A DNA stretch of 62,599 bases from Sandaracinaceae bacterium (GTDB taxonomy: Bacteria; Myxococcota_A; Polyangia; Polyangiales; Sandaracinaceae): assembly GCA_019637095.1 (NCBI GenBank), contig JAHBWG010000056.1:1-62599 (forward strand), in the 5' to 3' direction. The translations under genes were made by a program, and so were the position numbers. A model generated the notes under the pieces. It saw only the letters and a list, made by a program, of their open reading frames with translations. It did no database searches and was not told the DNA's origin. This document shows, piece by piece, positions 1 to 62,599 of this stretch (position 1 is its first letter; each line of letters begins with the position of its first letter).

Positions 1-20
1 CGTCACTCGTCATTTTCGAG
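1..20. repeat. Possible truncated REP-like repeat at window edge
   Basis: The reverse complement reads aatgacgag, a word repeated in the REP-like elements at 2385-2506 and 7542-8528. Only this fragment is inside the window, so it may be the end of another copy. The match is short and could be chance. Confidence 0.25.
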
Positions 21-45
21 CCGAACCGCGCGCGCGGCGGCGGTG

Positions 46-896
46 TCAGGCGGAGCGACCCGCGAGCTGGATCGCGACGACGCCGGCGGCGACCGCGGCG
101 GCCGCGAGCACCCGCGGCCGCCCGAACGGCTCCTTCAGGAAGAGCGCGCCGAGGATCGCCGCGAACACCACGCTCGTCTCGCGCAGCGCCGCGACGAACG
201 CGATCGGCGCCTCGGTCATCGCCCAGAGCGCGATGGCGTAGCCGCCCGCGGCGACGATCCCCGCGAGCGCGGACTCCTTGCGCCGCGCCCACACCTCGCG
301 ACGAACCGCCGCGCCGCCGTACGCGAGCGCGCCGACCGCGAAGAGCGTGCCCTGCGCGACGAAGAGCCACGCCGCGTAGCCGAACGGCGCGCCCGACGCG
401 CGCGCCCCCAGGCCATCGATCACCGTGTAGCTCGCGACGAAGAGCGCCGTCGCGAGCGCGAGCAGGATGCCCTTCGCGCGCGGCGACGTGCTCGCGTGCG
501 TGCGCACGAGCCCGAGCGCGAGCACGCCGCCCGCGACGAGCGCGACCCCGCCCGCGCCGACGAGCGGCGGCTGCTCGCCCGCGAACGCCCAGCTCGCGCA
601 CGCCACGAGGAGCGGGGGCACGCCGCGGGCGATCGGGTAGACGAGCGAGAGGTCCGCCGCGCGGTAGGCCGCGACGAGCAACGCGAAGTACGCGACGTGG
701 AGCAGCGCCGACGCGCCGAGGTAGGGCAGCGACGCGAGCGCCGGCGGCTCGCGACCGGCAGCCCGAGCACCGCCCACGCGACCGAGAGCCCCGCCGACGC
801 GGCGAGCGGCTCACCCGCCCGCCCCTTCATCCACGCGTTCCAGCCCGCATGCATCAGCGCGGAGCTCAGGACGAGCGCGACGACGAGAGGCGGCAT
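46..896 (-). pseudogene. EamA-family (DMT) permease, frameshifted
   Basis: A 10-helix drug/metabolite-transporter-type permease read in two frames. The N-terminal part starts at the ATG at 894-896 (MPPLVVALVLSSALMHAGWN) and runs to LGLPV near 757. The rest continues in another frame from about REPPALAS (near 755) to the stop at 46-48, with repeated hydrophobic segments and the family-typical Tyr-Pro-Ile-Ala-Arg-Gly stretch. The joined product would be about 283 residues, normal for EamA. The total span is not a multiple of three, so one base has been lost or two gained around 750-778. A sequencing error and a real recent mutation are both possible. The substrate is not predictable. Confidence 0.75.
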
Positions 897-1069
897 CTGT
901 GCCGCAACGTGGCACGCGCGACGCCTCGTTCCACGCGCCGTGCGCGAGGGGGCGATCCTCCTCGCTTCGCTCCTGGCTCGGAGCCCGGGGTGGCCCAGGG
1001 TGGCACGCGCCCGCGCCCGGATCCTTCGAAGAACGAGCGGTGAACGCATCGTGCAACACGCAGCGGTCG

Positions 1070-2356
1070 ATGCCGAACGACGCCGAGGCGCGCGCGCTCC
1101 GAGACCCGCTGATCGAGCGCCCTCTCATCGAGCGGCTGCGAACCGGCCTCGCCGCTGCGGGGCTGGCCGGGCTCGTGTCCCTGGCCACGGGCGCCGAAGC
1201 GCAGGACTTCCAGCTCTTCGGGCAAGGCGGGACGTACATCGGCTATACGTGGGGCGGCCCGAACGGCGGCGGCGTCACCTGGGGCTTCGAGGGGCGAGTC
1301 GGCGGCGAGCTGCGCGATCCCTGGCGCAACGCGATGGATCCGTTCTTCGCGGCCGCGGCGGTCGCGCGCTTCGGGTTCATCGGGATCGAGCCGGGCCTGC
1401 ACCTCGGCGGGCAGGCCGGCGCCGCGAACGGGTGGGGCTCGTTGATGGGCGAGGTGCTGCTCGGCTACCAGTGGGGCGAGGGCGGGGGGTTCAGCATGCC
1501 GCTCGGGGTGCAGCTCGACGTGGCGTTCGCGTCGACGTTCATCCGCGCCGACCCGTTCCTCGAGAGCTTCGGGTTCGGCGGCGGCGTCGTCCTGCCGCCG
1601 CGGATGTTCATGCCGATGGCCGTCGCCGGACGCGCCCTGCACGACGAGGTAGGCCACGCGGCGCTCCCCGCGGTGGAGCGGCTCGACGAGCCCCGCCTCC
1701 CGGCCGACGTCGGCGCCGAGCTCGCGACCGCGCTCTGCACGAGCTGGGAGCGGCGCGCCCAGGCGGAGTGGGCGTCGGTGCCCGCGTTCGTCCAGCTCGC
1801 CGTGCAGCTCCGCGTCGCCGATGCGCCCGCGTGCTTGGTCGGGCGCGCGCTCGACGCGGCCCAGGACGAGCTGCGCCACGCGGTGATGACCGCGCGCGCC
1901 TCGATGTGCTACGGCGGCGCGCCGCTCCGCCTCGGGCGCGTCACGCCGGCCACGCGCGCGCACGCCCAGGGGCGCGACGCCCTCGCGCGCCTCGCCGTCG
2001 AGAGCTGGGTCGACGGCTGCCTCGGCGAGGGCGAGGCGGCCGCCGCCGTCGCTCACGAGGCCGACCTCGCGCCCGCCCCCGAGCTCGCCGCGATGCAGCG
2101 CGCGATCGCCGCCGACGAGGCGCGCCACGCCGAGCTCGCGTGGGACGTGCTGGCGTGGGCGCTCGCGGAGGGCGGCGACGACGTCCGCCACGCGCTCGCC
2201 GCCGTGCGCGACGCGCGCCCCTCCGACGCCACGTCCGGCGTCGACTCGCAAGTCGACTTGCGGCCGCACGGCCTCTTGTCGGAGGCGGAGCACGGCGCGA
2301 TCGGCGACGCCGTCCGCGAGCGCGCCCTGCCGCGCTTCGATCGGCTCGTGGCCTGA
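1070..2356 (+). CDS. Ferritin-like di-iron domain protein fused to an N-terminal beta-rich (barrel-like) domain
   Basis: 428 residues if started at the ATG at 1070; upstream codons in frame do not look coding. An N-terminal hydrophobic segment ending at Ala-Glu-Ala-Gln (about 22-45) looks like a signal peptide. Residues about 46-190 are rich in Gly and alternating hydrophobics (LFGQGGTYIGYTWGG), resembling an outer-membrane beta-barrel. Residues about 210-428 carry the ligand pattern of ferritin-like four-helix di-iron proteins: E233, E267xxH270, E311, E350xxH353. The protein would then act in the periplasm or outer membrane, possibly in iron or oxidant handling (inference). Cysteines are few. 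The gene stands alone, divergent from the EamA gene, and is followed by REP repeats. One GCAA-N6-TTGC site lies at 2248-2261. Confidence 0.8.
   Translation: MPNDAEARALRDPLIERPLIERLRTGLAAAGLAGLVSLATGAEAQDFQLFGQGGTYIGYTWGGPNGGGVTWGFEGRVGGELRDPWRNAMDPFFAAAAVARFGFIGIEPGLHLGGQAGAANGWGSLMGEVLLGYQWGEGGGFSMPLGVQLDVAFASTFIRADPFLESFGFGGGVVLPPRMFMPMAVAGRALHDEVGHAALPAVERLDEPRLPADVGAELATALCTSWERRAQAEWASVPAFVQLAVQLRVADAPACLVGRALDAAQDELRHAVMTARASMCYGGAPLRLGRVTPATRAHAQGRDALARLAVESWVDGCLGEGEAAAAVAHEADLAPAPELAAMQRAIAADEARHAELAWDVLAWALAEGGDDVRHALAAVRDARPSDATSGVDSQVDLRPHGLLSEAEHGAIGDAVRERALPRFDRLVA
2248..2261. other. GCAA-N6-TTGC iterated palindrome, site 1
   Basis: Reads gcaagtcgacttgc, a perfect 14-bp palindrome inside the ferritin-like gene, codon-aligned as Gln-Val-Asp-Leu (CAA GTC GAC TTG). 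Confidence 0.7.
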
Positions 2357-2384
2357 AGCGCGTCTGCGCTGCCTGCTCCGCGTC

Positions 2385-2506
2385 GAGAATGACGAAATGA
2401 CGAGGATCGTCCCCCCGACCCTCCGTGGCGAGGGGACGATCACCGTCGTTTCGTCGTCCGCGGGTCGGCGCGGCCAGAGAATGACGAGATGACGAGGATC
2501 GTCCCC
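2385..2506. repeat. REP/BIME-like cluster of three repeats
   Basis: Three copies of the sequence that forms the ends of the RAYT element at 7542-8528: 2385-2414 (identical over 30 bases), 2432-2458 (inverted, diverged) and 2477-2506 (one mismatch). Each has a G4 (or C4) end and a small foldback, GACGA-TCC-TCGTC. The direct-inverted-direct layout in a gap between genes is that of bacterial interspersed mosaic elements. These copies lack a transposase and are presumably mobilised in trans by the RAYT about 5 kb away (inference). Confidence 0.8.
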
Positions 2507-2525
2507 GTGCTATGGCACGCGCGCG

Positions 2526-4169
2526 ATGGAGCCGGCCGCCGCGATCCCCCGGGTGACGGTCAACGTGGCTTCGCACGTCGCGCACATGGCCACGGCGCGG
2601 CCGTTCGCGCCGGCCATCCACTTCCCCGACGGGCGCGACCGGCGCGGGCGGGTGCGCTACACGCACTACACCTACGCGCAGCTGCGCGACCACGCGGGCG
2701 CCATCGCGCGCGGCCTGCACTCGCTCGGCATGAAGCCGGGGACGCGCGTCGCGCTGATGGTGCGCCCGTCGCTCGAGCTCTTCAGCCTGGTGTTCGGGCT
2801 CTTCGAGGCCCGCCTCGTGCCGGTGATGATCGATCCCGGCATCGGGCTCACCAACATGAAGGCGTGCCTCGCGCGCGCGCGCCCGGAGGTGTTCATCGGC
2901 GTGCCGGCCGCGCAGCTCGCGCGGCGCGCGCTCGGCTGGGCGAAGGACAGCGTGCGCACGGTGATCACCGTCGGCGCGCCCGGGCCCTGGCCCGGCCTGA
3001 CCCTCGACGCGGTCGAGCGGCGCGGCGCGAACCGACGCTCCGCGCTGCCGCCGACCGCACCCGACGACCTCGCGGCGGTCCTCTTCACGAGCGGCTCCAC
3101 GGGCCCGCCCAAGGGCGCCGTCTACACGCACGCCAACTTCACCGCGCAGGTCGAGGCGATCCGCCGCATGTACGACATCCGGCCCGGCGAGATCGACCTG
3201 CCGACGTTCCCGCTGTTCGCGTTGTTCGACCCCGCGCTCGGGATGACGACGGTGATCCCCGAGATGGATCCGACGCGCCCCGCGAAGGCCGACCCGACCA
3301 AGATCGCGCGCGCGATCGAGGACTTCGGCGTCACCAACATGTTCGGCTCGCCCGCCCTGCTCAACACGCTCGGGCGCTGGGGCGAGCGCGAGCGCCGGAC
3401 CTTCCCGTGCCTGCGCCGCGTGATCAGCGCGGGCGCCCCGGTGCCCCCGCACGTGCTCGCGCGGATGCGCGCGATGCTCCCGCCCGACGCCGAGGTCGTC
3501 ACGCCCTACGGCGCCACCGAGTGCCTGCCCGTCGCCTCCATCGAGAGCCGCGAGGTGCTCTCCGAGACCGCCGCGGCGACGGCCGCCGGGCGCGGCGTCT
3601 GCGTCGGCCGCCCCGTCCCCGAGGCCGACGTCGCGATCCTCGCCATCGACGACGGCGCCATCGCGCGCATGGCGGACGCGCGCGTCCTCGCCCCGGGCGA
3701 GATCGGCGAGATCACGGTCCGAGGACCGCAAGTCACGTTGCGCTACTGGGACGCGCCCGAGCACACGACGCTCGCGAAGATCGACGACGGCGGCGCGGTC
3801 CGCCACCGCATGGGCGACCTCGGCTACCTCGACGACGCGGGGCGCCTCTGGTTCGCCGGCCGCAAGTCGCAGCGCGTCGAGGTCGGCGACCGCACGTACT
3901 TCACCGCGGCCGTCGAGGGCATCTTCGACGCGCACCCCGCGGTCTTCCGCAGCGCGCTCGTGCGGGCCGGCGGGGCGCCCGTGGTCTGCCTCGAGCTCGA
4001 GCCCGGCCAGAGCGCGCCGCCGCGCTCGGAGCTCCGCCGGCTCGCGGACGCGCACGACGCGAGCCGCGGGATCACGCGCTTCGAGGTGCACCCCGGCTTC
4101 CCCGTCGACATCCGCCACAACGCGAAGATCAAGCGCGAGGCGCTCGGCCGCTGGGTGGAGGCGCGATGA
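2526..4169 (+). CDS. oleC: OleC-type acyl-AMP ligase (beta-lactone synthetase)
   Basis: 547 residues, an ANL-superfamily adenylating enzyme. The phosphate-binding loop TSGSTGPPKG is at 188-197, the YGATE motif near 325 and the GD(L)GYLDDAGRLWFAGRK segment near 430-445. OleC activates a 2-alkyl-3-hydroxyalkanoate and closes it to a beta-lactone that is decarboxylated to a long-chain olefin. Length, N-terminus and the overlap (ATGA) with an OleD-type reductase support OleC over a generic acyl-CoA ligase. No oleA thiolase or oleB hydrolase lies in the window. A GCAA-N6-TTGC site is at 3728. REP repeats end 20 bases before the start codon. Generic fatty-acid CoA ligase is the alternative. Confidence 0.85.
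   Translation: MEPAAAIPRVTVNVASHVAHMATARPFAPAIHFPDGRDRRGRVRYTHYTYAQLRDHAGAIARGLHSLGMKPGTRVALMVRPSLELFSLVFGLFEARLVPVMIDPGIGLTNMKACLARARPEVFIGVPAAQLARRALGWAKDSVRTVITVGAPGPWPGLTLDAVERRGANRRSALPPTAPDDLAAVLFTSGSTGPPKGAVYTHANFTAQVEAIRRMYDIRPGEIDLPTFPLFALFDPALGMTTVIPEMDPTRPAKADPTKIARAIEDFGVTNMFGSPALLNTLGRWGERERRTFPCLRRVISAGAPVPPHVLARMRAMLPPDAEVVTPYGATECLPVASIESREVLSETAAATAAGRGVCVGRPVPEADVAILAIDDGAIARMADARVLAPGEIGEITVRGPQVTLRYWDAPEHTTLAKIDDGGAVRHRMGDLGYLDDAGRLWFAGRKSQRVEVGDRTYFTAAVEGIFDAHPAVFRSALVRAGGAPVVCLELEPGQSAPPRSELRRLADAHDASRGITRFEVHPGFPVDIRHNAKIKREALGRWVEAR
3728..3741. other. GCAA-N6-TTGC iterated palindrome, site 2
   Basis: gcaagtcacgttgc inside oleC, codon-aligned as Gln-Val-Thr-Leu (CAA GTC ACG TTG). 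Confidence 0.7.
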
Positions 4170-5161
4170 GGGTCCTTCTGACCGGCGGCGGCGGCTTCCT
4201 CGGCGGCGCGATCGCGCGCGCGCTCGTCGCCTCCGGCCACTCGGTGCGCAGCTTCAGCCGCGGGCACTACCCCGCGCTCGAGGCGGCCGGCGTCCAGCAC
4301 GTCTCGGGCGACCTCGCCGACCGCGACGCGGTGATCGCCGCCGCGCGCGGCTGCGACGCGGTGGTCCACACCGCCGCGAAGGCCGGCGTGTGGGGCGAGC
4401 CGCGCGAGTACCGCCGCGCGAACCTCGACGGAACGCGCAACGTCCTGGCCGCGTGCCGCGCGCACGCGATCCCGCGCCTCGTCTACACCTCGACGCCGAG
4501 CGTCGTGCATCGCCCCGGCGGCGTCGAAGGCGGCGACGAGTCGCTCCCGTACACGAGCGAGCCGGACGTCACGCCGTACGTCGAGACGAAGACGCGCGCG
4601 GAGCGCGAGGTGCTCGAGGCGCACGGCCGGCCGACGAGCGTGGTCGCGCTGCGCCCGCACCTCGTGTGGGGCCCGGGCGATCCGCACCTCGTGCCGCGCA
4701 TCCTCGCGCGAGGCCGCCGCGGCCGCATCGCGCTGCCCGGCGGGGGCCGCGCGCGCGTCGACACCGTCTACGTCGACAACGCCGCCGACGCGCACGTCGC
4801 GGCCCTCGAGCACCTCGCGCCCGACGCCGTGTGCGCGGGCAAGGCGTACTTCGTCTCCAACGGCGAGCCGATGCCGCTCCGCGACATCGTGCTCGGGATC
4901 CTCGAGGCGGGCGGCGTCGAGCGGCCGCGCGTGGTGCCGGTGCCGCGCCGGCTCGCGCGCGTCGCCGGCGCCGCGCTCGAGCGCGCGTACCGCGCCGCGA
5001 AGATCGAGCGCGAGCCACCGCTGACGCGCTTCGTCGCGGAGTCGCTCTCGACGCCGCACTGGTTCGACATCGGCGCCGCGCGGCGCGACCTCGAGTGGAC
5101 GCCCCGCGTCTCGATCGCCGAGGGCCTCGACCGCCTCCGCGCCGCGCTCCGCGAGGCGTAG
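4166..5161 (+). CDS. oleD: OleD-type 2-alkyl-3-oxoalkanoate reductase (extended SDR)
   Basis: 331 residues. The N-terminal Rossmann loop is TGGGGFLG (residues 5-12). YxxxK catalytic residues are Y138 and K142, with an upstream Ser/Thr-rich strand (YTSTPSVV). It resembles the 3-beta-hydroxysteroid dehydrogenase group to which OleD belongs; OleD reduces the OleA condensation product with NADPH to give the OleC substrate. It overlaps oleC by four bases (ATGA), so translational coupling is likely. A generic NAD-dependent epimerase cannot be excluded from sequence alone, but the pairing with an OleC-like ligase makes OleD the best call. Confidence 0.82.
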   Translation: MRVLLTGGGGFLGGAIARALVASGHSVRSFSRGHYPALEAAGVQHVSGDLADRDAVIAAARGCDAVVHTAAKAGVWGEPREYRRANLDGTRNVLAACRAHAIPRLVYTSTPSVVHRPGGVEGGDESLPYTSEPDVTPYVETKTRAEREVLEAHGRPTSVVALRPHLVWGPGDPHLVPRILARGRRGRIALPGGGRARVDTVYVDNAADAHVAALEHLAPDAVCAGKAYFVSNGEPMPLRDIVLGILEAGGVERPRVVPVPRRLARVAGAALERAYRAAKIEREPPLTRFVAESLSTPHWFDIGAARRDLEWTPRVSIAEGLDRLRAALREA

Positions 5162-5196
5162 ACCTCGCGCGCGATGTGGCGCATCCTAGCGGCGCC

Positions 5197-5508
5197 ATGG
5201 ACGCGAAGGACCGGGTCCTCTACGTACAGATCCTCGCGCAGATGCTCATCGCCGACGGGATCCTCGCCGACGAAGAGCGCGCGCACCTCGACCGCGTCGC
5301 GGCCTCGCTCGGCATGCCCGAGGAGGAGAAGCAGGCCGCCCTGCGCGGCGTGAGCATCGACAGCCCGGTGGAGGAGCGCGTCCGGGCGCTCTCGGCCGGC
5401 GCGCGCTCGAGCCTCCTCGCCGAGGTGAAGAAGGCGCTCTCGATCGACGGCGAGATGAGCAACTCCGAGAAGTGGTTCCTCGCGCGCGTCGAGCAGCTCC
5501 TCGCCTAG
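5197..5508 (+). CDS. TerB-like small helical protein
   Basis: 103 residues, all-helical and acidic, starting at the ATG at 5197. The pattern (ILAQMLIADGILADEERAHL, then SIDGEMSNSEKWFLARVEQ) matches the TerB/DjlA-N fold, where an Asp-Gly pair followed by E-E repeats two times. The family includes tellurite-resistance TerB, but most members have no known function. It lies 35 bases after oleD and 8 bases before the next gene, so it may be part of one transcription unit. No membrane segment or signal peptide is seen. Confidence 0.7.
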   Translation: MDAKDRVLYVQILAQMLIADGILADEERAHLDRVAASLGMPEEEKQAALRGVSIDSPVEERVRALSAGARSSLLAEVKKALSIDGEMSNSEKWFLARVEQLLA

Positions 5509-5516
5509 CCAGTCCG

Positions 5517-7541
5517 TTGCGGCGGCTCACCTCGCTCCACGCGTTCGTCTTCCTCGGCGCGCTGCTCCTGTTCTCGCTCGAGCCGCTCGTCGGGCGGCTC
5601 TTGCTGCCGCACTTCGGCGGGGCCTTCCACGTCTGGACGACCGCCCTGATGTTCTTCCAGGGCGCGCTCTTCCTCGCGTACCTCTACGCGCACCTGTTCG
5701 CCGACCGCGCGGGGGCGCTGCACCTCGCGCTCGTCGCGGCCCCGATCGCGCTGTTGCCGCCTTCCGTCGGCGCCGCCGCCCCGGACGAGGCGGGCACGCT
5801 CGGCATCCTCGCGCGCCTCGCGCTCCACATCGCCCTGCCCTTCGTCGCGCTCGCCACCACCGCCGTGGTCGCCCAGCGCTGGCGGGCGCGCAGCGGGGAA
5901 GCGCCCTACGCGCTCTACGCGCTCTCGAACGCGGGGAGCCTCGGCGCGCTCGCGCTCTACGCCCTCGTGATCGAGCCGTTCTTCGGGTTGAACGTGCAGC
6001 GGTGGGCGTGGGGCGCTGGCTACCTCGTGTACGTCGCGCTCGCGGTGCTCGCGTGGCGCCGCACCGCGCGACACGCGCCGCTGGCCGTGGCGATCGACGC
6101 GGGCGGCGAGCCCGCGCCGCGCGCGGGCGCGATGGCGTACTGGGCGATGCTCGCGGCCGCGCCGTCCGCGTTCCTGATGGCGGTCACGAACCTGATCGCG
6201 CTCGAGGCGGGCAGCGTGCCGCTCGTGTGGATCGTGCCGCTGGCGATCTACCTCGGCAGCTTCGTCGTCGCGTTCATGGACCCGCCGCCGGGCGAGCCCT
6301 CGCGCGTGCCGCGGCTGATGCGCCGGCTCTGGCCGCACGTCGCCGCGGTCGGCGCGTTCTTCTACTCGGGCGGCGACGCGGGCGGCGGCTGGCTCGAGAC
6401 CGTGCTGCACCTCGCGGTGCTCGCCTTCGTGACCTTCGCGGCGCACGGCGAGCTCTACCGGCGGCGCCCCGCCGCGCGGTGGCTCACGCGCTACTACCTC
6501 GTCATCGCCGCGGGCGGCGGCCTCGGCGGCGCGTTCGTCGCGCTGCTCGCGCCGGTCGCGTTCCGGGGCCTCTGGGAGTACCCGATCGCGCTCGCCGCGC
6601 TCGCGCTCACGATGGTGATCGGGCGTCGCGCCGAGCTCGCCGCGTGGCTGCGCGCCGCGCCCAAGCTCGCGATCGGCGTCTCGCTCGCGCTCGCCGTGGT
6701 CATCGGCGTGAAGATCGCCGACGGCGCGGGCGAGCGGGAGGCGAGCGCGACCCTCGCGGTGCGCCGCTCGTTCTACGGCGTCTATCGGGTGACGCGCACG
6801 CCGCGCGGCGAGGGCGCCGTGCGCGACCTCGTCAGCGGCTCGACGCGCCACGGCCGGCAGCGCGAGCGGGACGGCACCCCGCTGAGCTACTACCACCCGC
6901 GCGGCCCGCTCGGCGACGTCTTCACCGCGCGCGCCCCGTCGCGCACCGCCGTCGTCGGCCTCGGCGTCGGCGCCGCGGCCGGCCACCTCACGCGCGCCGA
7001 GCAGCGCATGCGCTTCTTCGAGATCGACCCGGTGGTCATCGAGCTCGCGCAGGCGCACTTCAGCTACCTGCGCCGCGCCGGCGCGCGCGCCGAGCTCGTC
7101 GCCGGCGACGCCCGCGTCAGCCTCGAGCGCGAGCGCGTGCGCGGCGAGCCTCCGTACGACCTGATCCTCGTCGACGCGTTCGCGGGCGACGCCATCCCCT
7201 CGCACCTCCTGACCCTCGAGGCGCTGCGCCTCTACCTCGACCGGCTCGCCGCGGACGGCGTGCTCCTCTTGCACGTCTCCAACCGCTACTACGACCTGCG
7301 CCCCGTGCTGCGCGCCAACGCCGAGCGCCTCGGGCTCGCCGGCGTCCACGTCGCGCGCACCACCGAGCTCGCGCTCGACCAGGATCCCTCGCAGTACGTC
7401 GCGCTCGCCCGCGACGAAGCGCCCCTCGAGGCCCTGCGCCTCCGCGCCGGCTGGCGCCGCCTGCGCGACACCCCCGCCCTCGCCGGCGGCCACGCCTGGA
7501 CCGACGACCACGTCGCCCCCCTCCGCGCACTCTCGCTATGA
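5517..7541 (+). CDS. Membrane-anchored spermidine-synthase-like methyltransferase
   Basis: 674 residues from a TTG at 5517; an in-frame GTG at 5472 would overlap the preceding gene. The first about 400 residues are strongly hydrophobic with roughly ten helices (LHAFVFLGALLLFSLEPLVG). From about 430 onward there is a soluble Rossmann domain of the polyamine-synthase type: VVGLGVGAAAG near 480, then FFEIDPVVIELA and DLILVDAFAGDAIPSHLLT. This is the known fused MFS/spermidine-synthase-like architecture. Spermidine synthase activity is not established for such fusions. The stop codon TGA touches the left end of the RAYT element, so the gene ends exactly at the insertion point. Confidence 0.8.
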   Translation: MRRLTSLHAFVFLGALLLFSLEPLVGRLLLPHFGGAFHVWTTALMFFQGALFLAYLYAHLFADRAGALHLALVAAPIALLPPSVGAAAPDEAGTLGILARLALHIALPFVALATTAVVAQRWRARSGEAPYALYALSNAGSLGALALYALVIEPFFGLNVQRWAWGAGYLVYVALAVLAWRRTARHAPLAVAIDAGGEPAPRAGAMAYWAMLAAAPSAFLMAVTNLIALEAGSVPLVWIVPLAIYLGSFVVAFMDPPPGEPSRVPRLMRRLWPHVAAVGAFFYSGGDAGGGWLETVLHLAVLAFVTFAAHGELYRRRPAARWLTRYYLVIAAGGGLGGAFVALLAPVAFRGLWEYPIALAALALTMVIGRRAELAAWLRAAPKLAIGVSLALAVVIGVKIADGAGEREASATLAVRRSFYGVYRVTRTPRGEGAVRDLVSGSTRHGRQRERDGTPLSYYHPRGPLGDVFTARAPSRTAVVGLGVGAAAGHLTRAEQRMRFFEIDPVVIELAQAHFSYLRRAGARAELVAGDARVSLERERVRGEPPYDLILVDAFAGDAIPSHLLTLEALRLYLDRLAADGVLLLHVSNRYYDLRPVLRANAERLGLAGVHVARTTELALDQDPSQYVALARDEAPLEALRLRAGWRRLRDTPALAGGHAWTDDHVAPLRALSL

Positions 7542-7571
7542 GGGGACGATCCTCGTCATTTCGTCATTCTC
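7542..7571 (-). repeat. Left REP-like end of the RAYT element
   Basis: Begins GGGGACGATCCTCGTC, with the foldback GACGA-TCC-TCGTC preceded by a G-rich tetranucleotide, the usual layout of REP sequences. It also supplies the RAYT stop codon (7564-7566). Confidence 0.85.
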
Positions 7572-8457
7572 GTCTCGCCCGAATGTTCAGCCTCTTGCGC
7601 AGCTCCGCGAGAACGCGGTCGAGGTCGCCGGCAGGCCGCTCGACGAGGTTGTAGACACTCCCGGCGCACATCCCCAGCTCTCGCCCAACGCTGGCGTAGC
7701 TTCGTCCTAGATCGCGCGTCGCGACGGTGGCGATCAGCCGCCTCGTCAGCGTCGCGCTCCGCCGCTTCGATCCGAGCCGCTCGCCCGCGGGCATGCCGGC
7801 GAGCTCCCGCGCCACACCGCACAGCGTCGACCACTCGACGTCGCATCCCTCGTCGAGCACCATCGCTTCGCTGCGCGCTCCACGCGCCCACGGCCGGTCC
7901 GCGAGATCGGCCTCGATCACGAACTCGTCGAACTCCCGACGCCCCGCCGCGGTGTCGCGAAACCCGAGAAGGTCCAGCGCCCACTCGACGTCGAACCACG
8001 GCGGCGCCGGATCGAGCCGGAGGTACACGCGGTGGCTCGTCCAGGTCGAGTCCCGCGGCGCCGCGACGACGCCCGCCTCGCCCGGGTTGCGGTGATGGTA
8101 GGCCACCACCCGCAAGAGCTCGGACTGGGGCACGGGGAAGAGCTTCGGGCGCTCCGCGAAGACCGGCCCGAGCGTCTCGTGCGTTCGGCTCCCGTGATAC
8201 GCGGCAGCGAAGCGCGTGTGCGCCGAGCGCAAGAACCGATCCGGCGCATCCTCCCCCGCGAGCAGGCATTGGTGGACGTGCGACGACATGAGCGCCCACG
8301 ACAGCCAGCGCCAGTCCCAGCGGTCCGACGCGCGCCCGATCGATCGCAAGAAGAGCTGACGGTCGCGGTCGTCGACGAGGTGGAAGCGACGGTCGACGAA
8401 TCGAGAGATGAGGTGGGCGCCCCAGCCGGGGACCCACGATCTGGCGTGTCGAGGCAT
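7564..8457 (-). CDS. REP-associated tyrosine transposase (Y1/HUH) with C-terminal helix-turn-helix
   Basis: 297 residues. HUH metal-binding motif His60-Val-His62 in SSHVHQCLLAGED; catalytic Tyr120 in YHHRNPGEAG, matching the family Y-x-x-x-NP pattern. RAYTs nick single-stranded REP DNA and are related to IS200/IS605 transposases, but are usually domesticated single copies. Residues about 235-290 (RDLGRSYASVGRELGMCAGS) form a DnaA/HTH-like tail found in many RAYT variants. The ATG at 8455-8457 is the start; the stop lies inside the left REP. All key residues are intact, so the enzyme is probably active. Confidence 0.9.
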   Translation of the reverse strand: MPRHARSWVPGWGAHLISRFVDRRFHLVDDRDRQLFLRSIGRASDRWDWRWLSWALMSSHVHQCLLAGEDAPDRFLRSAHTRFAAAYHGSRTHETLGPVFAERPKLFPVPQSELLRVVAYHHRNPGEAGVVAAPRDSTWTSHRVYLRLDPAPPWFDVEWALDLLGFRDTAAGRREFDEFVIEADLADRPWARGARSEAMVLDEGCDVEWSTLCGVARELAGMPAGERLGSKRRSATLTRRLIATVATRDLGRSYASVGRELGMCAGSVYNLVERPAGDLDRVLAELRKRLNIRARRE

Positions 8458-8498
8458 GCGCGTTCATCGGATCCGGGCGCGCGCGGTTTCCTCGCGGA

Positions 8499-8528
8499 GA
8501 GAATGACGAAATGACGAGGATCGTCCCC
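8499..8528 (+). repeat. Right REP-like end of the RAYT element
   Basis: Exact reverse complement of 7542-7571; starts gagaatgacgaaatgac and ends gatcgtcccc. Its last base is shared with the stop codon of the downstream gene on the minus strand. Confidence 0.85.
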
Positions 8529-9448
8529 TAGACTCGGTACGGGAACGCGACCGTCAACGTGGGTTGCGTGAAGACGGGGAAGGCGGCGGTCTCGACGGCC
8601 TCGCGAACACACTCGGCGACGGGCGCCGGGACGCCGCCGACGGTGACGCTGCGCGGGCGGCCGGTGGCGCCGTCGATGACGAGGCGCGCGGTGGCGGTGC
8701 CCTCGCCGTCGCCGCAGCGCGCGATGCGCGCCTCGAGCGCGCGCAAGACGGACGAGACGTCGCGCTGGCTCGGGACGAGGGGGAGCGAGGGACCGGCCAC
8801 GACGGGCGCGCGTCGATCGGCGAGCGCGGCGTCGAGCAGGCGGTCGAGCTCGCCGCCGAGCCCCGGGTCGGCGACCTCGCGCGAGGCGCCGACGCGGGCC
8901 GACGCGCCGTCGGTCGAGCGCGCGGGCGGCGGTACGCGGGCCGCGCGCGGCGCCGGGCCGAGCGAAGCAGGCTCGCGGACGTCCGCGCGCGCGAGCTCGG
9001 CGGAGCCGCTCGCGGCGAGCGGCCCGCCAGCGACAGCGGCGAGGCCAGGGACGTCGGTGATCCCCGCGACGTCGGCGACGTCGGCGACGGAGACGCCCGG
9101 CGCGGCGGGGTGCCCGCTCGCGCTCGGCTCGCCGACCCCCTCCGCGGCAGGCGGGGCCAGAGGCGCGTCCGGCGCCGCGCGCCCGACGAGGGCGTACGCG
9201 ACGAGCGTCGTGACGACGAGCGAGATCGCCAGCGCGGCGAGCGCGATCGCGGCGCGCTCGATCCAGACCGCGCGCGAGGGCGCACGCCGCGGCGGCTCGA
9301 AGAGCACGACGGGCCAGCTCGGGAGGTAGAGCTCGTCGAAGGAGCTGCGCGCCGGCCGCTCGGCGCGCGCGCGCGCCGCGAGCGCGTGGAGGTCGAGCAT
9401 CCCGGAGCTGCGGTCTTCGATCGGTGCGGTGGGGTTCTCGTTCGTCAT
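8528..9448 (-). CDS. TonB/AgmX-like protein with one membrane helix
   Basis: 306 residues. A charged cytoplasmic N-terminus (about 1-65), one membrane helix (about 66-92, IALAALAISLVVTTLVAYAL), a Pro/Ala-rich periplasmic linker, and a C-terminal domain (about 215-306) with paired Cys (IARCGDGEG, VAECVREAVE) and the TARLVIDGATGRPRSV pattern. That C-terminal arrangement matches the AgmX/PglI- or TonB-type domain common in myxobacteria, which links inner and outer membranes. No ExbB/ExbD genes lie nearby. Its stop codon adjoins the RAYT element. Role unknown. Confidence 0.65.
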   Translation of the reverse strand: MTNENPTAPIEDRSSGMLDLHALAARARAERPARSSFDELYLPSWPVVLFEPPRRAPSRAVWIERAAIALAALAISLVVTTLVAYALVGRAAPDAPLAPPAAEGVGEPSASGHPAAPGVSVADVADVAGITDVPGLAAVAGGPLAASGSAELARADVREPASLGPAPRAARVPPPARSTDGASARVGASREVADPGLGGELDRLLDAALADRRAPVVAGPSLPLVPSQRDVSSVLRALEARIARCGDGEGTATARLVIDGATGRPRSVTVGGVPAPVAECVREAVETAAFPVFTQPTLTVAFPYRV

Positions 9449-9502
9449 CGGAGCCTCGCGTGTGGGTACGAGGATCGAGACGCGGCGAGTCTGAAGCGCG
9501 TC

Positions 9503-10090
9503 CTAAGGCGCGACGCGATACGGCGCGTGCGCGTAGTACTTGGGGCGGCGCTCGACGCGGACGTGCAGCCAGGAGACGCCGAGGCCCGAGGTGGAGACCC
9601 ACACCACCGGCCAGCGCTCGAGCGCGGCGCGCGCCTCGAGGCCCGCGCGCGCGAAGAGCGCGTGGAGCTGCGCCGCCGGCGCCGCGCGCACGCAGGCCGC
9701 GAGGTGCGCGTACGCCTCGCGCGGCGCTCCGTCCGAGGGCGCCGGCGCGACGAGCCGCGCGTCCCCGCCGAGGTTGTCGAACGCCGCGACGTCCTCGTCG
9801 CCGAGGTACGCCGCGAACGCGTCCGCGCTCGCCTCGACGGACGCGAGCCGCGGCGCGTCGACGAGCACGTGCCGGTACGGCGCGTCGAGCGTGGACGCGG
9901 CGAGCGGCGCGACCTCGAAGAAGAGCGCCGCGAACGGCGCCCGCGCGATCGAGCGCAGCGTCGCGGCGCGCACCTCGTCGCCGCCGACCCAGCCGTCGAG
10001 CACCTCGCGCGACGACAGCGGCGCGCCCCCGCGCGAGAGCGAGACCTCGATCGTGCGCGCATCGAGCGCGCGCTCGATGACCTCGATCAT
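9503..10090 (-). CDS. Conserved hypothetical protein, soluble
   Basis: 195 residues, no signal peptide or membrane segment. Sequence features: FAALFFEVAPLAASTLD, a PRLASVEASADAFAAYL stretch, and a C-terminal WLHVRVERRPKYYAHAPYR. The last part resembles a family of uncharacterised proteins (DUF6940-like, recalled from memory and unverified). It lies 54 bases from the TonB-like gene and 12 bases from the TM2 gene, all on the minus strand. I assign no function. Confidence 0.6.
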   Translation of the reverse strand: MIEVIERALDARTIEVSLSRGGAPLSSREVLDGWVGGDEVRAATLRSIARAPFAALFFEVAPLAASTLDAPYRHVLVDAPRLASVEASADAFAAYLGDEDVAAFDNLGGDARLVAPAPSDGAPREAYAHLAACVRAAPAAQLHALFARAGLEARAALERWPVVWVSTSGLGVSWLHVRVERRPKYYAHAPYRVAP

Positions 10091-10102
10091 CGAGCGCGGA
10101 GG

Positions 10103-10516
10103 CTACCCGCGCGCGCCGCGGTTCGCGAGGCTCACCTGCTCGTTGAGCGTCAGGTAGTCGTACACGTACCCGACGCCGAGCAGCCCGCCCGTGAAGAACC
10201 AGAGCAGGCCCGTCGCCCACTTCCCGAGGTACATGCGGTGCAGCCCGAGCACGCCGAGGTAGGTCTGCAGCAGCCACGCGAAGTCGTAGCTGTACGGCCC
10301 GTCGAAGTAGCGGCGCTCCGCCGAACGCCGCAGCACGGGCATCCAGAGCAGATCGAACAGCCAGCCCACGCCGAGCAGGCCGAGCGTGCACATCCAGATC
10401 ACGCCCGTGACCCGCTTGCCGTAGTAGAAGCGGTGGGCCCCGAGGAACCCGAAGATCCAGAGGGCGTAGCCCATCCAGAGGGAGTGCGAGTCGCTGCGCG
10501 TGTCGGGCTTGGCCAT
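10103..10516 (-). CDS. Tandem TM2-domain membrane protein
   Basis: 137 residues from the ATG at 10514-10516. Two TM2-type units: residues about 9-55 (GFLGAHRFYYGKRVTGVIW, then LGLLGVGWLFDLL) and about 82-128 (LGVLGLHRMYLGKWATGLLW, then GLLGVGYVYDYLTL). Each unit has the Gly-x-His-Arg-Phe/Met-Tyr-x-Gly-Lys motif and two helices with a D(R/L)xx end. TM2 proteins usually carry one unit; duplication is less common. No function is established for bacterial members. Confidence 0.85.
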   Translation of the reverse strand: MAKPDTRSDSHSLWMGYALWIFGFLGAHRFYYGKRVTGVIWMCTLGLLGVGWLFDLLWMPVLRRSAERRYFDGPYSYDFAWLLQTYLGVLGLHRMYLGKWATGLLWFFTGGLLGVGYVYDYLTLNEQVSLANRGARG

Positions 10517-10597
10517 CTCGTTCGTCGGTCTCCGTGGCAGTATACGCACGAGGAGCGGATCCGATTTCGCGGCATCCGACTTCGCGGCGGTGTGAGC

Positions 10598-12103
10598 ATG
10601 ACGGGACGATGGGCCTTGGGTCTCGCGCTCGGGCTGGCGCTCGGCGCCTGTGACGAGGCGCCCCCGCTCGACGGCGGCGCGCCGCTCGACGCCGGCGCGC
10701 GCGACGCGGGACACGACGGCGGCGGCGGGTTCGACGGAGGGCCCGACTTCGACGCGGGCGCCCTCCCCGACGCCGGGCCCCCCGGCGACGCGGGCGCGCC
10801 GCCGAGCGGCTGGGCGCCGCAGCCGTGGGAGGACTGCGAGGGCGGCGGCCGCGTGCTGACCGCCGACCCGAGCGACTACCGCGCCGTGCTCGACACGCTC
10901 GCGCCGGGCGACACGCTGCGCCTCGCGCCCGGCGACTACACGCGCGGCCTGCCGCTGCGCGTCTCCGGCGAGGAGGGCCGCTGCATCGTGATCGAGGCGA
11001 GCGACCCGAGCGCGCGCCCGCGCTTCGAAGGGAGCGACGCGTTCAACGTCATCGCGATCCACGGCGCGAGCTGGATCAAGGTGCGACACCTCGACGTCGA
11101 CGGGCTCGGACGCGCCGGCTTCGGCGTCGCCTCGCAGGGCGGCGACGCGATGCCCACGCACCACGTCGTGATCGAGGACCTCCGCATGGTCGGCCTCGGC
11201 GCCAACCAACAGATCGTCGGCATCTCGACGAAGAGCCCCGCGTGGGACTGGGTGATCCGCGGCAACCGCATCGAGGGCGCGGGCACCGGGATGTACCTCG
11301 GCAACTCCGACGGAACGTTCCCGTTCATCCGCGGCGTCGTCGAGCACAACACCGTGCTCGGATCGATCGGCTACGACGCGCAGATCAAGCACCAGGTCGC
11401 GCGCCCCGCCCTGCCCGGGATGCCACCCGACGGCGCGGTCACGATCGTCCGCTACAACGTCTTCTCGAAGGGCGACGGCTCCTCGAGCGGCGGTGACGCG
11501 CGCCCGAACCTCCTGCTCGGTCACTTCCCGCCGGCGGGCGCCGGCGCCGGCGATCGCTACCTCGTCTACGGGAACCTCTTCTACGACAACCCGACGGAGA
11601 ACCTGCTGCAGGCCGAGGGCAACCTCGCCATCTACGCCAACGTCTTCGTCAACCCGCGCGGCGGCGCGATCAACATCCAGCGCCACAACGGCGCGCCGCG
11701 CCTCGTCGACGTCTTCTTCAACACGATCGTCGCCGAGGGCCGCGGGCTCAGCATCACCGGCGGCGAGGCGGGCTTCGCGCAGCGCTCTCGCTACAACGCG
11801 ATCTTCGGCCCGACGCCGCTGCGCGCCGACGACGCGCGCGGCGACGTCACGGGCTCGATGGCCGACGCGGCGGCGGCCCTCGCGAGCCCGACGGGCGCGC
11901 CGGGCGCGGGCCTCGACGTGCACCCGAGCGGGAGCGCGCTCGAGGTCGCCGTCGACGCGGCCGAGGTGCCCGACGTCCTCGACGCGCGGCGCGACTTCGC
12001 CGCGCGCGACGACGCGCGCCTGCGCTGGGCGGGCGCGCTCGCCGGCCCCGCCGACGCGCGCTCCGTCCCGCTCGCGCTCGCCGCGCGCCCCTACGGCGGT
12101 TGA
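10598..12103 (+). CDS. Secreted lipoprotein with right-handed parallel beta-helix
   Basis: 501 residues from the ATG at 10598 (a GTG two codons earlier is possible). Signal peptide with lipobox LALGAC, then an Asp-Ala-Gly/Gly-rich linker to about residue 70. The body has serial beta-helix rungs (IVIEASD, VRHLDVDGLG, VIRGNRIEGAG, VVEHNTVLGS, VRYNVFSKGDG, VYGNLFYDNPT, IYANVFVNPRGG, VFFNTIVAEG), as in pectate-lyase-like or NosD-like folds. A polysaccharide-binding or degrading role is possible, but no catalytic signature is clear. Divergent from the TM2 gene. Confidence 0.75.
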   Translation: MTGRWALGLALGLALGACDEAPPLDGGAPLDAGARDAGHDGGGGFDGGPDFDAGALPDAGPPGDAGAPPSGWAPQPWEDCEGGGRVLTADPSDYRAVLDTLAPGDTLRLAPGDYTRGLPLRVSGEEGRCIVIEASDPSARPRFEGSDAFNVIAIHGASWIKVRHLDVDGLGRAGFGVASQGGDAMPTHHVVIEDLRMVGLGANQQIVGISTKSPAWDWVIRGNRIEGAGTGMYLGNSDGTFPFIRGVVEHNTVLGSIGYDAQIKHQVARPALPGMPPDGAVTIVRYNVFSKGDGSSSGGDARPNLLLGHFPPAGAGAGDRYLVYGNLFYDNPTENLLQAEGNLAIYANVFVNPRGGAINIQRHNGAPRLVDVFFNTIVAEGRGLSITGGEAGFAQRSRYNAIFGPTPLRADDARGDVTGSMADAAAALASPTGAPGAGLDVHPSGSALEVAVDAAEVPDVLDARRDFAARDDARLRWAGALAGPADARSVPLALAARPYGG

Positions 12104-12126
12104 GCGGGCTCTGGTACGCTCACGTC

Positions 12127-12708
12127 ATGCGCACATCGATCGTCTTCACGGCACTCCTCATGACCGTCGGCTGCGGCGGCGGCGTCGACTCCGACGAGGC
12201 GGCCGCGCGCGCCTACCTCGGCCTCGACGGCATGGTCGGCAAAGCGCTCGCGCTCGGCTTCGACGGGTTCAACGCGGCGACGAGCGCGAACATCCCGCCC
12301 CAGTCGACCACCGGCGACGTCTCGGGCGTGCTCGACGTGACGGGCCAGGTCGACCAGGGCGCCTCGCCCAACAAGGAGATGAGGCTGCGGCTCGCGCTCA
12401 CCGACTACGAGGACGCCGTCCCCGACACCGACCTCGTCGTGACGTACGCCACCGGCGAGGCGGCGCCGGCGGCGCTCACGCTGAGCCTGCGCGGTATCCC
12501 CGACGCCACGCTGACCGGCACGCTCGTCGGCCGCTTCTTCATGACGGGCGATCTCGAGGGCCCGGTCGATCTCGACCTCGCGATCGCAGGACGCACGGAG
12601 GCGGACCCGGCGGCCGCGGACAACATCCGTCGGGTCGTCGGGACCACCACCGTACGCGGCACCGCCACCAGCGAGTGGGGCACCTACGCGATCGACGTCA
12701 CGCTCTGA
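12127..12708 (+). CDS. Small lipoprotein, unknown
   Basis: 193 residues starting at the ATG at 12127. Short signal with lipobox LLMTVGCGGG. The mature part is predicted beta-rich (RLRLALTDYED, DLDLAIAGRTE, TTTVRGTATSEWGTYAIDV). No domain recognised. It lies 23 bases after the beta-helix gene and ends 3 bases before the convergent ahcY gene. Confidence 0.65.
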   Translation: MRTSIVFTALLMTVGCGGGVDSDEAAARAYLGLDGMVGKALALGFDGFNAATSANIPPQSTTGDVSGVLDVTGQVDQGASPNKEMRLRLALTDYEDAVPDTDLVVTYATGEAAPAALTLSLRGIPDATLTGTLVGRFFMTGDLEGPVDLDLAIAGRTEADPAAADNIRRVVGTTTVRGTATSEWGTYAIDVTL

Positions 12709-12711
12709 GCA

Positions 12712-15067
<2,356 letters not shown>

Positions 15068-15073
15068 GAGGGG

Positions 15074-15102
15074 TTTGTATTCCTAGATGCGCAATAGTGC
15101 AA
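15074..15102 (-). promoter_or_regulatory. Putative promoter and operator of the ArsR-methyltransferase-ahcY operon
   Basis: On the minus strand: -35 TTGCAC (15097-15102), 17-base spacer, -10 TACAAA (15074-15079). An imperfect palindrome, tgcgcaatagtgca (15088-15101), overlaps the -35, a common place for an ArsR-type repressor site. The -10 ends six bases before the GTG start codon, so the transcript would be leaderless or nearly so. Confidence 0.5.
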
Positions 15103-15117
15103 GTGACAAAGCGCTCA

Positions 15118-15591
15118 TCACTCACAGAGGCCGCAATCGGCCCCGGCGGCGGCGCAGGGCGTCCAGCGCCACGCGAAGGGCCCGCTCGACCAGCCCTCCT
15201 CTTCGCCGCCGACCTTCTCGATCGTCACCGCGCGCGGCCGATCCTCGCCCCAGTCGACGGCGAGCACGACGGTGCGGCGCACCGAGTCGTCGCAGAAGCC
15301 CTCGACGGCGAGCTCGTCGGGGGCGCGGCTCGACCACGGGCCGACGAGCGAGCAGAGGCGTCCGTCGCGCGCGCGCTCGACGACGGCGACCGGGCCGAGC
15401 GTCGAGCAGCGCTCGACGAAGCGTCCGTCCGGCGCGAGCTCGTAGAGCGACGCCGACACGGGCGCGAGGTCCGGCTGCGCGACCTGCCAGAGCCCCTCGA
15501 ACCGCGAAGGCCCCGCGTCGGGCGGCGCGTAGACGCGATCGTGGCGGCCGTAGCAGCCCGAGAGCGCGAGCGCGAGCGCGAGCCACCTCAC
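15118..15591 (-). CDS. Small lipoprotein, unknown
   Basis: 157 residues from a GTG at 15589-15591, preceded by a strong Shine-Dalgarno (GAGGAGGGG) overlapping the stop of the upstream gene. Short signal with lipobox ALSGC. The mature part contains FEGLWQVAQPDL and RFVERCSTLGPV and ends with a Cys pair (ADCGLCE), resembling a small lipocalin-like or META-like beta protein, without firm assignment. Likely co-transcribed with the isomerase-like gene 12 bases upstream. Confidence 0.6.
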   Translation of the reverse strand: MRWLALALALSGCYGRHDRVYAPPDAGPSRFEGLWQVAQPDLAPVSASLYELAPDGRFVERCSTLGPVAVVERARDGRLCSLVGPWSSRAPDELAVEGFCDDSVRRTVVLAVDWGEDRPRAVTIEKVGGEEEGWSSGPFAWRWTPCAAAGADCGLCE

Positions 15592-15602
15592 GCGTCCCCT
15601 CC

Positions 15603-16205
15603 TCAGCGCGCGTCCGGCGCGGGCGGGAAGCCGTCGAGCGCCGCCTCGACGAAGTGCAAGCGGTCTTGCCCCCAGTAGAGGTGGTCGGCGACCACGAAGC
15701 ACGGCGCGCCGGGGCAGCCGATCGCGACGGCCTCGTCGGTCGCCGCGAAGAGCGCCGCCCTCGCCTCGCCGGCGCGCTCGACGAGCGACGGATCGAGCCC
15801 GACGTCGGCCACGCAGCGCGCGACGACCTCCGGCCGCCCCACGTCCTCGTCGTCGACCCACGCCGCGCGCATGATGCGGTGGACGAGCGCGGGCGCGCTC
15901 CCGGCGAGGAGCGTCACGCGCAGCGGCAGCACGGTGCGCAGCGGGAACGTCGAGGTGAACCGGAACGGCACGCCCCAGTGGTGGGCCCAGCGGTGGAGGT
16001 CGAGGCGCTGGTGCCGGCGCTTGGCCTCGGGGAACGACTCGAGCGGGACGAGCGGCGTGCCGAGGCGCTCGAACAGCGCGCCGAGCAGGAACGGCCGGAA
16101 GCGCACCTCCGCACCGGCCGCGCGCGCGACGCGCTCGATCTGCGTCGTGCCGAGGTAGGCGAACGGCGAGGAGTAGTCGAACCAACACTCGACCGAGGCG
16201 TCCAT
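15603..16205 (-). CDS. 2-hydroxychromene-2-carboxylate isomerase-like (DsbA/GST-kappa fold)
   Basis: 200 residues. N-terminal FDYSSPFAYLG places Ser12/Ser13-Pro14 where the family has its glutathione-site serine rather than the Cys of DsbA. The cis-Pro region is GCPGAPCFVV and the C-terminal motif is YWGQDRLHFVEAAL, both typical of HCCA isomerases. The classical enzyme acts in naphthalene degradation with glutathione; here it lies divergent from boxC, so an aromatic-acid role is plausible but not shown. A long inverted repeat lies in the shared promoter region. A GCAA-N6-TTGC site overlaps the Gln-Asp-Arg-Leu codons at 15656. Confidence 0.82.
   Translation of the reverse strand: MDASVECWFDYSSPFAYLGTTQIERVARAAGAEVRFRPFLLGALFERLGTPLVPLESFPEAKRRHQRLDLHRWAHHWGVPFRFTSTFPLRTVLPLRVTLLAGSAPALVHRIMRAAWVDDEDVGRPEVVARCVADVGLDPSLVERAGEARAALFAATDEAVAIGCPGAPCFVVADHLYWGQDRLHFVEAALDGFPPAPDAR
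15656..15669. other. GCAA-N6-TTGC iterated palindrome, site 3
   Basis: gcaagcggtcttgc; on the coding strand of the isomerase-like gene it is CAA GAC CGC TTG (Gln-Asp-Arg-Leu). Confidence 0.7.
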
Positions 16206-16238
16206 CGCGACGGTCTACGCCGCGGCGCGCTCGTGAGC

Positions 16239-16280
16239 TAGGGCACGAGCGCCCTTCACGTCGCCCTCGCTCGTGCCCTA
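16239..16280. promoter_or_regulatory. 13-bp perfect inverted repeat between isomerase-like gene and boxC
   Basis: Arms tagggcacgagcg (16239-16251) and cgctcgtgcccta (16268-16280) with a 16-base spacer, in the divergent promoter region and ending 12 bases before the boxC start. It could be a paired operator or a hairpin in the boxC leader. No regulator gene is adjacent. Confidence 0.55.
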
Positions 16281-16292
16281 TGGTGCCGCCCC

Positions 16293-17927
16293 ATGGCGAC
16301 CTCGTTCCAGACCCACCCCGACCGCTACCGTCACTGGAAGCTCACCTTCGACGGCGAGCGCGCCGACCTCGTGCTCGACGTCCAGCCCTTCGGCGGCCTG
16401 CGCGACGACTACGAGCTCAAGCTCAACAGCTACGACCTCGGCGTCGACATCGAGCTCGCGGACGCGGTCCAGCGCCTGCGCTTCGAGCACCCGGAGGTGA
16501 AGGTCGTCGTCGTCAAGAGCGGCCAGCAGCGCGTGTTCTGCGCGGGCGCGAACATCCCGATGCTCGGCTCGAGCAGCCACGCGTTCAAGGTCAACTTCTG
16601 CAAGTTCACCAACGAGACGCGCCTCTCGATCGAGGACGCGTCCAAGCACAGCGGGCAGAAGTACGTCGCCGCGCTCAACGGCACGTGCGCCGGCGGCGGC
16701 TACGAGCTCGCGATGGCGTGCGATCACCTCATCCTCATCGACGACGGATCGAGCGCGGTCAGCCTGCCGGAGGTGCCGCTGCTCGGCGTGCTCCCGGGCA
16801 CGGGCGGGCTCACGCGCCTCGTCGACAAGCGCAAGGTGCGGCGCGACCGCGCCGACGTGTTCTGCACGACGAGCGAGGGCATCCGCGGCAAGCGCGCCGT
16901 CACGTGGGGCCTCGTCGACGCCATCGCGCCGCGCAGCAAGTTCGACGAGGCGGTCGCCGAGGCGGCCGCGGCCCTCGCGAAGGGCGGTCGCGACAAGGGC
17001 CCGGGCATCGCGCTCGAGCCGATCGAGCCGGAGGTCACCGAGGGCGGCGACCTCGTCTACCGCTACGTGCGGGTCGAGCTCGCCGAGCAGGCGCGCACCG
17101 CCGTGCTGCGCATCCGCGCGCCCGAGGAGCCGCAGCCCACGAGCGCCGACGAGATCCAGGCGGCCGGCTCCTCGCAGTGGTCGCTGCGCGCCTTCCGCGA
17201 GCTCGACGACGCGCTCCTGCAGCTGCGCGTGAACCACCTCGACGTCGGGCTCGTCGTGCTGCGCGCCGAGGGCGACCTCGACGCGGTGCTCGCGGTCGAC
17301 GCGGCGCTCCACGCGAACCGCGATCACTGGCTCGCCAACGAGATCCTCGCGCACCAGGCGCGCGTGCTCCGCCGGCTCGACCTGACCGCCAAGAGCTTCT
17401 TCGCGCTCGCCGATCGCGGCACCGCGTTCGGCGGCGTGCTGCTCGAGCTCGCGCTCGCCGCGGACCGCCTCTACATGCTCGCCGACGACGACGAAGAGGT
17501 CGCCGTCGCGCTGAGCGCGTCGAACCTCGGCGCGATGCCGATGTCGCACGGCCTCACGCGCCTCGAGGCGCGCTTCGCCGGCGACGCGAGCGCGGTCGAG
17601 GCGCTCGCCAAGACGAAGGGCGAGCGCCTCACGACGGCGGAGGCGGACGAGCTCGGCCTCGTCACCGTCGCGCCCGACGAGATCGACTGGGACGACGACG
17701 TGCGCATCGCGCTCGAGGAGCGCGCGAGCCTCTCGCCCGACGCGCTGACCGGCATGGAGGCCTCGCTCCGCTTCCCCGGCCCGGAGGCGCCCGACGCCAA
17801 GATCTTCGCGCGGCTCAGCGCGTGGCAGAACTGGATCTTCCAGCGCCCGAACGCGGTCGGCCCGGAGGGCGCGCTGACGAAGTACGGCGCGCCGGATCGC
17901 CCCACGTTCCAGTGGACGCGCTGCTGA
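16293..17927 (+). CDS. boxC: Benzoyl-CoA-dihydrodiol lyase / 2,3-epoxybenzoyl-CoA dihydrolase
   Basis: 544 residues, an enoyl-CoA-hydratase-like protein with two crotonase-type halves, as in BoxC. Recognisable segments: FGGLRDDYELKLNSYDLGVD, GQQRVFCAGANIPMLGSS, ALNGTCAGGGYELAMACDH and EVPLLGVLPGTGGLTRLVDK, ending with WQNWIFQRPNAVG. BoxC opens the ring of 2,3-epoxybenzoyl-CoA, giving the aldehyde and formate. It precedes boxB on the same strand with a 92-base gap. boxA, the benzoate-CoA ligase and the box aldehyde dehydrogenase are not in this window. Confidence 0.93.
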   Translation: MATSFQTHPDRYRHWKLTFDGERADLVLDVQPFGGLRDDYELKLNSYDLGVDIELADAVQRLRFEHPEVKVVVVKSGQQRVFCAGANIPMLGSSSHAFKVNFCKFTNETRLSIEDASKHSGQKYVAALNGTCAGGGYELAMACDHLILIDDGSSAVSLPEVPLLGVLPGTGGLTRLVDKRKVRRDRADVFCTTSEGIRGKRAVTWGLVDAIAPRSKFDEAVAEAAAALAKGGRDKGPGIALEPIEPEVTEGGDLVYRYVRVELAEQARTAVLRIRAPEEPQPTSADEIQAAGSSQWSLRAFRELDDALLQLRVNHLDVGLVVLRAEGDLDAVLAVDAALHANRDHWLANEILAHQARVLRRLDLTAKSFFALADRGTAFGGVLLELALAADRLYMLADDDEEVAVALSASNLGAMPMSHGLTRLEARFAGDASAVEALAKTKGERLTTAEADELGLVTVAPDEIDWDDDVRIALEERASLSPDALTGMEASLRFPGPEAPDAKIFARLSAWQNWIFQRPNAVGPEGALTKYGAPDRPTFQWTRC

Positions 17928-18019
17928 GCTGACTCGCTCGTGAGGCACCGCACTCGGGATCGTCCCGAGTGAGCACGCACACGACCGCGAACGAGGTCAT
18001 CCCCCTAAGTTGCCCGCCG

Positions 18020-19435
18020 ATGTCTCTCACCGACTCGATCCCCAACAACGTCGACCTGGGATCCGACAAGAAGCTCCTGCGCGCGCTCGAGAAGTGGCAA
18101 CCGAACTTCCTCGAGTGGTGGAAGGAGATGGGACCGGACGGCTTCCAGGAGGATCTCATCTACCTGCGCACGGCGATCGACGTCGATCCGGCGGGCTGGG
18201 CCACGTACGACTACGTGAAGATGCCCGACTACCGGTGGGGCATCTTCCTGACGCCGCGCGAGGGCGAGCGGCAGGTCCACTTCGGCGACGAGCAGGGACA
18301 GAAGGCGTGGGAGGAGGTCCCCGGCGAGCTGCGCGGGATCCTTCGCCGCATCATCGTCACGCAGGCGGACACCGAGCCCGCGTCGGTCGAGCAGCAGCGC
18401 CAGCTCGGCAAGACCGCGCCCTCGCTCTACGACCTGCGCAGCCTCTTCCAGGTCAACGTCGAAGAGGGCCGGCACCTCTGGGCGATGGTGCACCTGCTCC
18501 ACCAGTACTTCGGGCGCGACGGCCGCGAGGAGGCCGAGGGCCTGCTCGAGCGCCGCAGCGGCGACGCGGACAAGCCGCGCATCCTGCAGACGTTCAACGA
18601 GAAGACCGACGACTGGCTCTCGTTCTTCTGCTTCACGATGTTCACGGACCGCGACGGCAAGTTCCAGCTCGCCGCGCTCAGCGAGTCCGGGTTCGATCCG
18701 CTGGCTCGCGCGACGCAATTCATGTTGACCGAGGAGAGCTTCCACCTCTTCACCGGCGAGACCGGCGTCGAGCGCGTCGTGCAGCGCGCGTGCGAGCTGA
18801 TGAAGCAGGACCCGAACGGCGACGCGCGCGCGCAGGGCGGCATCGATCTGCCGACCATCCAGAAGTGGATCAACTTCTGGTTCTCGAGCGCGGTCGAGCT
18901 CTTCGGCGGCGAGATCTCGAGCAACGCGGCCGACTACTTCGCGACCGGGCTCAAGGGCCGCTACCGCGAGGCGGCCAAGTACCAGGATCACCAGGCGCTC
19001 GGCGACGTGTACGAGATGACGGTGTTCGAGGGGGGCAAGCTCGACCGCCGCGAGGTGCCGCTGCGCAACGCGCTCAACGAGGTCTTGCGCGACGAGTACG
19101 TGGCCGACTGCGAGCGCGCCGTGCGCAAGTGGAACCACGTCATCAAGAAGCAGGGCGTCGACGTCGAGCTCAAGCTGCCGAACCGCCGCTTCAACCGCTC
19201 GATGGGCATCTACGCCGGCGCGCACTTCGACCTCGAGGGCCGCCCGATCACCGCGGAGCAGTTCGAGGCGCACCGCAGCGAGTGGCTCCCCACGCGCGAG
19301 GACCGCGACTACGTCCGCTCCCTGATGGTCCCCGTCTACGAGCCCGGCAAGATCGCGAACTGGATCGCCGCGCCCAAGAAGGGCGTCAACGGTCAGCCGT
19401 TCGAGCTCGAGTACGTCAAGTTCGCCCCGCGCTGA
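18020..19435 (+). CDS. boxB: Benzoyl-CoA 2,3-epoxidase, oxygenase component
   Basis: 471 residues from the ATG at 18020 (length matches BoxB). Di-iron ligand motifs: ADTEPASVEQQ near 120, EEGRH at 148-152 and EESFH at 238-242. Other hallmark segments are KWQPNFLEWWKEMGP and WINFWFSSAVELFGGEIS. BoxB inserts one O2 atom across the benzoyl-CoA ring, with electrons from the BoxA reductase. It works with boxC just upstream. A TTG-containing near-site of the iterated palindrome lies at 18715. Twin hairpins follow the gene. Confidence 0.95.
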   Translation: MSLTDSIPNNVDLGSDKKLLRALEKWQPNFLEWWKEMGPDGFQEDLIYLRTAIDVDPAGWATYDYVKMPDYRWGIFLTPREGERQVHFGDEQGQKAWEEVPGELRGILRRIIVTQADTEPASVEQQRQLGKTAPSLYDLRSLFQVNVEEGRHLWAMVHLLHQYFGRDGREEAEGLLERRSGDADKPRILQTFNEKTDDWLSFFCFTMFTDRDGKFQLAALSESGFDPLARATQFMLTEESFHLFTGETGVERVVQRACELMKQDPNGDARAQGGIDLPTIQKWINFWFSSAVELFGGEISSNAADYFATGLKGRYREAAKYQDHQALGDVYEMTVFEGGKLDRREVPLRNALNEVLRDEYVADCERAVRKWNHVIKKQGVDVELKLPNRRFNRSMGIYAGAHFDLEGRPITAEQFEAHRSEWLPTREDRDYVRSLMVPVYEPGKIANWIAAPKKGVNGQPFELEYVKFAPR

Positions 19436-19464
19436 GTTGGCTGGAGGGCTGTTCCAGCCCCTCC

Positions 19465-19525
19465 CCCCATCGCGGCCAAGCCGCGATGGGGCACCTCGGC
19501 CAACGGCCATCGCTGCGCGATGGCC
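19465..19525. terminator. Two GC-rich hairpins after boxB
   Basis: First stem 12 bp: 19465-19476 pairs with 19480-19491, loop caa. Second stem 9 bp: ggccatcgc (19505-19513) with gcgatggcc (19517-19525), loop tgc. They lie between convergent genes, so they may end transcription from both sides. Neither is followed by a T-run, so intrinsic termination is uncertain. Confidence 0.45.
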
Positions 19526-19595
19526 CGGCCTCGAACGGCGCCGTCGGCCGCGTCCGCGCTCGACCAGTCGACGGTCTTCGAGTCGCCGAGGCAGC

Positions 19596-20942
19596 TCAGA
19601 GGCCGCGCAGCCGGTACGCCTGCACGCGCACGACGCCGTCCGCGGAGCGGGGCCACGCGACGAGCACGCGGCCGCCGTCCGAGCCGACGCTGCATCCGCT
19701 GACGTTCGCGGCGACGATCACCGGCGCGCCGAGCGGTGCGCCGTCCGCGCCGAAGAGGCGCAGCAGCGCGCCGTGGCCTGGCCCGTCCGGCGTGCTCGTG
19801 TAGTTGCTGCACGTGGCGACGACGTCGTGGGTGTCCACGCCGACGGCGCCCCAGACGAGCTCGGTCCCCCACACGCTCGGCGTGCGCGCGGGCCACGGCC
19901 TGAGCTCGCTCGTTCCCTCGAACGGATCCACCAGCACCACCGCGCCGCGCCGATCTCCGTCCGGCCCCTGGACGAAGACCGCGCGGTCGCGGAGGCGCGT
20001 CGCCCGCGTCCAGCTCGCGTCGTTCTCCAGCGAGATCACGCCCACCGTCGTGATCGATCCGGGCACGGGCACACCGATCGCGAAGACCAGGAGCGGGTGG
20101 GCGCCGGCCTCGTCGGGTGGACCTCCGATGAACGCGACCGCTCGGCTCTTGAGGCCGACCACCGGACCGGGGCGCGGCCGATGGCGCACCGTCCCGGACG
20201 CGAGCGTCTCGCTGCCGACCTCCTCGAGCCGACCGTCGAGCTCGACCACGACCGCGGCGCCCAGCCCGTCGGGACCGCGCTCGCTCCGGAGGGCGAGCCA
20301 GCGCGCCTCGCGGTCGACGAACGCGACCGAGACGAGGTTGCCGCGACTCACCCAGCGTCCTGCGAGGACACCGCGGCGATCGAGGAGACCGACCAGGTTC
20401 ACGCCCGGCTCGGCGGTCGGCAGGATGGTGAAGAAGCGACCGCCGGCCCACTCGAAGCCGAGGTCCTCTCCCGTCGCCCCCGTCGGGCCGAGCCGTCGCA
20501 CCGCGCCGACGCGCGCGCCGTCGCGAGCGAGCTCTTGGAACGCCGCGTCCTCGCGCGGGTAGAGGACGCCCCATCCGTCTCCGTTCCACTCGATCGCGGG
20601 GATCCCCCAGGGCGCGTCGGCGAACGGGATGTCGATCGGCGCTCCGTCGGGCTCGCAGCACGGGTCGTCCGGATCGAGATCGGGGGGATCGCCCCAGGTC
20701 TGTGCGGCGGGATCGTCGCTCGGGCGGCCGCCCGGGCCGGGGTCGTCGACGGGCTCGATCGGGAGTGGGACCTCGGCGTCCACCGCCGCGTCGCGTCCTC
20801 CGGGCGAGGCCCCATCGCGGCCGATCGGCGCGGCGGCGTCGGCGCGGCCGGCATCCACGGCGCGCTCGCCCCCGGTGTGTCGCCGGTAGCAGCCGCCCGC
20901 GGCGAGCGCGGCGACGATGGCGAGCGTCCACGAGACATGCAC
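19596..20942 (-). CDS. Secreted lipoprotein, probably beta-propeller
   Basis: 448 residues from the ATG at 20940-20942. Signal peptide with lipobox LAAGGC, then an Asp/Ala-rich linker and an acidic Cys-Cys region (DDPCCEPDGAPID). From about 110 onward, repeated strands of the type WNGDGWGVLYPRED, WAGGRFFTILPT, VDREARWLALRSE and GGRVLVAWPRSADG, consistent with a propeller of short repeats that recalls many myxobacterial cell-surface proteins. Function unknown. First of four neighbouring lipoprotein genes. Confidence 0.65.
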   Translation of the reverse strand: MHVSWTLAIVAALAAGGCYRRHTGGERAVDAGRADAAAPIGRDGASPGGRDAAVDAEVPLPIEPVDDPGPGGRPSDDPAAQTWGDPPDLDPDDPCCEPDGAPIDIPFADAPWGIPAIEWNGDGWGVLYPREDAAFQELARDGARVGAVRRLGPTGATGEDLGFEWAGGRFFTILPTAEPGVNLVGLLDRRGVLAGRWVSRGNLVSVAFVDREARWLALRSERGPDGLGAAVVVELDGRLEEVGSETLASGTVRHRPRPGPVVGLKSRAVAFIGGPPDEAGAHPLLVFAIGVPVPGSITTVGVISLENDASWTRATRLRDRAVFVQGPDGDRRGAVVLVDPFEGTSELRPWPARTPSVWGTELVWGAVGVDTHDVVATCSNYTSTPDGPGHGALLRLFGADGAPLGAPVIVAANVSGCSVGSDGGRVLVAWPRSADGVVRVQAYRLRGL

Positions 20943-21044
20943 GCGATCACGCTACCGACGGCGTGTCCCCCACGCGACCCGAAGACCTCGCGCGCGATCC
21001 GAAACGACGCGCGGCAGCGGCCGAGAACCTGCGGCCGGGGACGA

Positions 21045-22493
21045 TCAAGGATCGTCGTTGGCGAGCAGGCGCGCGACGTGGGCGTCGATCTCCGCCGCGC
21101 CGAGCGCGCGCTCGTAGAGCGCGACGTAGTGGATGGTCCCGCTCGGCGTGCGCTGCCCGATGAGGCGGTTGCCGACGCAGAAGTGCGTGGCCCGCGAGAG
21201 GTCGACGAGCGCGTGCGGCCGCGTCGTCGGGGCGGCCTCGGGCGCGCGCACGCCGTCGACGTAGAGCCTCGCGCGCTCGGCCTCCGGCGCGCCGCCGTCG
21301 TAGACGAGCGTCACGACCGCGCGCGCGGCGGCGAGGTCCGCCGTCCACCGGCCCGCGGTGTCGCGCGCCGGGTCCATGCCGAAGCGGACGCGGGTGACGT
21401 CGTCGTAGCCGATCGAGAACGACCAGGTCGTGTCCGCAGGTCCGAAGTGCGCGATGCGGCTGCCGTTGGGCGAGCCCGCCTCGAGGCGGACGACCGCCTC
21501 GATCGTGGCCTCGCGCGCGCCGTCGAGCCGCGCGAGACGCGTTCCGTCGATCGCGACGCACGCGCGCGCGTCCGCGCCGACGCGCGTGAAGATGAGCCCG
21601 GCGCGCCCCGGGGTGGCCTCGAACCGCACGCTGCCACGGTTCTCGAGCAGGAGCGCCTCGGGCCCGAACGCGTTCTGGTAGACGCCCACCGAGCCCTCGT
21701 CGAGGAAGTAGCGGGCGAGCACGCCGAGCTCCGTGAGCGGCTCCGCGCCCGCGTCCCGCGCCCCGGTGGCCGCGTCGCCCGCGCCGGCGTCGTCGTCGGC
21801 ACCTGCGTCGCCGTCCGCACCCGCGTCGTCGTCCGCACCCGCGTCGCCGAGGCCGGCGTCGGACAGCTCGGCGCCCGCGTCGATCCCGGGGCGCGCGGTG
21901 CACTCGCCCGTGTCGAGGTCGCAGTACTGCTCGGGCAGACACCCGCTCCCCGCGCGCGCGCCGCACGCGCCGCCGAAGCAGATGGACGCCGCGCACGCGA
22001 GCGGCGTGCGGCACTCCACGTCGGCGCGGCAGCGGGCCGGCGGGCACGACGCCTCGTCCCCGCGCGCGCACGTCGGCTCGACGCAGCGGCCCGCGAGGCA
22101 CGACGTCGCCTGCGGGGGATCGTCGCCCGACGGACACGAGAGCCCGCCGCACTCGCGCGAGACGAGCACGGTCAGCGCGCGCGCGCCGTCGCCCCCCGCG
22201 ACGAGCGCGCGCGCCGCGACCTCGACGCCGCCCCGCAGGAGCCGCGCGGTGAGCGGCGTCGGTGAGTCGAGCGGCTCGCGCGTGCCGACGCGTACGCCCG
22301 TGAACCACTCGCGCGACACGCTCGCCGGCTGCGTGAGGACGACGCCGTCGTCGAAGCGCACCTCGACCTCGTCGAAGTCGATCTGCGACACGTAGTTCGT
22401 CCGGAGGTCGACCGCGAGGCCGGCGTCCGTGCCCGTGCAGCCCGTGAGCGCCACGGCGCACAGAACCGCCCACGAGCCCACCCACGACCGCAC
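21045..22493 (-). CDS. LamG/concanavalin-like domain lipoprotein with Cys-rich region
   Basis: 482 residues from a GTG at 22491-22493. Lipobox VALTGC. The N-terminal half holds a Cys-rich stretch (about 140-210: CGGLSCPSGDDPPQATSC and relatives) followed by a run of DAG/DDAG repeats (about 215-260). The C-terminal half (about 265-482) has jelly-roll features of LamG domains: REATIEAVVRLEAG, VTLVYDGGAPEAERARLYVDG, FCVGNRLIG, IHYVALYERALGAAEID. Such domains bind carbohydrates or proteins. Exported to the cell surface by its lipobox (inference). Confidence 0.75.
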   Translation of the reverse strand: MRSWVGSWAVLCAVALTGCTGTDAGLAVDLRTNYVSQIDFDEVEVRFDDGVVLTQPASVSREWFTGVRVGTREPLDSPTPLTARLLRGGVEVAARALVAGGDGARALTVLVSRECGGLSCPSGDDPPQATSCLAGRCVEPTCARGDEASCPPARCRADVECRTPLACAASICFGGACGARAGSGCLPEQYCDLDTGECTARPGIDAGAELSDAGLGDAGADDDAGADGDAGADDDAGAGDAATGARDAGAEPLTELGVLARYFLDEGSVGVYQNAFGPEALLLENRGSVRFEATPGRAGLIFTRVGADARACVAIDGTRLARLDGAREATIEAVVRLEAGSPNGSRIAHFGPADTTWSFSIGYDDVTRVRFGMDPARDTAGRWTADLAAARAVVTLVYDGGAPEAERARLYVDGVRAPEAAPTTRPHALVDLSRATHFCVGNRLIGQRTPSGTIHYVALYERALGAAEIDAHVARLLANDDP

Positions 22494-22549
22494 GCTTGCA
22501 GCGTCGGCGCGCTCCCGCGAAGTGTCAAGGTCGCTGCCGGTGCGCCACC

Positions 22550-23590
22550 TCAGGGCGCGTAGGACTCGACCGTGTCGATCGCGCCGAACGCGGGGCGGCT
22601 CGCGCCGGCCACGACGTAGAGCCGACCCTCGAGCGCCGCGACGCCGTGCCCGTGGTGCGGGACGCGCGTGTCCGGCGCCGCGCTCCACGTGCCGGCCGCG
22701 AGGTCGAACCGATCCACCGTCCGCAGCACCGTGGCCGGCTCCTCGCCGCCGACCGCGTAGATCGAGCCGTCGAGCAGCGCCGCGTCGAAGCCGCCGCGCG
22801 GGTACGGCAGGTCCGGCCCGTCGCGCCATCGATCGGCGACCGGGTCGTAGATCTCGAGCTCCGGGCGGGTCGAGCCGAGCGAGTTGCGGCGCCCGGCGAG
22901 CACGTAGAGCTCGCCGCCCGCGGCGACCGCCGCGAGGTGCTCGCGCTCGGTGGGGATGTCCGCGCCGAACGACCACACGTCGCGCGCCGGATCGTAGATC
23001 AGCGTGCGGTTCGCGAGGCGGCCCGCCGCGCCGTTGCCGCCGACCATCACGATCACGTCGCCGACGGAGTCGGCGGCGCCCGCGCCGCGATCCTCGGGCA
23101 GCGAGGCGATCGGCGCCCACGCGTCGGCGCCCGCGCGCAGCACCCACGCCGTGTCGAGCGGCTCGAACGCCGCCGTCTGCATGCCGCCGAGCGCGTAGAG
23201 GTCGCCGCCGTGGCTGACCAACGACATGTGATGGCGCGGCGCCGGCAGGTCGGGCCCGGTCGTCCACTCGCGGGTGCGCGGATCGTAGACGCGCACGGTC
23301 GTCACGATCGCGGCCGCGCCGTCGAAGCCGCCCGCGATCCAGACGCGCCCCTCGTGCGCCTCGACCGCGATCTCCTGGATGCGCACGGGCACCGGCGCCT
23401 CGTCGCGCCACCCGCTCGGGGTATCGCCGCCGTCCTGCACCGGCGCGGCGTCGGGCCGCGCCGCGTCGGCGAGCGCGGCGTCGAGCGCCCCTGCGCCCGC
23501 GTCCTCGCGCGGGTCGCCGCCGTCGGGCGGCTCGGTCGATCCGTCGCAGCCGAGGAGAAGGAGAGCGAGGGCGATCGAGGCGGAGCGCAT
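22550..23590 (-). CDS. Kelch-repeat lipoprotein
   Basis: 346 residues from the ATG at 23588-23590. Lipobox LLLLGC, short DAG-type linker, then about six kelch repeats recognised by the Gly-Gly doublet plus spaced Tyr/Trp: VWIAGGFDG, LYALGGMQTA, VIVMVGGNGA, LYVLAGRRNS, IYAVGGEEPA, LYVVAGASRP. Kelch propellers bind proteins or sugars; the partner is not evident. It lies 57 bases upstream of the LamG gene on the same strand and is divergent from the MopE/lectin gene, 80 bases away. Confidence 0.8.
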   Translation of the reverse strand: MRSASIALALLLLGCDGSTEPPDGGDPREDAGAGALDAALADAARPDAAPVQDGGDTPSGWRDEAPVPVRIQEIAVEAHEGRVWIAGGFDGAAAIVTTVRVYDPRTREWTTGPDLPAPRHHMSLVSHGGDLYALGGMQTAAFEPLDTAWVLRAGADAWAPIASLPEDRGAGAADSVGDVIVMVGGNGAAGRLANRTLIYDPARDVWSFGADIPTEREHLAAVAAGGELYVLAGRRNSLGSTRPELEIYDPVADRWRDGPDLPYPRGGFDAALLDGSIYAVGGEEPATVLRTVDRFDLAAGTWSAAPDTRVPHHGHGVAALEGRLYVVAGASRPAFGAIDTVESYAP

Positions 23591-23670
23591 GTCACACGAT
23601 AGCAGTCCTCGTGGCGACGCCAGCGCCGCCCCTCGGACACGCGCGCCGTCGGTGCTACGATCGCGGCCGC

Positions 23671-25068
23671 ATGTCGCGCGCCGCCGCTGCGCTCGTCCTC
23701 GCGCTGGTCGCCCCCGGCTGCTTGCTCGATCGCTCGGGCCTGGGACCCGGCGGCGCCGACGCGGGAGAGCTCGACGCGGCGAGCGCCGACGCGGGCGCCG
23801 GGCGTCAGGACGCGGGCGCCGACGACGCGGGCGCCGACGACGCGAGCGCGCCCGACGCGGCGCCCCCGGACGCGTGCGTCCCCTCGCCCGAGCTCTGCAA
23901 CGGTCGCGACGACGACTGCGACCCGACGAGCCTCGACGGGGCCGACGAGCCGTGGCTCGACGACGCATGCGACGCCGACGGCGACGGCTGCGCGGGCGGC
24001 CGCCTCGCCTGCGTCGAGGGGACGATGCGCTGCGAGGGCGACGGCCCCGGATCGGGCGGCGTCGATCGCTGCGACGGCGTCGACGACGACTGCAACCCCG
24101 CCACGCCCGACGGCACCGGCGACCCGCGCGTCGGCGTCGCGTGCGACGGCGCGGACGCCGACCGCTGCGAGGGCGGCACGACGTTCTGCTTCGGCGGCGT
24201 GGTCACGTGCGTCGGGGACGACACCGACCTCCCGCACCGCCGCGAGGTCTGCAACGGGATCGACGACGACTGCGACCCCGCGACGCTCGACGGCGCGCGC
24301 GACCCGATGCTCGGCGCCGCGTGCGACGACCCGGCGGATCGCGACCTGTGTCCCGGCGGCACGTTCATCTGCCGCGACGGAGCGCTGGTCTGCTTCGGCG
24401 ACGACGGCGACCAGCCGCACGAGGCGGAGCTCTGCGACGGCGTCGACAACGACTGCAACCCCGCCACCGTCGACGGCGCCGACGACCGGCGCGTCGGCGC
24501 GCCGTGCGACGGGCCCGACACGGACCAGTGCCTCGAGGGCACGGGGCTCTGCGTCGGCGGCGCGTTCTCGTGCACGGACACGACGGGCGACTCGATCGAG
24601 ACCTGCAACGGGCGCGACGACGACTGCAACGGCATCGTGGACGACGGCCCCGCCGGCTGCCCGTGCACCGTGCGCCACCGCGAAGGCAACGCGTACCTCT
24701 TCTGCAACGGGTTCCTCGAGCGGCGGAGCTGGACCAGCGCGCGCGACTGGTGCCGCGAGCGCGGCCACGACCTCGTCGTGATCGACGACGCCGCCGAGCA
24801 GGCGTGGATCAGCGCGAACGTCGGCGACACCGGGCAGGGCTACTGGATCGGCTACAACGACCGCGCCGTCGAGGGCACGTGGGTCTGGTCGCGCGCTGGC
24901 GTGACCACGACGTTCACCAACTGGAACGGCGGCGAGCCGAACAACGCGGGCAACGAAGACTGCGCGGTGTCGACCGCGACGAACATCAGCGCGGCGGGCC
25001 GCGCCGGCGGCTGGAACGACGTCGGCTGCAACGGCGACCAGCGCTTCGTCTGCGAGGCGCCCCGTTGA
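23671..25068 (+). CDS. MopE-repeat lipoprotein with C-terminal C-type lectin domain
   Basis: 465 residues from the ATG at 23671. Lipobox LVAPGC, then DAG-rich linker (about 25-70). Residues about 75-330 carry five MopE-type units, each with a (C)xGxDDDC core (CNGRDDDCDP, CDGVDDDCNP, CNGIDDDCDP, CDGVDNDCNP, CNGRDDDCNG), predicted to bind metal ions. Residues about 335-465 form a C-type lectin fold: WTSARDWCRERGHDLVVID, YWIGYND, WNGGEPNN (EPN, mannose-type) and WNDVGCNGDQRFVCE (WND calcium site). Calcium-dependent sugar binding at the surface is a reasonable inference. Confidence 0.88.
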   Translation: MSRAAAALVLALVAPGCLLDRSGLGPGGADAGELDAASADAGAGRQDAGADDAGADDASAPDAAPPDACVPSPELCNGRDDDCDPTSLDGADEPWLDDACDADGDGCAGGRLACVEGTMRCEGDGPGSGGVDRCDGVDDDCNPATPDGTGDPRVGVACDGADADRCEGGTTFCFGGVVTCVGDDTDLPHRREVCNGIDDDCDPATLDGARDPMLGAACDDPADRDLCPGGTFICRDGALVCFGDDGDQPHEAELCDGVDNDCNPATVDGADDRRVGAPCDGPDTDQCLEGTGLCVGGAFSCTDTTGDSIETCNGRDDDCNGIVDDGPAGCPCTVRHREGNAYLFCNGFLERRSWTSARDWCRERGHDLVVIDDAAEQAWISANVGDTGQGYWIGYNDRAVEGTWVWSRAGVTTTFTNWNGGEPNNAGNEDCAVSTATNISAAGRAGGWNDVGCNGDQRFVCEAPR

Positions 25069-25097
25069 GCCCTCGGAGGGTTGTTCCGACGCGCGCC

Positions 25098-25796
25098 TCA
25101 CGGCTCGTCGCATAGGCGGTAGCCGACCCCGGGCTCGTTGAGGATCAGGGCAGGCCGCGCGGGATCGCGCTCCATCTTGCGGCGCAGGTGCGTCATGTAG
25201 ACCCGCAGGTAGTGGGTCTGCGACGTGGCGCCGGGACCCCACACCTCGTGCAGGAGCTGGCGGTGGGTGAGCACGCGGCCCGCGTTGCGCGCCATGAACG
25301 CGAGGAGCCGATACTCGATTGGCGTGAGGTGCACGGGCTCCTGGCGCACGCGCACCTCGTGCCGGGCGTCGTCGATCTCGATCGGGCCCACGCTCCAGAC
25401 GGCGGCCGCGGGCAGCGGCGCGCGCCCGCGATGCCTCATCGCGACGCGGATGCGCGCGAGGAGCTCGTTCACGCCGAACGGTTTCGTGAGATAGTCGTCC
25501 GCGCCCGCGTCGAGCGCCGCGACCTTGTCCCTCTCGAGCCCGCGCGCGGACAGGACGATGATCGGGACCTCCGACCACTGGCGCAGCTCGCCCGTGACCT
25601 CGAGCCCGTCTCGATCGGGCAGACCGAGATCGAGCAGCACGAGCTCGGGCCCGTGCTGCGTCGCGAGCGCGAGGCCCTCGGTCGCGCTCGCCGCCTCGAT
25701 CGGCGCGTAGCCGTGCGCGTTGAGCGTGGTCCGCAGGAACCGGCGCATCGGCGCCTCGTCCTCGATGACGAGCACGCGCGTGCGGACCTCGCTCAT
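25098..25796 (-). CDS. kdpE: KdpE response regulator
   Basis: 232 residues, receiver plus OmpR-type winged helix. Acidic pair E12-D13, phospho-acceptor D56 (LLDLGLPDRDG), conserved Lys in YLTKPFGVNELL near 105, and a C-terminal DNA-binding domain with the winged-helix end GVGYRL. It would activate kdp transcription after phosphorylation by KdpD. It overlaps kdpD by four bases (ATGA), as usual for this pair. Confidence 0.95.
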   Translation of the reverse strand: MSEVRTRVLVIEDEAPMRRFLRTTLNAHGYAPIEAASATEGLALATQHGPELVLLDLGLPDRDGLEVTGELRQWSEVPIIVLSARGLERDKVAALDAGADDYLTKPFGVNELLARIRVAMRHRGRAPLPAAAVWSVGPIEIDDARHEVRVRQEPVHLTPIEYRLLAFMARNAGRVLTHRQLLHEVWGPGATSQTHYLRVYMTHLRRKMERDPARPALILNEPGVGYRLCDEP

Positions 25797-28498
25797 GCCC
25801 CGGCAGGCTCCGTGGGGACCACGGGCGGAGCTCCCTCGACGGGCAGCGTCAGGCGGAACGTCACCCCCCCGCCGGCGCGATTCGCCGCGTGGATCGCGCC
25901 GCCGTGCGCCACCACGATCCCACGACATATGGCGAGGCCGAGCCCCGCGCCGCTCGTGCGCGCGTCGCCGCGGAAGAACTTGTCGAATATGCGGGCCTCG
26001 AGGCCCGGCGCGATCCCCGGCCCGCGATCCGCGACCTCGAGCCACGCCCGATCGGAGTCGGTCCCCGCGCGCACCTCGATGGGCGTCCCCGCCGGCGTGT
26101 GCTTGGCGGCGTTGCCGAGCAGGTTCACGAGCACCTGCTCCAGGAGCACGGGATCCATCGGCGCCATCGCGTCGCGGGCCACGACGACCTCGACCTCGCG
26201 CTCGCGGAGCTCCTCCGCCATGCGCGCGAGCGCGGAGCCCACCACCTCCTCGAGCGGGATCCACTCCTTCTTCACCTCCAGCGTACCCGCCTCGACGCGC
26301 GTCATGTCGAGCAGGTTCGAGACGAGCCGCGCGAGGCGCGTGGACTCGTCGCGGATCACCCCGACGAGCTCGTCGCGTTCACCTACGTCGAGTGTCGCGG
26401 AGGGGTCGAGGAGCGCCGTGGACGTCCCGAGGATCGTGCCGATGGGCGTGCGCAGGTCGTGCGAGACGGAGCTGAGGAGCGAGCTGCGGATCTCCTCCGT
26501 CTCGGCGCGCAGCGCCGCCCGCTGTGCCTCGTCGGCGAGCTGCGCGCGCTCGAGCGCGAGCGCGATCTGTGCGACAAACGCGTCGAGGAGGTGGCGCTGT
26601 CCCGGATCGTCGAAGCGCGTCTCAGGCCGCGGCACGATCGTCAGCGCCCCTCGGGCGCGCCCCTCCGCGAGCAGCGGCATCGCGATGACGCGCGCCCCGG
26701 CGAGCGTATCCAGCCCGCGCCCAGCGGGCCGGTGGTGCTCGAGCGCCCAGCGCGCCACGGTGCGATCGGCCTCGGAGAGCTCGAGCGCCGAGGGCGCGGG
26801 GCAGGTGACGCCGTGCGGCGCGCCGACGAGCAAGACGGCGGGGCTCTCGAAGACCTCGTCGAGCTGTTCGGCGGCCACGCGCGCGATGGCCTCCGCGTCG
26901 CGGGCCCCGGCGAGCGCGCGCGTGAGCGCATAGAGCGCGGCGGTCCGGCGCTCGCGCTCGCGCCCAGCCCTCGACTGCTCGCGGACGCGGTTGGTGAGGC
27001 TGCTGATCAAGACGCCGGCGCAGAGCATGACCGCGAAGGTGAAGACGTAGCGCAGATCGCTGACGGTGAACGTGAAGTAGGGGGGCACGAAGAAGAAGTC
27101 GAACGCCGCCACCGACGCGACGGAGGCGGCGAGCGACGGGCCGCGCCCGAGGAAAGTGGCTGTCACCGAGATCCCGACCAGGTACGCCATCGCGACATCC
27201 GCGAGGTCGAGGTAATCGCGGCTGAGCGCGCCGATGATCGTCGAGAGCGCGACCGGGAGCAGGCCCCAGAGGTAAGGCGCCCCGTCGGCCGCCCGCCGCG
27301 GCGGCCCCCCGCCGGGGTCCACCGCCGCCTCGTCCCGCGCGGCGCCGTCGCCAGCGATGACGTGCACGTCGATGTCGCCGCTGCCCCGGATCAGGTCGTT
27401 CAGGAGCGAGCCGTAGATGAGGTCGCGCCAACGCGCGTGTGCCGGCTTGCCGATCACGATGCGCGAGACGTTGCGGTCGCGCGCGAGCGCGAGCAGCGCC
27501 TCGGCGGGGCGCTCTCCGGCCAGGCCGACCACCTCCGCCCCGAGCGACTCCGCCAGCATGAGGTGCGCGGCGAGGCGCGTGCGGTCGCGGTCCGACAGGA
27601 AGTGCGACTGCGAGCCCTTCTCGACGTAGGCGGCCATCCAAGGCGCGCGGAGCACGGCCGCCATCCTGCGCGCCGCACGAACGACGCGCGCGGACGCCGG
27701 GCTCGGGCCCACGCAGACCATGATCCGCTCGCGCGCGGGCCAGGTCGCGGCGATCCCCTGCTGGTGCCGCCACGCGCGCATCTCTGCGTCGACGTGCTCC
27801 GCCGTCAGCCGCAACGCGAGCTCCCGCAGCGCCAGGAGGTTGCCCGGCCTGAAAAAGCCCTCCGCCGCGCGCGCGGCCTGGTCGGGGACGTAGACCTTGC
27901 CCTCCCGCAGCCGCTCAAGGACGACCTCGGGCGGCACGTCGATGAGCTCGATCTCGTCGGCGCGCTCGACGAGCGCGTCCGGCACGGTCTCACGCACGCG
28001 TACGTGCGTGATCTGCGCGATCACGTCGTTGAGGCTCTCGACGTGCTGAACGTTCAGGGTGCCGTGGACCTCGACGCCCGCGTCGAGCAGCTCCATCGCG
28101 TCCTGCCACCGCTTGGCGTGCCGCGAGCCGGGGACGTTGGTGTGGGCGAGCTCGTCGAGTAGGAGGACCTGGGGCGCGCGCGCGAGCGCCGCGTCGAGGT
28201 CGAGCTCCGTGAGCGTGCGACCGCGGTAGGGGACGCGGCGGCGCGGGAGCTCCTCGAGGCCTTCGAGGAGCGCGGCGGTCTCCGCGCGGCCGTGCGTCTC
28301 CACGACACCGATCACGACGTCGACGCCCTCGCGCCGCAGGCGCTGCGCGTTCTCGAGCATCGTGTACGTCTTGCCGACGCCGGGTGAGGCGCCGAGCCAG
28401 AGCCGGAGCTTGGCGCGCGTGGCGTGGCGCTCCTCCGCGCGGACGCGCGCGAGCAGGGCGTCCGGATCAGGTCGCCCGTCGTCGTCGCGCTTGCTCAT
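25793..28498 (-). CDS. kdpD: KdpD sensor histidine kinase
   Basis: 901 residues with the full KdpD order: N-terminal KdpD domain with Walker A GASPGVGKT (36-44) and LLDELAHTNVPGSRHAKRW, a USP-type domain (about 245-370), four membrane helices (DUF4118, about 405-500), GAF-like region, HisKA with the phospho-acceptor in SVSHDLRTPIG (about 680) and an HATPase with GAGLGLAICRG. Detects low potassium/turgor and phosphorylates KdpE. It lies 40 bases downstream of kdpB and is presumably co-transcribed with it. Confidence 0.96.
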   Translation of the reverse strand: MSKRDDDGRPDPDALLARVRAEERHATRAKLRLWLGASPGVGKTYTMLENAQRLRREGVDVVIGVVETHGRAETAALLEGLEELPRRRVPYRGRTLTELDLDAALARAPQVLLLDELAHTNVPGSRHAKRWQDAMELLDAGVEVHGTLNVQHVESLNDVIAQITHVRVRETVPDALVERADEIELIDVPPEVVLERLREGKVYVPDQAARAAEGFFRPGNLLALRELALRLTAEHVDAEMRAWRHQQGIAATWPARERIMVCVGPSPASARVVRAARRMAAVLRAPWMAAYVEKGSQSHFLSDRDRTRLAAHLMLAESLGAEVVGLAGERPAEALLALARDRNVSRIVIGKPAHARWRDLIYGSLLNDLIRGSGDIDVHVIAGDGAARDEAAVDPGGGPPRRAADGAPYLWGLLPVALSTIIGALSRDYLDLADVAMAYLVGISVTATFLGRGPSLAASVASVAAFDFFFVPPYFTFTVSDLRYVFTFAVMLCAGVLISSLTNRVREQSRAGRERERRTAALYALTRALAGARDAEAIARVAAEQLDEVFESPAVLLVGAPHGVTCPAPSALELSEADRTVARWALEHHRPAGRGLDTLAGARVIAMPLLAEGRARGALTIVPRPETRFDDPGQRHLLDAFVAQIALALERAQLADEAQRAALRAETEEIRSSLLSSVSHDLRTPIGTILGTSTALLDPSATLDVGERDELVGVIRDESTRLARLVSNLLDMTRVEAGTLEVKKEWIPLEEVVGSALARMAEELREREVEVVVARDAMAPMDPVLLEQVLVNLLGNAAKHTPAGTPIEVRAGTDSDRAWLEVADRGPGIAPGLEARIFDKFFRGDARTSGAGLGLAICRGIVVAHGGAIHAANRAGGGVTFRLTLPVEGAPPVVPTEPAGA

Positions 28499-28538
28499 AC
28501 CCCCATGGTCGTGCGGGTCGGCGAGCGGCGCCAGACGA

Positions 28539-30695
28539 TCACGAAATCCCCGCGTAGAGCGGCGAGAGCACGAGGTCGATGAGCTTGATGCACGGGAACG
28601 GCAGGACGAGCCCCCCGACCCCGAACACGAGCAGGTTGCGGCGCAGCAGCTTGGCCGCCGACTGCGCGCGCTGCCGCACGCCCCGCAGCGCGATCGGGAT
28701 GAGCGCCACGATGATGAGCGCGTTGAACACCACGGCCGAGAGGATCGCGGTGCGCGGGTCGAGCCCCATCACGTTCAGGGCGCCGAGCTGAGGATAGATG
28801 CCGACGAAGGCCGCGGGGATGATCGCGAAGTACTTCGCGACGTCGTTCGCGATGCTGAACGTGGTGAGCGCGCCGCGGGTCATGAGGAGCTGTTTGCCGA
28901 TCTCGACGATCTCGATGAGCTTGGTCGGATTCGAGTCGAGGTCGATCATGTTCCCCGCCTCCTTGGCCGCCTGGGTCCCCGTGTTCATCGCGACCGCGAC
29001 GTCCGACTGCGCGAGCGCCGGCGCGTCGTTGGTCCCGTCGCCCGTCATCGCCACGAGCCGGCCGCCAGCCTGGTACTCACGAATGAGCTCGAGCTTCGCC
29101 TCGGGGGTCGCCTCGGCGAGGAAGTCGTCGACGCCCGCCTCTGCCGCGATCGACGCCGCGGTGAGGGGGTTGTCGCCGGTGATCATCACCGTCTTGATCC
29201 CCATCTCCCGCAGCTCCTTGAAGCGCTCCTTGATGCCGCCCTTCACGACGTCCTTCAAGTGCACCAGCCCCAGCGCGCGCGCGGAGCCGGGCCTGGCCTC
29301 GGCCACCACCAGGGGCGTGCCTCCCTGCTTCGCGATCGCGTCCGCGGCCGCGCGCACGTCCTCCGGCATGCCGCCGCCGCGCTCCTCCAGGAAGCGGGTG
29401 ACCGCGTCCACCGCGCCCTTGCGAACGAGCCGTCCGTCGATGTCGGCGCCGCTCATCCGCGTCTGCGCCGTGAACGGAACGAACACCGCGCCGAGCGCCG
29501 CGACGTCGCGCTCGCGCAGCCCGTGCTTCTCCTTCGCGAGGACGACGATGCTCCGCCCCTCGGGCGTCTCGTCGGCGAGCGAGGCGAGCTGCGCGGCGTC
29601 GGCGAGCGCCTCCTCGCTGACCTTCTTCGCGGGGAGCAAGGCGGTCGCTTGCCGGTTGCCGAGCGTGATCGTGCCCGTCTTGTCGAGGAGCAGCACGTCG
29701 ACGTCCCCCGCCGCCTCCACCGCGCGGCCCGACATCGCGATCACGTTGGCCTGGATCATCCGATCCATCCCCGCGATGCCGATCGCCGAGAGCAGCCCGC
29801 CGATCGTCGTCGGGATGAGGCACACGAGGAGCGCGACGAGCACGGTGATGGACAGCGGCGCGGCCTCCCCGCCCGCCGCCCCCGCGCCGTAGATCGAGAA
29901 CGGCAGGAGCGTGACGCACACCAGGAGGAAGATGATCGTCAGCGCCGCGAGCAGTATGTCGAGCGCGATCTCGTTCGGTGTCTTCTGGCGCTTGGCGCCT
30001 TCCACCATCGCGATCATCCGGTCGAGGAACGTCTCCCCCGCGCTCGCGGTGATCCTCACGACCATCCAGTCCGACAGCACGCGCGTCCCGCCGGTGACCG
30101 CGCTCCGATCTCCGCCGCTCTCTCGGATCACGGGCGCGCTCTCGCCGGTGATCGCGCTCTCGTCGACGGACGCGACGCCCTCGACGACCTCGCCGTCGCC
30201 CGGGATCGTGTCGCCGGGCTCGACGAGGACGACGTCCCCGGCCTTCAGCGTCGAGCCCGGCACGATGGTGTGGCTGGCCTCGCGGCGCGGCTCGCTCAGG
30301 CGCTTCGCCGAGACATCCCTCTTGGCGCGACGCAGCGAGTCCGCCTGCGCCTTGCCGCGGCCCTCGGCCATCGCCTCGGCGAAGTTCGCGAACAGCACCG
30401 TGAACCAGAGCCAAGCCGCGATGGAGCCGACGAAGAGCGCCGGCGCCTCCCCGTCCCCGGTGAGGGCGTGGACGAAGAGGAGCGTCGTGAGCGCGCTCCC
30501 CACCTCCACCACGAACATGACCGGGTTGCGGATGAGGTGCCGCGGGTCGAGCTTCGTGACGCTCGCGATCGCGGCGACCTTCACGATCGCCGGATCGAAG
30601 AGCGGGCGCGCCGCCGCGCGCTGTCCGTCCAGCGTCGCTCGCTGCCTGGGCCGGGTGGGCGCCTTGATCGGCTCGTCTCGCCGTTGCTCACTCAT
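28539..30695 (-). CDS. kdpB: Potassium-transporting ATPase subunit B
   Basis: 718 residues, P-type ATPase. Phosphorylation motif DKTGTITLG with the Asp at 338; TGES in the actuator domain near 185; [16 protein letters not shown] in the hinge near 555-570. KdpB hydrolyses ATP to drive K+ uptake through KdpA. It overlaps kdpC by eight bases; unusually, kdpC precedes kdpB, unlike the canonical kdpFABC. Confidence 0.97.
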
Positions 30696-31281
30696 CGCTC
30701 ACCTCACCTCCACGTGACCCGAAGCGCTCGTCGAGCGCGAGGTTCAGCTCGAGCACGTTCACCAGCCGATCCTCGGTGAGCGGGCCACCCGGCGCGAAGG
30801 CGAGCGCGTCGATCGTGGCGACGACGTCCGCTTCCTCCACCCCGCGCGCGACGGAGACGCGCGCGGCCTGATACCGCGCCGCGCGGACCGTGATGTGCGG
30901 GTCGAGGCCGCCGCCCGAGGCGGCGGCCAGCTCCGGCGGGAGCGGCCGCGCCTCGGTCGCGCCGTATCGCGCGACCTGCTCGACGCCACGCGCGCGGAGC
31001 TCCGGGCCCGCCGGCGAGGCGTTGCTCCCTCCGGCGCCCTGGCCGTCGTAGTCCGCGGCGGAGGGTCGCGGCCAGACGTACTCGGGCCGCGTGAAGCCCT
31101 GAGCGATGAGCCGGCTGCCGACGACCGCCCCGTCGCGCCTGATCAGCGAGCCGCTCGCGGTCGGTGCCGCGAGCCCCTGCGCCACGCCGAGCACGAGGGA
31201 GGTGTAGCCGCCCACACAGATCAGGAGCGTCGCCGCGGCGACTCGGAGGCTCGAAGCGAGCGCGTGCTTGAAGGTCTGCAT
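30688..31281 (-). CDS. kdpC: Potassium-transporting ATPase subunit C
   Basis: 197 residues. Single N-terminal membrane helix (about 12-36), then the periplasmic domain with the KdpC hallmarks [48 protein letters not shown] and [15 protein letters not shown]. It assembles KdpA with KdpB. Located between kdpA (9 bases upstream) and kdpB (overlapping), an order change from the usual A-B-C. Confidence 0.96.
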
Positions 31282-31290
31282 CGGTCCACC

Positions 31291-32979
31291 TCAGATCATC
31301 TGTTGGAGGTGCTCGGCGATGGGCCCGAGCGCCGCGGCGGGGAAGAAGGTGAGCGCCCCGACGATCACGATCGTCGCGACCAGCATGAGCGCGAACGTCG
31401 GGTCCTCCACCCCGAGCGTCCCCGACGACTGCGCCGTCGGGCGCTTCGCGGCGAGCGAGCCCGCGATGGCCAGCGGGAGAATGATCGGGATGAAGCGGGC
31501 CAGGAGCATCACGACGCCGGTGGCGATGTTCCACGGCGGGTTGTCGTCGCTCAGGCCCTCGAACCCGGAGCCGTTGTTGGCGGCCGCCGAGCTGAGCTCG
31601 TAGAGCATCTCGCTGAACCCGTGGGGGCCCGCGTCGTCGAGGTTGGCCAGGCCCCAGTCCGTCACGGCGAAGATCGCGGTCCCGACCAGGATGAAGAGCG
31701 CGTGCGCGAGCATGGCGAGCGCGGCGAGCTTCACCTCGCGCGCCTCGACGCGCCGGTTGAGGTACTCGGGGGTGCGCCCGACCATCATCCCCGCGATGAA
31801 CACCGCCAGGATGATGTAGACGAACATGTTGATCATCCCGACGCCGACGCCCCCGAACGTGGCGTTGAGCCACATCCCGATCATCGGGAAGAGGCCGGTC
31901 ATCGGGTTGAAGCTGTCGTGCATCGCGCCGACCGAGCCGTTGCTCGTCGACGTGGTGAGCACCGCCCAGAGCGGCCCCGTGGTCGTCCCCAGGCGCAGCT
32001 CCTTGCCCTCGAGGTTCCCCACGTCGGCGGCGATCGGCAAGCCGGAGAAGGCGTCGGTCGGTGCCTGCTCGAACCACACCGCGCCGCCGATCTTCACGAG
32101 CATGAACGCCAGCATCACTCCGAACACGACGGCCGCGTGCCGCGTGCGCCCGACCATCCGTCCAAACATCCAGACGCAGGCCATGGGGATCACGAGGATC
32201 GCGACCATGGCGACCGCGTTCGTCCAGAAGCTCGGGTTCTCGAAAGGGTGGGTGCAGTTGGGGCCGAAGAAGCCGCCGCCGTTCGTCCCGAGCTGCTTGA
32301 TCGACACGAACGCGGCGACGGGCCCGCGCGCGATCGTCTGCGCGACCCCCTCGAGGGTAGTCGCGTGGGCCGCGCCCTCGAGCGTCATCGGCATCCCGAA
32401 GGCCACGAAGACGAGCGCGACGACGAGGGCCAGCGGCAACAGCACGAGGAAGGTCGCGCGAGAGACGTCGAGGAAGAAGTCGCCCATGTCGGAGCTCCCC
32501 GCGAGGCCGCGGGCCATCGCCGTGAGGGCCGCGATGCCGGTCGCCGCCGATACGAACTGGAGCCACATCAGCGAACAGAGCTGCGTCAGGTAGCTCATGG
32601 ACGCTTCGCCGGAGTAGTGCTGCAGGTTCGTGTTCGACGTGAAGGAGGCCACCGTGTTGAAGATCAGGCTCGGCTCCACGGGACCCCGCCCGTCGGGGTT
32701 GAGCGGCAAGTGCGGTTGGAGGGCCATGAACGAGAAGCTCGCGACGAACATCACGACGTTGAACACCAACATCGCGATCACGTAGTGCTTCCAACCCTGC
32801 GGCCCACGGCCGGTGCGGCGAGCGCCACCGACGAGGAGACCGAGCCATCCGTCGAGCCGCTGGCGGAACGGACCCGCGTCGGCGCCGGGGCGCATCGCCC
32901 ACGCCATGTAACGGCCGAGCGGCCAGGAGAGCGCGGCCGATCCACCGACGATGAGCGCGATGAAGGTGAGGGCGGTCAT
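31291..32979 (-). CDS. kdpA: Potassium-transporting ATPase subunit A
   Basis: 562 residues, ten-plus membrane helices and four selectivity-filter-like loops (TSNTNLQHYSGE, GTNGGGFFGPN, TSNGSVGAMHDS, NNGSGFEGL), typical of KdpA, the K+-selective channel subunit of the complex. Starts at the ATG at 32977-32979, which overlaps the stop of the small peptide gene upstream (ATGA). Confidence 0.97.
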   Translation of the reverse strand: MTALTFIALIVGGSAALSWPLGRYMAWAMRPGADAGPFRQRLDGWLGLLVGGARRTGRGPQGWKHYVIAMLVFNVVMFVASFSFMALQPHLPLNPDGRGPVEPSLIFNTVASFTSNTNLQHYSGEASMSYLTQLCSLMWLQFVSAATGIAALTAMARGLAGSSDMGDFFLDVSRATFLVLLPLALVVALVFVAFGMPMTLEGAAHATTLEGVAQTIARGPVAAFVSIKQLGTNGGGFFGPNCTHPFENPSFWTNAVAMVAILVIPMACVWMFGRMVGRTRHAAVVFGVMLAFMLVKIGGAVWFEQAPTDAFSGLPIAADVGNLEGKELRLGTTTGPLWAVLTTSTSNGSVGAMHDSFNPMTGLFPMIGMWLNATFGGVGVGMINMFVYIILAVFIAGMMVGRTPEYLNRRVEAREVKLAALAMLAHALFILVGTAIFAVTDWGLANLDDAGPHGFSEMLYELSSAAANNGSGFEGLSDDNPPWNIATGVVMLLARFIPIILPLAIAGSLAAKRPTAQSSGTLGVEDPTFALMLVATIVIVGALTFFPAAALGPIAEHLQQMI

Positions 32980-33071
32980 CCCTTCGACTCCGTACGCGAC
33001 ACGATCTCGGTCAGGCCGGCCAGGGCGGCGAAGCAGGCGAGCCCCAGCAGGAGGTAGAGCAGCGTGGTCAT
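32976..33071 (-). CDS. Small single-helix membrane peptide in kdp operon
   Basis: 31 residues, too short for routine calling. From the ATG at 33069-33071: one hydrophobic helix (TLLYLLLGLACFAALAGL) followed by a short charged tail, EIVSRTESKG. It overlaps kdpF upstream and kdpA downstream, each by four bases (ATGA), so its translation looks coupled. It is distinct from kdpF. Small extra peptides of this kind between kdpF and kdpA occur in some operons (recalled, unverified). It may stabilise the complex. Confidence 0.65.
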   Translation of the reverse strand: MTTLLYLLLGLACFAALAGLTEIVSRTESKG

Positions 33072-33160
33072 TGCATCGACTCCGGCTTCAGCATCGCGAA
33101 GAAGAGGTACCCGGCGAGGGCGATAGAGAGAACGAGACCGATCCAGTAGAGCGGATTCAT
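33068..33160 (-). CDS. kdpF: KdpF-like small subunit
   Basis: 30 residues from the ATG at 33158-33160. One helix, LSIALAGYLFFAMLKPE, with the Gly-Tyr-Leu...Leu...Pro-Glu pattern seen in KdpF, a lipid-like stabiliser of KdpA. It directly follows the porin gene (10-base gap) and overlaps the next small peptide by four bases. Too short for standard gene finders. Confidence 0.75.
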   Translation of the reverse strand: MNPLYWIGLVLSIALAGYLFFAMLKPESMQ

Positions 33161-33170
33161 GAGAGCTCCT

Positions 33171-34526
33171 TCAGAACCAACCCGTCACACCGACGGTGAG
33201 CGTGTCCTGCGATGTCGCGTTCCGGACGAAGGGGAACTCCACGCCGTTACCCACCACCGTCCCCGCGAAGTAGGCCGGACCAGACGCCTGGTCGTGTCGG
33301 TACTCGACGCGAAACGACACGTGGTCGATGGGGCGGAGGTCGGCGCCCAAGGTGAACGAGCTCACCCATTCGACGGGCCAGAAGATCGCCGACGCGGAGC
33401 CGGCGGCGCTCGAGGCCACACTTTCCCAGAAGAAGTCGCCACGCGCCGAGAAGGCGAGCCAGGAGATGGGCGTGACGCGCGCGGCCAGGGCGCCCGCCAC
33501 GGCGCCACTGGTGCCGAACGCGTTTGGTTCGATCATCGTCGTGACCTGACCTTGGAGCGCGAGCCACGGAGTCAGCGTGAAGGTCGAGTTGAGGTCGATC
33601 GTATGTCGCCACGCTCGGCCCTCCGGCGCGCCGTCGGGACGCTCGACCCCCGTCATGTAGAGGAGACTCCCCGACACGAGGTCCGTCGACCAGCTCGCTT
33701 GCAGACACACGGTCTTCTCGTCGTTGTTGTCGAGGACGGTGTTCCATCCATTGATCACCCATGCGACCACGGTGAGCTCGTCGATGATCGGGTACGAGAC
33801 CCGTAGCCCGGTGTGGTAGAAGGGAAACCCGAAGAAGAGGTTGGATCGTGAGTAGAGCCAGTTGTCTTTCACGTTCATGCCCTCTACGCCCACCGGCGAA
33901 AGGAACAAACCGGCGAGGACGTTCAACCCGTTCCCGATCGGGACGCGGTAGCCGACGTTGGCCTGCTGCACGAACTGCCACATCGAGGCGCTCTGCGCGC
34001 CGATCCCGGTACCGAGGGTGGGCCCGGCGGTCTCGCCGAGGTAGTACGTCGCCGGGGTCGAGCCCCACTGCAGGGTGACGTGCCCGTTGACCCCCTCGAC
34101 GTCCCAGCGCGCGTCGAGCGCGAGGTTCGAGAGGTTGAAAGAGTCGTGCTGGTTGTCGAAGCCGCGCAGATCCGTGACGCGGTTCCTCGGCTCGTTGAAG
34201 TTCCATCCCCAGTACGCCTCGACCCACCCCCCGAGCGTGAACCGCGCCGGCGGCTCGCCTCCGTCGCCGGCGCCTTGCGCGTCGTCCGCAGCTCGGCGCT
34301 CCTCCTGCGCCGCCGCCACCTCGAACCGAGCCAAGCGCGCCTCGAGCTCGGCGAGCCGCGCCTCGAGCGCGGGCGGGTCCCCGGAGGGCGGCCCGCGCGA
34401 CGGCTCCGTCGTCTCGACCTCGGCGGGCGGCGGCTCGCCGCCTTCCGCGAGCGCATCGTCGGCCCGGGCCGCGCGGGGCGGCAGCAGCACGATCGCGCTC
34501 ACGACGATGACCATTGCCCGTGTCAC
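33171..34526 (-). CDS. Outer-membrane beta-barrel porin (BBP2/OmpL-like) heading the kdp operon
   Basis: 451 residues from the GTG at 34524-34526, chosen because GAGGAGG lies 7 bases upstream (34534-34540); a TTG two codons earlier is only one base from it. Signal peptide (MTRAMVIVVSAIVLL to RAARA), then a short coiled-coil (LEARLAELEARLARFE, about 50-80), then a barrel of amphipathic strands from FTLGGWVEAYWGWNFNEPRN to the terminal Trp-Phe. The layout matches the beta-barrel porin-2 family. Placement ahead of kdpF suggests it passes K+ or another solute across the outer membrane (inference). Confidence 0.82.
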   Translation of the reverse strand: MTRAMVIVVSAIVLLPPRAARADDALAEGGEPPPAEVETTEPSRGPPSGDPPALEARLAELEARLARFEVAAAQEERRAADDAQGAGDGGEPPARFTLGGWVEAYWGWNFNEPRNRVTDLRGFDNQHDSFNLSNLALDARWDVEGVNGHVTLQWGSTPATYYLGETAGPTLGTGIGAQSASMWQFVQQANVGYRVPIGNGLNVLAGLFLSPVGVEGMNVKDNWLYSRSNLFFGFPFYHTGLRVSYPIIDELTVVAWVINGWNTVLDNNDEKTVCLQASWSTDLVSGSLLYMTGVERPDGAPEGRAWRHTIDLNSTFTLTPWLALQGQVTTMIEPNAFGTSGAVAGALAARVTPISWLAFSARGDFFWESVASSAAGSASAIFWPVEWVSSFTLGADLRPIDHVSFRVEYRHDQASGPAYFAGTVVGNGVEFPFVRNATSQDTLTVGVTGWF

Positions 34527-34704
34527 GACCAAGCCTCCTCACGGCGCCATGGGCGCCACCTCGACGGGCACAGCATGTCGCGGCGCCGATCAAGAGCGCG
34601 CGAAGATCGCGGGATCGGCCGCTAAGAACGAGTAAAGGCGGCGCCGCGCCCCGCATCGCCGAGGGCACGTGGGTGTGGTCGCGCCCGGGCGCGCGCGTCG
34701 GACG

Positions 34705-36105
34705 TCATCGAGGACAGCACACCACGCCGACCTCCCGCACGGGGCGCTCGGCGACGCGCCCGTGCCCGCAGTTCATCGGCGCCCGATCCGGCGTCGCGGG
34801 CGCGTCCTTGATCACGACGGCTGCGCCGTGGAGGTGGCGACCGTCGCACCCGGGCTCGACGTCCGAGACGACGCCGTCGAACACGCACGTCATCCGAACC
34901 ACCGTCCCGGCCTCGTACGCGCCGTGCGCGTAGTCGAGCGTCACTGCGTCCACCCTCATCGGGCACTGCACGATGGCGCTCTCGATCCGCCCGGCCCGCG
35001 CTCGACCACGGAAGGGGAAGCCCTGCAGCGTGGCGCCACCCCCGTCGTGCCGGACGGAATACACGTCGTTGAAGGAGCTCGTGGCTCCGTCGCGCATGCC
35101 CAACGCCGAGAAGCGCATGCCAGGAGCCGGGGTGACGTCGGCGAACCCCGACAGCGCCGTCATGTGGCGCCCCATGAGCCCCTCGAACGTGAGCACGATC
35201 TCGACGACGCAGCCCTGGCGCATCGCCGCCGCGATCGCCTCGAACGACGGATCCATCAACTCCTCCGAGGTGATGGGGAGGTCGAGCGCCGCGACGAGCC
35301 GGTTCTTCGCGGGGAAGATCTCGGAGGGCAGCACGCCCCGGTCCCCTTCGTAAGCGAAGCCGCCGAGGTCGCCGATGCGGTAGCCGAGCTCGTGGATGGT
35401 CTCGCTGGAGTCCACGCCGAACCCCTGGTCCGCGTTCGTCAGACACTCGGGGAAGTCGTGGATGCGCGCGAGCCACGCGAGGTTCGCGGCGATCGAGTGG
35501 AGCACGCACGAGTTGACGGCTTGGGGCACGTGCGGCAAGCCGGCCCGATAGAGCCCGCCGGGGACGTCGACGTCGCCGGGCGTCTCGCGCGTCCACGCCT
35601 CGTTCGGGTCGCCGCCAGCGCCCTGGCCCACGTATCCGTCGGCCGGGTCGGCGAGCGCCGGGCGCATCACCGTGGTCATCACGAGCCGCCGGTGGAGCGC
35701 CGTGCCGCCGTCCGAGGTGAGGCCGGGCGCCGCATCGCGCGGCGCCGTGTCGTACGTCGCGTGGAGCTCCACCTCTCGGTCGCGCGCCGGGTCGAGCAGC
35801 TCGAAGTGCGCGGTCACGCTCGTCGCCCCCGGCGCGACCGGGAGGTTCCGAACGACCCACTCCTCTTGGGTCCCGTCGGGGACCGCGTAGGGCGCGATGG
35901 TGCCGCTCCCGTCGAGGTCGACGACCACGTTGAGCAGGCGCACCTCGCTCGCCGTCACGGGCACCGTCACCGCCCCGAGCGCGCCGCGCTCGCCGCCGTA
36001 GTCGAGCGCCTCGATCCCACCGGTTCGCTCCGGCATCGGGCCTCCGCCATCGCACGCCGCGAGCCCCGCGCCGAGCAGCACCCCGAGCACCCCCCCAACC
36101 CGCAT
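34705..36105 (-). CDS. Lipoprotein with papain/C39-like cysteine-peptidase fold
   Basis: 466 residues from the ATG at 36103-36105. Lipobox GAGLAAC. Near residues 195-215 the segment VPQAVNSCVLHSIAANLAWL resembles the Cys loop of papain-like or C39-type peptidases, with a candidate His in MGRHMTALSGFADV about 130 residues later. The N-terminal part is beta-rich (RLLNVVVDLDGSGTIAPYAV). Activity is unproven; the Cys and His positions fit, but I did not identify the third residue. Divergent from the alpha/beta hydrolase gene. Confidence 0.55.
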   Translation of the reverse strand: MRVGGVLGVLLGAGLAACDGGGPMPERTGGIEALDYGGERGALGAVTVPVTASEVRLLNVVVDLDGSGTIAPYAVPDGTQEEWVVRNLPVAPGATSVTAHFELLDPARDREVELHATYDTAPRDAAPGLTSDGGTALHRRLVMTTVMRPALADPADGYVGQGAGGDPNEAWTRETPGDVDVPGGLYRAGLPHVPQAVNSCVLHSIAANLAWLARIHDFPECLTNADQGFGVDSSETIHELGYRIGDLGGFAYEGDRGVLPSEIFPAKNRLVAALDLPITSEELMDPSFEAIAAAMRQGCVVEIVLTFEGLMGRHMTALSGFADVTPAPGMRFSALGMRDGATSSFNDVYSVRHDGGGATLQGFPFRGRARAGRIESAIVQCPMRVDAVTLDYAHGAYEAGTVVRMTCVFDGVVSDVEPGCDGRHLHGAAVVIKDAPATPDRAPMNCGHGRVAERPVREVGVVCCPR

Positions 36106-36235
36106 GGATCCCTCCGCGAGCGAGTATGGACTCGGACGCGCCGCGACAGGAAGCGGATCGTCTCGCGCGTCACGGTGCAGCGCACCTCGCACCTGGGCGC
36201 TGCGGCGCGGCCGCGGGAGCGCTACGCTCCGTGCG

Positions 36236-38254
36236 ATGAGCCCGCTCCGGCTCGAGCCGCTGCTCGCGTGCGCCCTGATCATGTGCGGGGGCGAAGATCC
36301 GTCCTCCGACGCGGGGTCGCCCGACGACGCCGCGGTCGCCGCGCCGGCCGCCGCGCGCGTGAGCTACGCGTCCGACGCGCTCTTCGACGCGCCGTGGCCC
36401 GACGAGCGGCTGCGCGGCGAGGACGGCACCGTGTGCGTCGACGGCTTCCCGAACCCGCTGCGCGCCGGGATCGTCGACCAGCTGAAGGGCATCGTCTGCG
36501 GCGCGGCGGGCTTCGGCGTCTCCTCGACGATCTACCTCCCGCTCGACGGCCCGATCGATCCGGCGACGCTCCCGAGCCTCGGCGCGAGCGCGGGCGAGGA
36601 CGCGACCGCCTTCGTGATGGACGTCGACCCGGACGGCGGCGCCGCCGGCACGCGCGCGCCCGCCGACGTCGCGTTCCTCGCCGCCGCGGGCCCGTACGCC
36701 GAGAACGTCGTCGCGCTGCTCCCGCTCCAGGGCCGGCCGCTCGCGCCGAACCGCCTCTACGCCGCGGTGCTCACGACCGGCGTGCGCGGCCGCGACGGCG
36801 CGCCGCTCGCCGTGGCGCCGGCGACGGCCGCGCTCGTGCGTGGAGAGCGCCCGCCGGGCCTCTCGGAGGCCGCGCACGCGGCGCACCGCGTCGCGCTCGC
36901 CGCGCTCGCCGCCGCCGGCGTCGATCTCGCACGAGTCGCCTCGACCGCGGTGTTCCGCACGTGGGATCCGACCGCCGAGCTCCGCGCCGCGCGCGCGCAG
37001 CTCCTCGCGGGCGCGCCGCCCGAGCTCGAGGCGGACTTCACCGCCGCCGAGGTCTACGACGAGCTCTGCGTCTTCCACACGACGGTCCGCATGCCGGACC
37101 TCCAGAGCGGCGACGCGCCTTACTCGAGCGTGGGCGGCACCTGGGTGCGCGACGGCGAGGGCTTCGCGATCCGGGAGAGGGCGCTCGCGAACGTGTGGGT
37201 CACGGTGCCGCGCGCCCCGATGCCCGCCGGCGGCTTCCCGACCGCGGTGTTCGTGCGCACCGGCGGCGGCGGCGATCGCCCGATGGTCGACCGCGGGCCG
37301 CGCGCGACGGCCGGCGGCGCGACCGTGCCCGGCACCGGCCCCGCGCGCGGGTTCGCGCGCGCGGGCTTCGCCGGGATCAGCGTCGATGGCCCGCTCGGCG
37401 GGCTGCGCAACGTCGACGGCTGGGACGAGCAGTTCGCGATCTTCAACATCAACAACCCCGCGGGCCTGCGCGACAACGTGCGGCAGTCCGCGCTCGAGCT
37501 GATCCACTTCACGCGCCTCGTGCCGGCGATCGCGATCGACGCGTCGAGCTGCCCCGGGCTCGTCACGCCAGGCGGCGACGGCGTCGTCGAGCTCGACGGC
37601 GAGCACCTCGCGATCATGGGCCACTCGATGGGCGCGACGATCGCGCCGCTCGCGGTCGCGCTCGAGCCGGCGTACCGCGCGCTCATCCTGAGCGGCGCGG
37701 GCGGCTCGTGGATCCGCAACGTCGTCTACAAGGAGCGCCCGGTCCACGTGCGGCCCGCGGCCGAGACGCTGCTCCGCTACGGGGCGCGCGGGATCGACGT
37801 GGTCGAGCACGATCCCGCGCTCGCCCTCTTGCAGTGGGCGGGCGAGCCGGCCGATCCGCAGGTCTATCCGCTGCACGACGGGGCGCAACACGTCTTGATG
37901 TTCCAAGGCATCCTCGACACGTACATCCCGCCGCCCGTCGCGAACCCGCTGAGCCTCGCGCTCGGGCTCGACCACGCGGGCAGCCCGCTCGACGAGACGC
38001 TCGGCGCGCGCTTCACGCCGCTCGGCGAGCTGCTCTCGTTCAGCGGCGGCCGCCGCATCCCGCTGCCCGCGGCCGAGAACCGCGGCGGCGCCACGCGCGT
38101 CGTCGTGCAGCACCTCGAGGACGGAATCGAGGACGGCCACGAGGTCGCGTTCCAGCGCGCCGAGCCGCCGCTGCAGTACCGCTGCTTCCTCGAGGGCCTG
38201 CGCGCCGGCGGCGCGCCGCGCGTCCCCGCGAGCGACGCGACCGGCTGCGACTGA
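36236..38254 (+). CDS. Secreted alpha/beta-hydrolase (lipase-like) lipoprotein
   Basis: 672 residues from the ATG at 36236. Signal peptide and probable lipobox (LACALIMC). The body begins SYASDALFDAPWPDERLRG, as in large bacterial lipases with an N-terminal beta domain. The nucleophile elbow is GHSMGATIAPLAV near residue 463; a DTYIPPPVANPL segment near 560 and a His-containing C-terminal stretch (VVVQHLEDGIEDGHEV) may hold the acid and base. Long length, with an internal Ig-like/beta portion, fits secreted lipase-like enzymes. The substrate is unknown. Confidence 0.7.
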   Translation: MSPLRLEPLLACALIMCGGEDPSSDAGSPDDAAVAAPAAARVSYASDALFDAPWPDERLRGEDGTVCVDGFPNPLRAGIVDQLKGIVCGAAGFGVSSTIYLPLDGPIDPATLPSLGASAGEDATAFVMDVDPDGGAAGTRAPADVAFLAAAGPYAENVVALLPLQGRPLAPNRLYAAVLTTGVRGRDGAPLAVAPATAALVRGERPPGLSEAAHAAHRVALAALAAAGVDLARVASTAVFRTWDPTAELRAARAQLLAGAPPELEADFTAAEVYDELCVFHTTVRMPDLQSGDAPYSSVGGTWVRDGEGFAIRERALANVWVTVPRAPMPAGGFPTAVFVRTGGGGDRPMVDRGPRATAGGATVPGTGPARGFARAGFAGISVDGPLGGLRNVDGWDEQFAIFNINNPAGLRDNVRQSALELIHFTRLVPAIAIDASSCPGLVTPGGDGVVELDGEHLAIMGHSMGATIAPLAVALEPAYRALILSGAGGSWIRNVVYKERPVHVRPAAETLLRYGARGIDVVEHDPALALLQWAGEPADPQVYPLHDGAQHVLMFQGILDTYIPPPVANPLSLALGLDHAGSPLDETLGARFTPLGELLSFSGGRRIPLPAAENRGGATRVVVQHLEDGIEDGHEVAFQRAEPPLQYRCFLEGLRAGGAPRVPASDATGCD

Positions 38255-38310
38255 ATCCAAGTCGAGTCACGCGGGCGACGGCGCGCGCGGCGCGCGATCT
38301 CCCCTCGACG

Positions 38311-38334
38311 ACGTTTAGCACATGCGCTAAACGT
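38311..38334. promoter_or_regulatory. Perfect palindromic operator before the ABM-like/ArsR operon
   Basis: Arms acgtttagc (38311-38319) and gctaaacgt (38326-38334), spacer acatgc. It ends six bases before the ATG of the first gene and is AT-richer than its surroundings, so it may overlap the promoter. The operon's second gene is an ArsR-family repressor, the natural candidate to bind it. The mRNA leader would be very short. Confidence 0.65.
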
Positions 38335-38340
38335 CACTCC

Positions 38341-38673
38341 ATGCACCGACCCCAGACCGTGATCTGTCGCTACCGCGTGAAGCCGGGCCGCGAGCGCGAG
38401 CTCGAGGCGCTGCTCGCGCGCCACTGGCCAACGCTCCACGCCGCGGGGCTCGTCACCGACGAGCCGGCCGTCGTCTACCGCGCCATCGCGAGCGAGGGTG
38501 ACCGGCACGCGGCGCCGGGCACGTACGTCGAGGTGTTCAGCTGGCGCGACGCGGCGGCGCCGGGCCTCGCGCACGAGCTCCCGGACGTGATGGCGGTGTG
38601 GGAGCCGATGGGCGCCGCGTGCGAGGCGATGGACTTCCCGCACTTCGAGCGGCTCGACCTGTCGGGCGCGTGA
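38341..38673 (+). CDS. Small dimeric alpha+beta-barrel (ABM/EthD-like) protein
   Basis: 110 residues from the ATG at 38341. Begins with strand VICRYRVKPGRERELEALLA, then a long loop and YVEVFSWRDAAAPGLAHELP, the usual beta-alpha-beta repeat of antibiotic-biosynthesis-monooxygenase and related barrels. No catalytic motif stands out. It shares an operon with the ArsR gene (GTGA overlap) and the palindrome just upstream. Confidence 0.65.
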   Translation: MHRPQTVICRYRVKPGRERELEALLARHWPTLHAAGLVTDEPAVVYRAIASEGDRHAAPGTYVEVFSWRDAAAPGLAHELPDVMAVWEPMGAACEAMDFPHFERLDLSGA

Positions 38674-38969
38674 GCGGCCGGGCGTCCGCGGCGCGCGAGC
38701 TCGCCGCGCTCGAGGCCGTGTTCAAGGCGCTCGCTCACGCGCAGCGCCGCCAGATCCTGCTCGTGCTCCACTACCGCGGCGGCGAGATGAGCGCGGGCGA
38801 GATCGCGAGCCGGTTCGAGTGCAGCTGGCCGACCACGACGCGCCACCTCGGCGTGCTCGAAGAGGCCGGCCTCGTGCACGTCGAGCCGCGCGGCCGCGAG
38901 CGCGTCTACCGGCTCGACGCGGCGCGGCTCGACGACGTCGCGGGGCGCTGGCTCGCCCGGTTCCGCTGA
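38670..38969 (+). CDS. ArsR-family transcriptional regulator
   Basis: 99 residues from a GTG that overlaps the previous stop (GTGA). Winged helix with AVFKALAHAQRRQILLVLHY, recognition-helix region SWPTTTRHLGVLEEAGLV, and wing VHVEPRGRERVYRLD. No metal-binding Cys pair (such as ELCVCDL) is present, so it probably belongs to the non-metal subgroup that pairs with ABM/AHSA1-type genes. Likely binds the palindrome at 38311-38334 and represses its own operon. Confidence 0.85.
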   Translation: MSGRASAARELAALEAVFKALAHAQRRQILLVLHYRGGEMSAGEIASRFECSWPTTTRHLGVLEEAGLVHVEPRGRERVYRLDAARLDDVAGRWLARFR

Positions 38970-38994
38970 CCTACCGGCTCCTCGGCAGCACCGC

Positions 38995-39849
38995 TCATCG
39001 GCAGCACCAGGTGGCCTCGACGTGCGAGATGCCGAACGCGCCGCCGCGGCCGTTCGAGCACGGCACGAACGTGACGACGCCGCCGCTCGCGTCGACGGTC
39101 GCGTCCTCGCACGTCGTCGCGCACTTCGACGCGGCCTCGATCAGCGTGCAGTGGTCGGGCAGCCGCAGCGTGACGCGGCCGCCGAGCTCGCTGACCGACA
39201 CCATCCCGCAGCCGTCGCGGGTGTCTCGCGCGACGCCGTCGAGACAGAACACGCCCGAGCCGTCGGCGATGTCCTCGCACACGAGCGCGCCGCCGGCGGA
39301 GAGGTCGAACTTCGCCGCGTAGTAGTCCACGCAAGGGCCGTGGCGTCCCCCGTCGCCGCCGCCGTCGGGGTAGTCGCCGCCCGACTCGCACACCCGGAGC
39401 TCGTCCGCGTAGTAGCAGTCCCAGGGGCCGCCGCCGCCGTCGTCGGGGTAGTCCGGCGTGTCGTCGCGGCAGATCACGAACTCGCCCTCGCGCGTGCAGT
39501 CCCAGTCGCCGCCGCCGCCGTCGTCGGGGTAGTCGCGGCCTCGGCAGATGGTGACGCCGCCCTCGTCCCAGCACTCCCACTCCCCGCCGTCGGGGTAGTC
39601 GGGGCCGGGCGTGTAGCAGCGCTTGCCGTCCGCGCGGTCCTCGCAGAGCCAGTAGTCCGGGCACTCGTAGAGCGACGGGTCGCCGCCGAGGTAGGCGTCG
39701 GGATCGATCGGGCACGCGGTCGTCGACGGCGCGAAGTCCGCCGCCCGCGGGTCCGGCCCGCCCGCGCCCGAGCCTTGGTCGAGCCCGGTGCCGGTGCACG
39801 CGAACGCGCCCCACGAGGCGCAGAGGATCAGGGAGACGGAGCGCGGCAT
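38995..39849 (-). CDS. Secreted Cys-rich protein with tandem DYPDDGGGG repeats
   Basis: 284 residues from the ATG at 39847-39849. Signal peptide with a probable lipobox (WGAFAC). Residues about 61-168 are four to five tandem units of about 25 residues with the pattern DYPD(D)GGGG-x-W-x-C then a Cys about 10-12 residues later (for example DYPDDGGGGDWDCTREGEF). The C-terminal half (about 170-284) has CVDYYAAKFD, ALVCEDIADGSGVFCL and TLIEAASKCATTCED, giving many further Cys. The units recall small disulfide-bonded repeats, perhaps metal-binding through Asp/Tyr. No family recognised. Confidence 0.7.
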   Translation of the reverse strand: MPRSVSLILCASWGAFACTGTGLDQGSGAGGPDPRAADFAPSTTACPIDPDAYLGGDPSLYECPDYWLCEDRADGKRCYTPGPDYPDGGEWECWDEGGVTICRGRDYPDDGGGGDWDCTREGEFVICRDDTPDYPDDGGGGPWDCYYADELRVCESGGDYPDGGGDGGRHGPCVDYYAAKFDLSAGGALVCEDIADGSGVFCLDGVARDTRDGCGMVSVSELGGRVTLRLPDHCTLIEAASKCATTCEDATVDASGGVVTFVPCSNGRGGAFGISHVEATWCCR

Positions 39850-39866
39850 GTCAGGGACCTCCTGAC
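39850..39866 (-). promoter_or_regulatory. Hairpin spanning the ribosome-binding site
   Basis: On the minus strand GTCAGG-AGGTC-CCTGAC directly precedes the ATG; the Shine-Dalgarno AGGAGG lies across the stem and loop, so pairing would hide it. Farther upstream, GGCAAG-CGC-CTTGCC (39875-39889) forms a second small hairpin. Confidence 0.4.
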
Positions 39867-39991
39867 ATTCGTTGGGCAAGCGCCTTGCCATCGCGGCGCG
39901 CGCTGGGCTTCGGGAGCTGGGGCATCGCGACCCACCGCGCCTCGCGCTCCGGAGCGCGAACTGCTCCGCTGGATCGTCCGCGCTCGGGGAC

Positions 39992-41476
39992 TCAAGGCGC
40001 GCCGGGGATCCGCGTGCGACGGATCCCGAAGCGCCCGCGCCGCGGGCGCGGCGGGACCCACCCACCGAACGCGCGCTCGAGCTCCATCGCGACCGCGATC
40101 GTGAGGTGGTCCTTGCCGTGCGCGGCGATCACCTGGCAGCCGAGCGGGACGCCCTTCGCGTTCAGCCCGAGCGGGACCTGCGTGCTCGGGAACCCGAGCA
40201 CGTTGACGATCCCGGTGTAGACGAAGTCGAACGGGCGCAAGAGCGGCGCGTAGTGACGCGGCGCCGGCCGCGAGTAGGTCGGGTAGAGCATCACCGCGTC
40301 GCCGGCGAGCTCCTCGGTGAGGTGCGCGCGCAGGGCGTCGAGCTCGAGGAGGAGCTCGCGCGTGCGATCGGGCAAGAGCTCGGGCACGCGCTCGAGCGCG
40401 GCGAGGCCGAGCGCCGGCAGCGTGTGGACCGAGCGCCGCACGAGCCACTTCGCGAGCTCGGGCAGGACGGGCACGCGCCGGCCCTCGCCCATCAGCACGC
40501 CGAACGGCGTGCCGCCCGCCGCCGAGAGCCCCGCGCCCCAGTAGTGGAGCGAGCGCGCGAGCGCGGCGTAGCGCCGCTCCTCGACGCGCGCCCCTCGCTC
40601 GGAGAGCGCGCGCGCGACCCGCGTCTGTGCATCACGCAAGTCTCGCTGCACCTCGATCCAGCCGTTGTCCGGGACGTTCAGCACGCGCAGCGCGCCGATG
40701 TCCACGCTCGCCGGGTCGCCGAGCGCGATCGGCCGGCACACGGCGTCCTCTCCGTCGGGACCGGCGAGGATCGTCAAGAGCGGCCAGAGGTCCTCGGCGC
40801 GCCGCGTGATCGGCCCGGTCGAGAGGTAGCCGAGCGCGTCGCCCTCGGCGATCGGGTACTGCCCGGTGTTCGGCACGAGCCCCGACGACGCCTTGTGCCC
40901 GAACACGCCGTTGAAGAACGCGGGCCCCCGGATCGAGCCGCCGACGTCGGCCCCGAGCCCGAAGGGCGCGATCGCCGCGCCGATGGAGGCGCCCTCCCCG
41001 CCCGAGCTGCCGCCCACGATGCGGCTCGGATCGTACGGGTTGTTGGAGCGCCCGTAGACGCGGTTCGAGCTCTCGACCCACATCAACAGCTCGCTCACGT
41101 TCGTGACGCCGATGGGGATCGCGCCCGCCTCGCGCAGCCGGCGCACCGTCACCGCGTCGCTCGTCGCCCGGTTGTGCCGGCGCGAGACGAGCCCCGAGGT
41201 CTGCGGCATGCCGGTGAGCTGGAAGCTCTCCTTGATCGTGCACGGCACGCCGTGGAACGGCGGCAGCGCGTCGGGGCCCTCCGCGGCGAGCCGCGCGTCC
41301 GCCGCGCGCGCCTCGGCGATCGCCTCGCGCACGCGCGCGCGCACCACCGCGTTGATCACGGGGTTCACCTCGCGCAGCCGATCGATGTGCGCGCGCACGA
41401 CCGCCTCGCTCGTGGTGTCGCCGCGCTTGATCTTGGCCGCGAGCGAGGTGCCCGACTCGAGCAGGAGCGGATGCAT
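39992..41476 (-). CDS. Amidase-signature family enzyme (FAAH-like)
   Basis: 494 residues. Ser-cisSer-Lys triad visible: K82 (CTIKES), S158 (GGSSGGEG) and S181 (ADVGGSIRGP). Eukaryote-like YGRSNNPYDPSRIVGGSSGG and C-terminal PSTQVPLGLNAKGVPLGCQV recall fatty-acid amide hydrolases. Cleaves an amide bond; substrate unknown, a lipid amide is possible. No signal peptide is apparent. Neighbour genes give no clue. Confidence 0.88.
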   Translation of the reverse strand: MHPLLLESGTSLAAKIKRGDTTSEAVVRAHIDRLREVNPVINAVVRARVREAIAEARAADARLAAEGPDALPPFHGVPCTIKESFQLTGMPQTSGLVSRRHNRATSDAVTVRRLREAGAIPIGVTNVSELLMWVESSNRVYGRSNNPYDPSRIVGGSSGGEGASIGAAIAPFGLGADVGGSIRGPAFFNGVFGHKASSGLVPNTGQYPIAEGDALGYLSTGPITRRAEDLWPLLTILAGPDGEDAVCRPIALGDPASVDIGALRVLNVPDNGWIEVQRDLRDAQTRVARALSERGARVEERRYAALARSLHYWGAGLSAAGGTPFGVLMGEGRRVPVLPELAKWLVRRSVHTLPALGLAALERVPELLPDRTRELLLELDALRAHLTEELAGDAVMLYPTYSRPAPRHYAPLLRPFDFVYTGIVNVLGFPSTQVPLGLNAKGVPLGCQVIAAHGKDHLTIAVAMELERAFGGWVPPRPRRGRFGIRRTRIPGAP

Positions 41477-41513
41477 GTCGCCGCGCGCAGCGTCGCCCCA
41501 CGGGGCGCGAAGA

Positions 41514-42263
41514 TCAATCGCCGAGGATCGGCGCGAACGGATCCTCGGGGCCGACGAGCTCGGCGAGCGTCGCGGCGCCCGCGACGTCCGTCATCGTGAG
41601 CGCGAAGCCGAACGCGCCCGCGCGCCGCGTGCTGACGCGCGCCCCGGTGGAGAGCGTGACCCAGTCCTCGAAGCTCGCGCGGACCCCGCCGACGGGGAGC
41701 ACGCTCACCCACATCTGCCACGCGACCGGCAGCCCGTCCTCGCCGACGTGCCAGAGGTACGCGTCGCCGGGCGTGAGCCCGCCCGAGGCGTACTCCACGA
41801 GGAGCTGGTCGTCGGCGACGAGGCGGCGCGTGGTGCCCTCGTCGTGCAGCTTGGCGGCCGCGTTGAGCCAGAACGAGTCGTTGATCCACGCGGCGTGGGC
41901 GCGCTCGCGCAGCGCCTGGCCCTCGCGGCCCGTCACCTCGGCGCCGCCGCGGTACGCGCGCCCCGCGCTGCCGCCCTCGCGCAGGAGCACCTCGACGTCG
42001 TCCCAGCGCACGCGCACGAGCCCGCGGCGCCGATCCCAGAGGTGCTGGTTGCGCCCCGCGAACGTCCAGCGCACGGCGCCGGTGCGGGCCCACGCGGCGA
42101 GATCGATCGCGTCCTCGATCCGCGTGGCGAGCGCCTCCGCGTCCTGCCCCGACGCGCCGGTGGGCCGCGGCTGGTCGGCGTGGATCCCGAGCGCGCAGAG
42201 GGCGAGCACGAGCCCGCCCCCGAGGATCGAGAGCCACGCCACGACCGTCCCGAAGCGCCGCAC
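41514..42263 (-). CDS. Conserved hypothetical, membrane-anchored or exported
   Basis: 249 residues from the GTG at 42261-42263; no clear Shine-Dalgarno is visible. One hydrophobic segment at the N-terminus (VVAWLSILGGGLVLALCALG), then a predicted soluble part with RTGAVRWTFAGRNQHLWDRR, RVRWDDVEVLLREGG and PGDAYLWHVGEDGLPVAWQM. The strand pattern suggests a lipocalin-like/LolA-like beta fold. Follows the acyl-CoA dehydrogenase by 17 bases, so likely co-transcribed; function unknown. Confidence 0.6.
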   Translation of the reverse strand: MRRFGTVVAWLSILGGGLVLALCALGIHADQPRPTGASGQDAEALATRIEDAIDLAAWARTGAVRWTFAGRNQHLWDRRRGLVRVRWDDVEVLLREGGSAGRAYRGGAEVTGREGQALRERAHAAWINDSFWLNAAAKLHDEGTTRRLVADDQLLVEYASGGLTPGDAYLWHVGEDGLPVAWQMWVSVLPVGGVRASFEDWVTLSTGARVSTRRAGAFGFALTMTDVAGAATLAELVGPEDPFAPILGD

Positions 42264-42280
42264 GGACGGTGGAGGGTACC

Positions 42281-44107
<1,827 letters not shown>

Positions 44108-44131
44108 TCGAACCGTCCTCCGCCCCCCGGC

Positions 44132-44151
44132 GACTGAATGACGCTTCAGTC
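44132..44151. promoter_or_regulatory. Palindromic operator upstream of the acyl-CoA dehydrogenase
   Basis: GACTGAA (44132-44138), six-base spacer tgacgc, TTCAGTC (44145-44151): perfect 7-bp arms, 24 bases before the start codon. Similar TGAA-N6-TTCA cores are used by TetR-type fatty-acid regulators. No regulator gene is next to it. Confidence 0.55.
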
Positions 44152-44185
44152 GGTACCTGGGATATGTGCGCGGCGACGCGGTGCG

Positions 44186-45469
44186 TCAAGCAGGCGGACG
44201 GTAATCCATCAACAAGGCGCGCACGAGCGCCTCGCCCCAGCGGCGGTACCCGTCGCGCGTGAGGTGGAGCAGGTCGTCGCGCAGGTACGGCGGATCGTGG
44301 GCGAGCCAGTCGGCGCTCGCGCCGAGCCCGCCCTGGAACGCGAGGGTGTCGAAGAAGCCGCAGCCGGCGTCGAGGGCGACCTGCCGCTGCATCGCGGTGA
44401 GCTCGGCGACGACCTCGCGCGGCTCGAGCGCGCCGTCGGGCCGCGCCTCGGGTCGATCGGTCGGGCCCACGAGCAAGCACGACGCGCGCGGCGCCTCGCG
44501 CCGCACGCGCGCGAGCACCGCGCGCAGGTGCGCCTCGTGATCGGCGAGCCCGAGGTGCGCGTCGGTCGCCTCGTTGTTGCCGTAGCTCAGGACGACCAGA
44601 TCGGGCGCGAGCCGCTCGAAGTACGCGGCCCACTGCGCCTCGTCCCAGAGCAGGTGGTGGCGCGCCTTGCCGCCGACGAGCCCGAGGTTGTGCAGCACCA
44701 CGCCGGGCCGCTCGCGCTCCATCGTCACGCCGTACACGGTGACCGGCCCGTCGCCGGCGGCGCGCACCTCGAGGCGGTGCGGCGCGTCGCTCACCTCGTA
44801 CGATTGCAAGCCGTTTTGCGGGCTCGGCGCGTCGGTCGACAGCGTGTCGACGCGGCGCCCGTCGAGCCAGACCTCGAGCGCGCCGCCGCCGGGCGCGCGA
44901 TCGTAGAGCAGCTCCAGGCGCGAGGCCCACCGGCCGTTGCCCCAGTGATCGCTCTCGATCGCGGCGAACGCCCCCGGCTCTTCCGCGAGGAACGCCGCGC
45001 CCGCGAGCCCGTAGCGATACGGCTCGCGCCGCTTGAGCGACACCTGCAGCGGCTCGAAGCCCTCGGCCTCGTCGATGCGCACGCCCCACGCCCACTGCCG
45101 GTGCACCATCGGCACCAGCGGCACGAACCCGTGCCCCGCGTCGCCGAAGCGCGCCTGGAGCACCTCGCGCATGCGGCCGGTGTAGAGATCGCTCGCGGCG
45201 TGCGAGCCCCCGTAGACGACGACCCGCGCCGCGCGCTCCCCCGCCTCCGCCTGCGCGAGCGCCTCGTGGAACGACGCGAGCGCGCGGCCCGACGGATCCT
45301 CGATCGGCACGTCGTCGCGCCCGAGCTCGCCGGGCTCCGCCTCGAGCGACGCGAGCAGCGCCTCGAGCTCGCGATCGTGCTCGGCGCGCCGCGGCTCCTC
45401 CACCGCGCGCGCCGACGCGTGCGGGTTGCAGGCGGCGCACAAGAGCGCCAAGGCGGCGGCGGTCCTCAC
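44186..45469 (-). CDS. SGNH/GDSL-type esterase lipoprotein
   Basis: 427 residues. Lipobox LLCAAC at the N-terminus. SGNH blocks: Ser89 in VVVYGGSHAASDLYTGRM, YGNNEA for block III, and DLLHLTRDGYRRWG for block V. The GGSHAASDLYTGRMREVLQA start plus RFGDAGHGFVPL is the pattern of periplasmic peptidoglycan O-acetyl-esterase-like SGNH enzymes (Ape1/PatB group), so cell-wall acetyl removal is a possible role (inference). A GCAA-N6-TTGC site lies in it at 44805. Confidence 0.8.
   Translation of the reverse strand: MRTAAALALLCAACNPHASARAVEEPRRAEHDRELEALLASLEAEPGELGRDDVPIEDPSGRALASFHEALAQAEAGERAARVVVYGGSHAASDLYTGRMREVLQARFGDAGHGFVPLVPMVHRQWAWGVRIDEAEGFEPLQVSLKRREPYRYGLAGAAFLAEEPGAFAAIESDHWGNGRWASRLELLYDRAPGGGALEVWLDGRRVDTLSTDAPSPQNGLQSYEVSDAPHRLEVRAAGDGPVTVYGVTMERERPGVVLHNLGLVGGKARHHLLWDEAQWAAYFERLAPDLVVLSYGNNEATDAHLGLADHEAHLRAVLARVRREAPRASCLLVGPTDRPEARPDGALEPREVVAELTAMQRQVALDAGCGFFDTLAFQGGLGASADWLAHDPPYLRDDLLHLTRDGYRRWGEALVRALLMDYRPPA
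44805..44818. other. GCAA-N6-TTGC iterated palindrome, site 4
   Basis: gcaagccgttttgc; on the coding strand of the SGNH gene it is CAA AAC GGC TTG (Gln-Asn-Gly-Leu). Confidence 0.7.
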
Positions 45470-45611
45470 CGAGCGAGCTCTCCCTGCGCCTCATGTAGCA
45501 GACCGCCGTGCGCGCGCGCCACGCGCCGCCTCACGGCGCTGGCGTCGCGCGGCGCCCCGCGCGGAGCGGTGGGTCGGGCTCGGATCGGGCCCGATCCGTC
45601 GAAAACCGGGC

Positions 45612-46871
45612 TCAACCGCGCTCGCGGATCGGATCGCACTCGTAGAGCGCGTGGCAGAGATTCGTCGCCCGCAGCGAGCGGACCCGCCAGTCCATGCGGT
45701 TCATCGCGTAACCGAACGCGATCTCCTCGACCGGATCGCACCAGCCGAGCGCGCCGCCCATCCCCGCGTGACCGAACGACTCGGGCGTCGGGCTGAACAC
45801 GTGCCGCTCCTCCTTGAGGAACCCCTGCGACCACCCGAGCGGCTTCTCGAGCACGAGATCGCGCTCGGACCAGCCCTGCCGCCGGTGCACCGGCGCGAGC
45901 GTCTCGGGCCGCAGGTAGCGCCTGCCGCCGAACGCCCCGTTCCCCGCGAACGGCAGGTACGCGCGCGCCACGCCGCCTGCGCTCCCCGTCGCGGACGCCC
46001 ACGCGAGCGTCGCGTGCCGCACCTCCGGCGCGTCGTACGCGAGCACGCCCGCCGGCCCCGTCGCGGGATTCAGAAACGCGCGCCGCTGGAGCGAGGACTT
46101 GCCGATCACCGCGCGGGCGATGCGCGCCTCGGCCGAGCCGGGGAACCACACGCTCGAGACCACCATGCGCGCGACGCGCCCCGGCGTCGGCGGCGGGTAG
46201 AGCGTCGCGGTCTTCGCGTCGAGCGCGGCCGGCGCGCCGACGTACACGTCCGAGCCGACCGGCTCGAACAGCTCGCGCCGCAGGAACGGGCCGAGCGGCT
46301 CGCCCGCGATCCGCTCGAACAGCTCGCGCGCGTAGAGCCCGAACGTGACCGCGTGGTAGCCCTGCCGCGCGCCGGGCGGCCACGCCGGCCGCTGCGCCTC
46401 GAGCGCCGCGACGACGACCTCCGCCTGCGCCGGGTCCACGCACTGCGCGAGCGTCAGCGGCGCGTCGAGGTAGAGCAGACCCGCCTGGTGGTTGAGCAGC
46501 GTGCGGACGGTGATCCCGCCCTTGTCCTGCCGCGCGAACCCCGGCCAGTACGTCGCGACGGGCGCGTCCCACTCGAGCCGGCCGCGATCGGCGAGCAGGT
46601 GGAGGGCCATCGCCATGAAGCCCTTGGTCACCGAGAACAGGAGCACGCGCGTGTCGCGCTCCCACCGCGCCTTGGTGCGCGTGTCCGACACGCCGCCCCA
46701 GAGGTCCGCGACGAGCTCGCCGCGGTGGTACACGGTCAGGCCCGCGCCGACCTCCTTGCCGTGCTCGAAGTGGCTCGCGAACTGCCGCGCGAGCGGGCCG
46801 AACCCGTGGGCGTACCGGCCCTTGGCCGGGTGGGGAGCGGGGTGGTCGAGCGTGGTCACGCGGGCGGGCAT
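45612..46871 (-). CDS. Serine beta-lactamase-fold hydrolase (class C/EstB-like)
   Basis: 419 residues from the ATG at 46869-46871; an in-frame TTG lies eight codons earlier. Ser80-x-x-Lys83 (LFSVTKGF) and Tyr172 (QGYHAVTFG) give the SxxK and YxN-like elements; a late HAGMGGALGW stretch near 370 replaces the KTG motif, as in EstB-type esterases. No signal peptide, so probably cytoplasmic. Esterase or beta-lactam-like activity is unproven. Confidence 0.85.
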   Translation of the reverse strand: MPARVTTLDHPAPHPAKGRYAHGFGPLARQFASHFEHGKEVGAGLTVYHRGELVADLWGGVSDTRTKARWERDTRVLLFSVTKGFMAMALHLLADRGRLEWDAPVATYWPGFARQDKGGITVRTLLNHQAGLLYLDAPLTLAQCVDPAQAEVVVAALEAQRPAWPPGARQGYHAVTFGLYARELFERIAGEPLGPFLRRELFEPVGSDVYVGAPAALDAKTATLYPPPTPGRVARMVVSSVWFPGSAEARIARAVIGKSSLQRRAFLNPATGPAGVLAYDAPEVRHATLAWASATGSAGGVARAYLPFAGNGAFGGRRYLRPETLAPVHRRQGWSERDLVLEKPLGWSQGFLKEERHVFSPTPESFGHAGMGGALGWCDPVEEIAFGYAMNRMDWRVRSLRATNLCHALYECDPIRERG

Positions 46872-46910
46872 GGCCCAAACGCGCGCGGGCGGCAAGCGCG
46901 GTCGCGCGGC

Positions 46911-47714
46911 TCAGAACAGGTCCATCTGCTCCGGCTCGAGGCCGAGCGCGCGCCGCACCGGCGTGAACGAGCGGCGATGGATCGGCGTCACCCCGAGCTT
47001 CATCAGCGCGTCCTGGTGCTCGCGCACCGGGTAGCCCTTGTGCCGCGCGAGCCCGTAGCCGGGGTAGCGCTCGTCGAGCTCGACCATCAGCGCGTCGCGG
47101 TGGACCTTGGCCACGATCGACGCGGCGGCGATCGAGAAGCACTCCGCGTCGCCGTGGATGATCGGCGTCTGCGGGATCGGCACCTCGTCGAGCCGGCGCG
47201 CGTCGACGAGCACGTGATCGGGCGTGACGCGCAGCCCCTCGATCGCGCGGCGCATGCTCAGGAGGCCCGCGCGGTAGATGTTGATGCGATCGATCTCCTC
47301 CGGATCGACCGACCCGATCGCGTAGCAGACGCACTCGCGCCGGATCACCGCCGCGAGCCGCTCGCGCGTCTCCGCGTCGAGCTTCTTGCTGTCGTCGACG
47401 CCCGCGAGGCGGAAGCCCTCCGGCAGGATCACCGCCGCCGACACCACCGGCCCCGCGAGCGGGCTCATCCCGACCTCGTCGACGCCCGCGAGGTGGACCA
47501 CGCCGCCGCGCCGCAGCCCGCGCTCGACGCGCAGCATCTTGCGCAGGCGCTGGCCCTCCGCGCGGTTCCTCCGGCGGCGGCGCTCGACGGCCTCGAGGAT
47601 CGCGCGCGCGCCGGCGCGGGGATCGGCGGCGAGCTCGGCCTCGAGCTCGGCCGGCAGCGGCAGCTCGCCGGCGACGTAGCGCGCGCGCAGCTCGCTCAGG
47701 GTGGGAAGCGGCAC
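46911..47714 (-). CDS. rnhB: Ribonuclease HII
   Basis: 267 residues from a GTG. Metal ligands D79-E80 ([18 protein letters not shown]), an Asp in [13 protein letters not shown] and the C-terminal [21 protein letters not shown] region. It removes RNA from RNA-DNA hybrids, in particular misincorporated ribonucleotides. It carries about 70 extra residues before the catalytic core, with a basic [19 protein letters not shown] stretch. Its first nine codons and the aroC tail are duplicated 794 bases away. In the ancestral layout aroC ended 10 bases before this start. Confidence 0.95.
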
Positions 47715-47839
47715 GCCGCGACTTCTACCGTGCGAAGCCCATCGCGCGCCAGCGCAGCCAGTGATCGGCGAGCACCAGCGCGACCATCGCCTCGGCCATC
47801 GGCACGAAGCGCGGGAGCAAGCAAGGGTCGTGGCGGCCC
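47689..47839. repeat. 151-bp direct repeat, copy A (start of the functional rnhB)
   Basis: Contains the rnhB start codon with its first nine codons (Met-Pro-Leu-Pro-Thr-Leu-Ser-Glu-Leu) and a headless copy of the aroC 3' end. Identical to 48483-48633 except for three bases. Confidence 0.9.
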
Positions 47840-47846
47840 CCGTGGC

Positions 47847-48182
47847 TCAGGTCGTGATGACCAGCAGCGACGCGACCGGGTCTGCGTCGAACGCGGCGAA
47901 GTCCGCCACGTGCGCGCGGACGATCGCGTGGATGTCGGAGGTCGATCGGTTCCCGACGTGGAGCCAGACAACCTTGGGCGGGTGACCGTGCAGGAAGCTG
48001 CGCTGCCGAAAGTCGGCGTCCTTCGAGACGATCGCGAGCCCGTTTCGCTTGGCGTGCTCCCAGACGGCTTCGTCGTCCGCCGCGGCGAGGCCCACGTCCC
48101 TGACGTGGATCGAGCCGGGGAACACGTCGGCCAGCAGCTCCGCGAGGCGATGCGAGAGGTTCTGATCGAACAGTAGCTTCAC
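47847..48182 (-). CDS. DUF5615 PIN-like toxin
   Basis: 111 residues from the GTG at 48180-48182, which overlaps the antitoxin stop (GTGA). Starts with the family motif [15 protein letters not shown], followed by [20 protein letters not shown] and [14 protein letters not shown]; the Asp at residue 6 and those in KDADF are the presumed PIN metal ligands. DUF5615 proteins are putative ribonuclease toxins paired with DUF433 partners (the Mycobacterium VapBC45 type, recalled). The stop is only seven bases from the repeat copy at 47839. Confidence 0.88.
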
Positions 48183-48406
48183 GCAGCGGGCGCCAAGAAG
48201 AGGCGGCGTTCGCGGTCCGCCGCGAACGCGAGCGCCGCGCGAATGTCCGCCGCTTCGAGGTCCGGGAAGTCCTGAACGATGTCCTCTTCCGACATTCCCG
48301 AGGCGAGATACTCGAGGATATCGTAGACGGTGATACGGAGACCTCGGATGCAGGGCTTGCCGCCCCGCTTGTCGGGATCGAGCGTGATCCTCGCGCGGTA
48401 GTCCAC
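48179..48406 (-). CDS. DUF433 antitoxin
   Basis: 75 residues from the GTG at 48404-48406 ([20 protein letters not shown]). DUF433 signature: [39 protein letters not shown] and [12 protein letters not shown], a HTH-like fold. It neutralises the DUF5615 partner. In the same reading frame an upstream GTG at 48506-48508 would add 34 residues that begin with the nine residues of RnhB, so a fused longer form is possible. Translation is coupled to the toxin gene. Confidence 0.85.
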
Positions 48407-48482
48407 GGATCGACCGTAGCGAAGCGGGATGTCGGGCGCAACCAAGCGGGCGCGGCAACCGTTCTGGCTGGCCACATCGCTG

Positions 48483-48633
48483 AGCTCGCTCAGGGTGGGA
48501 AGCGGCACGCCGCGACTTCTACCGCGCGAAGCCCATCGCGCGCCACCGCAGCCAGTGATCGGCGAGCACCAGCGCGACCATCGCCTCGGCCATCGGCACG
48601 AAGCGAGGGAGCAAGCAAGGGTCGTGGCGGCCC
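48483..48633. repeat. 151-bp direct repeat, copy B (3' end of the functional aroC)
   Basis: Holds the last 38 codons of the intact aroC and an orphan rnhB start. With copy A it brackets the DUF433/DUF5615 cassette; the offset between copies is 794 bases. Confidence 0.9.
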
Positions 48634-49613
48634 TCGGTCGCGATCGTCGCCGGCTGCCCGAGCCGATCGACCGTCGGCTGCTTCTTCGACAGCGAGCTCG
48701 TCGGCTTCACGGCCGCGCGCATCACGATCGGCATCCCGGTCGAGATGCCCCCGAGCATCCCGCCGTGCCGGTTCGTCATCGTGCGCAGCGCCGCCGGATC
48801 GCCCGGCACGTAGATGTCGTTGTTGTCGCTGCCGCGCATCGTCGCGCACCCGAACCCGATGCCGTACTCGACGCCCAGGACGGCGGGCAGGCTGAACAAC
48901 GCCTTGGCGAGGTCCGCCTTGAGCTTGTCGAACACCGGCTCGCCGAGCCCGGCGGGCACGCCCGTGGCGACGATCGTCGAGACGCCGCCGATGGAGTCCT
49001 GGTCGCGCCGCGCCTCGTCGATGCGCGCGATCATCGCCTGCGCGGCGACCGGATCGGGGCAGCGGACCGGTGTCGCCTCGACCGCCTCGAGCGTGACCGC
49101 CTCGGGGTCGGGGACCTCGGCGACGATCTCGCCGACCTGCGCGACCCACGCGAGCACCCGAGCGCCGACCTCCTCCTCCAGCAGCTTCTTGGCGATCGCG
49201 CCGGCCGCGACGCGCGCCACCGTCTCGCGCGCGCTCGCGCGCCCGCCGCCACGGTAGTCGCGCACGCCGTACTTCGCGTCGTACGCGTGATCGGCGTGGC
49301 CAGGCCGGTAGAGGTCCGCGATCTTCGCGTAGTCGCGCGAGCGCGCGTCCTCGTTGCGCACCAGGATCGCGATCGGCGTCCCCGTGGTGCGGCCCTCGAA
49401 CACGCCGCTGAGGATCTCGGGCGCGTCGCTCTCCTTGCGCTGCGTGACGAGCTTGCTCTGGCCCGGCTTGCGCCGCGCGAGCTCGCGCTCGAGGTCCGCG
49501 ACGTCGAGCGCGAGGCCCGGCGGGCAGCCGTCGACGATGACGACGTTCGCGGGCCCGTGCGACTCGCCCGCGGTCGTCACGCGGAAGAGGGTCCCGAAGC
49601 TGCTCCCGGCCAT
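48519..49613 (-). CDS. aroC: Chorismate synthase
   Basis: 364 residues. Begins MAGSSFGTLFRVTTAGESHG, with conserved GCPPGLALD, DHAYDAKYG(V)RDYRGGGRAS and the NRHGGMLGGISTG segment. It converts EPSP to chorismate with reduced FMN, the last shikimate-pathway step. It ends in repeat copy B; transcription toward rnhB is now interrupted by the cassette. No other aro gene is nearby. Confidence 0.97.
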   Translation of the reverse strand: MAGSSFGTLFRVTTAGESHGPANVVIVDGCPPGLALDVADLERELARRKPGQSKLVTQRKESDAPEILSGVFEGRTTGTPIAILVRNEDARSRDYAKIADLYRPGHADHAYDAKYGVRDYRGGGRASARETVARVAAGAIAKKLLEEEVGARVLAWVAQVGEIVAEVPDPEAVTLEAVEATPVRCPDPVAAQAMIARIDEARRDQDSIGGVSTIVATGVPAGLGEPVFDKLKADLAKALFSLPAVLGVEYGIGFGCATMRGSDNNDIYVPGDPAALRTMTNRHGGMLGGISTGMPIVMRAAVKPTSSLSKKQPTVDRLGQPATIATEGRHDPCLLPRFVPMAEAMVALVLADHWLRWRAMGFAR

Positions 49614-49773
49614 GGCGCCCGGAGCGTGCCACGCCGCGCCCGGCGCGCGAGCCGGCGCACGACTCGGGCACGACGCGAGCCGGGCGCCGTCGGGGTCACG
49701 GCAGGCGCCCGCGACGCAGGACCCGAGCGCAGGCCGCCTGCGTTCGACCGGATCCGCGGCCGGTGAGAGCGCG

Positions 49774-50283
49774 CTACTCGCCGAGCGCGGAGAGGCCCGC
49801 GAGGGCGCCGATCACGACGGCGACGCCCACGAGCTCACGACCGCTCGGCACGCGCGCGCAGGTCCAGCTGCCGCATGCGGAGCCGCCGTCCGACCAGCCC
49901 CACTCAGGCTCGCGGGACGCGTATCCCACGTACTCGCTCCGCGGAAGGACCGCCGCGACGCCATCGACGAGGGCGACCGCGCTGCCGAGCGCCGACGAGG
50001 GGACGACCATCAGCGCCGCGAGCGCGATCGCGAGCACCGCCGGCCACTGGCGCCGCCCCGCGCGCTTGGCCGCCCGCCGCGACCGACTCGCGAGGACGAT
50101 GGCGCCGATGCCCAGCACCGGAGCGGTCAGCGCGACGATCGCGCCGAGCCAGGGGACGCGACTGAAGAGCAGCACGAGCCCGACGAGCGGGGTCACGAAC
50201 GAGAGGCCGACCGCGATCAGCGACAACGTCGTTCCCCACGTCCTCGGTCGCTCGAGCGGTTCTTCCCCCACGGCAGCCCTCAT
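49774..50283 (-). CDS. Hypothetical membrane protein
   Basis: 169 residues from the ATG at 50281-50283. Three or four hydrophobic helices (TLSLIAVGLSFVTPLVGLVLL, APVLGIGAIVLAS, WPAVLAIALAALMVV and the C-terminal VGVAVVIGALAGLSAL), with a loop carrying two Cys (CGSWTC). It overlaps the preceding gene by four bases (ATGA). No family recognised. Confidence 0.6.
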   Translation of the reverse strand: MRAAVGEEPLERPRTWGTTLSLIAVGLSFVTPLVGLVLLFSRVPWLGAIVALTAPVLGIGAIVLASRSRRAAKRAGRRQWPAVLAIALAALMVVPSSALGSAVALVDGVAAVLPRSEYVGYASREPEWGWSDGGSACGSWTCARVPSGRELVGVAVVIGALAGLSALGE

Positions 50284-51065
50284 ACGCGCTCACTCGACGA
50301 CACATTCCCAGCGGCGCGTACGCCCCGAGCACGAGGCACGCGGGTGACGTGGACCGGGCACGCCTCGGTCCCCTCGAAGAGGAGCACCTGGCCGGTCCCT
50401 CGGTAGCCCACCTCGGTCGTGCTCCGACGCGCCGGCCCGCTCACCTCGACGTGGTCACCGGCGCGCACGGTCACCTCCATCCTCCCGCTCGCCTCGTCCC
50501 AGAGCTCGAGCAGATCGTCGTCGACCACGGCCACGCACCCGGAGCCGTCGTCGATCTCGAACGTCGCTCGAGCGGGATGGAGACGGAGCGCCGACGTCTC
50601 GAGCACGACCTCGCCCGGGGCACCGGGTCGGACCACGCGACCCGCGACGCGGACGATGGGCTCCCTCGCGTCCGCGGCGCGCACGAGCGGGACGCGCCGG
50701 GCGCGGGCGCGCGCGGCGGCGCACCGACGCCGGCGCACCACGGACGCGAGCGCGTTCTCCACGAATAGCACCCCCAGGACCATCGGGATCGCCACGAGGA
50801 ACGTCGTCGGGAGCCACACGAGGAACCCGATGCTCCCGTTCGTCGCGTCGCCGACGAGGTAGGCGGGGGCCGCCGCCAAGGCCATCCCCGAGAAGGCCGT
50901 CGTCGTGCCCACCGCCTCGGTCCACAACAACGGCCAGGCACGCCGCGAGCTGAGCACACGACACCGCACGCACGGGCCGCGATCCGGTGCGGGCAGGAGA
51001 CACTCGCGGCACTTCGTGGCGTCCTCGATCCGCACGGCTGGGATCCTCCCGCCCATGATACCCAT
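50280..51065 (-). CDS. Membrane protein with N-terminal zinc-ribbon-like motif
   Basis: 261 residues from the ATG at 51063-51065 (an ATG three codons later is possible). CRECLLPAPDRGPCVRC, with two CxxC pairs, suggests a zinc ribbon at residues about 18-34; then two membrane helices (TTAFSGMALAAAPAYLVG, LVWLPTTFLVAIPMVLGVLF). The soluble part has strand pairs such as FEIDDGSGCVAVVDDD and VTVRAGDHVEVSGPA. Seems to pair with the next gene (ATGA overlap). Function unknown. Confidence 0.6.
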   Translation of the reverse strand: MGIMGGRIPAVRIEDATKCRECLLPAPDRGPCVRCRVLSSRRAWPLLWTEAVGTTTAFSGMALAAAPAYLVGDATNGSIGFLVWLPTTFLVAIPMVLGVLFVENALASVVRRRRCAAARARARRVPLVRAADAREPIVRVAGRVVRPGAPGEVVLETSALRLHPARATFEIDDGSGCVAVVDDDLLELWDEASGRMEVTVRAGDHVEVSGPARRSTTEVGYRGTGQVLLFEGTEACPVHVTRVPRARGVRAAGNVSSSERV

Positions 51066-51087
51066 TGGATCGGCTTCCCCTTCGCGC

Positions 51088-51219
51088 CTTCGCGTCTTCG
51101 CGCGAGACCTCGCGTCGCGAGCCGCTCGCGGTGCCGCCGACGCCCCACTTCGACTTCCCTTCGCGTCTTCGCGCGAGACCTCGCGTCGCGACCCGCTCGC
51201 GGTGCCGCCGACGGCCCAC
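51088..51219. repeat. Tandem repeat, 71-base unit, about 1.9 copies
   Basis: The word cttcgcgtcttcgcgcgaga recurs at 51088 and 51159. The two copies match over about 60 bases with a few changes. They fill most of the gap between the zinc-ribbon gene start (51065) and the end of the macroglobulin-like gene (51221). Confidence 0.75.
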
Positions 51220-51220
51220 G

Positions 51221-54200
51221 TCAACGCACGTCGACGATCGCCGCGGGCGTGAGGCCGAAGCGCGCGTCGTCGAGGACGAGCCGCGCGGGGCCGGCGGCGT
51301 AGGTCCCGGTGCCGGCGGCGAGCAGCGGCAAGACGAGCTCGTGGCGGCCCGCGCGCGTCGCGCCGAGGCGCAGCACCACCGCGCCGTCGACGAACGAGAT
51401 CGACGCGGCGAGCGCCCGGTCGAGCCCGCGCGGGTCGAGCGTGAGCCCGGCGGGGAGCGGCAGCGTGAGCGTGGCGCTCGCCGCCTCGCGCGCGAGCTCG
51501 AAGCGCACCCGCGCCCGCCACGCGCCGTCCTCGCGCTCGAGCTCGCGCGAGACGCGCACCTCGCCCAGGCTCGCGCTCGGATCGGCGACGTCGGCGGCGC
51601 CGGCGACGACCACGCGACGCAGGCGGTCGGCGCGCGCGGCGAAGCGCAGCACGAGCCGGTGCGCGCCTTCGGGGACGGCGACCACGCCGCCGCGGATCGG
51701 CACCGGGCGATCGTCGAGCAGCGCCTCGACGGAGTCGGCGCCGCGCGGGAGCGTCGCGAACAGCTCGAGGACGTCGGCCTCGTCGGTGCCCCAGATCAGC
51801 GGGTCCGGGCGCGCCGGCTGGCGCGCGATCCACGCGCCGACGCGCGCGGCGACCTCGGCGGCGCGCGGGTCCGGCGTGCGCGCGAGCGCGAGCGCGGCGC
51901 GCGCGAGCACCCCGCGATCGCTCTGGCGCCCGTAGCAGAGGAACCAGACCGCGCCGCGGCAGACGGCGAGCGGCGTGGCCTGCGCGAGCCGCGCGTCGAT
52001 CGCGCGCAGGAGCACGTCGGCCGCGCGCCGGCGGAGCGCGTGCCGGCCGAAGTGGTGTGCCGCCAAGACGACTTGCGCGATCGCCTCGGGGTCACCGGCG
52101 CTCGCGGCGAGCGCGCGCTCGAGGCCCGGCTCCGGGTCGTCCGTCGCGTCCGGCGCGTCGAGCAGGCGCGCGGCGCGGGCGTGCGCCTCGGGGCCGAGCT
52201 CGCCGCGCGCGTACCGCGCGCGCAGGCGCGCCCGGGCCGGCGCCCACTCCGCCGCGTCGGCGCCGGCGTGCTCGAGCACCGCGAGCGTGAGCGCGGGGTC
52301 GGCGTGGTCGCGCCACCCGAGCTCGCCGCTCGACGTGACGTACTGCCGCAGCGCCGCGAGCTCACCCTCGACGGCCTGATCGAGCTCGCGCGAGAGGCTC
52401 GGATCGGCGGACGCGCGCGCGACGCGGCGCAGCGCGGCGAGCGAGGCGAGGCGGTCGGCGCGCAGCGGCGCGAAGCTCCACCGCGGCCGTCGGACGAGCT
52501 CGAGCAGGCGCTCGACCTCCGCGCGCGGGCTCGGGTCGAGGGCGACGTCGAAGGTGGCCCGCGACGCGAGCGCGGGGAGCGGGACCTCGACGTCGGTCGC
52601 CCCCGGTCCGATCGCCACGCCGTAGTAGAGCGAATGCCGCGTCCACGGCGGGCGCACGTCGATCGACGTGCTCGCCGCGTCGGTGATCGCCGCGCCGGGC
52701 GCGCTAGGCGCGCCGCCCGCGCGCACGTCGAGCCGCAGGCGCGCCGCGCCCGGCGCGCTCGCCTCGATCACGAAGGCGGCGCTGCCCCGGCCGCCCTCGA
52801 GCGCGATCGCTGCCGCGGGCGCCTCGAGGACGCGCAGCCCCTCGCTCGGCGAGAGCGCGATCTCGGCGCGCGCGACGCCGCGACCGGCGCGCACGTGCAC
52901 CGTGCCGACCGCGCGATCCCCCGGCCGCAGCGTGGCGGGCACCTCGAGCCAGCCCTCGATCGCCTGGCGCGTGTGCACCACGCGGTGGGCGCGCGCGCCC
53001 GCGCCGTCGCTCGCGATCGCGATCGCCTCGACGCGCCAGCGACCCGGGTGATCCGGGAGCGGCACGTCGAGCTCGAGCCGGCCGTCCGGGCCGAGCGGCG
53101 CGAGCCCGACGAAGTGGAGCGTGCCCTCGAGGCGCGCCTCGCGCGCCGGGCCGGCGTGTCCGACCGCGCCGATCGATCCGAGCCCCATGCCGCCGCCGCC
53201 TCTGCCAGAGCCGCCCGCGCCGAAGCTGCCGATGGCCGCACAGTCGAACCGCAGCGTGCGGCCGTCGACCGACACGGTCGTGTCCGTCGCCTCCGCCACG
53301 CGCAGCGCGACGAGATCCCATGGGAGGTTGCGCGCGACGACGGTGTGCGGTGCCGTGCCCTCGTCGCCGTCGCAGTCGGAGGCGCCGCGCGCGAGCCCGG
53401 CCGCGCGGGCGAGCGCGCGCGCGATCGCGGCGATCGGTCCGCGCGCGCGCACGTCGACCACCGCGCCGCCGTGGCCCCAGCCGTGCCGGTGCGTCGCGCG
53501 ATCGAGCGCGCGGCCATCGACGAGGAGCTCCGTCTCGAGCCGCCGCCCCTCCTCGGCGCCGAACCCGATCGGCACCGTCGAGTCGGCCCCGCTCGCCGGG
53601 CGGCCGGGCAGCCGCAGGTACTCGTCGGGCAGCGGATACGTGTCCTCGCCCAGGCCCCAGTAGCCCGCGTCCGCGAGCCACAGGCTCACCACCGCGTCGC
53701 GCGGGCGGCCATCGCGGAGCGTGCGCGCCTCGAGCACCACGCGCGCCGTCTCGCCGCGCGAGTAGACCGCGCGATCGCTCGCGACCGAGAGCGACATCGG
53801 CGCGGACGTCTCGACCTCGACGGTCGCGCTCGCCGTCGCGACGATCCCCCGCGCGACGTGCGTGATCACGACCGACGCGAGCCCGCGCGCCGTCTCCGGC
53901 ACCGTGAGGCTCACGCGCGTGACGCGCCCCGCGGCGTCGATCGGCGCGTGCTCGAGCACGCCGCCTTGCTCGAGCGTGAGCCACGCGCGCCCGCTCCCCG
54001 CGGGCAGCCGCACGTCCACCGCGAGCGCCTCACCCGGCCGGCTCGCCCGCGCGGCCGGCGAGACCGCGAGCTCACCGCGCCGCGCGAGCACCGGCGGGCG
54101 CGCCCGCTCCCAGATCACCAGGCTCGCCGACGCGTGCTCGTGCTCGCCCTCGATCATCCACGGGCCCGCGCCCGCGAGCGGCAAGCGCACCGCGACGCGC

Positions 54201-55768
54201 CCGCCCGCCGCCCGCGCGTCCATCCGGTGCCGCGCTGGCCCGAGCGCGCGGTTGCCGTCGCTCCCGCGCACCGTCAGGCGCACGGGGCCGTCGAGCGGCG
54301 CGCCGCCGAGATCCGTGAGGCGCGCCTCGAGCGCGACGAGCTCCCCCGGCGCGCCGCGCTCGACCTCGGCGTCGAGCTCGAGCAGCGTGCGGCTCCGTCC
54401 GACCAGGAGCTCGGTGCTCGCCATCACGACGGTGTCGCCGCTCGCGACGCTCGCGTGGAGCGCGACGCGGTCGAGGGCCGAGACCGCGCTCGGCACGCGC
54501 AGCTCGAAGAACGCGGGGCGACGCGGGCCGATCGGCGCGACGAGCCGTCCGAACGGCGTGTCGAGCACGACGTCGCGCGCGGTCGGCCAGCCCCCGTCGG
54601 CGTCGGCGACGCGCACGCGCACGACCTCGCCCGCCGCCGCCCACGGCCGCGCCGCCTCCACGATCAGATCGCGCCGCGGGAGCACGCGGTGATCGATGCG
54701 CACCTCGCGCACGTGCGCGCGCCCACCGAGCGTGGCGGTCACCGTCCCCGACGCCTGGACCTGCGCGACGAAGTCCCCGTTCGCGTCCGTCACGACCTCG
54801 ATCGGCTCGCCGCCCGCCGTGACGGTCACGCGCGCGCCCGCGAGCGGCCCCGGCGCTCCGCCCGGGCACCCGCGCACGTGGCCGCGCAGGTGCATCTGCT
54901 CCACCAGCCGGAAGAGCGGCCGGCCCGTCGCGACGTAGACCCGCGGATCGCACGGCGCGAGGCGCGCGTGCGCGGCGTCGGCCCACGCGAGGTCGTCGCC
55001 GCGCGCGACGCGGAAGCGCACCGTCTCCTCGTCCGACGCCGCGAACCGCGCGACGCCGTCCGGGCCGGTCGTCGCGGACGCGAGCGCGCGCGCGCCGGCG
55101 AACGTCTGCACCGCCAGGCCGGCCACCGGCGCGCCGTCGGCGTCCGTCACGCGCGCGAGGTCCGCGCGATCACCGCGCCGCGCGACGAGCACGAGCTCGC
55201 CGACCGACAACAGCGCGCTCGCGACCCACGCGGCCGCGCGCACCTGCACGAGGTAGAGCCCCGGGCGCAGCCGGCCGAAGCTCACGCGATCGACGGCCCA
55301 GTCGCCGTCGCGCACCCAGTACGTCGCCACGCCATCCTGGACGTCCTCGTTCGAGTCGTAGACGACGGTCTCGTTCGAGACGCGCTCGAGCGCGTCGGCC
55401 GTGGGCATGACGACGTGGCGGCGGCTCGCGATCGACAGCCGGCGGCCGCTCGGGGAGGCGGGGCTCGCGAGGAGCGCCTCGGCCTCCTCGCCGAGGTTCG
55501 TCGCCGCGACGGACAGGCCCTGGCGCGCGCCGGCCTGGCCGAGGATCGCGTCGGGCTCGTGCACGGCGAAGAGCGCGACGTCGACCTCGCCGCCACCGCG
55601 CACCTGCAAGCGGACTTGCGCCGGCTCGGACGGCAGGAACCGCCGCGGCGCGTCGAGCAGCACGAAAGGCCGCTCGGGGAGCGGCACCGGCACCTCGGCG
55701 CGGGTCCCGACCTGCGCGGCGGCGGGCGACGTCACGAGGAGCAGCGCGATCACCACGCGACGGTTCAT
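51221..55768 (-). CDS. Alpha-2-macroglobulin-like (MG2-domain) secreted protein
   Basis: 1515 residues from the ATG at 55766-55768, a long extracytoplasmic protein with N-terminal signal peptide (VVIALLLVTSPAAAQ). It has an MG-type start (FVLLDAPRRFLPSEPAQVRL), many beta-sandwich units including DLARVTDADGAPVAGLAVQT, and a helical C-terminal half (about 1050-1330) like the thioester-domain region of YfaS/YfhM-type macroglobulins. The CxEQ thioester motif was not found, so it would be a non-thioester form. A Gly-rich loop (GAGGSGRGGGGMGLGSIGAV, about 860-880) is reminiscent of AgmX-type proteins. Overlaps the DUF2135 gene (ATGA), as in E. coli yfa clusters. Predicted role: periplasmic protease inhibitor or scaffold. 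Confidence 0.72.
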   Translation of the reverse strand: MNRRVVIALLLVTSPAAAQVGTRAEVPVPLPERPFVLLDAPRRFLPSEPAQVRLQVRGGGEVDVALFAVHEPDAILGQAGARQGLSVAATNLGEEAEALLASPASPSGRRLSIASRRHVVMPTADALERVSNETVVYDSNEDVQDGVATYWVRDGDWAVDRVSFGRLRPGLYLVQVRAAAWVASALLSVGELVLVARRGDRADLARVTDADGAPVAGLAVQTFAGARALASATTGPDGVARFAASDEETVRFRVARGDDLAWADAAHARLAPCDPRVYVATGRPLFRLVEQMHLRGHVRGCPGGAPGPLAGARVTVTAGGEPIEVVTDANGDFVAQVQASGTVTATLGGRAHVREVRIDHRVLPRRDLIVEAARPWAAAGEVVRVRVADADGGWPTARDVVLDTPFGRLVAPIGPRRPAFFELRVPSAVSALDRVALHASVASGDTVVMASTELLVGRSRTLLELDAEVERGAPGELVALEARLTDLGGAPLDGPVRLTVRGSDGNRALGPARHRMDARAAGGRVAVRLPLAGAGPWMIEGEHEHASASLVIWERARPPVLARRGELAVSPAARASRPGEALAVDVRLPAGSGRAWLTLEQGGVLEHAPIDAAGRVTRVSLTVPETARGLASVVITHVARGIVATASATVEVETSAPMSLSVASDRAVYSRGETARVVLEARTLRDGRPRDAVVSLWLADAGYWGLGEDTYPLPDEYLRLPGRPASGADSTVPIGFGAEEGRRLETELLVDGRALDRATHRHGWGHGGAVVDVRARGPIAAIARALARAAGLARGASDCDGDEGTAPHTVVARNLPWDLVALRVAEATDTTVSVDGRTLRFDCAAIGSFGAGGSGRGGGGMGLGSIGAVGHAGPAREARLEGTLHFVGLAPLGPDGRLELDVPLPDHPGRWRVEAIAIASDGAGARAHRVVHTRQAIEGWLEVPATLRPGDRAVGTVHVRAGRGVARAEIALSPSEGLRVLEAPAAAIALEGGRGSAAFVIEASAPGAARLRLDVRAGGAPSAPGAAITDAASTSIDVRPPWTRHSLYYGVAIGPGATDVEVPLPALASRATFDVALDPSPRAEVERLLELVRRPRWSFAPLRADRLASLAALRRVARASADPSLSRELDQAVEGELAALRQYVTSSGELGWRDHADPALTLAVLEHAGADAAEWAPARARLRARYARGELGPEAHARAARLLDAPDATDDPEPGLERALAASAGDPEAIAQVVLAAHHFGRHALRRRAADVLLRAIDARLAQATPLAVCRGAVWFLCYGRQSDRGVLARAALALARTPDPRAAEVAARVGAWIARQPARPDPLIWGTDEADVLELFATLPRGADSVEALLDDRPVPIRGGVVAVPEGAHRLVLRFAARADRLRRVVVAGAADVADPSASLGEVRVSRELEREDGAWRARVRFELAREAASATLTLPLPAGLTLDPRGLDRALAASISFVDGAVVLRLGATRAGRHELVLPLLAAGTGTYAAGPARLVLDDARFGLTPAAIVDVR
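55606..55619. other. GCAA-N6-TTGC iterated palindrome, site 5
   Basis: gcaagcggacttgc; in the macroglobulin-like gene it reads CAA GTC CGC TTG (Gln-Val-Arg-Leu). Confidence 0.7.
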
Positions 55769-56640
55769 CGCGCCCCTCCTCGCGCGTCGCGGATCATCGG
55801 CGCCGTGATCTCGATCTCGCCCAGCGTGAGGAGCTGGCCGGTGCGCTGGACCACGCGGTCGAAGCGCCACCGCCGCTCGTGCGGCGTGCCGGGGAAGAGG
55901 ATCGCCTCGGCGTGGACGAGCGTCTGGACGGCCGCGGGACGCGCCCACACGTCGAGCCGCTCGCGCAGGACGCGCGCCTCCTCTTCGATCGGCGCGCGCG
56001 CCGCGCCGATCGCCGCGCGCAGCCGCAGCTCGACCTGATCGAGCTCGCTCAGGAGCTGCTCGTACGTGTAGGCGCTGCGCGCGTCGTCCTCGCCCCACGC
56101 GCCCCAGTAGTGGACCTTGAGGCGGTAGCGACCGGCGCGGACCTCGGGGAGCGTGTAGCCCTGCGAGCCGAACCCGATCGCGCTCGCGGAGAAGTCGAGC
56201 AGGCTGCCGCCCGACTCGGTCTGGCGATGGTCCCACTTGCACGTCTCGCCGCTCGGCTCGCGGACCCAGAGGTCGATCACCTCGCCCTCCGACGGCCAGG
56301 TCAGGAGCACGACGAGCTCCATCGGGGGCCCGTCGTAGTGGAACGTCAGCGTGTCGCGCGCGAGCTCCGTCCCGTGGCCGGCGAGCACCGCGACGCGGTT
56401 GTTGCCGGGGACCGCGACGATCCCCTGCTCGACGCGCCCCTGCTCGACCGGCACGTGGTAGCTCGCGCCGTTCACGACGAGCGTCGCGCGGGTGACCCGC
56501 GGATCGCTCACGCGCGCGGAGAGCTGGACGATGGGCCCGTGCACGATGCCCGCGCTCGGCGCCTCGATCTCGACGGAGAGCGGCTGCGCCAGCGCGGGCA
56601 TCGACACGAGCCACGCGATCACGACGACGAGGCGTTGCAT
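55765..56640 (-). CDS. DUF2135 (YfaP-like) secreted protein
   Basis: 291 residues from the ATG at 56638-56640, with signal peptide (WLVSMPALAQ). An Ig-like domain (about 20-110) precedes the DUF2135 motif: VIDLWVREPSGETCKWDHRQ then SGGSLLDFSASAIGFGSQGY and YRLKVHYWG. E. coli YfaP belongs to the same family and sits in a cluster with the macroglobulin homologue YfaS. Here the same pair is translationally coupled. Confidence 0.82.
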   Translation of the reverse strand: MQRLVVVIAWLVSMPALAQPLSVEIEAPSAGIVHGPIVQLSARVSDPRVTRATLVVNGASYHVPVEQGRVEQGIVAVPGNNRVAVLAGHGTELARDTLTFHYDGPPMELVVLLTWPSEGEVIDLWVREPSGETCKWDHRQTESGGSLLDFSASAIGFGSQGYTLPEVRAGRYRLKVHYWGAWGEDDARSAYTYEQLLSELDQVELRLRAAIGAARAPIEEEARVLRERLDVWARPAAVQTLVHAEAILFPGTPHERRWRFDRVVQRTGQLLTLGEIEITAPMIRDARGGAR

Positions 56641-56847
56641 CGGTGCCGGGCTGACAGCGCGACGCGCGCGAGGTTCCCGGTCATCCGCGACGCCCCATGG
56701 TGCGAGATGATCGCGCCATGGGCCACGCGCTCTCGCCCGTGGTTGCGCGAGGGCGAGCTGCTCGTGAACGTCCCGAGCCTCGTGCGCGCGGCGCGGTTCG
56801 CGAGCGTCGGCTTGCCAGGTGGCGGCGTCGGGGCCAGGTGCTGCGCG

Positions 56848-57471
56848 ATGACGCCGCTCACGAGCGCGCAACGAGGCCCGGCGCGGGAGCTGCTCGTGCG
56901 CGCCTTCGACGAGGATCCCTTCTTCGGCTTCCTCGCGCCGGAGCCGCGCGCGCGCGAGGCGTTCCTGCGCGCGGTGATGGGGACGAACGTCGCGCTCGCC
57001 GTGCGCGCGGGGGCGGCGCACGCGGCGCTCGGCGAGGACGGCGCGCTCGAGGGGGTGTGTCTCGCGTTCGCGCCCGGCCGGTACGCCGAGGCGTCGATCG
57101 GCGGACAGGTGCGCGTGGGGCTGCCGGCGTACGCGGGCGTGCTGGCGAGGGGCCTGCTGCGCCCGCGAGCGATCGTGCGCGCGCTCCGCGCCGCGACCCT
57201 GGTCGAGGAGGCGCATCCGCCGGAGCCGACCTTCTACCTCCAGGTGCTGGGCGTCTCGCCCGAGCGGCAAGGCCGAGGCGTCGGCTCGGCGATGCTCCGC
57301 TGGCTCTGTGGCGAGGCTGACGCCGCTGGGCGCCCCGCCATCCTCGAGACCAGCAAGGAGGCCAACGCGCGCCTCTACCGCCGCTCCGGCTTCGAGACGT
57401 TCCGGACCGCCTCCATCGACTCGAGCCCGCCGATCTGGACGATGCGGCGGGACCCTCGCCCGCTTTCGTAG
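56848..57471 (+). CDS. GNAT acetyltransferase
   Basis: 207 residues from the ATG at 56848. Acetyl-CoA-binding segment FYLQVLGVSPERQGRGVGSA near 127-146 and the terminal fold ANARLYRRSGFETF. Acetylates an unknown amine. A longer form from the in-frame ATG at 56707 is open but less likely. It lies 13 bases before argS, and may be in one unit with it. Confidence 0.8.
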   Translation: MTPLTSAQRGPARELLVRAFDEDPFFGFLAPEPRAREAFLRAVMGTNVALAVRAGAAHAALGEDGALEGVCLAFAPGRYAEASIGGQVRVGLPAYAGVLARGLLRPRAIVRALRAATLVEEAHPPEPTFYLQVLGVSPERQGRGVGSAMLRWLCGEADAAGRPAILETSKEANARLYRRSGFETFRTASIDSSPPIWTMRRDPRPLS

Positions 57472-57484
57472 TAGAGCCCGCGCC

Positions 57485-59212
57485 ATGCGGATCGAGCCCC
57501 ACCTCGAAGCCCTCGCCGCGCGCGCGATCCACGACGCGCTCGGCGTCGAGGCGCCCGCGATCCTGCGCCCGACGCAGGACGCGGCCCATGGCGACTACCA
57601 GATCAACGGCGTGCTCGGCCTGGCCAAGCGCCTGAAGGAGAACCCGCGCGCGCTCGCCGAGAAGGTCGCGGCCCGCCTCGCTGGCGAAGAGGCGTTCGCG
57701 GCCTGTGAGATCGCGGGCCCGGGGTTCGTGAACCTGCGCCTGTCCGACGCGTGGATCGCGCGCGTGCTCGACGCGGCGCTCGCCGACCGCGCGCGCGACG
57801 GCGTCCCGCCGGTCGAGGCGCCCGAGACCGTCGTCGTCGACTTCTCGAGCCCGAACATCGCCAAGCAGATGCACGTCGGCCACCTGCGCTCGACGATCCT
57901 CGGCGACGCGATCGTGCGGACGCTGCGCTTCGCCGGCCACACGGTCGTCGGCGACAACCACCTCGGGGACTGGGGCACGCAATTCGGCTTGCTCATCGTC
58001 GGGATGCGCGAGCACGGCTCGGAGGCCGCGCTCGAGGCCGCGCCGATCGTCGAGCTCGAGCGCGTGTACCGGCTCGCGAGCGAGCGCGCCAAGACCGATC
58101 CCGCGTTCGCCGACGCGGCCCGGGCGGAGCTCGCGAAGCTCCAAGCGGGCGATCCGCAGAACCGCGCGCTCTGGCAGCGCTTCGTCGACGTCACCAAGAG
58201 CGCGCTCGACGTCATCTACGATCGGCTCGGCGTGCGCTTCGACGAGTGGCTCGGCGAGAGCGCGTACGACGAGGCGCTCCCCGGCGTCGTCGCGACGCTG
58301 CTCGAGCGCGGCATCGCGCGCGAGGACGAGGGCGCGGTCTGCGTCTTCTTCGGTGAGCTCGAGGGCGCCGACCCCAAGCTCGCCAAGCAGAAGGTCCCGT
58401 TCATCGTCCGCAAGAAGGACGGCGCGTACCTCTACTCGACGACGGACATCGCGACCGTGCTCTACCGCGCCGAGCGGTGGCGCGCGGACCGCGCGCTCTA
58501 CGTCGTCGACAAGCGGCAGAGCGGGCACTTCGCCCAGCTCTTCGAGGTGGTGCGCCTGCTCGGCGTGTCGATGACGCTCGAGCACGTCGGCTTCGGCATG
58601 GTGCTCGGCCCCGACGGCTCGCCGATCAAGACCCGCGACGGCACCGCCCTGACGCTCGCGAGCCTCCTCGACGAGGCCGAGGAGCGCGCCGAGGTGAAGA
58701 TGGTCGAGGAGCTCGGGCTCGAGCCGGCGCTCGCGCGCGAGCTGCGCGCGGCGGTGGGCATCGGCGCGGTGAAGTACGCCGACCTCATGCAGAACCGGAC
58801 GAGCGACTACACCTTCGACTGGGACAAGCTCATCGCGTTCAAGGGCAACGCGGGACCATACGTCCAGTACATGCACGCGCGCTGCTGCTCGGTGCTGCGC
58901 AAGAGCGGCGAGGCGCTGGCCGCGATCGCCGGGCCGATCGCGCTCGCCCACGAAGCGGAGCGGGCGCTCGCGCGCCAGCTCGCCAAGCTCCCCGACGTCG
59001 TGCACGCCGCCGCCGCCTCGTCGAACCCGCACTACGTCGCGGCCCACCTCTACGATCTCGCGAGCCGCGTGGCCGTCTTCTGGGAGCACTGCCCCGTCCT
59101 CGACGCGGAGCCGCCGCTGCGCGCGAGCCGCCTCGCGCTCGCGGATCTCAGCCGCCGGCAGCTCGCGCGCGGCCTCGGTCTGCTCGGAATCGACGCCCCC
59201 GAGCGGATGTAG
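57485..59212 (+). CDS. argS: Arginyl-tRNA synthetase
   Basis: 575 residues from the ATG at 57485. N-terminal additional domain; HIGH-like HVGH at 130-133 (SSPNIAKQMHVGHLRSTILG); MVLGPDGSPIKTRDG in place of KMSKS, common in ArgS; and the C-terminal anticodon-binding domain ending in ARGLGLLGIDAPERM. Charges tRNA-Arg in the cytoplasm. A strong hairpin terminator follows 117 bases downstream. Confidence 0.97.
   Translation: MRIEPHLEALAARAIHDALGVEAPAILRPTQDAAHGDYQINGVLGLAKRLKENPRALAEKVAARLAGEEAFAACEIAGPGFVNLRLSDAWIARVLDAALADRARDGVPPVEAPETVVVDFSSPNIAKQMHVGHLRSTILGDAIVRTLRFAGHTVVGDNHLGDWGTQFGLLIVGMREHGSEAALEAAPIVELERVYRLASERAKTDPAFADAARAELAKLQAGDPQNRALWQRFVDVTKSALDVIYDRLGVRFDEWLGESAYDEALPGVVATLLERGIAREDEGAVCVFFGELEGADPKLAKQKVPFIVRKKDGAYLYSTTDIATVLYRAERWRADRALYVVDKRQSGHFAQLFEVVRLLGVSMTLEHVGFGMVLGPDGSPIKTRDGTALTLASLLDEAEERAEVKMVEELGLEPALARELRAAVGIGAVKYADLMQNRTSDYTFDWDKLIAFKGNAGPYVQYMHARCCSVLRKSGEALAAIAGPIALAHEAERALARQLAKLPDVVHAAAASSNPHYVAAHLYDLASRVAVFWEHCPVLDAEPPLRASRLALADLSRRQLARGLGLLGIDAPERM
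57979..57992. other. GCAA-N6-TTGC iterated palindrome, site 6
   Basis: gcaattcggcttgc inside argS, CAA TTC GGC TTG (Gln-Phe-Gly-Leu). Confidence 0.7.
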
Positions 59213-59328
59213 GGGCTTCCCCTACGGCACGCCGGGGGCACCTGATCCACAGTTCTCCTGTCGGCGAACACGGGGGCCTACCGCACCCAACCCAACCCCA
59301 GGGTCTCCGAGGGGCGTCGACACCCGAG

Positions 59329-59349
59329 AGCCCGCACTTCGTGCGGGCT
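59329..59349 (+). terminator. Hairpin terminator after argS
   Basis: Stem AGCCCGCAC (59329-59337) with GTGCGGGCT (59341-59349), loop TTC, then TTTCGTGTTT. The 117 bases between the argS stop and the hairpin contain no gene; a small RNA ending here cannot be excluded. Confidence 0.75.
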
Positions 59350-59445
59350 TTCGTGTTTCCGTCGACCCGCCTGGATCGGCGTGCTCACCGGAGCAGCGGC
59401 CTCCGCGCTTCCCGCGGGGCGGCTTCCTCGCTATACCCGACAGCG

Positions 59446-60492
59446 ATGTGCCGCTGGACACGATGTTGGGCGTTCACGCTGGTGGCGCTCGCCGGCTGCG
59501 ACGACTCGCGGCCAGCCACCCTCGACGGCGCGCTCCCGCCGGGCAGCGACGCCGGCACCGACCGCGACGCGGGCCCGCCTCCGCCGACGAGCCCGCTCGT
59601 CGACCCCAACTGCCTCGACGGGCGCTTCTCCGAGCCGCTCCCCGACCCGGGCGCGAGCCTCGCCGACCTCGAGGCCGCGTTCGGCGGCACGGCGCCGCGC
59701 GCCTTCATCGAGGCGGTCCTCGGGCGCCGCTACACCACGGGCCGGCTCCTCGTCGAGAACGGCTTGCACCCGGGCATCGGAGATTGCGTGCAAGTCTTCT
59801 TGCGTGACTCCAGCTCCCCGACCGCGATCTACGGCGAGCTCTCGACGATCGTGCACGAGTGCGGTCACTTCTACGATCTGGCCGAGGGGTCGGGCTCGCG
59901 CAGCGTCTACGTGGTCAACGACGCGCCGCTGCGCCTCACCTGCTCCGGCGGCGACACGACCTCGCGCGGCGGCCAGACCTTCGCGCGGAGCCGCATCCGC
60001 GCCGACGAGTTCCAGCCGCTGCGCCCGCCCGGCCGCGGCGGCGACTTCTACGCGGAGGTCTACCTCGACGGAGACCCGGACGACGGCACCTTCCAGGGCG
60101 GCGATCAGGGCTTCAACTCGGTCCTCGAGGAGACGCTGCAGTACGTCAACTCGCTCGCGACGAGCTACGCGTTCACGAACGAGCTGAACCGCGGCGGGGC
60201 GAGCTCGCAGCGCGACGGGATCCTCACCTTCCTCTGGTACCTCACCCGCTACCTGCGCATGGCGCGCCTGAGCTTCGAGCCCGCGTACGCGCACCTCGTG
60301 AGCGGCGACGGAGGCTGCTGGCGCGACGCCATCCTCACGGTGTGGGGCCGCGCGTGGCTCTACCTCGAGGCCACGCGCGGGATGAGCCACCTCGGCATCT
60401 CCGATCGCGAACTCGAGATGCTCGTGATGGATCCCGAGCTGCTCGCGGAGATCCAGCGCCTGCGTGACGCCGCCGGATGTCCCGCGCCCTGA
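59446..60492 (+). CDS. Lipoprotein with zincin-like HExxH motif
   Basis: 348 residues from the ATG at 59446. Lipobox VALAGC and short DAG linker. Metal-binding His137-Glu138-x-x-His141 ([11 protein letters not shown]) followed by [14 protein letters not shown] near 226-240, which may carry the third ligand or base. Several Cys. Resembles putative metallopeptidases of myxobacteria but no assigned family. It overlaps the S9 peptidase gene by 16 bases. Contains a GCAA-N6-TTGC site at 59790. Confidence 0.7.
59790..59803. other. GCAA-N6-TTGC iterated palindrome, site 7
   Basis: gcaagtcttcttgc, CAA GTC TTC TTG (Gln-Val-Phe-Leu), inside the zincin-like gene. Confidence 0.7.
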
Positions 60493-62444
60493 GCCGCCTC
60501 GCGCTCGCCCTCGCGCTCGCGGGGTGTGGCGCGCCACAGACCGCCATGACCGTGACGAGCGGCGCCGAAACGAGCACGGAGACGAGCGAGGAGGCGAGCG
60601 CCGCGCCGCGCCCCGAGGACGTCCCCGCGATCGAGCCCGTGCGGCTCGGCCTCGCGGGCGCCGCCGAGCCCGACGTCGTGCGCTACCTCGTCGTGCGCTC
60701 GGCGTACGCGCCGCGCCTCTCGCCGGACGGCGCCGCCCTCGCCTACCGCACGTCGACCACCGGCGCGCCGCAGCTCTGGATGGTCGGCGCGGACGGCGTC
60801 CCCGAGCAGCGCACGTTCGGCGAGCCGATCACGTTCCATGCGTGGTCGCCGACCGGCGCTCACCTCGTCTACGGCTCGGACCGCGGCGGCGACGAGCGCG
60901 AAGGCTTCACCCTCATGAGCCCCGACGGGACGCGCGAGCGCGTGCTCTTGCCCGCGACCGAGGCGTTCCGCAGCTTCGGTGGCTTCTCGCGCGACGGGCG
61001 CCGCGTGGCCTACGCCACGACGCCCGAGGGCAGCCCGCGCTACGACGTCCACGTGCTCGACCTCGAGACGGGCGAGGACCGCCGCGTGCTCGAGGGCCGG
61101 CTCGGGCTCTACGTCGCCGCCTGGCGCCCGGACGGGCGCGCGCTCGTGCTCGGCGAGACGCGCGGCGAGGACGCGAACGACCTCCACCTGCTCGACCTCG
61201 AGACGCGCGCGCTCACCACGCTGTTCGGCCCCGGCGAGGAGCCGAGCCAGTACCACTCGATCGCGTGGCTCCCCGACTCGAGCGGCTTCTACCTCGTGAC
61301 CGATCGCGGCCGCGACTTCGCCGGCGTCGCGTTCGCATCGGGCGGCGAGCTGCGCTTCGTGCACACGCCCGAGCGCGACGTCGAAGGCCTCGCGCTCTCG
61401 CCCGACGGCGACGTCCTCGTCTGGACCGAGAACGACGGCGGCTTCTCGCGCCTCTGCGCGCAGCCGCTGCGCGCCGGCGGCGAGCTCGCCCTCCCCGAAC
61501 TGCCGCCCGGCGTCTACTCCGTCGGCTTCGCCGAGCGCGCGCCCGTCGTCGCGATCGCGATCCGCAGCCCGCGGATCCCCGGCGACGTGTGGCGCTGGGA
61601 CCTGCGCGACGGATCGGTCCGCCGCCTCACCCGCTCCACGCTCGCGGGCCTCGACCCCGAGCGCCTCGTCGAGCCGACCGCCATCTCGTTCCCCGCGAGC
61701 GACGGCGAGACGATCCACGGCCTCCTCTACCTCCCGCCCGGCACACTTCATCCGCCGGTCGTCATCGATCTCCACGGCGGCCCGACGGCGCAGGCGCGAC
61801 CCACGTTCGCGGCCACGCAACAATACTTGCTCGCGCGCGGCGTCGCGGTGCTCGACCTGAACTTCCGCGGCTCGACCGGTTACGGCAAGCGCTACGCGCG
61901 GCTCGACAACGGGCGCCGGCGCGCCGACGCGGTGCGCGACGTCGAGGACGCGCGCCGCTGGCTCGCGCGGGACGGCCGCGTCGACGCCACCCGCGCCGCG
62001 GTCATGGGCGGGAGCTACGGCGGCTACCTCGTGTTCGCCGCGCTCACCACCTTCCCCGAGTCCTTCCGCGGCGGCGCCTCGTTCGTCGGCGTGAGCAACT
62101 GGGTCACCGCGCTCGAGGGCGCGAGCCCCGAGCTGCGCGCGTCCGATCGGCTCGAGTACGGCGACATCGACGACCCCGCCGACCGCGCGTTCTTCGAGTC
62201 GATCTCGCCCATCACGCACGTCGAGCGCCTCGCCCGGCCGCTGCTCGTCTCGCACGGCGCCAACGACCCGCGCGACCCGGTGAGCGAGTCGGATCGCTTC
62301 GTCGTCGCCGCGCGCGCCCGCGGCGTCGAGGTCGACTACGTCCGCTTCCCCGACGAAGGCCACGGCGTGCGCCACCTCGCCAACCGCGTGCACCTCTACC
62401 GTCGCGTCGCCGCCTTCCTCGAGCGCGTGCTCGCGCCCGAGTGA
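60477..62444 (+). CDS. S9 prolyl-oligopeptidase family lipoprotein
   Basis: 655 residues from the ATG at 60477. Lipobox LALAGC. N-terminal beta-propeller of TolB-like repeats ([38 protein letters not shown]) up to about 400, then an alpha/beta-hydrolase with Ser513 (GGSYGGYLV), Asp597 (GANDPRDPV) and His629 (EGHGVRH). Acylaminoacyl- or dipeptidyl-peptidase-like; peptide substrates probably short. The gene begins within the last 16 bases of the preceding metallopeptidase-like gene. Confidence 0.93.
61817..61830. other. GCAA-N6-TTGC iterated palindrome, site 8
   Basis: gcaacaatacttgc in the S9 peptidase gene, CAA CAA TAC TTG (Gln-Gln-Tyr-Leu). Confidence 0.7.
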
Positions 62445-62593
62445 ACGCGCGCGCGGCGGCGCGAGACCTCGCCGCGACCTCGGGGGACGCCGGCGCCTGC
62501 GGCCCGTGCCATTCCGCGATGGCGGAGCTGCTGCTCCAGAAGAGCGGCGATCGCCGCGCCGATCGGCGCCATCTCGCCGATCGGGTCTCGTAA
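62441..62593 (+). CDS. Possible 50-residue ORF with CxxCH motif
   Basis: GTG at 62441 overlaps the S9 stop (GTGA). The reading frame contains CGPCH at about residues 24-28, a c-type heme-binding pattern, but there is no signal peptide and the rest looks random. Probably chance in a GC-rich gap; listed only as a possibility. Confidence 0.15.
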
Positions 62594-62599
62594 GTAGCT

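Follow-up and report, generated by a model that had tools for sequence, protein, structure and literature searches.

A TIRtron-type element with tandem boxes in its ends and an end-copy family partly placed on stop codons in a Sandaracinaceae bacterium

The window, i.e. the whole 62,599-nt stretch of contig JAHBWG010000056.1 analyzed here (Sandaracinaceae bacterium, assembly GCA_019637095.1), harbors at positions 7542 to 8528 an element which, according to the fold and domain plan of its protein and to its ends, fits a TIRtron with a TIRYT-type transposase (TnpAREP subclass 2.1). We consider it probable that this complete TIRtron, with its single transposase, seeded about 125 non-autonomous copies of its ends in the source genome, and that a DnaA-like tail of the enzyme reads tandem boxes within the ends while the HUH domain nicks at their head. 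The predicted folds, the catalytic residues, the copies, their flank bias and stop peak as well as the tandem-box architecture were computed directly.

The terminal repeats of the element are complementary at 31 of 31 positions (arms 7541-7571 and 8499-8529) and exceed every other inverted repeat of the region in length. This bears out the perfect 30-bp inverted ends described in an earlier note on this DNA. Each end can be written as GGGGACGATCC + TCGTCATT + TCGTCATT. In the left terminal inverted repeat (7542-7571, plus strand), which is delimited by its sequence, the inverted repeat, its conservation in 123 copies and the box architecture, the head GGGGACGATCC spans 7542-7552 and is followed by box 1 (7553-7560) and box 2 (7561-7568), both reading TCGTCATT. 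The right repeat (8499-8528, minus strand), delimited by sequence and inverted repeat, has the same sequence, with the head at 8528-8518, box 1 at 8517-8510 and box 2 at 8509-8502. The perfect 31-nt repeats begin with AGGGGACGA, matching GGGGWSAS except at one position. The repeat family proper measures 28 nt (GGGGACGATCCTCGTCATYTCGTCATTC), and the end length of 30-31 nt is reached by counting an adjacent A and two bases of the repeat tail, which are not family-wide. As the earlier note had proposed, the left repeat supplies the stop of the transposase, whose TGA (7566-7564) lies inside it.

Further copies of the end are located about 5 kb away. One of them, at 2385-2414 (minus strand), is identical at 30 of 30 positions, in line with the identical repeats 5 kb away of the earlier note, and a second one (2477-2506, minus strand) carries one mismatch, a C at position 19; the chance expectation is 0.00 for either copy. 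Between these two lies a diverged copy (2432-2458, plus strand), which stands head-to-head with the copy at 2385-2414. Head-to-head pairs with a similar spacer occur at three unlinked places, i.e. at 2411-2435 of the window and at the loci L004 and L016 (CCCC-cgacgctttggggcga-GGGG, CCCC-ctgacgctgatgggcga-GGGG and CCCC-cgaccctccgtggcga-GGGG), and look as if they were a second composite unit.

The transposase is encoded by an ORF of 297 aa on the minus strand (7564-8457). Its catalytic residues His60, His62 and Tyr120, which the earlier note had already recognized, are unchanged across 17 homologues. The protein matches the NCBIfam model of REP-associated tyrosine transposases (NF047646) with an E-value of 1.7e-6 and 28 bits, below the cut-off of 80. 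Searches of the transposase itself against Pfam (cut-off 0.001), PHROGs and PDB sequences gave no match; among the homologues, Pfam reports Bac_DnaA_C in two and HTH_23 in one. The AlphaFold2 model built from 17 homologues is confident (pLDDT 87.2) and has two domains; an earlier one based on just 6 sequences was of poor quality (pLDDT 50.7) and was discarded. Residues 1-191 (7885-8457, minus strand) form the catalytic HUH domain, with the best match to 4er8_A, a REP-associated transposase with bound REP hairpin (Z 16.3, 2.7 Å, 155 residues). Residues 207-295 (7573-7839, minus strand) form a DnaA domain-IV-like domain, which matches best 3pvp_A, the DNA-binding domain of DnaA on a DnaA box (Z 12.0, 1.8 Å, 89 residues), and also 1j1v_A (Z 11.4). 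Structure matches to Thg1 and viral Rep proteins were counted merely as common fold. The gene is present in a single copy in the genome.

A Y1 HUH domain with a His-x-His motif and a tyrosine, a DnaA-like tail and long GGGG-type inverted repeats, which characterize subclass 2.1, are thus all found in the element. The main text of Di Nocera, De Gregorio and Rocco (2013) describes TIRtrons as a Y1/HUH transposase, the TIRYT, between long GGGGWSAS-type TIRs, some with moderately abundant solitary, paired and grouped end copies (PMC3733652). The window element agrees with that description in its transposase, in having long GGGG-type TIRs instead of GTAG REPs and in its end-copy family, and departs from it at one position of the head (GGGGACGA); the tandem-box layout and an exact contact of TIRs with stop codons are not described in that main text. 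Quentin et al. (2018) equate TIRYTs with subclass 2.1, the second-largest TnpAREP subclass, whose long proteins have, like the window transposase, a C-terminal Bac_DnaA_C/HTH_23-like domain, and left the role of this domain open (PMC6006769). In the vicinity of subclass 2.1 genes they detected nothing REP-like, and they consider it possible that the ends are not read by the tail or that the tail has acquired a new target, since the GGGG motif is unlike a DnaA box (PMC6006769). In contrast, the ends of the window element are found in 126 copies and include candidate boxes. With E. coli TnpAREP/RAYT systems the element shares the catalytic fold (PDB 4er8), outward pairs resembling REPINs and extragenic copies near 3' ends (PMC8266576; PMC2817692), and it differs from them by the missing GTAG, a weak single hairpin, the additional DnaA-like domain and the tandem boxes. 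IS200/IS605 elements (IS608, ISDra2) share the catalytic fold as well (Z up to 9.9) but have subterminal hairpins at non-identical ends, whereas the ends of the window element are identical and inverted. The element is a relative of RAYTs and not a classical REP/RAYT. The earlier designation as a RAYT element holds for the intact single-copy Y1/HUH transposase, the perfect paired ends and the many near-identical copies; it does not hold for the ends, which fall outside the strict definition of a REP because they lack GTAG, form a weak 5-bp hairpin, stay unfolded in a relative of 57% identity and accompany a protein with a DnaA-like C-terminal domain.

The source genome is compact (9.25 Mb, 197 contigs) and contains 126 copies of the end at up to three mismatches if Y is allowed at position 19, and 123 with T, while a reversed-pattern control yielded 0. 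The earlier note had proposed to count the copies and would have taken a lack of further ones as evidence against its reading; 126 copies exist next to one transposase. The analyzed set comprises 123 distinct heads, fetched locus by locus, with some diverged remnants outside it. The 27-nt consensus is exact in 76 of the 123 copies and differs at one position in 36, and repeat position 19 is split evenly between T and C. The copies are arranged in 84 units, namely 49 single copies, 20 pairs with outward heads as in the full element, and small clusters, and only 6 of the 123 cores are located within called coding sequence. Many extragenic copies together with outward inverted pairs are REPIN-like, and the pairs form long hairpins and fold strongly as RNA (-45 to -60 kcal/mol). 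A search of nine further genomes from the family at up to two mismatches yielded no copy, and the matches with three mismatches there have the sequence of a related but distinct repeat family. Since the copies are nearly identical and absent at this threshold from the nine genomes, their spread is, as judged from sequence, lineage-specific and probably recent, in line with the recent activity suggested earlier. The locus L063 (2074-2520, minus strand) contains end copies closely packed in tandem and separated by nearly repeated spacers, which suggests local amplification of the repeat plus its flank.

Many copies lie close to the 3' ends of genes, for the calling of which a codon model was used, with the window as training set. 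In 21 of 123 cases the head exactly abuts a stop codon, compared to 0.6 expected under random harmless placement (P 6e-26), with the loci having been picked for carrying copies, so that absolute rates are not genome-wide. Twelve of these heads directly follow the stop, which is always TGA in front of GGGG, nine overlap it by one base, and none is located at +1. Two effects contribute to this contact. The copies concentrate in convergent gaps, which are short in this genome: 33 of 76 gene pairs with copies are convergent, compared to 16 of 180 without, and both convergent stops are contacted by four outward pairs, one of them being the window element. In addition, 101 of 123 copies have A or C directly in front of the head, and in 97 this base is preceded by G or T. 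Part of the stop contact would be explained if the element preferred to land after GA, TA or C. After weighting by flank dinucleotides, however, 5.5 contacts are expected among 53 gene-proximal heads and 20 are seen (P 1.4e-7); flank preference and selection are therefore not a full explanation, as a 3.6-fold excess is left over. A comparison of TGA stops with other TGA in the same 3' regions showed no significant preference (Fisher p 0.47), with only 55 such sites available. In the repeat families of the relatives A, B and C, the flanks are AAA/AGA, TTC/ATC and CCG/CCA and there is no peak at 0/-1, and a fourth related family has 2 of about 24 copies on stops. Stop placement as a general property of such elements is thereby ruled out; it characterizes the window repeat family rather than transposases of this class.

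The residual excess and the enrichment in convergent gaps could also reflect retention by benefit, i.e. broad insertion, after which copies at stops were kept for ending or stabilizing transcripts or for tuning translation. The strong RNA folding of paired copies and the published cases of REPs lying up to 15 nt from stops in E. coli (PMC12306157) are consistent with this. We regard it as a serious rival, albeit an unlikely one: a distance of a few bases should be tolerated if the benefit lay in the transcript, yet the peak is confined to 0/-1 and no copy lies at +1, about half of the units consist of one copy and are weakly structured, and the related families have no stop peak.

The ends of related elements point to a division of labor within the repeat. 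Relatives whose transposases are about 55-57% identical to that of the window have the head in common and differ in the box, i.e. GCGTCATT twice (L231), TCGTCATA/TCGTCATT (L032) and TACCCATC/TACCCAAA (L036), so that each of these transposases has its own end family with the same head and other boxes. Among order-level families, the self-similarity of the inner part peaks at offset 8 (0.55), followed by offset 9 (0.45), with 0.22-0.34 at the others; the offset-8 peak exceeds all 5000 shuffles and remains without the GTCAT-type boxes. In 27 families from a broader bacterial range, offset 8 is again highest (0.41 vs 0.31 in the between-family control), with offset 7 next. Of 36 pooled families, a list assembled by hand from program output with one sequence each and with related families not fully independent, 15 show exact runs of 5 or more at offsets 7-9, compared to 1.2 expected from shuffles, 1 at offsets 4-6 and 0 at offsets 10-12. 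In the other 21 of the 36 no tandem run reaches a length of 5, so that the boxes may be degenerate or may not occur in all families. The heads are mostly GGGAC or GGGTC in the wider families and (G)GGGACG in the window clade. Because the DnaA domain binds 9-bp repeats (PMC6006769), the tandem units are putative binding sites of the tail; the head would accordingly serve the nuclease and the inner boxes the tail. A comparison of recognition helices with boxes is suggestive in the few families concerned, and homologues without the tail that have ends, with which tandem repeats could be compared, amount to 1 of 36. The tandem-box layout and its link to the DnaA-like tail were not found in the main text of the open-access papers searched.

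It appears improbable that the protein instead reads a single-repeat hairpin, like E. coli TnpAREP in a classical REP/RAYT system, with the tail serving otherwise, e.g. in replication-fork targeting. The catalytic domain indeed matches best the E. coli enzyme on its REP hairpin, pairs of copies form long hairpins and a stem of 5 bp (GACGA/TCGTC) is possible within a single window repeat. However, this stem is weak (-3.7 kcal/mol, z -1.9) and far from a stable palindrome, the ends of relative B, whose transposase is about 55% identical, show no fold, a GTAG-type tetranucleotide is absent from the repeat foot (115 of 123 copies start with GGGGACG), and the tandem boxes recur in families of unrelated sequence.

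Some of the related end families are arranged differently. In the genomes G006 (contigs C80 and C141) and G005 (contig C223), a related end family is packed locally, with its paired copies arrayed at intervals of about 1-2 kb, compared to the scattered copies in the genome of the window. In two congeneric species, a transposase of this class occupies the same locus (L037, 1453-2538; L038, 1411-2648), but the inner sequence of the ends has diverged. Another transposase locus is common to two species (L033, 1248-1310; L036, 2418-2443), one of which has an extra tandem right end plus flank, i.e. a local duplication.

At the window, the element is placed between a gene for a fused MFS/spermidine synthase-like protein with a natural C-terminus (5472-7541, plus strand) and an unnamed gene (8528-9448, minus strand) without Pfam or NCBIfam match, whose C-terminus agrees with the one comparable relative. 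The TGA of the first gene (7539-7541) directly adjoins the GGGG of the left end, and the TAG of the second (8530-8528) reaches one base into the right end, the first G being common to both, just as the earlier note had each end touching the stop of a neighbor. As the neighboring proteins end where those of relatives do, in the second case by a single comparison, the element sits at natural stops and neither gene is truncated; the two genes were not found together as an adjacent pair in the family genomes searched. That the repeats themselves created the stops by truncating longer genes is very unlikely, because both neighbors have the ends of their relatives, the stop is host sequence in the 12 cases of TGA before GGGG, and a G common to target and element accounts equally well for the TAG completed by the repeat's first G in 8 of the 9 one-base overlaps, although a plain join at the four double-contact pairs would read TGA followed by TA and leave the second gene without that stop.

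Coming back to the TIRtron reading, we infer DNA binding, cleavage, transposition and selection as a filter, according to the following scheme. Each end consists of two parts, the head ((G)GGGACG in the clade, GGG(A/T)C in the wider range) and the two tandem 8-mers TCGTCATT. The DnaA domain-IV-like tail would bind the tandem boxes and thereby confer family specificity, and the HUH domain (His60, His62, Tyr120) would nick at the head and join the element to target DNA. Single or paired units may be copied or moved by a TnpAREP-type reaction, which would have seeded the end copies as singles, outward-facing pairs and clusters. In a compact genome, the survivors would be those copies that broke no gene, and landing after GA, TA or C together with such selection would leave copies on the stops of convergent or upstream genes. 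It is conceivable, though we hold this wider claim more tentatively, that TIRYTs in general read their ends via a DnaA-derived domain on two tandem family-specific 7-9-bp boxes after a GGG(A/T)C head, unlike the hairpin reading of REP/RAYT or IS200/IS605 systems, and that the enzyme of the window family additionally directs insertion to stop-codon sequences.

The element itself is of a known kind, and both REPs near stops and GTAG REPs that supply TAG stops have been published (PMC3733652; PMC12306157). The tandem boxes provide a concrete candidate DNA target for the DnaA-like tail, and the source genome is an example of a subclass 2.1-type transposase accompanied by a large population of repeats. 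Finally, the exact placement on stops in one repeat family offers a clean case for weighing landing preference against selection.
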